From Lonicera japonica (Eukaryota; Streptophyta; Magnoliopsida; Dipsacales; Caprifoliaceae), in contig CM038465.1 in the NCBI GenBank assembly GCA_021464415.1, positions 19,003,839 through 19,067,838 of the forward strand: a DNA stretch of 64,000 nucleotides. Reading direction: 5' to 3'. Below are positions 1-64,000 of this stretch, in pieces. How positions within the stretch are numbered: the first letter of the stretch is position 1; every line of letters begins with the position of its first letter. The notes below the pieces were generated by a model that saw nothing but the letters and a program-made list of their open reading frames with translations, made no database searches and had not been told where the DNA came from. A program made the translations under genes and the position numbers.

Positions 1-707
1 TAACGCAAATCAAATATCCAATGGCTTTCTAGATTTCCCAGCCAAAATAGATTTATATGGAGCAAAGCACAAAACAAGAATCCCAACTATGATAAAGATG
101 CAACAAGGATCAATAAACCCAAACGATTGAATATTAATTGGAATATTCTAGGGTTCAACGGGAATCTTCAATTTCAATAATAGTGCAAAAGTTCATAGCA
201 ATAAAAACCCTATTCAATGAAGCATGAAAAACCTAGAGATTTCATTTATACAATTCAAACTTCAATGTATTCTAATTCAAAACAACTCACCCTAAGCAAA
301 AAAAAAAATAAAAAATTCTAGGATTTTCAAGCAATTCAGAATAATTTTTTTTTGCAGCACTGTTCACGCACAACACTATTCACAGTAGTCACCTTTTTTT
401 ATTAAATACAGGTGCTATCGTAAAACAGCAATAACTTTTGATCCAACCGTTGGATTAGGCTGATTTTTGGATATGTTGTTCAGAACGCAATTTTACATTA
501 TTATGTAAAAAATCAGGACGATCCGAGGTTGTTTCGATAGCGAAAACCACAAATTTCGACAGCCCAGCAGGATTCTGAAAAAAAAACCAAATCTAATCTT
601 AACTTTTTTTATGAACACTAACACAAAGATATGGAATCAACAAATCACAAGATCCAAGATTATGGATTTGGAATTGAAAACACAAGAATTAAAAGATAGA
701 AAAGTTT

Positions 708-719
708 CCTCTGATACCA
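708..719 (-). other. Primer-binding site (initiator tRNA-Met type)
   Basis: The minus strand reads TGGTATCAGAGG one base from the LTR end. This is the tRNA-iMet-complementary site common in plant copia and gypsy elements, and it sets the element's orientation as minus. Confidence 0.55.
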
Positions 720-720
720 A

Positions 721-1394
721 TGACGCGATCCCGGATCGTCTTTCCTAGCTAGGTTAATGGATCCTCAACCCTTGAACTACAAACGTAGCAAGAACCTTGG
801 AATATGTAGAAAGATGGAAGGCAGAAGCCTCAACCCAAAGCTTAAAGAAGCGTGAACCTTGGTATGATCGAAGACGCCACAATGAATTGGTGGAGAATTG
901 ATTATAAGTCAAGAACAATTGAATTAATCAATTCAACATGTTCAACATGTTCTTAGAGAACACAAAGAGAAAACTCTCAATATTATTAATCATCAAAACT
1001 TCTCTAATACAATGAAAAGAACTCCTTTAAATAGGAGAAACAAACTATAAAAATCCTATTACAATAAGGAAACTAATTCTACTTAGGAAAAGGAAATAAC
1101 TTCTAGAATAATCTTAATGCAATAAGAAAATTAATAATAAAAATAATATGGAAACTTATTCAAAAAGGAAACTACTAATCTAATTCCTAATTGAATAATG
1201 AAATAATAATAATTCTAATAATTAAAACTACTTAAAAATAATAATTGACTTTCACGTGCTCCATGACTTCCGCGTTTCACTATGCTTAAATCCTCTAGCT
1301 GAGTGCGTACTAGTATGCTCCAAGGTCATCCAATGTACGGACCCTACCAATCAATGCTTTAATCAAGTCGGAGCTTGTGCTAGCCTGGATCACA
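721..1394 (-). repeat. LTR of the left-edge element
   Basis: On the plus strand it starts TGACGCGATCC next to the primer-binding site and ends GGATCACA, so the ends are TG...CA with imperfectly inverted termini. It is 674 bp long with no coding capacity. Beyond 1394 the readable gypsy integrase frame resumes on the minus strand, which fixes the right border to within a few bases. Confidence 0.5.
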
Positions 1395-1889
1395 TTAGTG
1401 CAATCTTACAATCTATTTGATGTAAATCTTTGCCAACCTCCCTACGGGAAACTTCTCTTGAATAGGGAGGAAATGAGCCGATTTAGTTAATCTGTCAACT
1501 ACTACCCATACTGCATCATTCTTAAACTGAGTTCTTGGTAAATCCATAAGAAAATCCATAGTGATATTCTCCCATTTCCATTCCGGGATAAGCAAAGGTT
1601 GTAATTTACTTGAAGGTTTATGATGTTCGATCTTGATCTTCTGATAAGAAAAGCTCTTTGCCACGAAGTTCGCCACATCCTTCTTCATTCCTGACCACCA
1701 ATAGATTCTCTTCAGGTCACGGCACATCTTGGTTCCTTCTGGATGAATCAAAAATTCCAAATTATGGGCCTCGTCTAAAATAGCTTGCTGTAACTCTACA
1801 TTATACTGGGGTACTACAAACTTCCCTTTATATCTTATGCCACCATCATGCTCGATGGTGATGTCACTAATGTACTCTCTGGATAACAT
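1395..1889 (-). pseudogene. Gypsy integrase, N-terminal part
   Basis: This encodes the integrase zinc-binding region and the start of the catalytic core. The zinc-finger segment has the family pattern (KMCRDLKRIYWWSGMKKDV), but the CxxC pair is lost (SFSYQ where family members have two cysteines). The core begins with MDFLMDLPRT and VVVDRLTKSAHFLP, which includes the first catalytic Asp region. The frame meets TAG at about 1410-1412, where the family has a Glu codon, remains recognisable for a few residues, then ends at the inserted LTR at 1394. It cannot be functional. Confidence 0.8.
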
Positions 1890-2099
1890 CTAGTTACACC
1901 ACCACACTAGATCTTCATCTTGACCTTGGCCTTCAATCACCCGACTTACCATTACTGGCCTGGCAACAATCGTAGACATAAACGCCATGTTATCTCTCCG
2001 ATTCACTACCAAGTCATACTTTTGTGACTCTTGGTGGAGTCTCCATTCGCGGCACCTTAAAGTAGAAATTGAGCCTTGAGACTTTCTACTCAAAGCATC

Positions 2100-2690
2100 T
2101 GCCACCACATTAGCCTTCGCCGGGTGGTACTGTAAAATGAAATTATAGTCCTCCAAATATTCCATCCATCAGCGTTGTCTCAGATTCAGATATTTCTAAG
2201 CGAAGGTGTATTTCAAGCTCTTGTGATCAGAAAAGACTTCGAATGTCTCACCGTATAAATAGTGTTGCCAAATCTTCAAAGTGAACCCTACAACTGACAA
2301 TTCTAGGTCATGCATTGGATAATTCTTTTCGTGAATCTTAAGTTGTCTTAATGCATAAGTAATGACGTGGTCTAACTGCATGAGCACGCAACCTAATCCC
2401 AAACGAGATGCATCTCAGTAAATGACATAGCCCAGTCCTTTTTGCAGTAAGGCAAGTACAGGAGCAGATGTAAGACGACGCTAAAGCTCATTGAAAGCAT
2501 ACTCACAATTGTCATTCCAAATGAACATAACACCTTTCTGAATAAGATGAGTAAGAGAATAGGCAATCTTAGAAAATCTTAGATGAAACAGCAATCTTGT
2601 GGGTTGCTTCTAACTCGACACAGCTTCAACCTTAGCCGGATCCGCAGAAACTCCAAATCTATTAACAATATGGCCCAGGAACTTCACTTC
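2100..2690 (-). pseudogene. Gypsy RNase H domain, frameshifted
   Basis: Minus-strand segments carry the RNase H core of gypsy pol: MGLGCVLMQ, then [32 protein letters not shown], and after a stop [20 protein letters not shown] with VADALSRKS. The spacing matches the family. The pieces lie in more than one frame, and the stop near 2166-2190 and the gap to the reverse transcriptase near 2700 show decay. It lies directly downstream of the RT. Confidence 0.75.
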
Positions 2691-2699
2691 CCACTGCCA

Positions 2700-3521
2700 A
2701 AAATCACATTTAGAGAATTGAGCATATAGCTAGTTCTCCCGAAGCAATTTCAATGCTATTCTAAGATGAGTAACGCGTTCAATCTCAGAACCTGAATAGA
2801 TGAGGATGTCGTCAATGAAAACCACAACAAATTGATCGAGATACAGTCGGAAGATTCTTTGCATCAAGTCCATAAAAGCTGTAGGAGCATTGATTAGCCT
2901 AAATGGCATAACCAATAATTCAAAATGCCCATACTGAGTACGAAAAGTGGTTTTGGGAATATCCTCCCCTCGGACTCTCAACTGATGATAACCAAATCAA
3001 AGATCAATTTTTGAGAAAAATGATGCACATTATAACTGGTCCAATAAGTTGTCGATGCGTGGAAGTGGGTACTTGGTCTTGACGGTAAGACGATTCAATT
3101 GACAATAGTTGACACACATGTGAAGAGAACCATCTGCCTTTTTGTAAAATAAAATCGAGGCTCCCCAAGAAGAGGTACTAGGACGAATAGATTCCTTGGC
3201 TAGGAGATCATCTAGCTGTATACGTAATTCCTTTAGCTCAGCAAGAGCCATGCGATAAGGAGCTATAGAAATCGGTTCAGCCCCTGGAACAATATTTATA
3301 AAGAAGTCAACCTCACAGTGGGGCGGTAAACCAAGCAATTCATCAGGAAAGACATCGAGAAACTCATTAACGATGGGTATAATGGTAGGGGAAAACTTAG
3401 GAGGCTCATCAGAAACTATACTACATAACCAACCCAAGTAACTTCCTTGTTCACGCCGACATGCGTAAGTCAACAGGTATAACCCGTACCTTTCTCGTAA
3501 AACATGAGGGTTTGTTTCCAA
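2700..3521 (-). pseudogene. Gypsy reverse transcriptase, frameshifted
   Basis: Two minus-strand segments make a gypsy RT. The upstream one (3030-3521) has [20 protein letters not shown], then [20 protein letters not shown] and [14 protein letters not shown]. The downstream one (2730-2981) has [20 protein letters not shown] and the catalytic FIDDILIYS box, the gypsy version of YxDD. The catalytic aspartates are present. A frame break between the segments near 2985-3030 separates palm and fingers, so no full enzyme can be made. Confidence 0.8.
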
Positions 3522-3589
3522 TGATAGGCGGTCACCTTCTTAACATAACAATCAATGACTGCTCGATACTTTGTCAACCAATCCATACC

Positions 3590-3930
3590 CAAAATTAAGT
3601 CATAAGAACAAAATCATCCTCCATATGACAATCGTTGTGCAGAGAAATAATGGCAGTACAATATTGAGTAAGGAAAGAAGCACCCCCTAAGGGCGTGTTA
3701 ATACAGATAGATGAAGTAAGACTCTTAGGTTTCAACCCAAACTAAATGCACATGCTGAGGATATGAAAGAATGAGAAGCCCACGAATTAAAAAGAACTTT
3801 AACACCAGTAGTAAAAAGGATAAGGCTACCTTCCATCACCGTGTTGTCCTCTTGCGTAGACGACGTTGCCAAATTGTAAATTTGGCCACTCTGGTTTTTG
3901 TGACCCTGTGACTGCATGGGTCTAGGAAAG
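3590..3930 (-). pseudogene. Gypsy aspartic protease remnant
   Basis: The minus-strand frame at 3732-3917 contains LFNSWASHSFISSACA, aligned to the retroviral-type protease motif LFDSGASHSFI. Both catalytic-loop changes, Asp to Asn and Gly to Trp, would abolish activity. It lies between the gag zinc-knuckle remnant and the RT, as expected. Confidence 0.65.
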
Positions 3931-4196
3931 GATTACTGGTGGGGCTGACGTGGCTGTGAGTAAAGCTGTTGGGAAGGAAAATGGCTAGGCTGGTACTGGC
4001 CGCTAGCTGCCAGCTGCTCAACATCTTGGTTAATTGACTGTGAAGATCTACCAGGAAACCTACCCGACTGGCTTCAGCCCTGATTGCCATTACGACCCCG
4101 GCCCTGATTGCCATTACGACCCCGGCTCGATCCTCGGCTAGAGCTACTACCGTCACCTCTACTGCGACCTCCCCATTACACTTGTGGATTATTAGG

Positions 4197-5197
4197 ACAA
4201 GCTCTTGATCGGTGTCCCTGCTACCCATAGACATTGCAAGACCCAGAGAAACTACCAGTATTACTACCCCCATCATTAGAGTAAAGACCTCCCGAAGATT
4301 CAGAACTCGACTTGGCCTTCTTATTTCTTCCCTAAATAATAAAACCACTTATTTTCTTCCCCTTATTTGATGAGTATGAGAGCATATCTAAACGACTGTC
4401 ATAATTACCCCTACTAGGCTCTATCAGAACCGAATCTCTCCGGTAAGCGGCTTCCACTATCTCTTTATAGGTCTGATAATTGTACGCACTTAAGACATCT
4501 CAAAAATCTGCCCGAAGACCAAAGAAAAATGCCTCCATCTTTTCCTTATCAGACGGTCGATCCATGTGCAAACACAAATTTTTAAATTTCTGGTGGTACT
4601 TCGCCACCGTCATCCCTTCTTGGCTCAAGATCCAAAGCCCCTCTCTTTTTCTCCTACGGTAGGCATCGGATATAAACTGATTCTCGAATTCCTTACTAAA
4701 CACCCCCAGGAGTTCATATCTACTGTCCCACTCTGTCTCATCCACCAACCCTGTGCAAACCCGGTTAGCTTCGAAGCTGCTAACCTAAGGCGTAATGCAT
4801 CTTCGATCAGATCGAGCTTTTCCATCACATCGAACAACCAAGATTCAGCGTTGTCGGGTCCTTTAGTCCCATCAAATTTAGTTGGATCCAATCGGTTGAA
4901 CGACCTCAACAACTTAGCTAGATTCCCTCATTGATTCTAAATAGCTACTATCTCAACATTTTTATCTTGTCCTCCACTATCAGGATTTCTAATGGTTTGG
5001 GAACGATTCGCTCGAGCATCAACTGTGGAGTCATAAGAGGTTTTCATAACATTCTTTAATTCTCCCATGAATTCCTTCATCATCTTCCTCATAGAGGACA
5101 TAAAACCACGGCTACTATCACGACCCCGAGAACGTTCTCCCTCATCAATAGGAGGATCAGTTACAGGCCTATTACGGGTGGAACGTCTAGGCGCCAT
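4197..5197 (-). pseudogene. Gypsy gag, several stops
   Basis: Gag starts at an ATG on the minus strand (complement of 5195-5197), giving MAPRRSTRNRPVTDPP, a start often seen in plant gypsy gag. The retrotransposon gag core follows at 4500-4912 (RLDPTKFDGTKGPDNAESWL, AASKLTGFAQGWW). Near 4197-4245 a zinc-knuckle relic reads CNVYG-stop-QGHRSRACP, with the second Cys replaced by Tyr. Stops near 4930 and frame changes near 4625-4748 break the frame. About 240 bp of leader lies between gag and the primer-binding site. Confidence 0.75.
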
Positions 5198-5436
5198 TCT
5201 ATAGGAAAACAAAAGAAAAGTTCAGTCCTTAAGTTCAACTCTAATAAGCTATAGTAGACAGATGCTTTATAAAATAATCAACCGTTGCGCATTTAACTAA
5301 TTATAGTTTAATTCACCCGTCAGCTGTGCCTGTTAGTAGTGTTACTTAAAATTTCCCGACTTAATACAGTCATGTGCTGAAGGAATATAAGGATTCTATC
5401 TACCGATACCTCGGTCGAAAAAGAAATTAAACATAT

Positions 5437-5450
5437 GCTATGATACCAAC
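5437..5450 (-). other. Primer-binding site of the gypsy element
   Basis: The minus strand reads TTGGTATCATAGC immediately after the LTR end, a tRNA-iMet-type site with one mismatch. It places the LTR border at 5450/5451. Confidence 0.7.
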
Positions 5451-7446
5451 TGTAATAACCCCCCTAATTTAGCAGGTGTTAATGGATGCTGTATCTAATA
5501 AATAGCAAGTAAACAAATGATTATAACTAATAACATAACACACCGTAAAGAAATCTAATGAAAATTCGGCACGAAGTATTCGTAACACAAGGAAAACCAT
5601 CATGTTTGACAAACACAACAAATTTTTGAATACTCCTCAACTGGATTACAATCTAAATATGAGATAGTCTGATACAATAAATCCAACATGATCTTCCACG
5701 AGCTAGAAACAAAACACAATCCAAGTTTGAAAATACAAATAAATACGTCCATCGAAAGTCTAAAGTGCCCACTTCAATAGAAATTACAATTCCCACAAAC
5801 ATAGATAAAACAATAGCTAAATACATAGAGACATCAGAGGCGACTTTAAGATGAACTTGGACCTGATCCACAACCTCTACCCGAGACACGAAGTATACCT
5901 AAAAGGAAAATGAGGGAATGAGCCACAACTGGCCCAGTGGAAACTATGGGGAAAGGGAAATGCAATGCACAGACATGTCACAATCTAAGGAATTACCACC
6001 TTAATTTCGTTAACAAGGATTTCCCAACGTACACCAATTAATAATAAGAATCCATTTATTATACAGTAATGTATATATATCAATTATTATCAACGTGTAA
6101 CTCACATGATAACTGTATAAGCGTCCATCCACCTCCTCCTCCTCCTCATCCTAATACCGGTACTAGATGGACTATGACACTCTCATACGTACCCCATCTA
6201 TACCATGGGTCTCTGCACTGGTAACTAGATTTATGGCACCCCATCTACACCATAGGTCTATGCAATAATAACAACTCAAGCATTTTTATACTGGTGCTTA
6301 TCTGGTTCTAACAACCTCGATATCTCACCGCAATTGGTTTAATTTGTCAAAAACATTATCCAAAGGTTGTCTGATGTAATAATAACGTTAACCAAGTTAT
6401 ACAACTCAATATTCTACTCAGATAACCCAATAATTGATTGTATTATCAATTTTTAAAAGGGCATCTCAAGAATTACACAACACATTATTGTAATAACATG
6501 ATTTTCAATGGTTTCGTGAACCAATAAATGAGGAGAAATGACTAGACAAATTAGAATCATCATCAAGAACTGAGTACATGTCTAATAAGGAATTAAAAGT
6601 GAATTAAAAGTGTTTTATATTATGGAAATTTATTAATTTAAGTAGAAATGTCAAGTACTATACATGTGTATAATGATTCTAGCCATCTCGGTACCAAATT
6701 CTCCAATGAGTACATAAATATCAACATGCATGGCAATTAGCCCCTATTATCATCAAATATAACCCATAAACTATCAATAACAAGGCTCAGAGACTTCAAT
6801 ATATGGTTATACTACCTGCATGCAAGAGGAATCATATATTTGGTACCGAAAGTCTAGTGTTTTCAACTCAACCAATTACAAACGCTCGAAATTAAAAGAT
6901 GAAAGGGAAGTTCCCACCTCTTTGAGCTCTGGACAAAAACAAAAAGCTCTAAAGCGACCACCTATAGTAGCCCAACAGATGATTACACTACATAAATGAA
7001 TTCGGCTCGCAAAAAGCTTGAGAAATCTACAATTTCGGTACAAAACTTGAAGATTTGAGCTATCATGCATCAAAATCCCTCATCAAACCACTATCTATCT
7101 CTCACTAGAGCTCTGGGATTGCTCTCCCTCGAAAATGAGCTAAAATGGAGGTGGAAGAGGTTTAAAAACGGTCAAGGCAAAGTTAAGGCGATAAAAACGA
7201 GGTTACATTTTTTATGCTACGGACCGGTCTTGGAAAAGTTTAGACCAATTCGGTGCCAAGGTTTCTCGAATTTCTGCACCTGCGAAACAGTATGCCAAAT
7301 TTCCCATACTGGTCCGGCACCAACCTAGACCAAGAGATTAAACTCAACCAAAATCAGTCCAAACTTGTCTAAATCGAATCCGATTGTGACGGAACTAAAT
7401 ACGAAGTTAAACTCGCTAATATTAATTAAAAACACAGGGTGTTACA
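5451..7446 (-). repeat. 5' LTR of the gypsy element (about 2.0 kb)
   Basis: On the plus strand it begins TGTAATAACCCCCC and ends GGGTGTTACA, giving TG...CA ends with short inverted repeats. Length is 1996 bp. It contains the conserved block (around 5915-5945) also found in the solo LTRs of this window. Predicted ORFs inside it are short and match nothing I recognise. Confidence 0.8.
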
Positions 7447-7836
7447 TTGTGGATAATGGAGATGAAGAAATCCTAAGCTCTAGGACCAAAATATTTTATC
7501 TATATTTGATATGTGTTCAAATATCATCAAAATCACTCATTTTAGACCCTCAATAATAGCTCTCCCTATCTGTTTCTGGTGCACTGTTTGTATTTCAGGC
7601 ATAACTTTTCATTTGAAATTCCACTAGATGCACCATTTTTTTCTAATTAAAGATGATTTATAGCTCTAAAACTTTGGTCTTTGGATATTGTTCCAAATTC
7701 CTAATAGATAAATACTAGAAATTTGTAGAAGATAAGGATCTGCCAAAAACCAAACTGTTACTGATGCACTAGGCGGGTGCTGTCATCAATTTCACAATCA
7801 TTTTTGGCCCTCTTAGAGCTTGATTTGGACGTACCT
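7447..7836. other. No gene seen; decayed repeat-like DNA
   Basis: AT-rich spacer between the gypsy LTR and the next solo LTR. No coding frame, RNA gene or clear transposon terminus was found. Its texture resembles old LTR sequence. Confidence 0.5.
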
Positions 7837-8827
7837 TGTGACGCCCCAAATTCCGTTATGAGGTTTAGGCCTCCAGAACCCAGTTAATCACGGTGCCGTA
7901 CGCGATGGAGGGTTTGATGTACTTAATTAAAAAGTGATATAATAGAAAATCACATGTAAGGCCACAATTTTCAGAAAATTTTGGCATGTGGAGTTCGTAT
8001 TTTCAATAAAACCAAACCTGTAAATAAGAAAATAAAGCTTAACTAGAAAGTTAACTCCACATCCATAATGACTTGCAATCCACTCAAATCTAATATGTCA
8101 ATACACATATATACCAATCCCTCCAACGAGGTCCCAGAATAAATAGATGGCCTTTACAAAACTTATAAAAATAATTTAATACAAATGAATGATACAATAA
8201 AGTCTAATGGTTCTAACATCTATAATCCATAAGGAATGAGTCATCCATGGACAACTACAAGCATTTAGGGTCATCAGAGGTTCCTACACTTCGTATTCGT
8301 GCCGCCCCCAAGAGATTTACCTGCAAAACTGGTTTGGAAAATGGGAGTGAGCCAAACACGGGCTCAGTGGGAACTATAAGGTTTTTAGATAGAAACCACG
8401 TTTTAAAACAATGCATCATGATGAAAATAGTTTTGTCTCTATCATGCGTATATTTATATTTATATATATATATATTAATGCGATGTATTCTAAGTGCAGT
8501 CCCATCCCAAAAAAATGTAGTAAAGTATTAATAAGTGAGGTGAAGTATATTATAAACAAAGTATGTATCACTATGATACAAGTAAACAGCAATGAACATA
8601 ATCACATATGTCATTTAACTACCGAAAATATTACAATAACAGAGTATCCTCGAGATAAGAGAAATTGTAGTAGTAAAATATATACTCTTACGATATAAGT
8701 AAGTCATCATAAGAAAATATAATCTTAGGACTAATGTAGGCACTAATCTTGTAATTGTCAATCTCATTTTCGTCTGTCTCACAACGAACATTTAAGATTT
8801 ACTCTACTGTGCACAGTGATCACGATC

Positions 8828-9055
8828 TAAGCCCCCAAGGCTAGGGTATGCAGCTCCCAAGGCTGGGTCCCCCCGTGGACCACCTAGATGTGCAGGGTAT
8901 GGAGCCTCGCGCGGTCCCCCTAGCTGGACCATAGAGTATGCCGCTCCCAAAGCGGGATCCCTCTACACGGATCATAGAGTATGCCACTAATATAACGGGG
9001 TCCCTCTACACGGACCAGGGTATGTAGCCACCAAGGCTAAGTCAACCCCGTGGAC
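8828..9055. repeat. Minisatellite inside the solo LTR
   Basis: About five diverged copies of a roughly 45-bp unit containing GGGTATG, GCTCCCAA and a GGATC/GGACC step. The same array recurs in the solo LTR at 54585-57349 (55545-55800), so it is a property of this LTR family. Confidence 0.7.
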
Positions 9056-9275
9056 ATTAGTGCCTTACAAAACCGAGAAATCAATCAAAAGTATTCTCCC
9101 AAAAATATGCTTATACATAGTACACATACATGTACATACACATATATATATATATATATACATCTCTTTAATTTGTACCCTCGTAATGACTTCGCCTATC
9201 AAGGGCACACTTAGTCTCTCCAGATACACAGCGTCTAATTCTTATTCAAACTATATAAACCACCAAATATGTGTA

Positions 9276-9322
9276 CGTAATAGCTAGCTAGCTAGCTAGA
9301 TAGATAGATAGATAGATAGATA
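9276..9322. repeat. GCTA/GATA microsatellite
   Basis: Consecutive GCTA repeats pass into GATA repeats inside the solo LTR. It is a simple slippage repeat. Confidence 0.8.
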
Positions 9323-11001
9323 TATCTCATGATGTATCTAATATACATATGCCATTAAAGAGACTAATACCATCACATGATTATATCCATGCAATACTTG
9401 AAAAACTCTAACGAGTGAGTTAGTCGTCTATTTTAAATAATTTCTTGTCTCATTTGAATATCATGGACATAATCACTATGGTGTTTAAAAAGAGGAATTA
9501 TGTACCAATTCTCAATTTATCCAAGGGTATCACAAAGTTAGAAATATAATAAAACTGTTGCCAAAATAGTAGTTCTTCACCAGAGTAATGATATTAGAAA
9601 ATTAATGGCACGCATATATTCTCTACATCAAGTAACATAATACATATACACAACCCCACCTCACCAACTAAGATTACACGTCCTAAAGCCCTTTAACAAC
9701 TCAATAATATAAGTAGGGACAATTATATATATATGGTACCCAAGTTTATGTATATAAGCATAATATGGGTCACTTATAGTATAAATCCCAATGCAACCTT
9801 AAGAAACTATATAAGAGTTGGAAATATCAAAATATAGCATTGTATAACTAGCATCATGCTTATCATTTCATATCTAGCGCGTATCTACATTTTATTGTCC
9901 ACAATCATCTTATACGCACTTGCGCTCTAGTGACCAGTAACAAGGGTTTGTGGTAAATCAATGAAATATGAGATTTACTTGTAGAATCATGAAATACTAA
10001 CAATAATAAATGATAATCACCCATCATAATCATAAATCATAGACCCAAAACCCATAAACGCATACAAACTTATTTCGTATAGAAAAACCCTAATTTGTAA
10101 GAAATATGGTGATTGAATGCATAAAATCTTAAAATAAGTTTTAATACTAGTGTTCCCACCTTTTATAAGTCGAATATCGAAGGTTTCAAGCCCCGACTCG
10201 AGCCGTGTAGCTGCCAACCACCAAATCCCCAAGTTGAGCTCCAAAAAGCCCTAAAATGGTGGAATCACCATTGATGGAGGATGGAGATGATTGATGAAGT
10301 TGTAGGAAGCTAGGAACCATGTTGATTTCATCCTCACAAGTCTCTTTCTAGCTCTCACCCATCTCTTTCGAGTTATTCTAAAGGAAGGAGAGAAAAATGG
10401 AGAAGGAATGAGAAGGAAAGAATGAACATCAAAGAGGAAGGAAAGGGGTTAAAAAACCCACTGGGGTACCTCTGATCTATTAGAGGGTTCCTCTGATCGA
10501 TCAGAGGGCACCTTGGCTGAAGTCCACCATTTCCCGTTAAGAAATCGCAATTTTTGCAGCACGTTTCGACCCCCGAAACGACTTCTATTCGACTCGGCCT
10601 TCAAATGAAAGTTATAGAGGGAAATGAGATGAATCTATTGCCAAATAGGGACTCATTTGGACTTTGTATGAAGAAGTTATGTCCTTCCAAAGTTGGCCAA
10701 AAACTCAATTCGGCAAAAGTTCGATTTTTCGCCGTTAGCCTCCAAATTCAACCGCAGCTTCCCGAAATGCGTTCTAACCATACACAAATACTTAATATCA
10801 TTAAAATAACATATTAGAAGTTTTGGCTCAACCACAGAGGCCCCGGTACGAAAATTGACTCCTCAACGGAGGTTTGGCCTTAAACCAGCTATGGAGGAGG
10901 ATTTGCTCGAAAATGAAATACGGGGTGTTACATACCTTCTGACATGAAATTTGAAAAGGGCTTAACTATATTTTGAATGGTTCAAATGGTGAGTCATTTG
11001 G

Positions 11002-12096
11002 TGAAATGCCCCAAATCCCGTTAAGAGGGTTTCTCCTCCGGGACCCGGTTCGTTACGGGTGCCGTACGCCGACGTCAGGAATTGAACAAAATTCCTATTA
11101 TAAACTTGAAAGTTCACATTCTAGGCAATGAGAAGAATTTCTATAATATAACATCCGTCCACAAAAGTAAAAGAGTTACTACAATTTAATAACTAGCCTC
11201 CAACGAGGTCCCAAGCACAAGGAATCAATCTCCACAATATATCCAATTCACATGTAATACATATGATCTGACAATAGCAAACTATATATATACACTACCA
11301 ACAAAAAATCTATGAGCAATGATCATTCTGTCGTGAAGGATCATCGACTAGGCAATGGTGCAGACGCAGTCTAAGAGATGCGTCCTCCCTCTTCCTTTTC
11401 CCAGTAGAGCCTGCAGACACAAACTATTTGAAAAATAGGTGGGGTGAGTCAAACGAACTAAGTGGGAATCATATAGTAAATTTAGTATGAACATAAGATT
11501 TAAAAATCCTTTATAGTAACTAAAGATAAACCGTTCTCATATATGTATATATAATGGTTTAGGAAGAAACCTTTTTATCACCTTGTTCAAATACTTCAAA
11601 ACCCGTGAATATTTCATATGCGATATCAAATAAAATCCTATGGCACAATTAACGTTTTCCTCTCATGAAACCCGAGCCTTGAAACACGTATCTCTCGCAA
11701 CTATCAAAGTGTACAACTAGGTCTGCGTTTCATGGCCTGTCACCCACGCGGCAGCAGGGCTTCCGGTTAGTTTCCATCTGCATTTCGTGGCATTTCACTC
11801 ACGCGGCAACAGGGCCTCCCGTTAGTTTTCTTACTCATCGTAATCAACCATAACACTGATAATCGTCCAAGCGTACAACCGGGTCTATATTTCGTGGCCT
11901 TTCACCTACGCGGTAGTAGGGCCTCCCGTTCGTTTTCGTGCACGGTTTCAGGTCTTGCACCCAGGAGACTGCGTCCCAAATTCTGGCCCCAATCGTTAGA
12001 GACCAAACTCGGGACCTACCATGGACTAGTACTATCGGATAATCTCAACAATATATCAACAGGCTCATTTAAAGAGTAATTGTGCCATATGTTATA
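11002..12096 (-). repeat. Truncated gypsy-group LTR
   Basis: It begins TGAAATGCCCCAAATCCCG, related to the plus-strand left ends of the solo LTRs, followed by the shared GGTGCCGTACGC block near 11058. Parts of it (11740-12000) match the 14296 LTR in inverted orientation. It breaks off near 12096, where FAR1-type coding sequence starts, so no TSD can be found. Confidence 0.65.
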
Positions 12097-12101
12097 ATGA
12101 A

Positions 12102-12427
12102 CCAAATCAAGTGCGAGGAAAGGGCTGTGGGAAGAGGCTTAAAGGAGGAAAAAAGAAGGCACTACTAAGGGAAACAAATCGCAAAATTAGATGTTTCCAT
12201 GGGTGTGGGAAAGTAGGCCAATCACATGATAAACGAAATTGTCTGGCACTTACAAATCTGTAAGTAATTATTCATTTTCTATTTATGTTCTCTTCTTTTT
12301 TCACATTATATGAATCTTGATTATTATTTGTGTTTTTTCTGAATTTAGGCTGTCTACATACAAGGATGTAAATTTGGAAGAGGGAAATGGGACGTCAACA
12401 GACGATGGGGATGATATAGGCTCGTAG
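12102..12427 (+). pseudogene. 3' end of a FAR1-related / MULE transposase-like gene
   Basis: A plus-strand fragment resembling the C-terminal tail of FAR1/FHY3-type proteins, which derive from MULE transposases. Exon A (12102-12259) encodes RGKGCGKRLKGGKKKA followed by a zinc knuckle CFHGCGKVGQSHDKRNC. A GTAAGT donor at 12260 and a TTTAG acceptor at 12348 bound an 89-bp intron. Exon B (12349-12427) continues in frame (TYKDVNLEEGNGTSTDDGDD) to TAG. The N-terminal DNA-binding, transposase-core and SWIM parts are absent because the truncated LTR abuts it. It could be a host FRS gene or a MULE gene. Confidence 0.65.
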
Positions 12428-14295
12428 TTTTTTTGTATATAAGAAACAAGTGTGGATATTTGAATTAAATGATTCTTGTAGTTTTTTTTGTTAAAAAGGC
12501 TTGTGTGGATCTTTGAATTAAAAGGCTTGTAGTTTTTTTGTTTAACACCATGCAGTTGTTTATGCTTTAGTGAAAAGGCTCCAATTGTGTGGACTTTTTG
12601 ATTTTTACATCAGTATTTAACATTGACTTATTGAATCAAATTGTGTGGATCTTTCAATAAAATGATTATATTTTAATATTAATTGTGTGGACCTTTTAAT
12701 GAAACATCAATATTTAACATTGACTTATTTCTTCAAACTATGTGGATCTTTCAATGAAATTATTATATTCCATTTAAAATAAGTAAATATAAACAACAAC
12801 AAATGCTTCCAATCAATACAGTAAAGTCATTATAACAACACAAAATGCTTCCATGTAATATAACAAAGTCATTGTACAACAACTGATTCCATATCTAGTA
12901 CAAAAATTAATTATAACAATACCAAATTACATTACATTTTCATAACTTTTATAGCAAAATAACAAAACAACATAAAAGATATAACTATTAAAAATTTCCA
13001 TTGGACTTTTAGATCATGCTTTGTGTTAGGTTCACCAACAATCGAGGCACGTGACGTACTACATTCTTCTAGTGTGCCGACATTATTTGATACTTGGTGG
13101 TGAATTGAGGAGATTTTGCACCAACCCAAGAAAGTACCGCATCTTTGCCTTTTGGACGAGTAGTATATTCGACCACGATTATTGTTCTTATTTGATTTTG
13201 TTATTTTGACATCCGCTAGTTCTACGCACTCGCATTGTTTCAAAAAAAAATCTTACATCCACTTCATTCCTTGAGTTACCTTCCACAGTTGATGAAGTAT
13301 AAACCATTTGAATCTGCAAAATTCAAGTTAATGAGAAATTTAGCTAATCAAATCCACAAATAGTGTGTATAAATCAAACCCATAAATAAAGTGTGTATAC
13401 AGAAGAATCCATTCTATTTTAAAAATGACCAATTCTTACATCTTAAGCTCATCAAGATCTTAACTTTTCTTCATTGTACTCGCTTGTCAATTTATATGCT
13501 TTTGACCTTTCCTTTCAGTTGAATTGTTCAACAAGAAGTTCACCTTGTTATGTTTTTTTCCTTTTATTGATTACATATCCTAATCACTGAGTACAATAAT
13601 TGAATGTTGGAATCTTCATTACAGTTCATTTTATGAGCTTTGATTTTGACTATATTTTGACAATCTTAGAGTAAATTTTAGAGATTCCTGTTTATTAATG
13701 ATTTTGGGTTTCTTTCAATAAAGATTAGAGGGTGTTAAGAAGTAGTTGAGAAGTCAAAAAATTCCCTTTTTCAGATGGTTTCGGTTACAATATAACGATC
13801 TCAATCACCTGAAGAAACATATTCTACCCATAATGGATAAACTGTTTCTCCAATACCATCTTCCAATATATAACCCAAATCACCAATACGTGTCCAAAGC
13901 AAACAATCTGAGAAAATGACAATTCCAAACCAACAGCAAGACTACTACTAATCCCATTTCCATAAAAACAACAGCGGCAATAGAGATTTGAAAAAGAAAG
14001 GCTAAATACTTGGCATTTCATTAATTTTCACATTTCGTATATTTCATAACCTAGCCAAACGAAACCCAAAATTCACACTTACAACAAGAAAAAAACAGTA
14101 GCAACAGAGAAATTTAAGGCTAAATACTCAGGCATTTCCTTAATTTTCACATTTTGTAGAACCCGTAAACTAGCCAAACCAAACCCAAAATTCACACTTA
14201 CAACAAGAAAACAACAACAGCAATAGAGAAACCAACATCTGGGTAACTTGGAATTTCCTTAATCTACACATTTTGTATATTTCCTAACCTAGCCA
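12428..14295. other. No intact gene; downstream of FAR1 fragment
   Basis: AT-rich DNA. A 103-residue minus-strand ORF at 12932-13243 has no signature I recognise and is probably chance. The right end carries a tandem repeat, listed separately. The stretch may be the remainder of the transposon or gene that supplied the FAR1-like exon. Confidence 0.4.
13970..14295. repeat. Threefold tandem repeat, last copy split by solo LTR
   Basis: About 120-bp units share the block CCCAAAATTCACACTTACAA and an AACCTAGCCA box. The third copy stops at 14295 and resumes at 17303 after the solo LTR, so it was interrupted by that insertion. Confidence 0.65.
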
Positions 14296-17200
14296 TGTAA
14301 CGCCCCGTATCTCCATTTATCGAAAATTTCAATACAAGTCGCGTGTAAGGCAAACGTGGACTTCGGATAGCCATATTTTGCTCCGAAAGGATCGGAATGG
14401 TTGATAGACTTTCAACGAGTTACATTAATATATTTAATCATTTTAGAATAGCTGTAAGCCATTTCGGGTGGTTCGAGTTGAAATCGAGATGTAGATTGCA
14501 AGTTTTCAATTTACTCGACTTCATAATTTTGGATAACTTGGAGGAAGCGTAACTTCTTCGTTCCTCGTCAGATTGAGTTTTTGTTAATGTAAGGGTCAAT
14601 ATTTTTAGGCAATCTACAACTTTTGTGTTTTGGCCGAAAGCCAATTCAGGCTCCTACTTGGTCAAAATTGAGCACAAAATAGGCCAATTGCTAATAGTTG
14701 TTCATTCAGTAACATTAATGTGCTAACTTCGACGCATTTCTGGGAATAATCCATCTGGAATTAGAAAAAAATCTTTCGAAGAAGTTGTAGAGCTTCGAAT
14801 AAGCTTTTCGTGGACATAAAGATCACCTCAATCGGACTTCCGAGCGGGAAGTTATGGACGGTCAAACTTCAGTGTTGCGAGTCCCACGCGTGAACAGTAA
14901 AATAGAGATTTAGAACGCAACTTATATATATACACGATCAACTCCATTTCCTTCTCATTTGTTTTAACCAACACTTGAGATCTTCCAAAAGAGGTAGGAA
15001 AGGGAGCCTTTAAGAGAGATTCTCATCTCTATACCATCACTACACAAGATCAACATCAAATTAACAACAAATCAATCCTCATATCTATTCATCTTCTTCC
15101 TCACACCAAGACCTCCATTGCTAGGGCACGGTTTGGAAGGAGAATTGGGGGTTTTCGGATTTAGCCCATCTTCGGCTCAATTCCATCACAAACCTTCGAG
15201 GGATTAACCCTCAATAGGCGGGAACACTACTATTAAAATATATTTTCAAAGTTTATGCGTTTAATCATCATTTTTCTTACAAATATGCGGTTTTGTCTCT
15301 ACGAAATAGGTTCTGCACATTCAGGGGTTTTGGGTTGGTATTTTATAATTATAATGGTTGCTTATTATATGTTATTGTGAGTATTACATTCTTCTACAAG
15401 AAAATCTAATACTACATTGATTTGCCAAAAACCTTTGTTCCCGGTCTTTAGCGCGCAAGTGCGTATAAACTATTTGGGTACTATAAAATTTTGATACACG
15501 CTAAATATGGGGTGATATCCTTAAGTTGAGCCATACTATGTTTTAAAATGATATATACAACCTTCATACGCACTGTTGGGATAAAATGGGTATGAAACCC
15601 TTACTTACGTACACGACATTAAACAGTACTCTATGCTCCCTTTATACACAACACTATACTTAAGATTAAAAGTATAATTAGGATATAATTACGTATATAT
15701 GTTGTGTCATTATTGTACTTAAGGTACCGATACATGATTTACGAGATTTGTTACTTGCCAGACCAGTCCGTAGATACACTGGTTAAGGTTACAAGTTTAT
15801 TTTGAACAAGTAAAGTACTATGATCATGAGGGGAGGTTTACATAAAATATGTATATTATATAAATTCTATATTTTACTTGGCTTGGAGCCAAACTTGTGG
15901 AAAACTACTAAACCTCCTAAATGTCTGATATATTTATTTAATCACAAATTGACGGACTTGGCGGACCGGCTCTAAGTACAATAATAATATCACTACTGAT
16001 TTCATGGTACATATACATATATACATGGGCTTTGTTGAATATACATTTGAGCTTATCATATGACGTGATAGATATATCATATTTTCTTCAGTTCCAGATA
16101 TGATATTTGTGTATAGAGATTTTATAAGGAAACAAATGTAGTATTTGTTATCTTTATAGGGTAATGTTAGTTGATGGATATCAGTATGAATGATTATGTT
16201 ATTTCATGGGCACAATTGCACATCTGTGGATTGATACTTGGGTTGTCTGGAGATAAATACATATGTGGTTGTGCTAGTACATGATAGGTCCCAAGTTGGT
16301 CTCTAAAGGTTGGGGTTATAAGTTGGGAGCGAGTGCCCCTGGGTGAAAGACCCGAAACTGTGCACGAAAACTAACGAGAGGCCCTGCTGCCGCGTGGGTG
16401 AAAGGCCACGAAATGCAGACCTGGTGGACGCTTAGATAGTGGCGGATTATTTGAGTTAATTGTCTCGGGTGAGACATTTCTAGATGACGCAATTGTAGTG
16501 CCAAGTTTTACAAACTAGCCAACAGTTTTATATATACATATATGAGTTGGCAGTACATACTTTCCTACTATATATTACTTGTATCTTAGAGATACTTACT
16601 TTACCGTATGTATGAGTTTTACAAGTATATTATGTTATCAGTGTGATTTCAGCTGTATTTTCAAGTGATCTCTATCTTATTATATTTCGGGGATGGGAAA
16701 GCATTACCATGCATTGTTTTGAAAATGTATTTTTATATATAAAACCTATATAGTTCCCACTGAGCTCATGTTTGGCTCACTCCCATTTTTCAAACCAGTT
16801 TTGCAGGTACATCTCGGGAATGGCACGATTGTGAACTCTAGAACCTCTGATTACCCTAGACATTTATAGTCATCCGTAAACGACTTGTCTTTTACTAGTT
16901 TTAAATATCGTTTGTATAATTGAATTTCAATTTGATTAAATGTATAATTATTGGAAATGATATATATCATTTTATCTTGGATTAGGACCTCATTGGAGGA
17001 TTTGTATTGGATAGAAATTGTATAAGTAATGTTTATATGTAGAGTGTATCTAACTGTTGTGATTGGAATTTCATTTGTATGAAAATGGTTTCAAATTTTA
17101 CAGGGCGGATTGATGTTTAAATGAACTCCACATGCCGAAATTTTATAAAACAGGTTTTTCAAGCTGATCAAGTTTTATCCAAGAAAAATATTTTTAAAAG

Positions 17201-17297
17201 TGGTGATTTTATATTTTAAACCCGCCGTCGCGCACGGCATCCGTTAGAAACTAGGTCCCGGAGGTGAAAATCTTGGAACGGGATTCGGGGCGTCACA
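14296..17297 (+). mobile_element. Solo LTR, gypsy group, TSD AGCCA
   Basis: A 3002-bp unit starting TGTAACGCCCCG and ending GGGGCGTCACA, flanked by perfect AGCCA duplications (14291-14295, 17298-17302). The conserved block TTCCCACTGAGCTC with TTTGGCTCACTCCCAT near 16760 marks the plus sense of this family. No internal domains are present. Confidence 0.88.
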
Positions 17298-17448
17298 AGC
17301 CAAATCTCACCCAAAATTGACAAGCCAAATCTCCATCTCAATAAAGCAACAACCAACAGCAGCAATTTTTGAAACTACTAGAAGTCAGAGAGAGACCCAT
17401 TTACCAATTTCGAAGCTTGATGCCGTGAGAGAGAGAGAGAGCTCGTTG

Positions 17449-19914
17449 TGTAATACCCCGTGTTTCTAATTGCAAGCTAGTAGTCTTTATAAACCCGACT
17501 AATGCTTAAATCCCGTTAGGGTTTGAATTGTTTCTTTTTGACCTTTTCGAGTTAGTCCAACATTTCCATCATTTCATATTAGAGGTATTAAGTTCTTGAG
17601 AATGATAATTTCGCAAATCGGGTAGTTCGAATTAAAATCGGGAGGTCAATTGCAAGTTTTCAATTTACGCGATTTCATAATTTTGGCCAACTTTGAGGAA
17701 GCGTAGCATCTTCGTTTCTCGCCAAATTGAGTTTTCTTTCACAAAAGAGTCTAGATTTATATGCAATCTACAACTTTCATGTTTTGTCCGAAAACCAATT
17801 CGGGCTTCTACTTGGTCAAAATTGAGGGCGAAGTAGGCGAAGTAGGCCAATCGCTAATAGTTGTTCATTCAGTAACATTGTAACAAAGCGCTGTTTTTGA
17901 CAAAATTCTAGGAACGATATGTTGAGAATTTGGGAAAACTTCCTTGAAGAAGTCGTAGATATTTGAATTAGCTTTTCGTGGACATAAAGATCACCCAAAT
18001 CGGAGTTCCGAGTTAAAAGTTATGGCCGAAATACAAAAAGTGCTCCAGACCCAAAAAGTGCTAAAGAGAGGACCGGTATGGCCTTTTTGTGGATCGGTCC
18101 GGCAGCAAATCTGGGCCCGTTTTGAACACTTTAAAGCATTATTTTGACCTCCATTAGTCCCAATTTCGAGCTACAACACACATAACATTTTAGAGAGAGA
18201 TGGAGAGCTATTTTGAGAAAGATTTGAAGAACCACTCACCCACACATCCTTAGCACTCGAAACCCTCATCGAATCAACACCAAAGCAGCCTTTTATATCA
18301 CTATTCATCATCTCCCTCATCTTTTCTCATCTACATAGCTAGGGTTCGAGGGAGGAATTTGGAGATCTTGTGATTGGGGAACCTAGGACTCAAATCAAGC
18401 TTTCAAACTTGAGGATTATGCTTCTTAGAGGTGGGAATCTACTACTAAACTCTCTTTAACAAATTATTGTTTCTTGATTACAACTCTACCATGTGTTTAT
18501 ATTCAAAACTTAACTTTTACATGGGTTTTGAGGATTTTGCCACTATCTAGCTTTAATATTGTGATTGATGGTTCGAGTAACCTTTATATACACTAAAACA
18601 CTCGTTTTATCATGTGATTACCACTGATTCTTCAATTTCCACAGAAACCCACTTGGAACCTAGCATGTACAAATGGGGTTTTTGAACACATAATGTTATT
18701 TTTCTTTGATGATGGAATTGATAGTTTGGATAGCTTGTATATACTATAAAATACAAGTTTTAATTTGGGATTTCAACTGGCTATCCGATTTACACAAAAA
18801 CTCACTTGAAGCACATATGAGCGTTGATGATTTTCACTATAAAAGCCAATAACTCCTCCAAAGGGTTCGAGATGTTACTAGATTAATGTTTGTGATCTGA
18901 TTAACTATATAAAAAGGATTTTGTTGATAATTCCCCGTCTGTTACGTTTTAAAGTTATAATTGAATTATGATAAACATTGAAATGGCACGGTGGTGTCTT
19001 TTATGAGCCATTTGATGTGACATTGCGATTATACGATATAACTAGTCCATGTTAGGTCCCGAGTTTAGTCTCTAACGATTGGGGCCAAAATTTGGGATAG
19101 AGTCCCCTGGGTGCAAGACCCGAAACCGTGCACGGAAACGAATGAGAGACCTTGCTACCGCGTTGGTGAAAGGCCACGAAATGCAGACCCGATTGTACGG
19201 ATAGTGGGGAAATTGGTAAGATTACGTTTCGAGTTCATGAGAAAAGTTACTTACATGGTGCCATGGATTTTCAAACTTAGACGGGGTTGATTTTATACAA
19301 AGTTTAAAGAATACTTTCTTGTAACGTCACCGATGTTTTAAAGTGAGAAAGTACTACTTTCTGAACTGTTATATATATATGAATCCCTGAGGGGATTACT
19401 TCACATTATTATACAGAAAGGCTTTTCTACTGTTTTTTGAAAAAAGGATTTCTAACTACTGTTTTCGTAACTAAACTTAACGTATGATTCCCACTGAGTC
19501 CTTCGACTCACCCCACCCCTTTTCCAAACTAGTTTTGCAGGTACTTTCTCAGGGCGGCACGAGTACATGATTAGAAACCTCTGATGACCTGAGACTACAT
19601 ATAGCTGTCCGTAGATGACTTAGCTCGCATATATAATGATTTTTATAATTTGTGTAACTTCATTGTATCCAAGTTTGGAGTTTAAAAGTGTGGAGTTTTG
19701 TTTCTAGTTAAACTTTCTTTTATGATTTACAGGTTGGATTTATTAAACATACGAACTCCACATGCCGAAATTTTCCAAAAAAAATGAGGCTTTACATGAT
19801 AATTTATATTATATAAGTTTTAAATTATGTACTTCGAACCCACCGTCGCGTACGGTACCGTGATTAACCGAGTTCCGGAGGCCTAAACCTCCTAACGGAA
19901 TTCGGGACGTCACA
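17449..19914 (+). mobile_element. Solo LTR, gypsy group, decayed TSD
   Basis: A 2466-bp unit starting TGTAATACCCCG and ending GGGACGTCACA. The flanks are CGTTG (17444-17448) and CATTA (19915-19919), which match at three of five positions; both differences are G-to-A. It contains the same family blocks (GATTCCCACTGAGTCC near 19489, TTTTGCAGGTAC near 19533). It lies only 151 bp from the previous solo LTR, in the same orientation. Confidence 0.75.
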
Positions 19915-19919
19915 CATTA

Positions 19920-20283
19920 GGTTTGATACCGTGTAGAGAAAGGGGGAGAGCTTGTCGGTCGGAAGTAAGAGAGAGAGCTCGTCAGTCGCCGGTCGGAACC
20001 ATTTTAGAGAGAGATCTCTCTTCGTCGGAACCATTTTAGAGAGGGAGAGAGAGAGCTCAGGCAATTTTCAAACGGGAAGGAGTAAGTTGGTGTAGCAAGG
20101 AAAATTTTGAGAGAGAGAGAAGGAGTAGAGGTGGGGTTTGACTGAAAGGAAAAAAGAGAGGAATGCGTGGCTGCTTCGGGAACTGTGTAGTGGGACTGGT
20201 GCGTACGCACTAGTTCGTATGTGAAACGCTCTCGCGTAGATTGATATGCTTTTGAACTAGTAAATGGTTCACTTTTTAAAATC

Positions 20284-20320
<37 letters not shown>

Positions 20321-22495
20321 TAACAATGAGTCAAGTTGTTTGAATATCCCCTTAAAAGTATAAAAATATGATGCCCACTGCTTTTTTTTGTATATTTTTG
20401 GTGGAGACAAATGAACATTAAAAATATCATTTTAGTTAATGTACATAATTTAGTTTCGCATTTACATTTTTAGAGCATCTCTAAGAGAAGTAGCAAACTT
20501 ATTCTTTAATATTTTAATATGTTGATTTATGTGGTAATTTGAAGAGTGTTTTTTGCTATTTGTAAAGTTTGAACTCCAAGAAACTCTTCAATCTTATATG
20601 TTTTATTATTTTGATTTGAAGAGTCCATATTAATTTTAGTACTTTGTGAAAAAAAAAATAACTTATCAATGGTCAGGAATACAACTTAATTGTTTTCTAT
20701 AGTAAAATTTGATACATTGATTTTACCAAAAAAAGAAAAAAGAAAAATAGGACCGTCAATTTGAAAAGTTAAAAAAACAAGCCTCTTAATTTAAAACTTG
20801 TAAGTATTTTTTTTTTAAATAAAATAAAATATGGTGTAGATTATCTAATTTCATAATGTTATCAAAATATTTAACCTTCACCCCTCTAAAGGGGAGGTTC
20901 ACAATTAAATTAGAGTAATATTTCTATGAGCCAACTTTCAGTGGCATTCATGAAAGCGGTATTCGAAGTATGAACCCGGCCACTTCATAGACCCAAAAAG
21001 AATAATAAAAATATGAACCCACTTAGTCCATAGTAATACTTACTATGGACTTTTGCAATTGAACATTTAATCAAATTGAGTGGACTTCAATCCATGATTG
21101 AATTTTTAATAAAGACTCGAAATCGAGGTTAATGTGGTCCATGTGGACTCTTAAAAGGAATATTTTTCTATCTAAAAAAGTGGAAAAACACTTTAAATTA
21201 TTTATATTTTTATATATAGTACATATAGATATTATTAAATACATATAATGACTTTTTACAGTTCTATACAATAATAACATACATTTTACCTTTGTAAAAT
21301 TATTAGGATTTCTGTTTTAATTTTATAAAATGAAAAATATTTTGGTAATTCTCGTTTGAACGAAATATTGAGAAGTAATTCAACATTCTGGGAAAGAATA
21401 AATTACGTCTGAACAAAACATCTGTAAAGCATCATAAATGGAAGGAGAAAAGCTCTTCAAGTATCCAAAATACTTATTTCATTCCTAAAAATTGAAACAA
21501 ACGAACCTAAATATCATTTCAATGAAAACTAAACAATTACTGTTGTACTAAAAATAAATATAACTAATTACACAGGAAGTAAAGACGATATACATTTGTA
21601 AAACAATTATTGCCGTGACCTAAACACAGGGCACAACAATGACATGCATGAGAAATTTTTCCTGACAAGAGAATGGACCCCAAAAAAGTAGGTTTTTATT
21701 GACTTGTGTTTGTCTCCCAAAAGTAATGCGTGTAACATTGGCGTGGCTATGGGGTTTAAAGTGGGGTCAACTTGATTTTAAAAAATTATAGAAGAAATGA
21801 GATAATATATATTATATTCCACTCTATTTAAATTCTTAAAAATCAAGAAGGTATTATTTATATCTTCTAAATATGTCACAAACATCTTATAAAATTTAAT
21901 TAATAATACATTTAAACATCTCTATATTTATCACAAATGCCCCTCTTTTATTGCCTGATATTATGTGAGTGCTTAGTAACACATTCTCTCTATTTGGACT
22001 AAGTTTATGTGAGTATGCATTTACCTTTCATTAAGCAGACCTTATTTGAGAAACACTCTAGTATATTTAGCCCTCCATTTTCCTGATGGTAGGCAAGTTC
22101 CTACCAAGTGAGCCAAGTGTATGTGATTGCATTCACTTCTAATTAAACAAGTCTTATGGGGTGTTAATAGTAATAAATTTATTTTATAAGAATATTTGTG
22201 ATAAATATAGGGAACGTACGTAAATAACACCGCTCATCTACGAAAGTCTCCTTTGTACCTGAATTTGTGGAGCAAATTCACTCTTCCCTGTAATAAATGC
22301 GCATCCCTAAAGTCTTCTTAGTACAGGAAGTCTTTTCGAATTTGCGAACAAATTAACTCTTCCAGTCTTCCGTATAAGAAAATCGTGTCCGTTTTCTTAA
22401 TAATTGAGTTGAGACTGAGAAGTCTTCTTTTTGCGTCCTTTTGAACTCAATTAATCTAAAGCTTAGCTTAGTTCTAGAAGCAAAAGTAGGTAAAA
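19920..22495. other. Intergenic DNA upstream of the TNL locus
   Basis: No gene found. The first 300 bp are rich in GAGA tracts, a TA microsatellite sits at 20287-20313, and the rest is AT-rich. The last few hundred bases before 22496 would hold the TNL promoter and 5' leader. I could not identify a TATA box or regulatory site with confidence. Confidence 0.5.
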
Positions 22496-22730
22496 ATGGG
22501 TAGCCGAATCAAAGAATATGAACCACCCTTTTCTTTGTCTTCTTATACAGCAGGGGAGCCTTTTAATAATCATCGTCGTCATGGGTGGAAATACGACGTA
22601 TTCTTAAGCTATCGAGGGGAAGACACTAAGAAGACTTCGTTGATCATCTCTACTATGCTCTCCACCAAAGAGGGATTTTCACATTCAAGGACAATGAGAG
22701 GTTAGAAAGAGGGAGATCAATAGCACCCAA
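22496..22730 (+). pseudogene. TNL exon 1, 5' half (TIR domain start)
   Basis: The ATG at 22496 opens a short leader and then the first TIR motif, YDVFLSYRGEDT. One T is missing in the ACTTCG stretch at 22633-22638 (the family has ACTTTC, Thr-Phe). The original frame therefore stops at 22704, but the shifted frame continues as a normal TIR (VDHLYYALHQRGIFTF, DNERLERGRSIAP) up to the CACTA at 22731. A full TIR was present before decay. Confidence 0.88.
22728..22730. repeat. CACTA target-site duplication, left copy
   Basis: CAA immediately before CACTAC; the matching copy is at 34079-34081. Only one copy fits the interrupted reading frame. Confidence 0.85.
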
Positions 22731-22744
22731 CACTACCTCAAAAG

Positions 22745-23320
22745 TACACTTAGGCGACGTAGATTGTACGTCGCCCAGGTGTAGATATACGTCGCCACAA
22801 TCTTAGGCGACGTAGGATACGTCGCCTAAGGTACGTCTACTAAGCTATGTCACCCAAGGTAATAGGCGACGTAAACAAATAAGTACGTCGCCTAAGAAAA
22901 ATCCAAGGCAACGTAAAAATACATACGTCGCCTGTGTGGTCAGAGTGGAGTTGACTTTGACTGGACTTTAGGCGACGTACTCAGTTACCTACGTCGCCTA
23001 GGTTTCTTACTTAGGCGACGTACTTATTTAACTATGTCGCCTAAAGTCCAGTCAAAGTCAACTCTTCTCTGACTTTAGGCGACGTAGTTAAATTAGTTAC
23101 GTCGCCTAAGTAAGTACGTACTTATTTTTCTTACGTCGCCCAAAGTCCAGTCAAAAGTCAACTCTGCTCTGACCTTAGGCAACGTAGGTAAATAGTTACG
23201 TCGCCTAGGTTCTTACTTAGGCGACGTAGTTAAATAAGTACGTCGCCTAAATTCAGTGCAGAGTTGACTTTTGACTGGACTTTGGGCGACGTAAGTAAAA
23301 TAATTACGTCGCCTAAGTGA
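22745..23320. repeat. Left subterminal array of GGCGACGTA / TACGTCGCC
   Basis: Roughly twenty copies of the 9-mer, mostly arranged as GGCGACGTA, a short AT spacer and TACGTCGCC, so that each pair forms a small hairpin. A few are mutated (GGCAACGTA, TATGTCGCC). Spm elements carry subterminal arrays bound by TNPA, and this is the expected equivalent for this family. Segments with TTGACT (for example 22950-22972 and 23252-23280) alternate with the pairs. Confidence 0.85.
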
Positions 23321-23658
23321 AGTAAAATAATTACAGAAATTTCCTGTTTCTATGTGCACCCCACACGTGCACTTCTATACAAATAACCTGCATTACAAAC
23401 CAATTTCATTCATTCAAACATCCTGCTCAATCGTTCATATTTTTCATTCATTCAAATATCAAAACATTCAATTATTCAAATATCTAATCATTCAAATATC
23501 CAAGCATTCAATTAAATGTTCAAAACGTTTATAAATTACAGCAATGTCCTACAAAACTGTTTTAAAAACTTTACAATCATATAAAATTGATCAATAAGAA
23601 ACTAAACCTAAAACTATCATGCGTTGGAGCCATCGGATGGTGGAGCCCTCATATTCAT

Positions 23659-25445
23659 CTACCTCGCCATTTCTGCAAGCTGGGCCTGTACCCTCACTTC
23701 GAACTCTAGCCGCTCCCTATCTCGATCATGCCGCTCCCTCTCGAGCTCCCTCTCACGCCCCTGCCGATCTCCTCTTTCCTGTTGAAGACGCTCCTCGAGT
23801 TCCTTTTGATTTGCCCTAAGTCTGGCGAACTCCTCCTCAATCGCGGCGTTTCAGGGCTCCGGCCTAGATGGTCCTCTCGTCCTCAGCTGCTTGGCGACGC
23901 CGCTGCCTAAGCCGGGAACCCTGGTCCCTCTCGAAGGACCGACCACCCTCTCCATAAGCCCGATCTCTATATCAACAGAGAGTCTTGGCGGAGCTGTGAC
24001 TGAGGCCGGCGAGGTGCCATCTGATGTATCCTCGATCGGAGGCATACTCTCCATCAACGAGGCAACCGCCTCGTCGCTCGCCTGCTGAACCCGCAACTGC
24101 AAATAGCAATAAATATAATTAATGAATTTCTTATTACAAATAATTAAGCATAAGGATCGAATTTGTTATTACAAATAACTAGCAATAAATGTAATGAATT
24201 AATAAATAATAAACTTACCGTGCCCTCATGATCGAATTTCTTGTACATGTCTATGTACGTCTTCGCTTGAGGAGCTTGCTCGCCTTTCTTCGTGTACTCC
24301 TCAGCCCGAGCTGCAAAAGGCCTGGCCCCTCCGCTGTGGGGCCTCTTGTTTATCGAGGCCCGGACCGCTTTCATTTGCTCGCTCCGCCTCTGCAAGATAT
24401 ATAAGATACAAACTGTTAGAATATTCAATTGTATTTAAATTAAGTTAGACAAATTAATTAATTTTACCTGAAATTCGGGATCCCTGAAGTGGTTGCACAA
24501 CCATTGCCACTCCGCAGGCCGATGTGTGAACTCGACAGGAGGGGAGAATCTCCCAATTCCTGCCAGTTTGCGTGACAGGAAGACTTCCACTGCCTGAACC
24601 GGTTGGCGGCCTTCTCGTCTATCCAGCCAGTGAGCTCCCTACGCCGGTGATCGATATCGTAGTTCACCTACAAAGCAAAAAAGAAAAAAGAAACATTAGT
24701 AATTTGAAATAATAACAAACAACAAAAAAATAAAGAAAAATGCAAAACCTACCGATAAAAAATCTAGCAACCTCGTCCGCTCTGTCACCGGAAGGTCGTG
24801 CCACGTCGGATGGAGCATCGGACATCGGTCTTTTATATAAGCCGAGAGGTCCGTCACGAACTGGGAGCGAACTGAAAAGAGCGGCCCCCTAATCGAATCC
24901 TCGTAGGTCACCGAGGTCCTGCCCTTCTCTTTCGTGATCGCCGCCGTTTTCTTCCCGAGTACGACTCCTCTCCTCTTATTACTCGAGGAGGCACCGGCGG
25001 TAGTATCTGTATATTACAAGAAAATTTATTCAGTAAATTATATAAAGTTAATATAATTGCCAGCGTATAATTAAAAAATCTAATTAAGAACTTTACCTGA
25101 GTCGGTCGGCACGTGAGAAGTAGTAAAACTGCAGCGAATGCTGCATGTGGGTGGTGTGGGGCCCGTGCTACCGGTCGTCGAATGTGCGGAAGGGAGGGGC
25201 AGAACAAGCGGCAGGACCGACGACTCCTGCGCTGAGTCCGGTGATCCATCGGCCTGGGCCGCCTCCTGCGGCGCCTGCTGCGAGGTCTGGGCCGCCTCCT
25301 GCGGCGCCTCCTGCGATGGCTGGGGTTCCTGCGAGGTTTGGGTCGCCTGCGAGGGCTGCTGCTGCTACTGCAAGAGGGCAAGATGGAACTCCTCGCGCAT
25401 ATCTACACGAGATTTCTTCCTTACGGAAGAATCTTTCGGAGGCAT
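23659..25445 (-). pseudogene. CACTA second gene, TNPA/Ptta-En-Spm-like
   Basis: The minus-strand start is at 25445 (MPPKDSSVRKKSRVDMREEF). A Gln/Pro/Ala-rich region follows, interrupted by an early TAG. Further exons encode TYEDSIRGPLFSVRSQFVTD, DLPVTERTRLLDFL, DIDHRRRELTGWIDEKAANR, EWQWLCNHFRDPEFQ, RPHSGGARPFAARAEEY and QAKTYIDMYKKFDHEG, separated by introns with GT-AG borders. The last exon has a TGA where the frame otherwise continues into a charged, coiled-coil-like tail. The pattern fits the plant transposase family Ptta/En/Spm, thought to bind the subterminal repeats. Two nonsense codons and a frameshift near 24550 indicate decay. I assign exons by reading frame and splice consensus only. 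Confidence 0.75.
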
Positions 25446-26565
25446 CCTGACACATATTAGAAAGGAAACATAAGAATACTATAATTGACTTGAATTGAAA
25501 TTGAAATTGAATTGAACTAAAATTTAAATTGAATTGAATCGAAATCGAAAGAAACATAAGAACAGTAAACTTCAAGATCAATATATATATAAAGCTTCAC
25601 TTTACACATTACAAAAAAATCATATATAAAGGAGGACGTAAATTATTATAGAAATCACATCACAAGAAGAAAAGAATCAATAACATTGGGCAATGGTGAT
25701 TTATGTATACATAGATATAGAAAAAGGTATAACTCAAAAAAGCCCTTTAAGTATTTACGATTAAATTATTATTAAGTATTTACGAATATTAAGATGTTTT
25801 TTCAATTTTTATATTTATAAAGGTCCAATCCGCTAATTATTAGTGGACCAAAATAATCCGATCTAGTTTTCATTCTTATGAGTAAAAATACATATAAAAC
25901 TAAACCGGACCAGTTATACATATATGGGCCTCGAGTAGACCATAATGATACATATATAATCCAACTTAATTAACCTTGCAGGTGGTAATATATATATATA
26001 TATATATATACATATATATAAACAATAACAGGGTATTTATATAAACCTATAACTTTTTCATTTTTCTAAATTATGTGTGTCTGTTAATTTTGGGTATTTA
26101 GCGACATTACTGATCAGCAAGATGTGGGGGGACCTTGCTGCCATTAGAACAAGAAAAAGTAGAGAGAGAGCTGATATTATTTTTTGGTAATATATATTAG
26201 CTAGATTTGAAAGTAAATATATATATATATATATCTATATGGGTACATTTCAAGTAAGGTTTTAAGGACTTTAAGTTATGAATTGTGTATTTTGGGTATC
26301 AAACGGATGAGTTTTTTGACGAAACTTGGTGAAGACGATTTCCATGACTAGTGATCATCCCCACCAAATTTTATAAAAAAATTCAACCGGGAAGTATGTT
26401 AATTACAAAATTAAAATATATATCTCCGTTGACTAGACATATTTTTCAATTTAATTTGTACTTAATCACTAACTTAAAGTCTTAAGTTAAAAAACTCATT
26501 CGTTTAACCCTTCAAAATACTTAATCCATAACTTAAGGTTTTAAGTTAAGACGTTACTTGAAATT

Positions 26566-26614
<49 letters not shown>

Positions 26615-28321
26615 TTAATTAGCTGCACAGATAGGCTTGTGCAACTGGTGAGTACTTTAAAGAAAATATTTCTTCTTCTTATTTTGGTAGGTTTCTCTTG
26701 TTGGTTTCATTTGCTCATTTGAAAGCTGGATTTTGTTGTCTATATATAACCCTTCCACTCTTCACTGCCAGACAATTAGACTTGGTCTTTCATCGACAAT
26801 GATATTTCGCATATTACAAGACTGGTCATCGTCATCTCTTAGTAGGTATATTTTTATTAATTATATCTACATTATATTAAACTAAAATCTCTACCTTGGA
26901 TTTGTGTGTATATATGTGTACAATGAACTCCCTAACGATATAAAGGAGGACCCAACTCTGAGTTAATTGAGTTGTAGTCTAGTCTAATTTTTTATAATAA
27001 TATTGTGATATATATATATATATATATATATTAAGTTTATGTTCGATCTAGCTAGCTAGCCCAATTCGGTTTAACTAAGCTATATAAATTTAATTACCAT
27101 ATTACATACATATAGTTTATTCACTGGATTTGAGCATATATATATGCTCGATCTGTTATGGTCTAGTTCGGCCTTTGCCAAGTTACAAAGGCAAAATTGT
27201 TTCGGAGACAACATCCTCGGCTAATTGGGGTAATCAACAAGCACTCGGACTATTACTCCATAATCATTCGTCTTAAAAATATTGATTTAGATTAAATTTA
27301 ATGAAACTAATAATTAACTTGCATGGCAATGCACAGAGACATTAATGTTGACATTAATTGTATTAATTGATCGATATAAGTACTACTAACCAGCGGTAGT
27401 AGCTATCTGCAAGTAAACAAAACAAATAGGTTGAAAAGAAGACTGGGGAAGCAGAAGAAATCCTGTTCCAGTATTCACAGAAATGTGTTGGTTGCAAAAT
27501 GGCCGACCCAGGTTGGGTTTTTCAAAGAAAAACTTAACTTGGGTCAGGTTCGGGTAAAGTAGGTGTCACTCTCCAACCAACAAGGAGGTTAATGATGCAT
27601 CAACTAAAGTTGGCAATTTTGGGAACACCACAAAATTGTTACCCTTAAAGCTCGCTCAACCGAAAGTACAAATGGAATTGTAATGAAATCATATTTGTAC
27701 AACAGAATTCATATTAATAAACGGTACTTCCTCTTATTCTTTCACCACAATAATAGACCCACATACTTATTACGAATGTTTCCACTGTGATGCATGGCTT
27801 GATTATTGCTTGAAGGTTTCTAATCTAAATAACAGCACTTATCAGGAGTGGAATGACTAGTAAGTAAAGCCCCTTCAATTTTGCGGAATTTTTTATTAGT
27901 ACTGAACTTCACTTTTTCAGATAAGGAAATTAACATCAAAACTAAGCATTACCATTATAGAATTTGCACCCCTGTATCTTTAAGAAAATAATTTGTTGCA
28001 AAATTGTACCACTTTGCTAAGTTTGACATTTACAGCCATGACCATGACAGACTAAAGTCAACAAGACCAAACAAAGTCTATTTAGTTGTTGGCAAAGGAC
28101 AATCATCAAATTTCCTCCGTAATATATATAATAACATTTTGTTAGTAATTTTACGATGGAGCATTTTTTTTTAAATAAAAGATTATAGGTTTTAAATTTG
28201 ATACACATTAGCAATCAAAGAAGATTATGCTAGCAATGGGATTGAGATTTAAGAGGGGCGAATGGGAATAAATCTTACGTGGACAATGGTGGTGGTGGCA
28301 GTGAGCGGTGGAGGCAATGGT
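25446..28321. other. CACTA interior between the two genes, no gene seen
   Basis: AT-rich DNA with several TA microsatellites (25990-26010, 26570-26611, 27010-27031) and one palindromic MITE. At 26739-26750 TATATATAA-like sequence is followed by an ATG at 26800 and about 15 codons ending at a GT-like donor, which could be a captured first exon, but nothing downstream supports it. No transposase motif was found. Confidence 0.5.
26242..26569. mobile_element. Palindromic MITE inserted in a TA repeat
   Basis: A 328-bp unit whose two ends are inverted copies about 85 bp long: left GGTACATTTCAAGTAAGG, right complement GGCAAATTTCAAGTAACG, both continuing into TAAGTTATG. It lies between TA-rich tracts, so the exact TSD is unreadable. 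Long terminal inverted repeats without coding capacity suggest a Mutator-type or foldback MITE. Confidence 0.6.
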
Positions 28322-28548
28322 GGTGGTGAGTGGATATGAGGGCTAGGGTTTCGAGGTGGTGATGGTCGAAAATGAGGGCTAGGGTATTGAGGTGGTGGTG
28401 GTCGGAATGGGGGATAGGGTTTCGAGGTGGTGGAGGTTGGAATGGGGGATAGGGTTTCGAGGTGGTGGAGGTCGGAATGGGGGCTAGGGTTTTAAGGCGG
28501 TGGTTGTCGGAATGGGGGCTAGGGTTTCGAGGCGGTGGTGGTCGGAGA
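28322..28548. repeat. G-rich 39-bp minisatellite with telo-box-like motif
   Basis: About six copies of a roughly 39-bp unit rich in GGTGGTGG and GGAATGGGGG, each containing CTAGGGTTT or a variant. The complement AAACCCTAG is the plant telo-box. It lies next to the internal GGCGACGTA array, and on the minus strand it would be upstream of the second CACTA gene. Confidence 0.7.
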
Positions 28549-28639
28549 TGAGGGAGGAGGGAGAACTGAGAGATAGAGGGAGAAGGAGATTGTTTCGCGG
28601 AAAAAAAAATTGGGGTGAAGGGTTTAATATATGCTATTC

Positions 28640-28912
28640 ACTTGGGCGACGTAGGTATATATCTACGTCGCCTATGACATAACCTAAGCGACGTAATTTA
28701 ATTACCTACGTCGCCCAAGTGAATTTCAAAATTTCAAAATAATTTAAATTTTCGTGAAAATTTAAAGGGGAAAACCTTTTGGGCGACGTAGTATTTATTT
28801 ATACGTCGCCTAAAAACTACGTCGCCTAAGATTATCTTAGGCGACGTATAAATAAATACTACGTCGCCTAAGATAATCTTAGGCAACGTAGAAATTAAAA
28901 TTACGTCGCCTA
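28640..28912. repeat. Internal array of GGCGACGTA / TACGTCGCC
   Basis: About eleven copies of the subterminal motif lie in the middle of the element, 6 kb from the left end. They form nested palindromes, for example arms at 28782-28811 and 28839-28869 around a CTAAGATTATCTTAG centre. No CACTA terminus was found next to it. It could be a promoter array for the second gene or the scar of an element fusion. Confidence 0.8.
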
Positions 28913-29167
28913 AGAGTTTTTAATATTTTTTAATTTTAATAGTAATTTAATTTTAATAATTTTATTAAGATAATCTATGTTCTAATTATAACTTGCACAT
29001 TTATATTTTAGTAATAATTATTTTAATAATCATAATAATTATTATTATAACCCGATAGGGGTGCAGCAGATGGAGTTGGTGGAGTTGCAGCTGGAGAATC
29101 ACCTAAAGCTTGTTAAAATGCCCGCCACAAATTATGCCACAACTAGGTTTAAACGCACATAATAATC

Positions 29168-32100
29168 TCAATCGGAGTCGTTGTCATCATCATCATCATC
29201 ATCATCATCGTCGTCTTCATCCTCATCGCTGCTATATAGATCATTGTTAAACCCTTCAGCATCATCGGAGTCTTCATCCTCGTCATAATCATCATCCTCA
29301 TCTTCATCTTCATTTTCATATACAGGAATATTTACAAACGGTACTGGACCTAGGTTGATAAATAACTCCGATATAGGAAGACATATTGCATCCGGCTCTT
29401 GATAAGGTTCATCTACTTCATACAGTGGAGTCGCCATATCGTCCCTTGCAAGTGTGGCCTCGCTGAACGTACCTCTGTGTGCCATATGGTTGACGACTTT
29501 CCAACCCTCACCAGCCAACGGATCATCTATATAGAACACTTGGGTTGCCGTCGTGGCCAGAATAAATGGAAAGTCATCGTACCAACTACTATTCATGTTC
29601 ACGGAAGTAAGACCACGATTATACTGTACACTTCCGGGAACAGTAGGGTCGGTGTTATACCACTTACACTTAAACAACACAACTGGCATGCGTTCCGCAT
29701 AAGTCAGTTGGACAACTGATTGCAGAATCCCGTAGTATGTCAGATCACCTGCCACGCATGTCACTCCACTATTCTAAGTCTTCCGAATCCGGTCTCGATG
29801 CTCAGTAACAAATTTGACACCGTTCACCTCGCACTGAGAGAAAATGGTGCACATCATAGGCTGAGATGCAAGGATCTGTATCTCCCGATTGTATTTAGGA
29901 TAATGTATTTGTAGCAGATGGAGCATCTGCATAATAATATATATATATATATATATGGAACATCAATGAAATGTAAATATGCATGCAACAAGTGAAAGTA
30001 AGTTAAGGCTGAAAGTTTACCCATCTGGGGAGGTGGTCAAGAAATGACGCCACACGATCAGCATCAGTGCCGTGTGGAGCTATTTCAGCAAATTGTCGGC
30101 GGTGAGTTTCAAAATACCATTCTGTTTCTGTACAGTTTATCATAACACACCAGTGAGCCGTCGCAATTTGTTTCTTACTAAGACGGATGTTTCTGACACA
30201 ACCTTTGGGCTTGACGAGGTAGGAGACAACGAAAATGTTCCACTGAGGTGAATCCGATATGACTTCATCACTCGCGTTAGGATCATGTAGATAGTTATTG
30301 ATGAAAGTCACACACTCGTGCATGATGTTCTTCTTGGCAATACACCCCTCTGGGTAACACTTGTTTCCAACATCTTTCTTGTATTCTCCGAGCTGCCTGA
30401 AAGATTTCTCAATTATATAGTACAAATGTATACAATTAAAGACAATTATATATAATATCCTAAGATATGAAATAATACCTTTCAGTGGAAAACATCCAGG
30501 TATAATGCACGGGACCGGTGAGCAGGACCTATTCCGGCAGGTGGATGCAGAGATGGACCATGATGGTAAAGAAAGCTGGCGGAAATATCATCTCCAACTT
30601 GCATAGGATCATGAAAATATCGGTCTGCAGTTGATGGACATCTAATTTCTTCAACTCTCGGGCGTAAATTGTCTGAAAGAATCTGCAATACTCTACTAAC
30701 GCGTCGGCGACATCTCTTCCCAAATATGGTCGGATAACCACAGGAAGAACATGCTGAAGCATGACATGGCAATCGTGAGTCTTCAATCCAAAAAACTTTT
30801 TATCAGACGGTCTGATCTTACTCTTTAGGCTTCCAGCATAACCTCTTGGATATTTAGCAGCTGCAACTCGATCAAATACGTCTCTGAGATCCCTAGGACG
30901 AACTGTGTAATTCGCCTGAGGTAACGTCACTTTTCCTGACGGCCCTATCCTCGGCCAAAGATTGCTGCGTATGCCCATATTCTTTAGAGTTAATCGAGAT
31001 TTCATATCGTCCCTAGTCTTTCCATCGAGACCTAAAACGGTGCCCAAGATGTTGTCGCATACATTTTTTTCGATGTTCATCACATCTAATGCATGTCTCA
31101 CACTCGATGATGTCCAGTAAGGCAGCTCCCAAAATATACTGACGTGAGTCCAACACAATATCTTTTTAGCTACCTAACATTAAGTACAACACAACTTATC
31201 AATTTACAATATCACAAATTAACTTATTACGATATCACAACTACTGTTAGTTTGAGCCGTACCTATTTGAAGTCAGGATGCGGATGCAAAGAATTCTGAG
31301 GGTAAGAAAAACTGTTGGTAGCTTCAAGAACCTGACGTGCAGACTTTCTTTGTGGGGCGGGTCTAAGCTCTGGCTCCCCATTAAACCTTTCTGGTATCCT
31401 CCGATAAGGGTGATCTTTGGAAAGCCATCTACGCGCCCCCTGATATGACATCCTTCCATTATTGTGAACCGCAATAATATCATCCAAACATATGGGACAT
31501 GCCTTGTACCCTTTTGTCTGAATACCTCCCAACATTCCTAATCCTGGAAAGTCGTTGATGGTCCACATAACGGCTGCCCTCATGTTGAATGCCACTTCAC
31601 CGTATCGATCCCAAGTTGAAACCCCCGTCTCCCATAGTATCTTAAGTTCATCAATCAGTGGTCTCATAAACACATTTAGAGTCTTTCCCGGACTCTTAGG
31701 GTCGGATATTAGTAAGACTAGAATGTTAAACTCCTTCTTCATACACAACGAAGGCGGAAAATTATAAGGCATCGCAATAACAGGCCAGCAACTGTAGGGA
31801 ACCTCCGTAGTAGAGTACGGACTGAACCCGTCTGACGCTAGAGCAAGACGTAAGTTTCTAATGTCGGCGGCAAATTGCGGTTGGGACCTGCAAAATGACG
31901 AGACAAATTCCTTAATATGAAAATAATTAGACTAACAATTTATTAATTGTATGTGTACGAACTGTGAATATATACGTCACCTGTCGAAATCCTTCCATGC
32001 TTCTCCATCCGCTGGATGTCTAAGATATTCAGTATCTTCTCTTCTTTCCCCATGCCACCGTATTTCCTTTGCAATATGTTTACAACTATACAGACGCTGC

Positions 32101-32894
32101 AACCTCGGTGCCAATGGGAAGTACCGAACCATCTTCCGGGGAATCCGTTTGCCACCGCCTGTATTTTCTTCTTCCTATCTTGACTCGCCGCAAATAGGAC
32201 ATTGATTTAGGTCTTTACCCTCCTTGTAAAACAAGTAGCAGCCGTAGTAACACTCGTGGATGACCTCGTAACCCATGCCAATCTTCTTGAAGGCCTTTTT
32301 TACAGCTTTGTATGAGTTAGGGTACTTGTTCCCTTCGGGCAACAGGTAATTAATTTCAGCAGCCCACTTGTTGAAGGATGTGTCTGCCATATTGCAACTC
32401 TGTTTCAGTTGCAACAATCTAAGCATTGAAGCCAGCGCCGTGACTTGACTACCCTCGTACAGTGGAGTCACTGCTTCGTCTAAGAGACGTTGATATGCTA
32501 TCAAATTTTCTTTGGCGACAGGGTCGGCATGAAATGCATTGTCAACACCAGGGTGATTATACGATTCACGAAAAGGAAAAGCATCTTGTACAAAGTCCAT
32601 GGTCGGGTTACTCGAAGACGCCCTGTTCTGTTCTACTTGACATTGCGAAGTTGTCTCTGGAATTTCCCCATGTAGGTTCCATACTGTATATGACTCCATT
32701 ATACCTGAATTGGTCAAGTGGATGTATATTTCATCTAATGTCACCCGTTGGCCCATGTTGAAACATTTTTTGCAAGGACATGGATACAATCCAGTCGAAC
32801 TGTTGCCATTTTCTCAAACATACTCTAAGAACTCCATTAGCCCCACAATGAATTCCGTTGAACCTCTTGAGCATTTCATCCAGTTCTTATTCAT
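29168..32894 (-). pseudogene. TNP2-type CACTA transposase, degenerate
   Basis: The minus-strand start is at 32894 (MNKNWMKCSRGSTEFIVGLM). The N-terminal transposase-associated domain has CPCKKCFN and HLTNSGIMESYTVWNLHGE, with a TGA shortly after the start. The TNP2 core follows: RIPRKMVRYFPLAPRLQRLY, EYLRHPADGEAWKDFD, SDGFSPYSTTEVPYSCWPV, YNFPPSLCMKKEFNILVLLI, LIDELKILWETGV and ACPICLDD. Next come the DUF4218-like part (30482-31158, HDCHVMLQHVLPVVIRP) and the DUF4216-like part (29168-29764, VVLFKCKWYNTDP), with an Asp/Glu-rich tail. Stops at about 32180, 31263 and 29776 show decay. Introns with GT-AG borders separate the blocks. Transposase cuts the CACTA ends. Confidence 0.85.
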
Positions 32895-32962
32895 TTTCGA
32901 TCACTGTCATATGACAAATAATTACTAACAACTAAGAATAATACTAACGTATATATAAAAAA

Positions 32963-33705
32963 GGGCAACAACGCACAACAATACTATATCTTCAACACCA
33001 AATACACATTTTCTACACTAAACACGATATCTATATAAAGTAAAAAAAATAATATTAGTAATAGATAGAGTACCTAAAAATCAAACAAGCTTTTAATGAG
33101 AGAAATAATGTTAATTTTCACCTTCCAAATCGCCAAAATTAACTCTAAAATACATCAACCCTGAAAATGGCATGTTCTTAGGCGACGTAGAACGAACGTA
33201 GAGATCAAATAGGGGCAACAATTAACAATAATACTATATGTTCAACACCAAATACACATTTTCTACACTAAACACAGTATATATATATAAACACAAAAAT
33301 TAGTAACTAATTAAGATTAATAAGAGATAGAGTACCTAAATATCAAACAAGCCTTTAATGAGAGAAATGATGTTGATTTTCACCTTCAAAATTGCCAAAA
33401 TCGCCCAAATGAACTCTAAAACCGAAAATGACAAGTTCTTAGGCGATGTAGTACTAACCTAGAGATCAAATAGAGGTAAAAACTAACAACAATACTATAT
33501 ATTCAACACCAATTATAAATTTTCTACACTAAACACAATATCTATATAAACACAAAAATTAATAAATAATTAATATTAATAAGAGATAGATTACCTAAAG
33601 GTCAAACAAGCCTTTAATGAGAGAAATGATGTTGATTTTTACCTTTAAAATTGCCAAAATCGTCCAAAGTAGCTCTAAAACACATCAACCCCGAAAATGG
33701 AGGAG
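32963..33705. repeat. Three tandem copies of about 250 bp upstream of TNP2
   Basis: Copies begin near 32963, 33213 and 33474, each with ACTATAT-TTCAACACC, TTTTCTACACTAAACAC, CAAACAAGC-TTTAATGAGAGAA and a GCCAAAAT box. The first two copies end with single GGCGACGTA or GGCGATGTA motifs (near 33181 and 33441). They lie between the right-end array and the transposase start, in the likely TNP2 promoter and leader. Confidence 0.8.
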
Positions 33706-33729
33706 TGGGTCTGATATAAAGATGACATG

Positions 33730-34060
33730 ATCTTAGGCGACGTATAAATTATACCTACGTCGCCTAAGAGGTATCTTATGCGACGTAGGTATAATTTATA
33801 CGTCGCCTAAAGGTCAGTCAAAACCCCTGTTGACCGCCACTTAAAAGTGTCGGTGGTGAATAGCTTTTGGGCGACGTGTGAATTTGAGTACGTCGCCCTA
33901 GATGATCTTAGGCGACGTACTATATACCTACGTCGCCTAGGATTTTATGGGGCGACGTACTTTATACCTACGTCGCCGAGTATTATCTTAGGAGACGTGT
34001 AATTATTACGTCGCCTAGGATACTCTTAGGCGACGTATTCTATTGACTACGTCGCCCAAG
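33730..34060. repeat. Right subterminal array of GGCGACGTA / TACGTCGCC
   Basis: About twelve copies in paired inverted arrangement. The pairs at 33733-33810 form a near-perfect hairpin with arms of about 36 bases. The last motif ends 20 bases from the GTAGTG terminus, as expected for the subterminal region of a CACTA element. Confidence 0.85.
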
Positions 34061-34078
34061 AGCCTTGTTGGTGTAGTG

Positions 34079-34396
34079 CAAACTCCTCAAAGCTATCGAG
34101 GTTTCAAGGTTTGCAATTGTAGTTTTCTCCAAAAACTACGCATCTTCCTCTTGGTGTTTAGACGAGCTTGCCAAGATCATGGATTGCCATAACAATAACA
34201 ATAACACATACATGGCGGCACAATTAACAGTTATCCCAGTCTTCTACGACGTCCAACCTTCGAATGTACGGAAACAGGAAGGGCATTTTGGGAAAATGTT
34301 TCTCAAACACAATTCCGACAAGGTCCAAATCTGGAGACAAGCTCTTAGAGATGCAACTAACTTATATGGCTAGGATTTGAAGAATGTTGCTAATGG
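34079..34396 (+). pseudogene. TNL exon 1, 3' half (TIR domain end)
   Basis: After one copy of the CAA duplication is discounted, the frame left at 22730 resumes exactly here: LLKAIEVSRFAIVVFSKNYA, SSSWCLDELAKI, VIPVFYDVQPSNVRKQEG and IWRQALRDATNLYG. These are the second to fourth TIR motifs. The next codon is TAG (34371-34373) where the family has Trp (GWDL). DLKNVANG then leads to a GTAAGT donor at 34397. The catalytic Glu region normally near SSWCLDEL is present. Confidence 0.88.
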
Positions 34397-34673
34397 GTAA
34401 GTAACTGATATAATAATTTAATTTCTGAGGGCAAAAAAAAAATCACTTACCCATATATAATATCTTGTTTAGATCTGCCACTTAAAACCTGTAGTCTTAC
34501 TTGAATAAAATTTAGACTTATTTATGAAAAACTACTCTGGTGATTTAATTACAGTGTTTGATTTATTTTCGGTACGTATCTGATCGATGATTCAACAGCA
34601 CAAACTTAGTATCCGCAGTTTAACACCATACGCCTGCCTCGGGTCCTTCCTTCTGAGAGATGGATACTCTCAC

Positions 34674-35603
34674 GGTGTGTTTGTCGTGTGGGATTAGAAT
34701 CATGATTGGATTAATTAATCCTATCCAGTGTTTGTTATCGGAAAGGATAGGATAAATAAATCCTATCATGTGTTTAGCGCAAGGGTTGATAGGATATTTT
34801 AATCCTATCTCGCGGTTGGTGCAACACGGGATAGGATTGCACTCCAGATTAATTATCATTTTATCCTTTTAGAACGGGATAAATATATATATAAGGTGGT
34901 ATATTATATCCCTCCATTTAATACATATATATATATAAAATACAAAATATATAACTATAGGTGGTATTATGTTATCCCATGGTTTCCGGATAACAAAATA
35001 AATATAAAATTAATTTTTTTTATTTTAATCTTTTTCTTTACGCCTTTTAAATAATCAAATTTGTTAATGAAAATTTTCAGCCACCCAAAATGACAGTAAC
35101 TCAACTAATAAATTCATTTCTTGTATAATACGGTATTTTTATTTATTTTTTATTAAATGAATGTATTTATAGGAAATTTTAATTTTAGAAAAAATGGTAG
35201 CCTTAGAATTTGAAACTGTACTTAATGCCTAGTTCGTAAATATTGTATATAATATAGAACTTTTCTCCCGAAAGAGTTTTTTACGAAATTTATTTATAAA
35301 TAAGAGAATTGCATTAGTTAAAAAAAATTGTGGATAACAATTAAAATTGCATATATTTTTAAAAGAAAAGCAAATTGTATTATATAATATATGACTTGTA
35401 ATCCAGAACTCCATCAAATGCAAAGTTTATTAAATCTTTATCCGACTAGTCATTATCCTATCTGATCCCGCTTAATCCTTATCCGACTTATTCCTTTCCT
35501 ATCATATCCCACATAATTCATATCCGACTAATTCCGACTCTTATTTAATCCGGCATTTATCCTATCTTATCATACTTCCTTATCCAGCACGCCAAACGCA
35601 CCC
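34674..35603. mobile_element. Candidate MITE with GGTGTGTTTG-type ends
   Basis: The left end GGTGTGTTTGTCGTGTGGGAT and the complement of the right end GGGTGCGTTTGGCGTGCTGGAT are imperfect inverted repeats. The interior has multiple TATCCTATC/GGATAGGAT-type boxes near both ends. No ORF matches a transposase. The TSD is unclear (CTCA occurs on both sides). Confidence 0.5.
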
Positions 35604-35827
35604 TCAAATTATCATTTTGTTTGATTGAGCAAGAATATAAGGCTAGCACTCCTCGATCTGTTATATTGTTTTGTAAGGCTTTGATTTCCCAACATAGGAT
35701 TTACAGATTAACACACCCCTCAGTGTGACAAAATCTAGATCCAAGCACGTGGACTAATTATAATGAGTGACATGGAACCCATGTAGATATTGGGCATGAG
35801 ACATGGGTGAATACCCCCCCGCCTATA

Positions 35828-36734
35828 CAGGGGTGGACCCAGGATATTTTGATGGGGTGGGTTGAGTTCAAGCAATGTTATAAACAAAAAAAAAAATTAA
35901 ATTGAAGGCTCGTTTGATTTAGTGGTGGAAGTACGTTTCACATTATCAAAATAATAAACAACTAGTTAAATATAATTTTATTTTATGAAAAACAAAATTA
36001 GTGGTTGTTATCTAAAATACATTTACTACTTGACCAAAACATTGTTACATGTTGCTAAAGTGTTAAAAGTGTGTGAAAGAATGGACAAAAAAAAGTAGGG
36101 CTTGAAATTTGAGATAGAGAATTACATTTTATTCCTTTATTCTAAATTAAGATTTCATTGTTAAATAATTTATCTTTTAAGACAAAATTCACGTAAAAAT
36201 TTTTACCTTACCAAAAAAATTATAATGCCAACGAGAGATAATTAAATTATTAAATGAACCTTGAAAATCGGAAAAGTTGGAAATAAAAAACAGAGTATTT
36301 ACAAAACTTTTTGAGAATAATATTAGGCATTTAATTAATTTTTCATGTTGATATTTGGTTAACAATAAACATAAATTTTACATAAATGTATAAATTTATA
36401 ATATCGAGATCGAGAGAGAGAGAGGGGTTGGTTAAAAAAAGGAAACACAGATATGTACCTTTCAACATATTTTATTTTTTAATTTTTCAAAGTGTTCGAT
36501 TTGTAAACTGTAAAACAGCTGTTTAATCCTTTCAATTTCTTTAAAGCTTGACAAAAGTGAGTATGGTTGGTTGGGCTTGGCTGACCAGAGGAAGACTGGT
36601 CTAGGTTAAGAGCGGAGTTAATATGATGTTTATATATATATATATATATAATGAGATTATTATTTTTTTGGGCTGGGCTGGGCTGGGCTGGGCTGGGCTC
36701 CAGCCCTCTAGGCCTGGGCCTAGTTCCGCCCCGG
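35828..36734. mobile_element. Candidate hAT-like non-autonomous element
   Basis: It starts CAGGGGTGGACCCAGG; the complement of its right end is CCGGGGCGGAACTAGGCCC. Ends of the AGGGGCGGA-type are common in plant hAT-derived MITEs. No TSD was recognised and there is no coding sequence. It contains a GGGCT pentamer repeat (36671-36699). Confidence 0.35.
36671..36699. repeat. GGCTG pentamer microsatellite
   Basis: Consecutive GGCTG units in an otherwise AT-rich intron. Confidence 0.85.
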
Positions 36735-37020
36735 TACATGTAATAAACCTACGTCCCTGTGGGTTATTTTAATTACATACTATAACCAACGGTATACGTG
36801 GCACGAGTGTAGTATTAACTACATTCTAAATCCTCACCTTATGTATAGTAAGTATTCCATAACAAAATAAGCAAATTAAATCACAGTTTGACAAGCGATA
36901 ATAGCAAGTATTCTTTAGGTTTAAAAAAACGAGTTTAAGTGCTTAGAGCATTTACACTGCATAAGGTATGCTAGATTGATAAATTTGTAAATTTAGTATG
37001 CGATAAGTTTGTGAATGGGC

Positions 37021-37551
37021 TATTGTGCTAAGATACCGTTAGAACATGCCTTAGTATAAGCATAGGATCGACCGGACAATTATGCGTACAATAATTAAAG
37101 AAACAAACAAGTACCAATAATATTCAAAAATACGAAAAACAAGAGATTAAGGAAGAAAACAACCAACCAAGCACGCAAACAATTATGTGGTATCGGCAAA
37201 ACCACCACTAATCTACCGGGTGATTGCTATTATTAATGAAGATCAATTCCGAATACACGTGCAAAGCAAACCCTAGCCACCAATTAGAGCTCGAAATATT
37301 ATCTTTCAAATATACTTTCTAATACATCTAGTAAACAATACAATACAATACAACTCACTAAATAAAACTTATGACAAGGGTTCTATTTATAGGGTATAAA
37401 TCCTATAGGTCTAAGATTGCACAAAGCCAAAACCTACTAAAAGTTGGATAATACAAATCCAAATAAGAATTGGACATTACAAAGCCAATTAGGAATTAGA
37501 CAATACAAAACCAAATATGAATATGATTCCTATACAGAGCTAAATCTTGAA
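37021..37551 (-). repeat. 3' LTR of the outer copia
   Basis: The plus strand reads TATTGTGCTAAGATACCG at its start, a decayed TG end compared with TGTTGTGCTAAG in the other copy. It ends near CTATACAGAGC followed by a GAATTCTCCACCTTGGAGAC purine-tract region (minus-strand PPT). The exact inner border is uncertain by a few bases. Confidence 0.7.
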
Positions 37552-37870
37552 TTCTCCACCTTGGAGACGTTCTACAAGACCTCAATGCATTCCATCATGA
37601 TCAATTCATCGAATAAGGCCCTATCACCCCTCACCCCTGCCGATCCTTTAGGACCACCGTCCCCCGAGGGGAATCAACATCGAAGGACTTTGACCAACAT
37701 GGAGCAATACTCAAACTTGGCCAATGGGACAACCTTTGTCAACATATGTACTAGATTATCCTTAGTGCCTATCATAACCAGATTTACAATACCGTTTTCA
37801 ATAATTTCTCGGATTAAGTGATATCAAACATCAATATGTTTGCTTCTTCCATAATGAACTTGATTATTTG
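37552..37870 (-). pseudogene. Outer copia: end of RNase H and pol
   Basis: The minus strand encodes NNQVHYGRSKHIDV, then RYHLI-type sequence after a TGA, GIVNLVMIGTKDNLVHMLTK and FEYCSMLVKVLRC, the C-terminus of copia pol. The matching upstream half lies at 45752 onwards, beyond the nested element. ATTTG (37866-37870) is the left target duplication of that insertion. Confidence 0.8.
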
Positions 37871-40037
37871 TGTAGGTCGGAAAATACCCTAGAGGGGGGG
37901 GTGAATAGGGTTTTAAAAACGTAATGCGGAATTAAAACGTTTTTAAAATATTTAAGCAAAGTAATTTAGTTAAATAAGTTTATCAAGGAAAACAATCAAT
38001 TAAATAATCAATCCCAAGAATAAGCAATAATATAAGCAACTTCAATCAATTAATATAACAAATAAATAAAGAGATTGAGTAAGAAAGATTGAACCAATTG
38101 AAGTCAAGATTTTTTGTCCACACGGTTCGGCTTGGAAACCCCTACTCCGCGCTCGGTTAGTTCCCCGAGAATTTCCACTATAACCGATCTCCTTCGGGTG
38201 AAGATCAAACCTTTACAAGTGTAATTCTTCTCACTACACTCTTTACAAATATTGCTTGACCACAATATTCCCACAAGAATCCCTCTTGCTAACTATGAGA
38301 TTTACCTCTCACAATTTCACTCAACAAGAATTTACCTTCTTGTCTATCTTATGAGAGGGAAAATACCCTAGAGGGGGGGTGAATAGGGTTTTAAAAACGT
38401 AATGCGGAATTAAAACGTTTTTAAAATATTTAAGCAAAGTAATTTAGTTAAATAAGTTTATCAAGGAAAACAATCAATTAAATAATCAATCCCAAGAATA
38501 AGCAATAATATAAGCAACTTCAATCAATTAATATAACAAATAAATAAAGAGATTGAGTAAGAAAGATTGAACCAATTGAAGTCAAGATTTTTTGTCCACA
38601 CGGTTCGGCTTGGAAACCCCTACTCCGCACTCGGTTAGTTCCCCGAGAATTTCCACTATAACCGATCTCCTTCCGGGTGAAGATCAAACCTTTACAAGTG
38701 TAATTCTTCTCACTACACTCTTTACAATATTGCTTGACCACAATATTCCCACAAGAATCCCTCTTGCTAACTATGAGATTTACCTCTCACAATTTCACTC
38801 AACAAGAATTTACCTTCTTGTCTATCTTATGAGATTTACCTCTCATAAATTGTCTAATACAATTGTTTGGTGACTCACACCAATTAACAACTCTATCTAA
38901 GTGTGTATAAGATACAATATGAAGCTCACACTAGAGTTTGCTTGATTGATCAAATAGATAGCTCAAATGATGAATATAAATGATCAATAAAATAGCTTGA
39001 CTTTGGATAGATGAAAGATATATTTGTAGAAGTGTTCAAGCTTATAAAAATGTGTCTAGGAGGTCCAATATATAGTCCCAAAATAGATATAGCCGTTTGT
39101 AGTGGATTAATTAATTAATGGGTCAAAATTGCACATTTGTCAAAGTTCCAACAGCTAGTTTTGACAAAAACAATTCAAATTTGTTTTGTTAATTTCTCCC
39201 AATTTGACCGTTGGATCATGCTCAAATTTTAGTCAAAATTGCCAGGAGATGTTGTCTAACTACTGTAAAAATTTCAAAATGATCAGAATTCGGGAAGGCC
39301 TCCATTTTACCGTTAGATTAAAACTGGGCAAAAATTGAGCGAATTTTAAACGAAAAATAAAAATATTTTTCCAATTTAATAATTTAGTTCCAAATAAAAT
39401 TCTAATGATTTTTGAACCTCAAATATATGTTTCTAAGATACCCATTTTTATTATAACTTAAAATATGATCATTTAAAATTAATATGAATTTCTTTTGAAA
39501 CTCGGTTTTTGTAAAATGATGTTTTTCAAATAAATTCAATTTCAAGCTAGTTTGAATCAATCTTTAAAAGATGCATGAATATGTTTGAGCTATAGGAATT
39601 TGATCAATAAAGTATCTTTACATAAAATCTAAGTAAACACTCAATTACCGAATAGATGAGTCTTCGAATGCTTCAATTTGTTTCTTCAAATTGATTCTTC
39701 ACTTGAAGCTTTTCCTTGAAGCTTTTGCATATGATTCTTGATCTTTGTGCTTCATGGATTTGCATTGATAGCTTGTGGGTGATGAGATTGATCTTCTTGT
39801 CTTGTCCAACGCTTGTAGAAGAATGATCTGAATTCGGGTAGATCGGTTTTAGTCGAATGCTTCGTTGACTTGATCGGATATTGATTGAATGATCCTTGTC
39901 AAACTTCCTTTCAGGAATCATGCTATTCTTGATTTTCCAAATAAGAAATCTATAATCTTATATCAAGAACATGTTAAATTACACATGATTAATTTATTGT
40001 TATTATCAAAATAAGATTAAGACCTTCAAGGTCAACA
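37871..40037 (-). repeat. 3' LTR with an internal 477-bp tandem duplication
   Basis: It starts TGTAGGTCGG and ends AAGGTCAACA. Compared with the 1690-bp partner it is 2167 bp long because its first about 477 bp are repeated from 38354 (GGGAAAATACCC, lacking TGTAGGTC). The two copies differ at a few sites, for example CCGCGCTCGG versus CCGCACTCGG. Confidence 0.88.
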
Positions 40038-40700
40038 ATCTCCCCCTTTTTGATGATGACAATAAATTAATGTGTGTTTTCAATTACAAGCATAAATAGC
40101 ATATGAATAATTGAAATATGCTCCCCCTCAATTTATGCATAGATAAAATAAAAGATTATTAAAAGCATTACAAATATTTGAGATAGTTTTAAAAATTAAT
40201 AAAGGAATTTTGATCTCAAATAAGGTTTTCAAAAGAAGACAATTGTCAATGTTAAAGACATAAAACAATTAATGGTCTTACCAACATTAATTGTCACCAA
40301 CACACATTTTCTCCCCCTATGGCAACATCAAAAAGGGATCAAGGCCACGGAGAGAAAATGGTAACTCCAAGAGTGCTTCGTCTATGAGGCCAAGGTGTGT
40401 ATGCCTCTCCATCGTTTGCCATTTTTTTTTTTTTTTTTTTTTTTTTTAATGGCTCAATAAAATGTCAAAACACGAAATATAATATGCAAAAGAAAACAAG
40501 TATGGATATTAAAGACATAAAGCATTTAAAAGTCTTACCACAATATTTAAAGTCGGTATAAAAAATTTTACCATAGCAAAAAAAATCTTACCGCAGCAAA
40601 AAAAAAAAGAAAGAACTTACCTTTTACCGCAGTATCAACATTACGCACATTTTCTCCCCTTACGTCAACATCAAAGAGGGATCTAGACCGTGCTAGGGCG
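40038..40700 (-). other. Repeated polypurine tracts and 3' non-coding region
   Basis: The minus strand carries AAAAAGGGGGAGAT directly at the LTR (40038-40051), the purine tract for plus-strand priming. Further CTCCCC(CT) blocks occur at 40121, 40311 and 40653, the last two followed by similar GGCAACATCAAAAAGGG / GTCAACATCAAAGAGGG text, so the unit was duplicated. A 26-base T run lies at 40422-40447. Multiple purine tracts are a described trait of Sireviruses. The plus strand here would be the promoter region of the LBD ORF. Confidence 0.7.
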
Positions 40701-40861
40701 GTGGACTTTAGATGCACGCGGGGGGGCGCTGTATTTTTGACTTTTTAGGATGACAGTTTTTCATTTTCGGGATTCTTTTAATTGCTTTGCCTCTTGTCCC
40801 CTCATTCTTGTTGTCTTCCTCGAGATCCATTTTCTTCTTATAACTTTTATAGGAGGTACCC

Positions 40862-41641
40862 ATGAGTAAGAGAAAGCAAATCACAAGTATGTCGAATACC
40901 TTCCGTTGTACAGGTTCGTCTTGTGCTGCTTGTGCTTATAAACGCAAGAAATGTCATCCATGGTGTGAATATGCACAAATTTTTATGGATGTGATTAGTC
41001 GTCAAGATTATCGTACAATCTTCACCGTTTTGGGGGTAAATAGTGTTGCAAATATTTTAAAAGAAATTCCTCAATATCAATATCTTGAGACTCTCTATTC
41101 ATTTCTTTTTGAAGCTAAGGCGAGAGTCGAGAATCCTAGTAAAGGTTGTACTGCGCTCATTGTTTCTCTTGAACAAAAGGTACAAGAGTTACAATCACGG
41201 GTGACAGCGTTAGAGGCTTTGCAGTCACGAGTGACAACATTAGAGGCTCGATTAGGAGAGTCTTCTAGCGCTAACCAAAGCTTTTCTTTTGCTCATCCTA
41301 TAAGTTCTACAGGGCTCCTATCGTTAGCAAAAAATGTTGCACCTGGAATTCTTCCGACTACCGAAAATATTTTAGACCATAGTGCTTTTCTAACTAATGT
41401 GGGTTTGCCGGCATATCCGACTCTGTTAGATTACCAAGCTGCTTTAGAAGGCTATTCATCGCAATTTTCTCAAAGTGGTACTGTTGCGGAGGTTGCCGAG
41501 TCATCGAGTCCTGATTGGACAACTCTATTAGATATGGAGCATAATTTTGTTGATAATTCTTCTTCTAGTCTCGATGCTGTTTTGAATTTTGATTCTGATG
41601 ATCTTCAGATTATTTTCCCTTCTTCTTTGAATGATATATAA
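40862..41641 (+). CDS. LOB-domain (LBD/ASL) protein-like ORF inside a retrotransposon
   Basis: A complete 259-residue ORF with no intron. The start is ATG at 40862 (a second Met is 8 codons on). Residues about 20-36 contain CAACAYKRKKCHPWC, which fits the LOB C-block CX2CX6CX3C. A diverged GAS block follows (FTVLGVNSVANILKEIP) with an ENPSKGC segment in place of the usual DPVYGC. A leucine-zipper-like region (LEQKVQELQSRVTALEAL) is partly duplicated. The C-terminus is Ser-rich and acidic with LLDMEHNF and LDAVLNFDSDDL, resembling an activation domain. LBD proteins are plant DNA-binding regulators of organ development. It lies antisense to gag and convergent with it. Divergence from ordinary LBDs suggests long residence in the element. 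Expression is unknown. Confidence 0.8.
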   Translation: MSKRKQITSMSNTFRCTGSSCAACAYKRKKCHPWCEYAQIFMDVISRQDYRTIFTVLGVNSVANILKEIPQYQYLETLYSFLFEAKARVENPSKGCTALIVSLEQKVQELQSRVTALEALQSRVTTLEARLGESSSANQSFSFAHPISSTGLLSLAKNVAPGILPTTENILDHSAFLTNVGLPAYPTLLDYQAALEGYSSQFSQSGTVAEVAESSSPDWTTLLDMEHNFVDNSSSSLDAVLNFDSDDLQIIFPSSLNDI

Positions 41642-41689
41642 TAATTTTGGACTGCAAAAGTATTGTTAGTTTATAATAACATGCAAAAT

Positions 41690-42248
41690 GAAGACTTATG
41701 TTTGTTAACCAAGTTGACAAGCATCACAAATTTTATTTTTAACAAATTAAGTTTTTGGCAATCATTTAACTAATTCATTTTTAGATAACATGTGAATTAA
41801 ATCCATATTAGCATAACTTAATCTTCTATACCATAACCAAGAAACATCATTCAATACGGATAAACATTTAACATCTTGTTGAGACAAGTCATCAAGTTCA
41901 AGAGTATATACGTTATTAGATCTATAAGCAACAAACAAGATATAATTATCACTATTATTTTTAACAATGCAACATTCAGATTTAAAAATAATTTCATAAC
42001 CTTTATCACACAATTGAATAATATTAAGCAAATTATGTTTTAAACTATCAACTAGTAGAATATTATCAATATAAGAACATTTCTTATAAACTTTACCTAT
42101 ACCAGCCCTTGGCGTTGTCCCCAAAAGTCACATTCCCTCCTTTCTTGGGAATAAGACTTAAGAAGTTGTTCTTGTCTCCCGTCATGTGCTTTGAGCAATC
42201 ACTATCCAAGAACCACTTGGTTTTGCTTCCTTTGGCTTTCAAGCACAC
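41690..42248 (-). pseudogene. Nested copia: protease and integrase N-terminus remnant
   Basis: After the gag stop the minus frame continues with VCLKAKGSKTKWFLDSDC and KHMTGDK; the protease motif is DSD where the family has DSG. A small frameshift near 42105 follows FGDNAKG. Next come SYIDNILLVDSLKHNLLNI and the pre-integrase domain WLWYRRLSYANMDLIHMLSK. After a TGA, remnants of the integrase zinc finger KICDACQLG end near 41690. Integrase core, RT and RNase H are absent; the LBD region begins instead. Confidence 0.8.
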
Positions 42249-44000
42249 CTACACCATAACTTTAAGTAACTTCTCCTTTGGTACCCAAAATGTGTTGGGT
42301 CCCTTTGGGTTAGCAAACATAATGGTTCCTTTTGGAACCCAAGCAAGCTTCCTTTTAGGAAAACTTTTATTTCGATAAAAACAGTGATTCACATAATGAG
42401 TATTTCTTCCACAATATGAACAAAGATGAGTGGAATTATGTGGTGTGTATGTTTTAAAAAAAAATTTGTAATCCTTTTGGTTGTCAATTTGGTTATAGCC
42501 CAAACCGGCTTTGTCAAAAACACATCTTTGCATTCCTAATAATTTATCCAAGTTATCCTTTCCTTTGGTGAACTTGGCTAGACTATTAGTTAAGTCATCC
42601 ACTTGATCTTTCAATTTGACATTTTCTAATACAAGTGAGTTTGGAGTTTCTTTCTCTTTTCCTTTCTTCAAGGTTTTGTTTTCATTTTTCAAAAATACAT
42701 TTTCTTTCTCAAAGTTTTCACACTTGCTAGAAATAATCAAATTTTCCTTTTTGAGGCTTGCATACATTTTAGATAAATTTTTAAATTTTTTATGCAATTC
42801 CTCAAACATATCATATAATTCTTCATAGTCATTCTCATCATGTATATCATTATTAATAGAGGCATTATCATCACTAGATGAGTCATAAGAAGAGTGTACC
42901 TCATCGTCTCTTGCCATAAGGCAAAGATTTGCCGTTTCCTCGTCGCTAGAATCGGCATTAGATTCACCTTCTTCGGAATCACTCCAAGTACCTTTGAGGG
43001 TGTGTCGTACTTGCTTGAAGGCTTTATCTCTTTTGTCTCTTCTTTCCTTTCTTCTAACCGGGCAATTTGTTTTGAAATGCCCTGGTTCATGACAATGGAA
43101 ACACTTCTTTTCTTCCTCATTTTCAACTCTTGGTTGAATAGATCGATCATTGTTCCTTCTTGATGAAGAATCAAAGTTGTTTCCTTTTCCTTGAAACTTC
43201 TTCTTCTTAGCTAGAAATTTTATGAATTTTCTAGAAAGGAGAGTCATATCCTCATCTCCTACCATCAACTCATCATCATCTTCTAGTTGAGTTGCTTTGA
43301 GAGCTAGTGACTTTTTGGCTTTTGAATCACTTTCTTCTTCTCTCGCCAATTCCTTCTCATGGGTTTTAAGTGAACCCAAAAGCTCGTCCATGCTAAGTGT
43401 TTTAAGATTCTTTGCTTCTTGAATCGCCGTCACTTTTGGTTGCCATTTCCTTGGAAGAATCCTTAGAATTTTTCTTATTTTATCTTCATTAGAATAAACC
43501 TTTCCAAGAAGATCTAAATCATTAGTAATAATGGAAAATCTACTATACATGGAAGCAAGAGATTCATTAGGCTCCATTTTAAATAATTCATAATCATGAA
43601 CAAGCATATTTATGTTATCATCTTTAACTTGAGTGGTTCCTTCGTAGGTAACCTCAAGTTTGTCCCAAATTTCTTTAGCCGTTTTGCAACTAGAAATTTT
43701 GTTATATTCATCCATACTTAATGCACAATTTAAAGCATTTAAGGCTTTAGCATTATATTGAATTTTCTTAATATCATTTTCATCATACTCGGACATTTTC
43801 TTAGGAACAATTTTTCCACTATCATCCTTTTTGGTAATTTCATAGGGTCCTTCAACTACAACTCTCCATTGTTCAAAATCACTAGATTGTAAAAAAATAC
43901 TCATTCTATTTTTCCAATAGCTATAATTTTTACCATCAAATAGAGGTGGTCTATGGGTGGAGAGACCTTCGAAAAGACCGGTTCCTTGATATATAGACAT
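42249..44000 (-). CDS. Copia Gag polyprotein (Sirevirus type), open frame
   Basis: It starts at ATG (complement of 43998-44000), MSIYQGTGLF, 43 bases from the primer-binding site, and runs 583 codons to TAG. The UBN2/gag domain has PPLFDGKNYSYWKNRM, EIWDKLEVTYEGT and LVHDYELFKMEPNESL. A zinc knuckle CFHCHEPGHFKTNC follows, then an acidic linker, a long coiled coil (KKENLIISSKCENFEKENVF) and a second knuckle-like CSYCGRNTHYVNHC. Gag forms the particle that packages element RNA. The TAG at 42249 lies where related elements probably continue into pol, so it may be a mutation or a gag-pol boundary. The frame is otherwise uninterrupted. Confidence 0.85.
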   Translation of the reverse strand: MSIYQGTGLFEGLSTHRPPLFDGKNYSYWKNRMSIFLQSSDFEQWRVVVEGPYEITKKDDSGKIVPKKMSEYDENDIKKIQYNAKALNALNCALSMDEYNKISSCKTAKEIWDKLEVTYEGTTQVKDDNINMLVHDYELFKMEPNESLASMYSRFSIITNDLDLLGKVYSNEDKIRKILRILPRKWQPKVTAIQEAKNLKTLSMDELLGSLKTHEKELAREEESDSKAKKSLALKATQLEDDDELMVGDEDMTLLSRKFIKFLAKKKKFQGKGNNFDSSSRRNNDRSIQPRVENEEEKKCFHCHEPGHFKTNCPVRRKERRDKRDKAFKQVRHTLKGTWSDSEEGESNADSSDEETANLCLMARDDEVHSSYDSSSDDNASINNDIHDENDYEELYDMFEELHKKFKNLSKMYASLKKENLIISSKCENFEKENVFLKNENKTLKKGKEKETPNSLVLENVKLKDQVDDLTNSLAKFTKGKDNLDKLLGMQRCVFDKAGLGYNQIDNQKDYKFFFKTYTPHNSTHLCSYCGRNTHYVNHCFYRNKSFPKRKLAWVPKGTIMFANPKGPNTFWVPKEKLLKVMV

Positions 44001-44042
44001 GATCGTAAACTCTAAGATTGTTAAATCAAAATAAGAGTACAC

Positions 44043-44054
44043 CCTCTGATACCA
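44043..44054 (-). other. Primer-binding site of the nested copia
   Basis: TGGTATCAGAGG on the minus strand, two bases from the LTR end; initiator tRNA-Met type. Confidence 0.8.
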
Positions 44055-44056
44055 AT

Positions 44057-45746
44057 TGTAGGTCGGAAAATACCCTAGAGGGGGGGTGAATAGGGTTTTA
44101 AAAACGTAATGCGGAATTAAAACGTTTTTAAAATATTTAAGCAAAGTAATTTAGTTAAATAAGTTTATCAAGGAAAACAATCAATTAAATAATCAATCCC
44201 AAGAATAAGCAATAATATAAGCAACTTCAATCAATTAATATAACAAATAAATAAAGAGATTGAGTAAGAAAGATTGAACCAATTGAAGTCAAGATTTTTT
44301 GTCCACACGGTTCGGCTTGGAAACCCCTACTCCGCGCTCGGTTAGTTCCCCGAGAATTTCCACTATAACCGATCTCCTTCCGGGTGAAGATCAAACCTTT
44401 ACAAGTGTAATTCTTCTCACTACACTCTTTACAAATATTGCTTGACCACAATATTCCCACAAGAATCCCTCTTGCTAACTATGAGATTTACCTCTCACAA
44501 TTTCACTCAACAAGAATTTACCTTCTTGTCTATCTTATGAGATTTACCTCTCATAAATTGTCTAATACAATTGTTTGGTGACTCACACCAATTAACAACT
44601 CTATCTAAGTGTGTATAAGATACAATATGAAGCTCACACTAGAGTTTGCTTGATTGATCAAATAGATAGCTCAAATGATGAATATAAATGATCAATAAAA
44701 TAGCTTGACTTTGGATAGATGAAAGATATATTTGTAGAAGTGTTCAAGCTTATAAAAATGTGTCTAGGAGGTCCAATATATAGTCCCAAAATAGATATAG
44801 CCGTTTGTAGTGGATTAATTAATTAATGGGTCAAAATTGCACATTTGTCAAAGTTCCAACAGCTAGTTTTGACAAAAACAATTCAAATTTGTTTTGTTAA
44901 TTTCTCCCAATTTGACCGTTGGATCATGCTCAAATTTTAGTCAAAATTGCCAGGAGATGTTGTCTAACTACTGTAAAAATTTCAAAATGATCAGAATTCG
45001 GGAAGGCCTCCATTTTACCGTTAGATTAAAACTGGGCAAAAATTGAGCGAATTTTAAACGAAAAATAAAAATATTTTTCCAATTTAATAATTTAGTTCCA
45101 AATAAAATTCTAATGATTTTTGAACCTCAAATATATGTTTCTAAGATACCCATTTTTATTATAACTTAAAATATGATCATTTAAAATTAATATGAATTTC
45201 TTTTGAAACTCGGTTTTTGTAAAATGATGTTTTTCAAATAAATTCAATTTCAAGCTAGTTTGAATCAATCTTTAAAAGATGCATGAATATGTTTGAGCTA
45301 TAGGAATTTGATCAATAAAGTATCTTTACATAAAATCTAAGTAAACACTCAATTACCGAATAGATGAGTCTTCGAATGCTTCAATTTGTTTCTTCAAATT
45401 GATTCTTCACTTGAAGCTTTTCCCTTGAAGCTTTTGCATATGATTCTTGATCTTTGTGCTTCATGGATTTGCATTGATAGCTTGTGGGTGATGAGATTGA
45501 TCTTCTTGTCTTGTCCAACGCTTGTAGAAGAATGATCTGAATTCGGGTAGATCGGTTTTAGTCGAATGCTTCGTTGACTTGATCGGATATTGATTGAATG
45601 ATCCTTGTCAAACTTCCTTTCAGGAATCATGCTATTCTTGATTTTCCAAATAAGAAATCTATAATCTTATATCAAGAACATGTTAAATTACACATGATTA
45701 ATTTATTGTTATTATCAAAATAAGATTAAGACCTTCAAGGTCAACA
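44057..45746 (-). repeat. 5' LTR of the nested copia (1690 bp)
   Basis: TGTAGGTCGG...AAGGTCAACA, almost identical by eye to 38354-40037. It is followed by target duplication ATTTG and then the resumed outer-copia RNase H frame. Confidence 0.88.
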
Positions 45747-45751
45747 ATTTG

Positions 45752-47197
45752 CCAACTGAATTGCACTCTAACTGTCACAGTGCACCACCACTTTTTTCGG
45801 CTTCAAACCGAGATCACTAGATAAACTACAGAGCCAGATGGCCTCCTTGACAGCAATATATTCCGCCTCCATGGTAGATAACGCTACCACACTTTCAATC
45901 ATCAACTTCCAATTCAACGGACCGCTACCTAATGTAAACACATAACCCGTAGTTGATTTGCGCTTTTCTAAGTCGACGGCTTAGTCCAAATCCACAAAAC
46001 CCTCAATAGTTGACATTCCGAATTTTTCAAATATCAACCCCTTGTCCGTTGTACCCCGTATATATCGTGGAGCCCACTTAATGGCATGGCAATGCGATTT
46101 TTCAGGGTTCGCCATATACCTACTAACAATGCCCACTATTTAAGCAATATCCGGTCGAGTACATACCATGTCATACATCAATCTCTCAACCGTACTTGCA
46201 TAAGAAACTTAATCCATGTACTCTACCTCTGCCTTGGAGTTTGGAGCCATCGTTGCTGAGAGTTTGAAGTACGAAGCTAACGAGACACTCATTGACTTTA
46301 AGTATTCCATACCGAATCTAGCAATCACTTTCTCAAGATATTCCCTTTGTGTAAGACATAATTGTCTCCTCTTCCTATCTTGCACGATCTCCATCCCCAA
46401 AAAATTTCGCACTCCATCCAAGTCTTTCATCTCAAACTCCTTGCTTAAATGAGCTTTCAATATGTCGATCTCCACTAAGCTCCGAGAACCAATGAGCATA
46501 TCATCAACGTATAGGAGTGAATATATGAAATTGATAGATTCGAGCCTTTTAAAGTAAACATATTGATAAAATTCACTCAGATTAAACTTCTGCGCGATCA
46601 TGAACATGTCAAACGTCTTGTACCATTGACGGGGGGGACTGCTTCAATCCATACAACGACTTTCAAAGTTTGCACACACTATTTTTCTTACTAACAACTT
46701 TGAATCCCTTCGGTTGATAAATATAATCTTTTCCTCTAGGTCCATATGCAAGAACTTTGTTTTGACAACGAGTTGTTCAAGTTCGAGATCAAAATGCGCT
46801 ACCATAGCCAATAATGCCTGGATCAAGGTGTGCTTCACAATCGGAGAGAACACTTCATTATAATCCACCCCTTTCTTTTGCACATAACCTTTGGTTACCA
46901 ACCTTGCCTTGAAACAAACACCGAACCCTAGAGCCTCGTCTTTCTTAGTGAAAACTCACTTGCACCCAATATACTTCTTCCCCTTTAACAAATTGCATAG
47001 TTCACAAGTTTGATTTTTTCGGAGAGATTCCATCTCATCCCCGATAGCCGCTTTCCAATTTGCACTATCGCTATCGCTAGAATCCATAGCTTCCCGATAC
47101 AAAGTCAGCTAATCCTCGTAACCTATTATATAATGCATACGCCACCATATCTTCATACCCATATCAAACCGGTGCACGTCGAGCCCCAAGTTCCCTT
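45752..47197 (-). pseudogene. Outer copia: reverse transcriptase and RNase H
   Basis: Minus-strand blocks are MESLRKNQTCEL and KGKKYIGCKWVF-type text near 46960-47050, VTKGYVQKKGVDYNEVFSPI (46644-46901), the catalytic box YLLYVDDMLIGS-like at 46500, EFEMKDLDGVRNFLGMEI, and RNase H text with MEAEYIAVKEAIWLC near 45840-45880. TAG interrupts the segment that reads CDS-stop-SAIQLAN before the insertion point. Frames change near 46620 and 46205. The YVDD active-site residues remain. Gag through integrase is missing upstream. Confidence 0.8.
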
Positions 47198-47209
47198 CCT
47201 CTGATACCG
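47198..47209 (-). other. Primer-binding site of the outer copia
   Basis: The minus strand reads CGGTATCAGAGG; one T of the tRNA-iMet-type site has changed to C. It lies three bases from the LTR. Confidence 0.6.
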
Positions 47210-47212
47210 AAT

Positions 47213-47730
47213 TGTTGTGCTAAGATATCGCTAGAACAAGCCTTAGCACAAGTGTAGGATCGACCGGACAATTACACGTACAATAATTAAATAAACAAGC
47301 ATTACTAATATTTAAGCAATATGAAAAACAAGAGACTAAGGAAGAAAACAACCAATCAAGCACGCAAGCGATTATGTGGTATTGGCAAAACCGCTACAAA
47401 TTCACCGGACGGTGGCTATTATTAATAAAGATAAATTTCGAGTACACACACAAAGCAAACCCTAACTGCCAATTAGAGCTCCCAATATTATCTCTCAAAT
47501 ATACTCTCTAATCTAGCTAGTAAACAATATAGTATAACTCACTTAATAAAACCTATGACAAAGGTTTCATTTATAGGATATAAATCCTATGGGTCTAGGA
47601 TTGTACAAAGCTAAAACCGACTAGAAATTAGATAATACAAATCGAAATAGGAATTGGACATTACAAAGCCAATTAGGAATTGGATAATATAAAACTAAAT
47701 AGGAATAGGATTCCTATACAGAGCCAAATC
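47213..47730 (-). repeat. 5' LTR of the outer copia
   Basis: It starts TGTTGTGCTAAGATATCG and ends near CTATACAGAGCCAAATC. It aligns throughout with 37021-37551 but with many substitutions. Confidence 0.7.
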
Positions 47731-49182
47731 GCCATGAGCTACATTGCACATTATAAAAGGAGATAGGATCATATGGACACATTTTTCTTTTCTTTTTTTT
47801 AACTTTGGGGTCCAAAGTTGACAGATCGGAGAGTCGAAGGTTAACATTCGTCAACCAACAAAAGCTTTTGCTACAACTTTTAGTAATACCTCTTATTCAT
47901 TTACTTTAGCCATAACATGGCATCAAACCCAATAACCAAAAACTATGGACTCCAAAGTCAACACAAGGATACATGTTGGAATCTTCTTGCAATAACTTCG
48001 ACAACGCAATTAACTAGTACGCATATATGATAGAATATCTAGATGAATGAGATAATGCTATCAAAGAGAGACTAGAAATTACGTAATATCGCTAAATTGC
48101 CCCTAATACACAGAGAACCTGATTTCACTATTGAGATAATTACGGTATAATATAATGAATAAAAGATGTACTATCTCTTATCCTTAACCCCAGTACAACC
48201 AATCAAACTTTAAGAAATCAAGTTTATACGATAAACTCTTTCACCAAGTAACTAGAATTCTCTCTCTTCTCTTGGTGCTCAGCTAACACTTTCCATGTCT
48301 ACAAAATTCTCTCTTTTCTTTTGGTGCTCAACTCTCTCACCATGTAACTTTATGAAATCAAATTTGGTAAAATCGTATAAATGGAATGAGCATAGCTAGC
48401 ACTTTCTATATATACAGAAGATTAATTGGCAAAGGAAACTCTTGGTGGCCAAATAATTTCCTATTTTTCTTTCTTTCCTTTTATTTTTCTTCTTCCACCA
48501 ATATTCCTATAATACATTAAAATAAGATTAAATATGGACTTTAAGTTATCGTCTCAGAAGCTCATTTAGGCTTCCACCACTTGGATTATGAATCATTTGT
48601 TTGCCCCACATCCTCTTGTATATATGATTATATGTTCAATAGGCCAATGACTGAGAATAATATTTTGCTATCGGAGCAATATTTTTCGAAGTACACAATG
48701 AGATAAAGACATGATCAACAAATTGTTGTGTAGGGATTGATAATAATCAATACTAAAGTAGGATGATTTAGTCCGATGTTTTGTCGGATAAGAGATGTAA
48801 TCAGAATACTTTTACCAGTGGACAATCCAATGGGTCACTAAATTATGATGTCAGTTCTATTTTGCCTTACAAAATTTGAAAAGTGCCAATTGTATCATCA
48901 AACTTTTAAGCCCAGCCAATTTGAGGGTTAAATTGAACGGAATGAAGTCAGAAGCCTCATATTTGTCCATTTCCCAAAAAACATAGTTTCCCTGTATATT
49001 TGTACCAATTACAGATGCAGGGAAAATAGAGTGAAAAGAAGAGGGAACATAGAAAGAAATAGGGGGAAATCACTTAAATGGGGATCCCCGAAAATCCCCA
49101 CAATCATTATCCTCGGTGCTTATATTCCTCCGTAATTTCCTCTGTAATTTCCTCCTTTAATTCATCTTCAAAAACTTGTACC
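47731..49182. other. Intron DNA, no gene seen
   Basis: AT-rich sequence with no coding frame, terminal repeat or RNA signature that I can recognise. Confidence 0.5.
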
Positions 49183-50259
49183 TAGGGGTGGATTTGGTAC
49201 AGTATCGTACCATACAAGAAATTTGGTTCACCAAAATTTATTGGCACTGCCGCAACAAAATTTTTGATATAGCAAATTTGGTATGGTACAGTATATTACC
49301 AAAAGAATCAAACATAAAGAGAAAAAAATAGTGGGCATTTATAGGTATATGCAAACCCATTCAAACTCAAAAACTATAACTAAATAAAGAACAAGAAAAA
49401 TCCAAAATATTCTCACATCAAAATTTCATGCATATGCATTTATAGATATATGCAAATGACGAAATCAAACTTTAATCAATAGATTATCAAAAGCTAACCA
49501 CAAGAAACTAATGTTAAACTATATCTAAAATATATATATATACATACATATGAAATACTCTCACATTAATCAACAAATTTCAGCACATACATGTTTATTT
49601 ATAGGTGTATGTAATTTCATTTCCAACAAAAAGCCATAAATTAAGCCTTAACGTAAAGGAAAGCAAACCAAAACAACCTCAGAACTATAACTGAATATCT
49701 ACATAACATCCAATTACAAGTTCCACACAATATCCAAAAGTGGGCATTTTGTATTTTGTTACAATTGGTAATGGTACAATATCCAATCAAAATTGGTGCC
49801 GTTTACAATCAATGACTCCCAGTAGCACATGCAGAGAATGATAATATTTCTAGGATTGTAAGATTAACCCCACGAACAGTATAAATGGGTTGAGTTTAAA
49901 TTCGAGTTGTTACGTATGGTGGTGGCCTGGTGGGATTCAAAGAGGAGAGAGGGATGGCGCCATATGAGAGATGGGGGGAGCAGCTATTGTCTTTCCTTAC
50001 TTCACTAGATGAAAGTATGAAATCTTAAAGTTCTCACTTAATCTGGACCATCCATTATTTGGTAGTATTGTGAGACATTTGGTAGTTTGGTACAATTGGC
50101 AATGGTACGGTACTGTATACCATCAGTATAGTACCACACCATAATATTTTGGTATAGTAAAAATACTGATTGGTACTATACCATTTCCAAATTTCAGTAC
50201 AATTTGGTAAGTAATGGTACAGGTTGGTTCGAAAATTGTGGTACCATAATACACCCCCA
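49183..50259. mobile_element. hAT-like non-autonomous element rich in GGTAC boxes
   Basis: The left end is TAGGGGTGGATTTGGTAC and the complement of the right end is TGGGGGTGTATTATGGTACC. The flanking 8-mers CTTGTACC (49175-49182) and CTCATACC (50260-50267) match at six of eight positions, with two transitions, as expected for a hAT target duplication. Both ends are full of GGTAC/GTACC motifs. No transposase. Confidence 0.6.
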
Positions 50260-51004
50260 CTCATACCCAAACAAAGGTACCGTAAGTATGAAACTAATTC
50301 ACTGGCCTATTGACAAATCCCCGTTGCCACCATGGTCTGCCCCCTTCTCATTCTCCTCCTCTGGCGACTTCTATTTCTCCGATGCTTATTGCAAATTAAA
50401 GATCTGGATAAAATACAATAAACTAGTGCTTGAGAATAGTCCAACTTCGGTATTTTGAGTCTATTTTTTTTAAGTTTATGACTATCCACATTCCGAATGG
50501 ATATATTCTTCCAGAACTATTTTTATGGAAGTTTTACACGCGTATTTTATGACAATGTTGATGCATTAAGGATAATTTTTGCAGTGGAATACACGAATTC
50601 TTTTATGAAAATACCATTGTTATCATACTCAAGTTGGATTCAGTCACATACTTGAAACAAAATCTATCGATTAGTGTTATATTTTATTCATGCATAATTT
50701 TGTTTATAAGAACGGGTAGCACATATACGATTCTTATTTTGTTGGTAAATTCAAAATTTAACTTTTAAAAGAAAAGGTCATCCACAAAGAAAAATCAATT
50801 TTTTTTAGTATTTTTAATCCCACAAGAAATGGGATGAACCAGTCCCTCTCTTAGGTGGGATAGTTATAATCGATCTTTTGTGGGAAAAAGGATCTATATA
50901 TGTGGGATTAAATTTATCCTACATGTTTTCCAACCTTGTACCAAACATAAGATTTAAAAACTATATCCTATATTTCCCCACCATCAAGCATATGATAGGA
51001 TAAA
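50260..51004. other. Intron DNA, possible split MITE
   Basis: No gene. The stretch ending at 51004 and the one resuming at 53511 together look like one element interrupted by the solo LTR (CCTATAT/ATATAGG-type boxes, AAACATAAG and CAAACACATC near the outer parts), but I could not define its ends. Confidence 0.35.
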
Positions 51005-53510
51005 TGTAACAACCCGTTTCTTCATTCCACGCATATCGAGCTCCTTAATCGAATTTAGTCAAATTCGAGCCTCGGGAGATGAAATTGTGTTCCGAAGAGG
51101 CCGTTGTGACTCAAAGGCCTTCAATAAGTTGTATTAGTATATTTAAGTGTGTTATAATGACCACAAGTCATTTAGGATGGATCGAGTAAGAAATTGGCTC
51201 GTAGATCCCAAGTTTCGATCCTACGCAATTAATAATTTTTACCCGACTTTGGAAGACCATAACTTCTTCATCCGAACTCCAAATGAGTCCTAGTTTTCTG
51301 CCACGTATTCATCGTAATGTCCTCTACAACTTTCATGTTTTGGACGAGACCCAATTCCAGCTTCTTGATGCCCAAAAGTGGGTGCGAAGTCGAGCTGTTG
51401 ACCAAAAACTGAAGGAGGCAGAAAATTAAGCTAGGGAGTCGACTCCATGGAAGTGAGGAGAGTCGACTCCATCATGAACAGTAGGGATTCGACTCCATGA
51501 CTAATAGGGAGTCGACTACATCGTGCTGGACAGATTTTTTATATATTTCTTCTTCTCCTTTCTTCCTCATTTGACACCACCAATGGAGAGCTCTTAGAGA
51601 GAGAGTTGAGAGGAGATTTTGAGAGGATTCAAGGTGCTTTCATCTACACACCTTCATCACACAAACTCACACCAAACAAAACATCATCATCATCTTCTTC
51701 ATCATCTTCTCCACACTCCTCCACAAGAAACCCCAATTTCTATGCTATTTCTGGTAAAATTCATACGAAACCCTTACGTACGGGTACTGGGTGAACCAAA
51801 AGATACGATACGCATACATATGAATGTATACTTGAACTTAAAAGTATTTTTAGGATATGATTTCATATATGGGTGGTATTCGCGTTGTGTTTGAGCTATT
51901 GGACCATCTTTATAAGATTATTAATTACTTAGCCAGTCCGTAAATATGTTGGGCAGTGGATATGCCTATTTTGGAATGTAAAATGTATTTTTACCTTAGG
52001 GAAGGGTTATATGGGATCTATATGCTATATAAACTCTAATTTCATTTACCTAGTGCCAGGTGGTGGCGATCCCACTATACATTCCAATTTATAGTGTTTT
52101 TTTCTTTAAACTATCAATTGACGGACTTGGCTAACATATTTATGCACAATGAGGATACCACCACAGTTTTCAGATACATATGCATGCGTATGAATATCTT
52201 TGGAAATATCCTAGTCTTATGTATGTATATAAATATCCTTATTGCTTGTACACAGTTGAGAAATGAATTATATGGTACTTTGAAATGATATATAATTTGT
52301 ACTTGGGATTTTCTTGGATTTCTATATCGGTTAGCCACGCCGTTCGTACCAGATAGATTGGTGATTACCGGTAGCGTATAGCCTTAGTGGCTACGTGAGG
52401 ATTATTGTAGCGTGCGCCTTTATGGCGGCGTGAGGTAGCATATGCCTTTGTGGCTGCGTGAGGTAGCGTATGCCTGTGTGGCTGCGTGAGGTAGCGTATG
52501 CCTGTGTGGCTGCGTGCCTGTGTGGCTACGTGAGGTAGCGTCTAGGTGGACCTGGTAGGTGGTCCCTGCCTTGGGCAGAAAAAACCGAGTTGCCGGCTAT
52601 CTCTGTGCACAGTAGATGTATGAAAATTCTAAACGTGAGTTTCCATATGACGTGATATGATGATAGATCTGGTCGCGGTGTCGTGGCATCTTTTATACAG
52701 ATTCGGGCTATAGATTATTACTGTTTCATACTTACAGTTTTATAAATATATATCTTTATCTTGGAGATACATGTTTTTACACAAAATACAGAAAAGCCCG
52801 ATAAACCTATGTTCTATCTATTTTAGTATGATTTGGGGATTGGGATGGCATCTATATGCATTTCACGAAATATTTTTCGTGCATTGGCTGCTTCACTAAT
52901 GTAGCCTTATATATTTACACTTGTGCATACAAAAATGAATGTATATTACATAAAGGAGATTTATTACACAGAAGCAGCATATAAATCAACCTTACTCTCA
53001 TTATATTGCATTGCATGGCATGCATGTTTTTCTAACCTATTTTCTTATTTAGAAACCTTATAGTTCCCACTGAGCCCGTTTGGCTCACTCCCATTTTCCA
53101 AATAGTTTTCAGGTGTTTCTCGGGGACGGTACGCTTACGGATCCTAGTTAGCTCTGATGGCCGGTTACCAAAGTCTATAGGAAGAGACTTGTATTATATA
53201 GCTTAATTTATTGTCTATTGTATAATTTCTATGTGATTGAGACCTCGATAGAGGCATTGTACATACACTTTTACATAAATGTGGAGTATTGATTGTAAAT
53301 GGATTTATTTATATATTATGACAGATTTTTGGTTTACCATATGAATAAACTCTGCATGTCAGATTTTCTTATAAAATGACTTTACTACTTGAACATGTTT
53401 TTGGTATAAAGTCTTAAACTTTATTACTTCTTACCCGTCGTCGAGTACGACTCCGTGGCTAACCGGGTCCCGGAGGCATAATCCTCTAAACAGGATTTCG
53501 GGGCATCACA
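51005..53510 (+). mobile_element. Solo LTR, gypsy group, TSD ATAAA
   Basis: A 2506-bp unit from TGTAACAACCCG to GGGGCATCACA, flanked by perfect ATAAA duplications (51000-51004, 53511-53515). It carries the family block CCCACTGAGCCCGTTTGGCT near 53067. No internal domains. Confidence 0.88.
52370..52545. repeat. 28-bp minisatellite in the solo LTR
   Basis: About six copies of a unit containing GAGGTAGCGTATGCCT and GTGTGGCTGCGT, the central ones nearly identical. It occupies a position similar to that of the array at 8828-9055 in the related LTR, but the unit differs. Confidence 0.8.
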
Positions 53511-53515
53511 ATAAA

Positions 53516-54079
53516 TTTTTCCTATCATGTCCCTCCTATATATATCCTGTGTGGCAAACACATCTTGGATGATGTGAAAAGGAAAGGAAAATGAAAGAAA
53601 ATATACGTTCTTGCCTTTTTTATGTGTTTGGTTTGCAAGTCAATGATTTTACAACTTTCCTACGACATTCTCATAGGAAATGTTTTCATACAAAACGCAT
53701 TCCGCAAATGTACATGATTTTGAGGGAATTAACTGGAAGCTTCTAAATTTATCGATAAAAATATGATTCATTATTCTTAGCACGTAATCATTAATTTTGA
53801 AACTAATTATTGCCATTATATTCAAATATTTATATCATTCATTTATAAGTAATATTAAAGTCATATTAATATGAATTTTATTGTATTTTTCCATGAATTT
53901 ACTTGTAGTTATAATTTTAAATCTAAATACTTATGCTAATATGAAATTATAGAAAAAAATTATTTATTAATTTTGTATTACTACGTGAAAAAATAAATAA
54001 ATTATAACTTATACTAAATATAAGTACAAAAAAATATATTTAAATTACGAAATATATAAACACAACTCAATTTTTGTTA
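53516..54079. other. Intron DNA, no gene seen
   Basis: Very AT-rich. Its first 60 bases look like the continuation of the sequence left of the solo LTR. No coding or structural feature. Confidence 0.5.
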
Positions 54080-54584
54080 AAGGGGCATTGACCTATAAGT
54101 ACACCACAAGATAAAAATTGTCCACAAACTCTTACCAAGCTAAAAAATGACCATTAACTCATATTTTAAACTCTTAGTCAAAACTCCCTTCCATTATTAG
54201 ATCGCCACTTTCTCTCTCTAAAATCTCCCATATCTTCTCATTACAAGATCTCCACTTTCTCTCTTTACTCCACTTACTCTCTTAGATCCACTTTTTCTCT
54301 TTCTTCCACTTACACTCTCTTTCCTCCACCAGTAGCGTCGGAGCAGTGGTGCCAACCACGGCAATGGAGAATGGAGATGAAGAATGGAAGTTTGTGAAAA
54401 TCAAATCAAGATGAAGATATAGTTCGACTATCATCCATGGCACAAAACGAACTCACGATGATCAGAATTGAAGTTAGAAGATTCGAAAATCACGAAAAAT
54501 GAGAATATCCGAATCGAAAATCACCAACAGTAATGCATCCATTCTTCTTCATCTTCACTATGTTGTTGGATTACTAGGGGCAGT

Positions 54585-57349
54585 TGTGACGCCCCGAATC
54601 CCCTTATGAGGTATAAACCTCCAGGACTCGGTTAATCACAGTGCCGTACGCGACGGCGGGTTTAAGGTGCATGTTTTAAAACTTATATAATATAAAATCT
54701 ATATGTAAAGCCTTATTTTAAGAAAATTTTGGCATATGGAGTCTGTAAAGTTGATAAATCCAAACCTGTAAATAATAAAATAAAATTTAACTAGAATTCT
54801 AGCTCCACATCTTCAAGTTATAATCATATAGATATCAAACAAATATGGATAAATCAATCCCTCCAACGAGGTCCCAAAGTTAAATTAAAAGGCTTTACAT
54901 CTCTTATGAATAAAAGAATATACAAGTTAAGTATACAAATTATACAATTCTACTAAATACATGTATGCTAAGTTGTCTACAGGCAATTACAAGTAGTCTA
55001 TGGCATCACAGAGGTTCTAGACTTTGCACTCACGCCATCTCACGGAAATACCTGCAAAACTGGTTTGGAAAATGGGAATGAGCCAAACACGGGCTCAGTG
55101 GAAACTATAAGGGTTTGCGTAAGAAAGTACATTTTTGGAAAACACATACGACGTGGGATAATGAAAGTAATTGGATACACGTTAAGCTTGTACGTAAGTT
55201 ATATTTTTGTAACTCTTTATAGATATTAACGCAATGAAAAACATTTTATATGCAATACACTCCAAGTGCCATCGCAACCCCGTGAAAATAGTAGAGTACA
55301 TGTCAATGAAATAAAAGTAAGTTATAGACAAGGTACATATCACCAAGATACAAGTAAAATAGTGATTTCAACTGTAAGTATAATAGTAAAGTAGTATTAT
55401 CGATAAATAGATCCACATAATGAGCGTAGACACTAATCTTTTAATCACAATCTCTTTCCATCTATCTTATATCAATCTATCACGTATCCTACATTCTCAT
55501 ATCCAACATCTAGGATTTTTCCAACTGTGCACAGCGATCTCTATCTAAGCCCCCAAGGCTGGGTCCCCCCGTGGAACACCGAGATGTGCAGGGTATGGCG
55601 CCTCACGTGGTCCCCCTAGCTGGACAATAGAGTATGCCGATCCCAAAGCGGGATCCCTCTACACGGATCATAGAGTATGCCGCTCCTAAAGCGGGATCCC
55701 TCTACACGAATCATAGAGTATACCGCTAATATAGCGAGGCCCCTCTACACGGATCAGGGTATGTAGCCACCAAGGCTAAGTCAGCCCCATGGACCATTAG
55801 TGCCTGTCCGTACTCAAAATAACATAGTTTACGAAAATAGTATATATATATATCAAGTAAACTATATGTATCAATCAAATATGTACTTAACATATACGTA
55901 TATCACCTCTATATATATATAGATTTCCCCAAATGATATCTTCATAATTCATATAGTAGCATCATTGTTGTACTAAAACCAAACAGTACGCCAAGTCCGT
56001 TAACTAACGGCTCAGTAGTGATTTTATCAATTAGTTTCACAAATAGGGGGATTTCTTTATAATACAATAGATGGTTCAAAGCCAAGTAATAAACATAATT
56101 TATGTCACTTGAAATTCATATAAACTTCCCCTGATGTTCTCAAAGTATGGATCCTTCAAAATGGGTATAAAAATGTGTCCAGCGTATTTACAGACATATT
56201 ATTCAACAAATTTCACAAAAGACAACCTATGGCTTAAGTACAATGAGAATATCACATATATGAGTAATCATGACCAAAACGCACTTCAAACCATCAATCT
56301 ATCAATTATATATATGTATCGCTATAATTTATCCACTATCGTATTCGTCCGTATAGGTTTTATGCCAAACTAACCATAAAATGACAAAATCAAGGAATGC
56401 ACTTATGTAGATGATAAATAAATAATCTAATAACTACAAATTATCCAAAAGATCCAAGTGGAATCAACTCAACCTCTATGAACATGCTATCTTTGAAACT
56501 TTAAGTAAAATACCCAATTTTGATTTGATTAGGGAGAAATAACTTGTAATAACTTGAAAACATGTTTAAATACTATTGTTCAGACCTTTATAGGGTTAAC
56601 CCCTCTAAGATTTGCCGTAGAATCAAGCCGAAGAAGCTCCAATTTTGAAAACCCCCAATTGAGCTCAAGAACCCTAACAATGGTGGAACCAAGGGAAAGA
56701 AGAAAATGAAGATGATTTGATGATGATTGGGGATGATAAACTTGTATTATGATGAAGCATGGTGAACGATCCCTCTAAATCTCACCAAAATTGAGCTCTC
56801 CACTCTTTCTCTAGCCCCTAAAATGGTGGGGGCGAATGAGGATGAAAGGGGGGAGAAATAGGCATAAATATCTAGTCCAAAATGGCTAAAAGACTAGCTG
56901 CCTTCTCTCTGATCGATCAAAGGTTCCTCTGATCAATCAGAGGAAATTATGCACAAAGTTCTCATTTTGTCGTGCTCCGTTAACCCTCGAAACGATTTTA
57001 TCTCAACTCCGGCCAAACACGAAACTTGTAGAGGGGAAAGAGACAAAAATCTTTTCGTACACGGGGAGTCATTTGGACTTTGTATGAGAAAGTTATGGTC
57101 TCTCAAAGTTGGCCAAAAACTCATTTCGGTAAAGTTTGATTTTTCACCATTTGCCCCCGATTTCAACCGCGGCTTCCCGAAATGCATTCTAACCATGCAC
57201 ACATACTTAGTATCATTAAAATGACTTGTTAGAACTGTCAGATCAACCACCAAGGTTCTGAAGCAAAATTTGACTCCTTAAACGGAGGTTTGGCCTTAAA
57301 CGGTCCATAGAGGAGAATTGGCACGGAAAACCAAATACGAGATGTTACA
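54585..57349 (-). mobile_element. Solo LTR, gypsy group, TSD GCAGT
   Basis: A 2765-bp unit from TGTGACGCCCCG to GAGATGTTACA, flanked by perfect GCAGT duplications (54580-54584, 57350-57354). It shares with the 7837-10932 copy the left-end text, the 45-bp minisatellite (55545-55800) and the right-end GGAGGTTTGGCCTTAAAC block, so both belong to one subfamily. Minus sense. Confidence 0.88.
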
Positions 57350-57354
57350 GCAGT

Positions 57355-57800
57355 AATCCGGATTACTGATTATTGGGGGTAGTAATCCCTGGATTAATCA
57401 AAAAAAATAAAAGTAGAACATTCATTCTTCTTCATCCATTCTTCTTCATCTTCGCTCTGTTGTTGGATTACTGAGGGCAGTAATCCGGATTACTTGGGGC
57501 AGTAATTCTCAGATTACTCAAAAAAAATAAAAGTAGAAGAATGATCCCCGGATTACTCAAAAAAAATAAAAGTAGAAGAATGATCCCCGGATTACTCAAT
57601 GAAAATAAAAGTAAAACATTCATTCATCTTCATCTTCACTTTGTTGTTGGATTACTCAAAAAAAATAAAAATAGAACACCCGATCTTCTTCATCTTCGCT
57701 TTGTTGTTGAATTACTGGGAGTAATAATCCTGATTTTTGGGGCGGTAATCCCCGGATTACTGGGGGCAGTAATTCGAATTACCAAAAAACACAAAAAATA
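57355..57800. repeat. Tandem array of GGGGGCAGTAATCC / GGATTACT units
   Basis: Irregular tandem repeats combine GGATTACT, AGTAATCC, an A-rich AAAATAAAAGTAGAA segment and CATTCTTCTTCATC. The same units lie left of the solo LTR (54540-54584), so the LTR landed within this array. Confidence 0.75.
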
Positions 57801-58402
57801 CTGAAAAAAATGATATAGAAAATCAAATCAAGATAAAGATGAAACTCGATTATCATCCATCTCACAAATCAAAATAATCGTAATGGAGATGATGCCCTAG
57901 ACATCATCTCTCTTAGATCCACTTTCTCTCGCTAAAACCTCCCCTCCCCTCTCCTTTCCTTTCCCATTACCAAATCTCCGCTTTCTCTCTCCCTCTCTCC
58001 TCCACTTACTCTCTCTTCTCCACCAACAGCACTGGCGCAAGGAACATCAGCGTCAACCACAGCAATGGAGAATGGAGATGAAGAATGGAAGTTTGTGAAG
58101 AATGAAAATTTGTGAAAATCGATGGAGATGATGATCGTGAACGACGCCCTCTATCTTGCTCGTGTTTCAAAATCCGCTGCAGATCAAAAATTTCTCAGTC
58201 GTGCTAAGCAAGAATGGCAATTCAAATTAAGATCCTTTTTACCTGTGTTTAAATAGGAGGGTAAAATCGGAATGGTACTTTGAAATTGTATTAATGAGAA
58301 AAAGAAGGGGCAATCTCTTGTAGTTAGTGATCAAATTTTAGCATGTTAAGAGTTAATGGGTAAAGGTGGGCTGAAAAGTGTATTTATGGGTCATGTTCCC
58401 TT

Positions 58403-59257
58403 CATATTAATGAAAATTTTGAACTCTAAGAAAATCATGATCATTTTATTTTCAATCTTGGTTACTATATCATTGTTTTATAGCATCTCACCACATCTCT
58501 CAACTTATTTTCCATCTTCTCATTCAAATTAAATGTTTTTCTTATCATTTTATATGTTGATATCCAACGGGGCCATAAAGTACTCTAGGATTTAAATTGA
58601 TACAATTAGAACTTTGAGGTATATAATAAAATTGACCATAACTTCAGGATTCATTTAATAATTAACCTATTTCTTTTTTATGGTGAGGGGGAGTTTTGAA
58701 AAATCATAATTGTATTATGTTTTTTGGTATTAAATCATGTTCGTTTTGTGATTTCCATTTAGTTATGAGTTACTATTGCCCTTGTTTTGTGTATAGTTAA
58801 ATAAAAATCATACATGGCTCTATTATTGAGCAAGAATTACACAATTCCTCTTAACTCAAATTACATTTAATATGTATGATTCAAAAACTTAGGATTTACT
58901 TACTTGACATGTTAGTGTCAAAGGGTTGAATAATACAAAAATCATAAACTTATAAGGACATATACGATCCACGTTGCTTGTGGGTACATATATATATAGT
59001 ACATTTTTTTTAATACATCGATGCAGGAATCGAATTAAAGGCATCCTGATAGTCGGAAGTGAGTTTTCACCCCTAAGCAAATCCTAATGGTTATGTATAA
59101 TAAATTTTAACCATACCATGCATGTTCCAAAGAACAAATTAAAACAAACTATATATATACACAGTGTATCATGCTAATATATATATATATAGTTTTTATG
59201 TTTGTTTCTTTAGTTATTATTTTCATTGATGGCTGACATGTCCTTTATAATCAACAG
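58403..59257. other. 3' end of TNL intron 1
   Basis: AT-rich with no gene. It ends in a pyrimidine-containing stretch and the acceptor TCAACAG at 59251-59257. Confidence 0.6.
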
Positions 59258-60332
59258 GCATGAAGCGAAATGTATCGATATTGTTGTTAAAGAGATTCAT
59301 AGTAAACTGCCACATACAATTTCAAGCGAAGATGAGCCTTTAGTCGGAATGAAGTGTCGTATAGAAGAAGTAACTTCATTGTTGGATGCAGAGTCGAATG
59401 CTGTTCGCACTGTTGGCATATGGGGATTGAGTGGAATAGGTAAAACAACTTTAGCAAGAGCCGTGTTCGATAAAATCTCACATCAGTTTGAAGTTGCTTG
59501 TTTTCTTCATAACGTTGGAGAAGTTTCAAGGAAGGATGGTCTCGAACGTTTGCAGGAGCAACTTCTTTCGAAAACCCTAATGGTAGATGACTTGCAGATA
59601 ATGAATGTTTATAAAGGAATCAGTATAAGAAAACGACTATGCTTTAAATGTGTTCTTCTCGTTCTTGATGATGTTGACCATTTAGACCAATTAGAAGTGT
59701 TAGCTGGAACGCATTGCTTGTTTGGTCCCCGGAGTAGAATTATCATAACAACAAGGGATAGACATTTTCTTGTTGCACACGGAGTGGATGAATCATATGA
59801 GGCGAGATTATTAAATGATGGTGAAGCTATTCAACTATTTAGTTGGAAGGCCTTTAAGGGTATTTGTCCTACAGACAATTTCGTGGGCCTCTCAGATCAA
59901 GTAATACACTTAGCCGGTGGCCTTCCTTTGGCTCTTAAAGTATTGGGTTCCACACTATATAGTGAAAACTTTTCTTTTTGGAAAGCTTCATTGGAAAAAC
60001 TAAGCAAAGAAGGCCCGGATGGCGATATTCTTAAAAAACTCAAAATCAGTTTTGATGGTTTAGATAAAAAAGTGCAGGAAACGTTCCTAGATATTGCATG
60101 TTTCTTCGAAGGACAGGAGAAAGAACATGTATCAATAATACTAGACAGTTGTGATTTTTACCCAGGTTATTCTATACCTATTCTTGTTCATAGATCATTG
60201 ATATATGTTTCAGAACATAATAGACTTTGCATGCACCAATTGATACAAAAGATGGATCAATATATTGATCGCGAGAAGCCTAGAAGGTTGTGGCTTACCG
60301 ATGACGTCGTATGTGTATTAAAAAGTAGCATG
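59258..60332 (+). pseudogene. TNL exon 2, NB-ARC domain, open frame
   Basis: This is the only long undamaged exon (358 codons plus a split Gly). Motifs in order are P-loop GLSGIGKTTLA, RNBS-A region FEVACFLHNVGEVS, kinase-2 VLLVLDDVDHL, RNBS-B SRIIITTRDR, GLPLALKVLGS and an ARC2 block with FLDIACFFEG. The MHD position reads MHQLIQKM, with Gln replacing the Asp that contacts the nucleotide. The upstream ATG at 59226 is not a real start: an acceptor at 59257 and frame continuity with exon 1 show this is an internal exon. The donor is ATG|GTGAGA at 60332. Confidence 0.9.
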
Positions 60333-60463
60333 GTGAGAAGTTCTTCAAATTGAAAGCTTCCACCTTCCATTTGAATTGTAGTTAAAAAGAAATTATGAAT
60401 GCATAGTGTCTATATTTCTTTATTTTGTTACTAATTATATATACTATATTTCTTTGTTGTTAG

Positions 60464-60742
60464 GGTACAAAAAACATTGAAGGCATATTAATGCATCCCC
60501 AATGTGAATTGAAACACACAGACATCGCAATCGAAGCCTTTAAAGAGATGCAGAAACTAAGGCTATTGGAAGTTCATAATGTTTGCACTCCTCGAGTTCC
60601 TGAATATCTTCCGAGTCAGCTACGGTGGCTTATTTGGGAAGAATTTCCTTCAAAATCTCTGCCACCAAGGTTTGAAGCAAACAATCTTGTTGGACTTCAA
60701 TTGCATTGCAGCAGTATTGAACGACCTTGGAGGGGGGAAAAG
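60464..60742 (+). pseudogene. TNL exon 3, NB-LRR linker
   Basis: The acceptor TTAG is at 60463 and the donor AAAAG|GTAAAT at 60742. The 93 codons are in phase 0, with no lesion seen. It encodes GTKNIEGILM, AFKEMQKLRLLEVHNV and YLPSQLRWLIWEEFPSKSLP, the conserved winged-helix/LRR junction of TNL proteins. Introns of 131 and 446 bp flank it. Confidence 0.85.
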
Positions 60743-61188
60743 GTAAATTTTTTTTATTATAGTCGTTTTAAGATTTTCAACCTTACTAGCAGCTAAGAAT
60801 TAAACTCGTTACAATTTAATACATTGATTATTTGAATATGTAACAATAAGAAACTCTACCATGAATTTTGCTATGTTGATTATCTATATTTTGAAAAAGA
60901 AAGTGGACACATAATTTAGGACATTTTAAAAAAGGACTGGTGGATTTTAAATTCAGGGCCATGGATTAATTGTCAAGAAAATAACAAAAGATAAAGAAAA
61001 AAGTATCAACAAGTACTTTTTAAATTCAGGGCTAGTAAATTCAGCCACTGTGATCAGTAAAATGCATGAGACTCGTTTATTGTTTTCACTCAACTACTTT
61101 TTAGTACAAGTTAATTAATCAAATGCATAAGACCCATGGTTAATTAATCAAATTAAACAGTAGCTTTTCCTTTGTTGTTCCTAATAGA

Positions 61189-62440
61189 TGATGCAGAAGT
61201 TGAAGTACATCGACCTTGTAGAGATTGATTCTTCGAGAGTGTAAAAGTTTGGTAGAGGTTCACAGGTCCGTTGGATTTCTCAAAAGGCTTGCATGCTTTG
61301 ATTTAGGCGGCTATAGTAATCTTAAAAGCCTTCCAAATAGTATCCACTCGGAATCTCTTGAGACTTTCATACTGAGAGGCTGTCACAAAATTAAAAAGTT
61401 CCCAGAGATCTCTGTGATTATGGAACATGCATCAGAGCTTCTTTTGAATGGAACTGCTATAAGAGAGCTGCCCTTATCAATTGAACACCTCCCCAACCTT
61501 GTTTTGATAGATTTAACTGACTGCAAAAATTTAGAAAATCTTCCGAGTAGCGTTCGTTTGTAAGTTGAAAAGTTTGAAAGCACTCTTTCTCTCAAATTGC
61601 TCAAAATTTGACAAATTACCAGAGGATCTGGGATACTTGGAATCATTAGAAGTGCTTGATCTAGACAGAACTGCAATCACAGAGTTACCCTCATCAATTG
61701 AACACCTCAGCAGGCTTGATTCGCTAAGTCTGAATGATTGCAAGAATCTTCTTAGTCTTCCAAGTGCCATTTGTAAGTTGAAACGTTTGGAATATCTCTC
61801 TCTGTCCAGGTGCTCAGAACTTGAAACATTACTTGAGGAGCTTGGAAGTTTAGGATGTCTAAATATGCTTAAATTGGATGGAACTGCTATTACACACCTA
61901 CCACTTTCCAATGGAGGTTTGAATAATCTCGGTTTCTTATCCAGCTACAAGAGCCCTCAATCAAGTACTTCACCTTCTCAGTTTTTGTTTCCCTTGAAGA
62001 GAAAACGGCAAGAATACTCCACGAGGAGTTAGATGTTGCTTTCTATATCGGGTTTACATTCACTAGGCTATCTATTTGTCAGCGGTTGCAATATGTTTGA
62101 TGGAGCTATCCCCAGTGATCTTGAGCCGATGTGCTCTTTGCAGACGTTATATCTCAATGGAAACTATTTTACCAATATACCAAGCCTCAGTCAACTTTCT
62201 CAACTTTCACACCTTTCCTTGGATGGTTGCAAAATGCTTCATGTACTCCCGGAGCTTCCATCAAGTATAGAAGTATTAAGTGCAAATGATTGTCTGTCAT
62301 TGAGACTCTTTGCAGACCAATTTACTAACAACAACAAAGTGTGGCATGCCTCATTCAGAAATTGCTTCCAACTACTCAAGGAGTCAGCCAATGGAGAGAG
62401 TAAGAATATAGCTAGTACCCTGTGGCAACATATGATTCAG
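61189..62440 (+). pseudogene. TNL exon 4, LRR domain with three lesions
   Basis: It opens with MMQKLKYIDL and then jumps to LILRECKSLVEV; the segment that family members carry between these is deleted and the frame shifts at about 61218-61224. Leucine-rich repeats follow (HLPNLVLIDLTDCKNLENLP, LSLNDCKNLLSLPSAICKL). A duplicated CGTT near 61555 creates TAA at 61561, with the frame restored 4 bases over. TAG at 62030-62032 breaks it again before SGLHSLGYLFVSGCNMF and LYLNGNYFTNIPSLSQLSQL. The exon probably ends at CAG|GT, 62440. Roughly ten repeats remain readable. Confidence 0.85.
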
Positions 62441-62556
62441 GTTCTCTACTTCCATTTACATGTATAACTTTCATTTTGTTTTTTGGGTGTCAGTGTACAC
62501 AAAGAAATTAAGTACTGACTACTGACTAAACGGCCGGCTTGATCATCTTGGTACAG

Positions 62557-63069
62557 CGAAGTTACAAGGGTTGCGTTTTCTGAAATGTTAACATTTTACT
62601 TCCAGGAAGCGATATTCCAGAGTGGTTCTGCAAGCAGACTGCAGGGACTTCAATTTCATTGAAGCTTCCTTCAAATTGGTTTCATAATAATTTCGATGGA
62701 TTTGCGTTTTGTATAGCTTTTGACCCAACATACAAAGCATTTTACGGTAGACGAAAAAAAGTCACAGGTGTTGAGGTGGAATTCATTGCCAGAACCTGCA
62801 GTAATCGTGAATACCATCTCCCTCTAATTGGAGACATTGTAATAGGGGGAAACCAAAGAATTAGCAGGGAGCATGTGTGTCTGTTCTACCTACCTTTTTC
62901 CTACCTGCAAGGTTATTATAAAAGGAATGATTGGTGTGAAATTGAGGTTTCTATTAAAAATTCAAGCCCAAACACTGCTGTGGTGACAAAATGGGGAATG
63001 GGTCTAATTCCCAAGTCCCATGGAGTATATATCGAACCATATGATAAGGATGATGAAGATGTGGTGTAA
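62557..63069 (+). pseudogene. TNL exon 5, C-terminal post-LRR (C-JID) domain
   Basis: A probable acceptor (GTACAG) lies at 62556. The start of the exon is readable only with a 1-base shift near 62578. From about 62590 the frame is clean: LLPGSDIPEWFCKQTAG, FDGFAFCIAF, VEVEFIARTCSNREYHLPL, WCEIEVSIKN and WGMGLIPKSHGVYIEP, ending in acidic KDDEDVV and TAA at 63067-63069. GSDIPEWF and the beta-jellyroll-like pattern are typical of the post-LRR domain of TNLs, which in characterised members binds the effector. Confidence 0.8.
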
Positions 63070-63536
63070 TGGTTCAACATATACATATATATATATATAT
63101 ATACAAGTAGCAGATTCATGTCAGGTTAGTTATCATTTGATTCATTAACATAATAATTCTACTTCTTCTAGCTTCCTCCTTCGTGGAATTCATGATCACA
63201 CTTTTTAATTTAGTTAGCACCACTTCATTTTTTTTTCTAAATTTTTTAGAGCAGCTCCACTTCATTTCTTATCAAAACTATATATCTATATTTATACTAT
63301 ATATAAAACTACGAATAACTTAAATATTTTTTTTATTTTTTTGTGAAGACAAACATGCCCCTTGATTTTATACAAAATATTTTAAGATTTACATTAAATA
63401 ATACAGTATAACTACATATATTTTTATATTAGTATTAGTATTCCAAATAAATTCAAACTTTACTCTATTTTGCTGAAATAATTAAACAAAAAATTTAAGC
63501 TAGATTTACATTAAATAAAATAGTATAAGACTATAA
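63070..63536. other. Downstream of the TNL gene
   Basis: AT-rich 3' flank with a TA run (63086-63103). No gene is visible; a polyadenylation site is likely but not identifiable with confidence. Confidence 0.5.
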
Positions 63537-63978
63537 GGGCCCGTTTGGTTGCGTAAATTACCTAATTTTAGAATTAGTTAATTTTCAATTGAAGAATTGT
63601 GAATTTGCTCATTTATGAATAATTCAATTCTAATTCAAGTAGTGTTTGGAAAACTTAAAAAATAAATTTCGACTGTTATAATAAAAACATGTTTTCTGTT
63701 ATTCTATGTTATTTAAAATTTTGTCCAGATGCATCAACATCACAGGTAAAAACTAGATCTTCTTGAAAAATAGAGTTTGAATGAATTATCTAATTCTAGA
63801 ATTAGGCAATTTCAAGTTTTACTTGAAATGACTTAATTTGAGTTTTTGTGAATCAACTTGAATTATCATATTTACAATTGTTCAATTTACACAACCAAAC
63901 ACTAACAAATGAAAATTTTGCAAATTACTTAATTGTAAATTATCTAATTCAAAATTTTAAGGACAACCAAACGGGCCC
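63537..63978. mobile_element. Tourist-like (PIF/Harbinger) MITE
   Basis: A 442-bp unit with perfect ends GGGCCCGTTTGGTTG and CAACCAAACGGGCCC, flanked by TAA on both sides (63534-63536, 63979-63981), the TSD type of PIF/Harbinger elements. The interior is AT-rich with AATTCTAGAATTA-like boxes and no ORF. Confidence 0.8.
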
Positions 63979-64000
63979 TAAGTGTATAACTCTATATATT

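What the first reader, a model, noticed from the sequence alone, without database searches (positions are those of the whole stretch)
40862..41641. Intact LOB-domain transcription-factor ORF carried antisense inside a Sirevirus-like retrotransposon
Between the two LTRs of a recently inserted copia element, the missing pol (integrase core to RNase H) is replaced by a complete 259-codon plus-strand ORF. Its CAACAYKRKKCHPWC matches the LOB C-block spacing CX2CX6CX3C, followed by GAS-like, zipper-like and acidic regions. Its frame is intact while pol is decayed, and it is much diverged from ordinary LBD proteins. A non-autonomous element propagating a host-type regulator in antisense would be unusual. 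I know of antisense extra ORFs in other plant LTR elements but not of an LBD one.
Basis: partly seen in the sequence, partly recalled or inferred. Interest (0 to 1): 0.9.

Follow-up and report, generated by a model that had tools for sequence, protein, structure and literature searches.

The report
Honeysuckle jumping genes carrying LOB regulator
Retrotransposons in a honeysuckle genome carry, on their opposite strand, a gene for a LOB-type DNA-binding protein that selection has kept intact in many copies and that two unrelated classes of retrotransposon share.

Summary
ORF 40862-41641 encodes a real LOB domain (Pfam PF03195, E 1.2e-20), antisense to gag inside an intact, very young Sirevirus-type copia element (37871-45746, TSD ATTTG, LTRs 99.8% identical) that lacks integrase, RT and RNase H. 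It is not a one-off: the home genome (inferred Lonicera japonica 'Sijihua') gave 147 scored near-full-length matches, 101 without inner stops; 30 of 30 loci examined (this one included) share the layout LTR-spacer-LOB-protease remnant-gag. The LOB domain is under purifying selection (pooled dN/dS 0.28; the element's gag 0.26); the C-terminal tail is not constrained within the family. The same leader+ORF module also sits antisense downstream of pol in Tat-type Ty3/gypsy elements. TE-borne LOBs form one group far from 24 host LBD genes (100/100); copia-borne copies are one subgroup (100/99). The direction of the transfer between superfamilies stays open. Most likely this is an accessory gene for a trans-acting DNA-binding regulator that serves the elements; that role is inferred, without expression or binding data. 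Antisense accessory ORFs are a known kind; a LOB one, one in Copia, or one shared between superfamilies was not found in the library searched.

The parts
40862..41641 (+). LOB-domain ORF (259 aa), antisense to the element
40919..41209 (+). LOB domain, residues 20-116 (C-block CX2CX6CX3C included)
   Evidence: PF03195 E 1.2e-20; purifying selection
40622..40861 (+). Leader / putative antisense promoter shared with gypsy-borne copies
   Evidence: about 69-81% DNA identity to gypsy-borne copies; promoter activity inferred
37871..45746 (-). Whole non-autonomous Sirevirus-type copia element, TSD ATTTG
44057..45746 (-). 5' LTR
44039..44054 (-). Primer binding site (TGGTATCAGAG type)
42249..44000 (-). 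gag, 583 aa, open
   Evidence: Retrotran_gag_2 E 8.9e-28
41642..42248 (-). Protease-region remnant of pol; integrase, RT and RNase H absent
   Evidence: read; same place in 30 of 30 loci; Pol_BBD match in the sister locus L075
40038..40621 (-). Linker with three exact AGGGGGAG octamers (at 40040, 40121, 40311), the terminal one followed by AT/TG
   Evidence: definition in PMC2829016
37871..40037 (-). 3' LTR, with an extra partial copy of its own end at 37871-38357

Best explanation
The ORF is an accessory gene of LTR retrotransposons that encodes a DNA-binding, coiled-coil LOB-domain regulator. SHOWN: it has a real LOB domain; it is carried at one fixed antisense position by a multi-copy, non-autonomous gag-plus-LOB Sirevirus-type copia family; its LOB and coil part is under purifying selection, as gag is; the same leader+ORF module is carried antisense downstream of pol by Tat-type gypsy elements. 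INFERRED: a host LBD gene was captured once, long ago, by an LTR retrotransposon, with a promoter running against gag-pol, and the leader+ORF module later passed between a gypsy and a copia lineage (direction open). The protein is made from its own antisense promoter, enters the nucleus, dimerises through its long heptad helix and binds DNA. There it raises or times expression of the elements in trans, which would explain why copies with a working LOB domain keep being the ones that spread. The non-autonomous copia is moved by enzymes of an autonomous relative.
For: LOB HMM and 5ly0 matches; 10 of 10 members of a divergent set match LOB. 147 scored near-full-length matches (2206 candidates), 101 with no inner stop by my count. 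30 of 30 loci share the layout with the ORF antisense to gag. Pooled dN/dS over 49 copies: LOB 0.28 (codon bootstrap 0.15-0.55), residues 117-135 0.14 (0.05-0.66); gag C-part 0.26 over 30 loci. Variants seen in one copy are nearer neutral (LOB 0.66) than shared ones (0.34), as expected if constraint acts on the spreading lineage. Diversity at LOB codon positions 1/2/3 is 0.029/0.011/0.066, and the gap fraction is 0.000 in the alignment windows over the ORF. LOB dN/dS between this copy and 7 gypsy-labelled ones 0.26-0.42. The shared module includes the leader. Gypsy carrier with gag, protease, RT, RNase H and integrase domains next to a LOB ORF. One TE group against 24 host LBDs, 100/100.
Against: No RNA, small-RNA, localisation or binding data. 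The canonical LBD motif GCGGCG (recalled) does not occur in the LTR, spacer or leader of this copy; it occurs in the leader of 4 of 30 copies, so control through that motif is not supported. The tail, where an activation domain would be expected, has dN/dS 1.42 (0.82-2.76) for residues 136-236 and 1.05 (0.51-2.26) for 237-259. One wobble-matched minus-strand frame gives as low a ratio (0.27 against 0.26), so dN/dS alone does not fix the strand; the LOB homology does. 20 of the loci used for dN/dS were picked as stop-free, which may lower dN somewhat. Against the three P0006-type or unresolved copies the LOB ratio is higher (0.46-0.63).
Confidence: 0.65

Rival explanations
1. The element-borne LOB protein works mainly on the host: it pairs with host LBD proteins through its coil, or competes for their sites, and so alters meristem or stress programmes in a way that favours transposition.
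For: LOB and coil part constrained while the tail is not, as a dominant-interfering form would need; long heptad helix 92-136. Pairing of LBD proteins with each other is recalled knowledge.
Against: Strong divergence from host LBDs, 23-35% identity and a stem of 1.61; no interaction data.
Confidence: 0.2
2. Passenger: a captured host gene fragment amplified with the element, without function for it.
For: Tail unconstrained; plant elements are known to transduce gene pieces (PMC7264820).
Against: LOB dN/dS 0.28, open frames in 101 of 147 scored matches, presence in two superfamilies, old common group.
Confidence: 0.07
3. The RNA or DNA matters, not the protein: antisense transcription or the leader acts in cis, for example through dsRNA or as a spacer.
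For: The leader is conserved across gypsy and copia; antisense RNA effects are discussed in PMC7264820.
Against: Codon-position pattern and conserved LOB protein features. The LOB homology is at protein level.
Confidence: 0.06
4. Host LBD genes that merely lie between repeats, so that the association with the element is accidental.
For: LBD proteins are ordinary plant proteins.
Against: Same layout in 30 of 30 loci; TE LOBs are a separate group; none of the 24 host LBD loci matched the element's gag, LTR, spacer or protease region.
Confidence: 0.02

Closest known systems
Antisense additional ORFs between pol and 3' LTR (aORF-3R): maize Grande gene23, rice RIRE2, Silene Retand ORF4/TRP28, PvRetro13 ORF2
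   Same: Separate antisense gene in the 3' part of an LTR retrotransposon, kept in most copies of a family; some are nuclear or predicted to bind DNA (PMC7264820, PMC11963269).
   Different: The examples seen are gypsy-type with TRP28, SMC-like or no recognised domains. Here the product is a LOB-domain protein and the module is also present in a Sirevirus-type Ty1/copia family.
AlkB/2-ODD (m6A demethylase) ORF of orchid Ty3/gypsy elements (PMC9289625)
   Same: Host-derived domain stably carried as an additional ORF, in a gypsy lineage with dual RNase H.
   Different: RNA-modifying enzyme, gypsy only. That survey's 15 filtered extra domains were all in Gypsy; LOB is not named in its main text. 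It used RT as marker, so an RT-less family like this one would not enter it. Its B3 domain in Aegilops elements is the nearest transcription-factor precedent.
LBD/ASL (LOB-domain) transcription factors, e.g. Ramosa2
   Same: LOB domain with CX2CX6CX3C C-block and a coiled coil after it.
   Different: 23-35% identical to the host LBDs, separated by a stem of 1.61 changes per column; cores altered (LGVNSV for FGASNV, ENPSKGC for DPVYGC); intronless ORF.
Sireviruses (SIRE1-type Ty1/copia)
   Same: PPT octamer, AT/TG attachment site, multiple PPT copies, primer-site type.
   Different: No integrase, RT or RNase H and no env-like sense ORF seen; carries the antisense LOB ORF.

Membership tests
LOB-domain (LBD) proteins | Match to Pfam LOB PF03195 over the whole domain | tested here: met
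   profile 1-96 of 99, 74.4 bits vs cut-off 24.2
LOB-domain (LBD) proteins | C-block CX2CX6CX3C | tested here: met
   residues 21-35 of P0001. In one search all 24 host rows and all 22 TE rows kept had the spacing; TE rows were picked by a C-block pattern and one relative (P0021) was dropped for lacking it
LOB-domain (LBD) proteins | Class I zipper LX6LX3LX6L (recalled) | tested here: inconclusive
   strict pattern broken (V114), but heptads L103-L110-L117-V124-L131 and one predicted helix 92-136
LOB-domain (LBD) proteins | Sequence-specific DNA binding | not testable with these tools
   no assay; canonical motif absent from LTR and leader of this copy, in 4 of 30 leaders
LOB-domain (LBD) proteins | LOB fold | not tested
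Sirevirus (Ty1/copia) | PPT AGGGGGAG followed by AT and the LTR's TG | tested here: met
   minus strand, octamer 40040-40047, AT 40038-40039; definition PMC2829016
Sirevirus (Ty1/copia) | Multiple identical PPTs in the linker | tested here: met
   3 exact octamers, at 40040, 40121, 40311
Sirevirus (Ty1/copia) | Copia-type gag | tested here: met
   Retrotran_gag_2 E 8.9e-28
Sirevirus (Ty1/copia) | RT phylogeny within the SIRE lineage | not testable with these tools
   RT absent here; the autonomous partner could not be looked for because the genome search did not complete
Tat-type Ty3/gypsy (second carrier, L082 beside the LOB of L078) | Order protease, RT, RNase H, second RNase H, integrase | tested here: met
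   Asp_protease_2, RVT_1, RT_RNaseH, RVT_3, Integrase_H2C2, rve in order (pieces scanned apart)
Tat-type Ty3/gypsy (second carrier) | RT tree placement in Tat/Retand/Ogre | not tested
   no reference RT set was fetched
Antisense accessory ORF (aORF-3R) | Antisense, near the 3' LTR, in most copies, conserved like other element proteins | tested here: met
   30 of 30 loci antisense, though these loci were found by the ORF itself; LOB 0.28 vs gag 0.26
Antisense accessory ORF (aORF-3R) | Own antisense transcript | not testable with these tools
   no RNA data available

The most novel reading that the evidence does not exclude
A selfish transcription factor: LTR retrotransposons of honeysuckles own an anciently captured, independently evolving LOB-family regulator that moved as a promoter+ORF module between Ty3/gypsy and Ty1/copia, so that two unrelated retrotransposon superfamilies may share one trans-acting regulator, and a non-autonomous family is kept going by gag plus a regulator alone.
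Probability: 0.42. Interest if true: 0.9.

Novelty: new variant of a known kind. Interest (0 to 1): 0.76.

Why it matters
Origin and function of antisense accessory ORFs in plant retrotransposons are open questions; [quoted passage not shown] Here the product belongs to a well-studied host DNA-binding family, so targets and partners can be tested directly. It would be a recognisable host domain stably held by a plant Copia-type element, and a gene module shared between Copia and Gypsy. Practical point: in this genome most scored PF03195 hits fall in a lower-scoring group that looks TE-borne (126 of 150; not each checked), and TE LOBs appear as gene models in a sister species, so LBD family counts in honeysuckles need care.

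Tried and rejected
Considered and rejected: chance ORF (LOB E 1.2e-20); host LBD gene beside TE insertions (30 of 30 identical layouts, separate group, no element pieces in the 24 host loci); single-copy transduction (147 scored matches); decayed passenger (dN/dS).

Weakened on re-check: a first tree of 21 LOB segments rejected one gypsy group (p-AU 0.009), which I had read as transfer from gypsy to copia. Without L090, the deepest gypsy-labelled row, the test no longer rejects (p-AU 0.19). The direction is therefore left open and the odds in this report were lowered a little for it.

Led nowhere: scans of viral contigs and genome contigs found no relatives. GCGGCG/CGGCG in LTR, spacer and leader of this copy: none; GCGGCG in the leaders of 4 of 30 copies. 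Fold search was never available. The AlphaFold model is moderate overall (mean pLDDT 62.5; 73-96 in the blocks of residues 21-130; tail mostly under 50). The carrier of the P0006-type copies (L083, L086) and of L084 stayed unresolved. L090 has a gypsy-type RNase H piece about 0.4 kb behind its LOB ORF, not a polyprotein end. L079 is called gypsy only by its likeness to L078. L080 was left out of the DNA trees because its LOB frame is broken. The species behind P0012, P0029, P0035, P0090 (short ENA contigs) and P0022 (short lgn contig) is unknown.

Literature: the held open-access library was searched, seen as listings with titles and abstract starts; no listed paper reports a LOB domain in a retrotransposon. 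Subscription papers and preprints are not held. Steinbauerova et al. 2011 was not read (cited through others).

Full report
What is there. The plus-strand ORF 40862-41641 (259 aa, P0001) encodes a LOB domain: Pfam PF03195 E 1.2e-20, residues 20-116 over profile positions 1-96 of 99; the closest solved structure by sequence is the LOB protein Ramosa2, 5ly0, E 4.9e-16. The C-block CX2CX6CX3C is exact. After it runs a long helix (92-136 in the model) with heptads L103, L110, L117, V124, L131, then a tail of mostly low confidence.

The carrier. The element reads on the minus strand from 45746 to 37871 and is flanked by ATTTG on both sides. Its LTRs are 99.82% identical over 1684 columns with one mismatch; at a commonly used rate of 1.3e-8 per site per year (recalled) that is about twenty thousand years. 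It has a TGGTATCAGAG primer site, a 583-aa copia-type gag (Retrotran_gag_2 E 8.9e-28), a protease-region remnant, no integrase, RT or RNase H, then the antisense LOB ORF, and a linker with three AGGGGGAG octamers, the last followed by the AT/TG junction that marks Sireviruses (against PMC2829016, passages). It sits inside an older copia element whose LTRs are 84.6% identical.

The genome. The window is G000:C3:19003839-19067838 of an 886,079,548-base assembly. The size and a C4 of 79,566,881 bases fit the Lonicera japonica 'Sijihua' assembly (886.13 Mb, 9 pseudo-chromosomes, scaffold N50 79.57 Mb; PMC9130202, passages); this identification is inferred. Protein relatives are nearly all Lonicera macranthoides gene models: 14 of 15 hits, 42 of 46, 74 of 78; the rest are short contigs of unnamed ENA or lgn sources.

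A family, not an accident. A whole-genome search with the protein scored 147 matches (2206 candidates at the first look), near full length, 84-100% identical. By my count of that table 101 have no inner stop and 46 do. The 30 best loci (the window's own among them), read with 1.5-kb flanks, show LTR, spacer, LOB ORF, protease remnant and gag in the same order and relative orientation in 30 of 30; in one of them (L009) gag breaks off into LTR sequence. These loci were found by the ORF, so copies of the element without LOB would not be seen. Missing pol is thus a property of the LOB-bearing family, which is non-autonomous. The LOB Pfam model in the same genome gives 24 hits at 110-148 bits, which I take as host LBD genes, then a gap, then 126 hits at 80-87 bits (150 scored of 1605 candidates). 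None of those 24 host loci matched the element's gag, LTR, spacer or protease region. A search with a diverged member (P0006) gives 176 matches (2231 candidates), many of them broken.

Selection. I used 49 copies: L001-L050 minus L006, which has an inner stop. L031-L050 were chosen from stop-free rows, and one best match per locus was used. Mean pairwise dN/dS over the whole ORF was 0.64, for LOB 0.27 and for the part after residue 116 1.06. Pooled with a codon bootstrap: residues 1-19 0.58 (0.17-2.46), LOB 0.28 (0.15-0.55), residues 117-135 0.14 (0.05-0.66), residues 136-236 1.42 (0.82-2.76), residues 237-259 1.05 (0.51-2.26). Nucleotide diversity at codon positions 1, 2, 3 was 0.029, 0.011, 0.066 in LOB and 0.060, 0.056, 0.043 in the part after it. 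Variants seen in one copy are nearer neutral (LOB 0.66) than shared ones (0.34); residues 136-259 give 1.04 and 1.07. This is the pattern expected when constraint on LOB acts on the spreading lineage and decays after insertion. The gag C-part of the 30 loci gives pN/pS 0.26, with stops in 4 of 30. Frame control for residues 20-135: plus frames 0.26, 0.83, 2.19, minus frames 0.74, 0.27, 1.51; one wobble-matched minus frame is as low as the LOB frame, so the strand rests on the LOB homology.

A second carrier. In loci L076, L077 and L080 the minus strand downstream of the LOB ORF ends a gypsy polyprotein. L082, next to the LOB of L078, holds a 1411-codon open pol frame with aspartic protease, RVT_1, RT_RNaseH, a second RNase H (RVT_3), integrase zinc finger and core, plus a gypsy gag domain (scanned in pieces), the order known for the Tat group. 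L085 and L089 carry the same integrase end (98-99% identical to L082) behind the LOB ORF; L087 and L088 are further copia-borne copies. DNA likeness between the window and the gypsy-borne copies L076-L080 starts at about 40622 (somewhat earlier in single rows), runs through the leader into the ORF, about 69-81%, and is 75-77% in the leaders of L085 and L089. In L076-L080 no match to the protease region, gag or LTR was seen within the flanks held. So a leader+ORF module is shared. LOB dN/dS of this copy against the 7 gypsy-labelled ones is 0.26-0.42; against L083, L084 and L086, whose carriers are unresolved, it is 0.46-0.63.

History. In a tree of 22 TE-borne and 24 host LOB domains the two groups are separated at 100/100 by a branch of 1.61 (P0021 was dropped for lacking the C-block pattern). 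The 11 copia-borne copies form one group (100/99). A single gypsy group was rejected with L090 included (p-AU 0.009) but not without it (p-AU 0.19). L090 is linked to gypsy only by an RNase H piece about 0.4 kb behind its LOB ORF (RT_RNaseH_2 E 4e-16). The data therefore fit one old capture of an LBD gene and at least one passage between gypsy and copia. Gypsy to copia is my lean, since the copia copies are one tight group, but it is not shown. A Sirevirus PPT-like unit in the gypsy leaders could argue for the other direction.

How it most likely works. Shown: the LOB and coil part is selected, the position is fixed in the copies examined, and the leader is conserved between carriers. Inferred: expression from the leader on the antisense strand, nuclear action as a dimeric DNA-binding regulator in trans, favouring spread of the carriers. 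Not supported: control through the canonical LBD motif, absent from LTR, spacer and leader of this copy and present in 4 of 30 leaders; and no amino-acid constraint shows in the tail. The main rival is interference with host LBDs through the coil.

Compared with what is known. Antisense accessory ORFs near the 3' LTR are an established class (Grande, RIRE2, Retand, PvRetro13; PMC7264820, parts 1-2 of 3 read; PMC11963269, passages, where 97% of Retand clusters have antisense TRP28 ORFs). A survey of 121 angiosperm genomes found 15 filtered extra domains, all in Gypsy, with a B3 domain in Aegilops; LOB and Lonicera do not occur in its main text (PMC9289625, section 12 and passages; supplements not seen). 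That survey used RT as its marker, so RT-less families like this one could not enter it. I therefore rate this a new variant of a known kind.

Noticed in passing
37871-38357: The 3' LTR begins with a near-identical partial copy (about 480 bp) of its own end, a tandem duplication inside a very young LTR (reverse-transcription slip or assembly artefact).
   Followed up: partly
37023-37546 and 47215-47730: Older copia LTR pair (84.6% identical) whose element, with an RT-like remnant at 46209-46607 minus (by eye), was split by this insertion.
   Followed up: partly
window 40295-40346 and 40637-40690; leaders of L076-L080: A PPT-like unit of the Sirevirus linker occurs twice here and also in the gypsy LOB leaders; its bearing on how the module moved is unexplained.
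   Followed up: partly
G000:C6:35686582 and 35692324; G000:C6:10081407 and 10087017: Pairs of LOB copies in the same orientation 5.6-5.7 kb apart, suggesting tandem elements sharing an LTR.
   Followed up: no
P0011, P0016, P0026, P0027, P0034 (Lonicera macranthoides gene models): Parts of the TE LOB protein are joined to unrelated exons in annotated genes; annotation artefacts or exonisation of the module.
   Followed up: no
P0012, P0029, P0035, P0090, P0022: Diverged relatives on contigs of 0.6-2.1 kb from unnamed ENA or lgn sources; may be other species or transcripts.
   Followed up: no
59229-60353: 374-aa ORF that by eye resembles an NB-ARC disease-resistance fragment.
   Followed up: no
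29168-32756 minus: Several ORFs that by eye resemble a CACTA-type transposase remnant.
   Followed up: no
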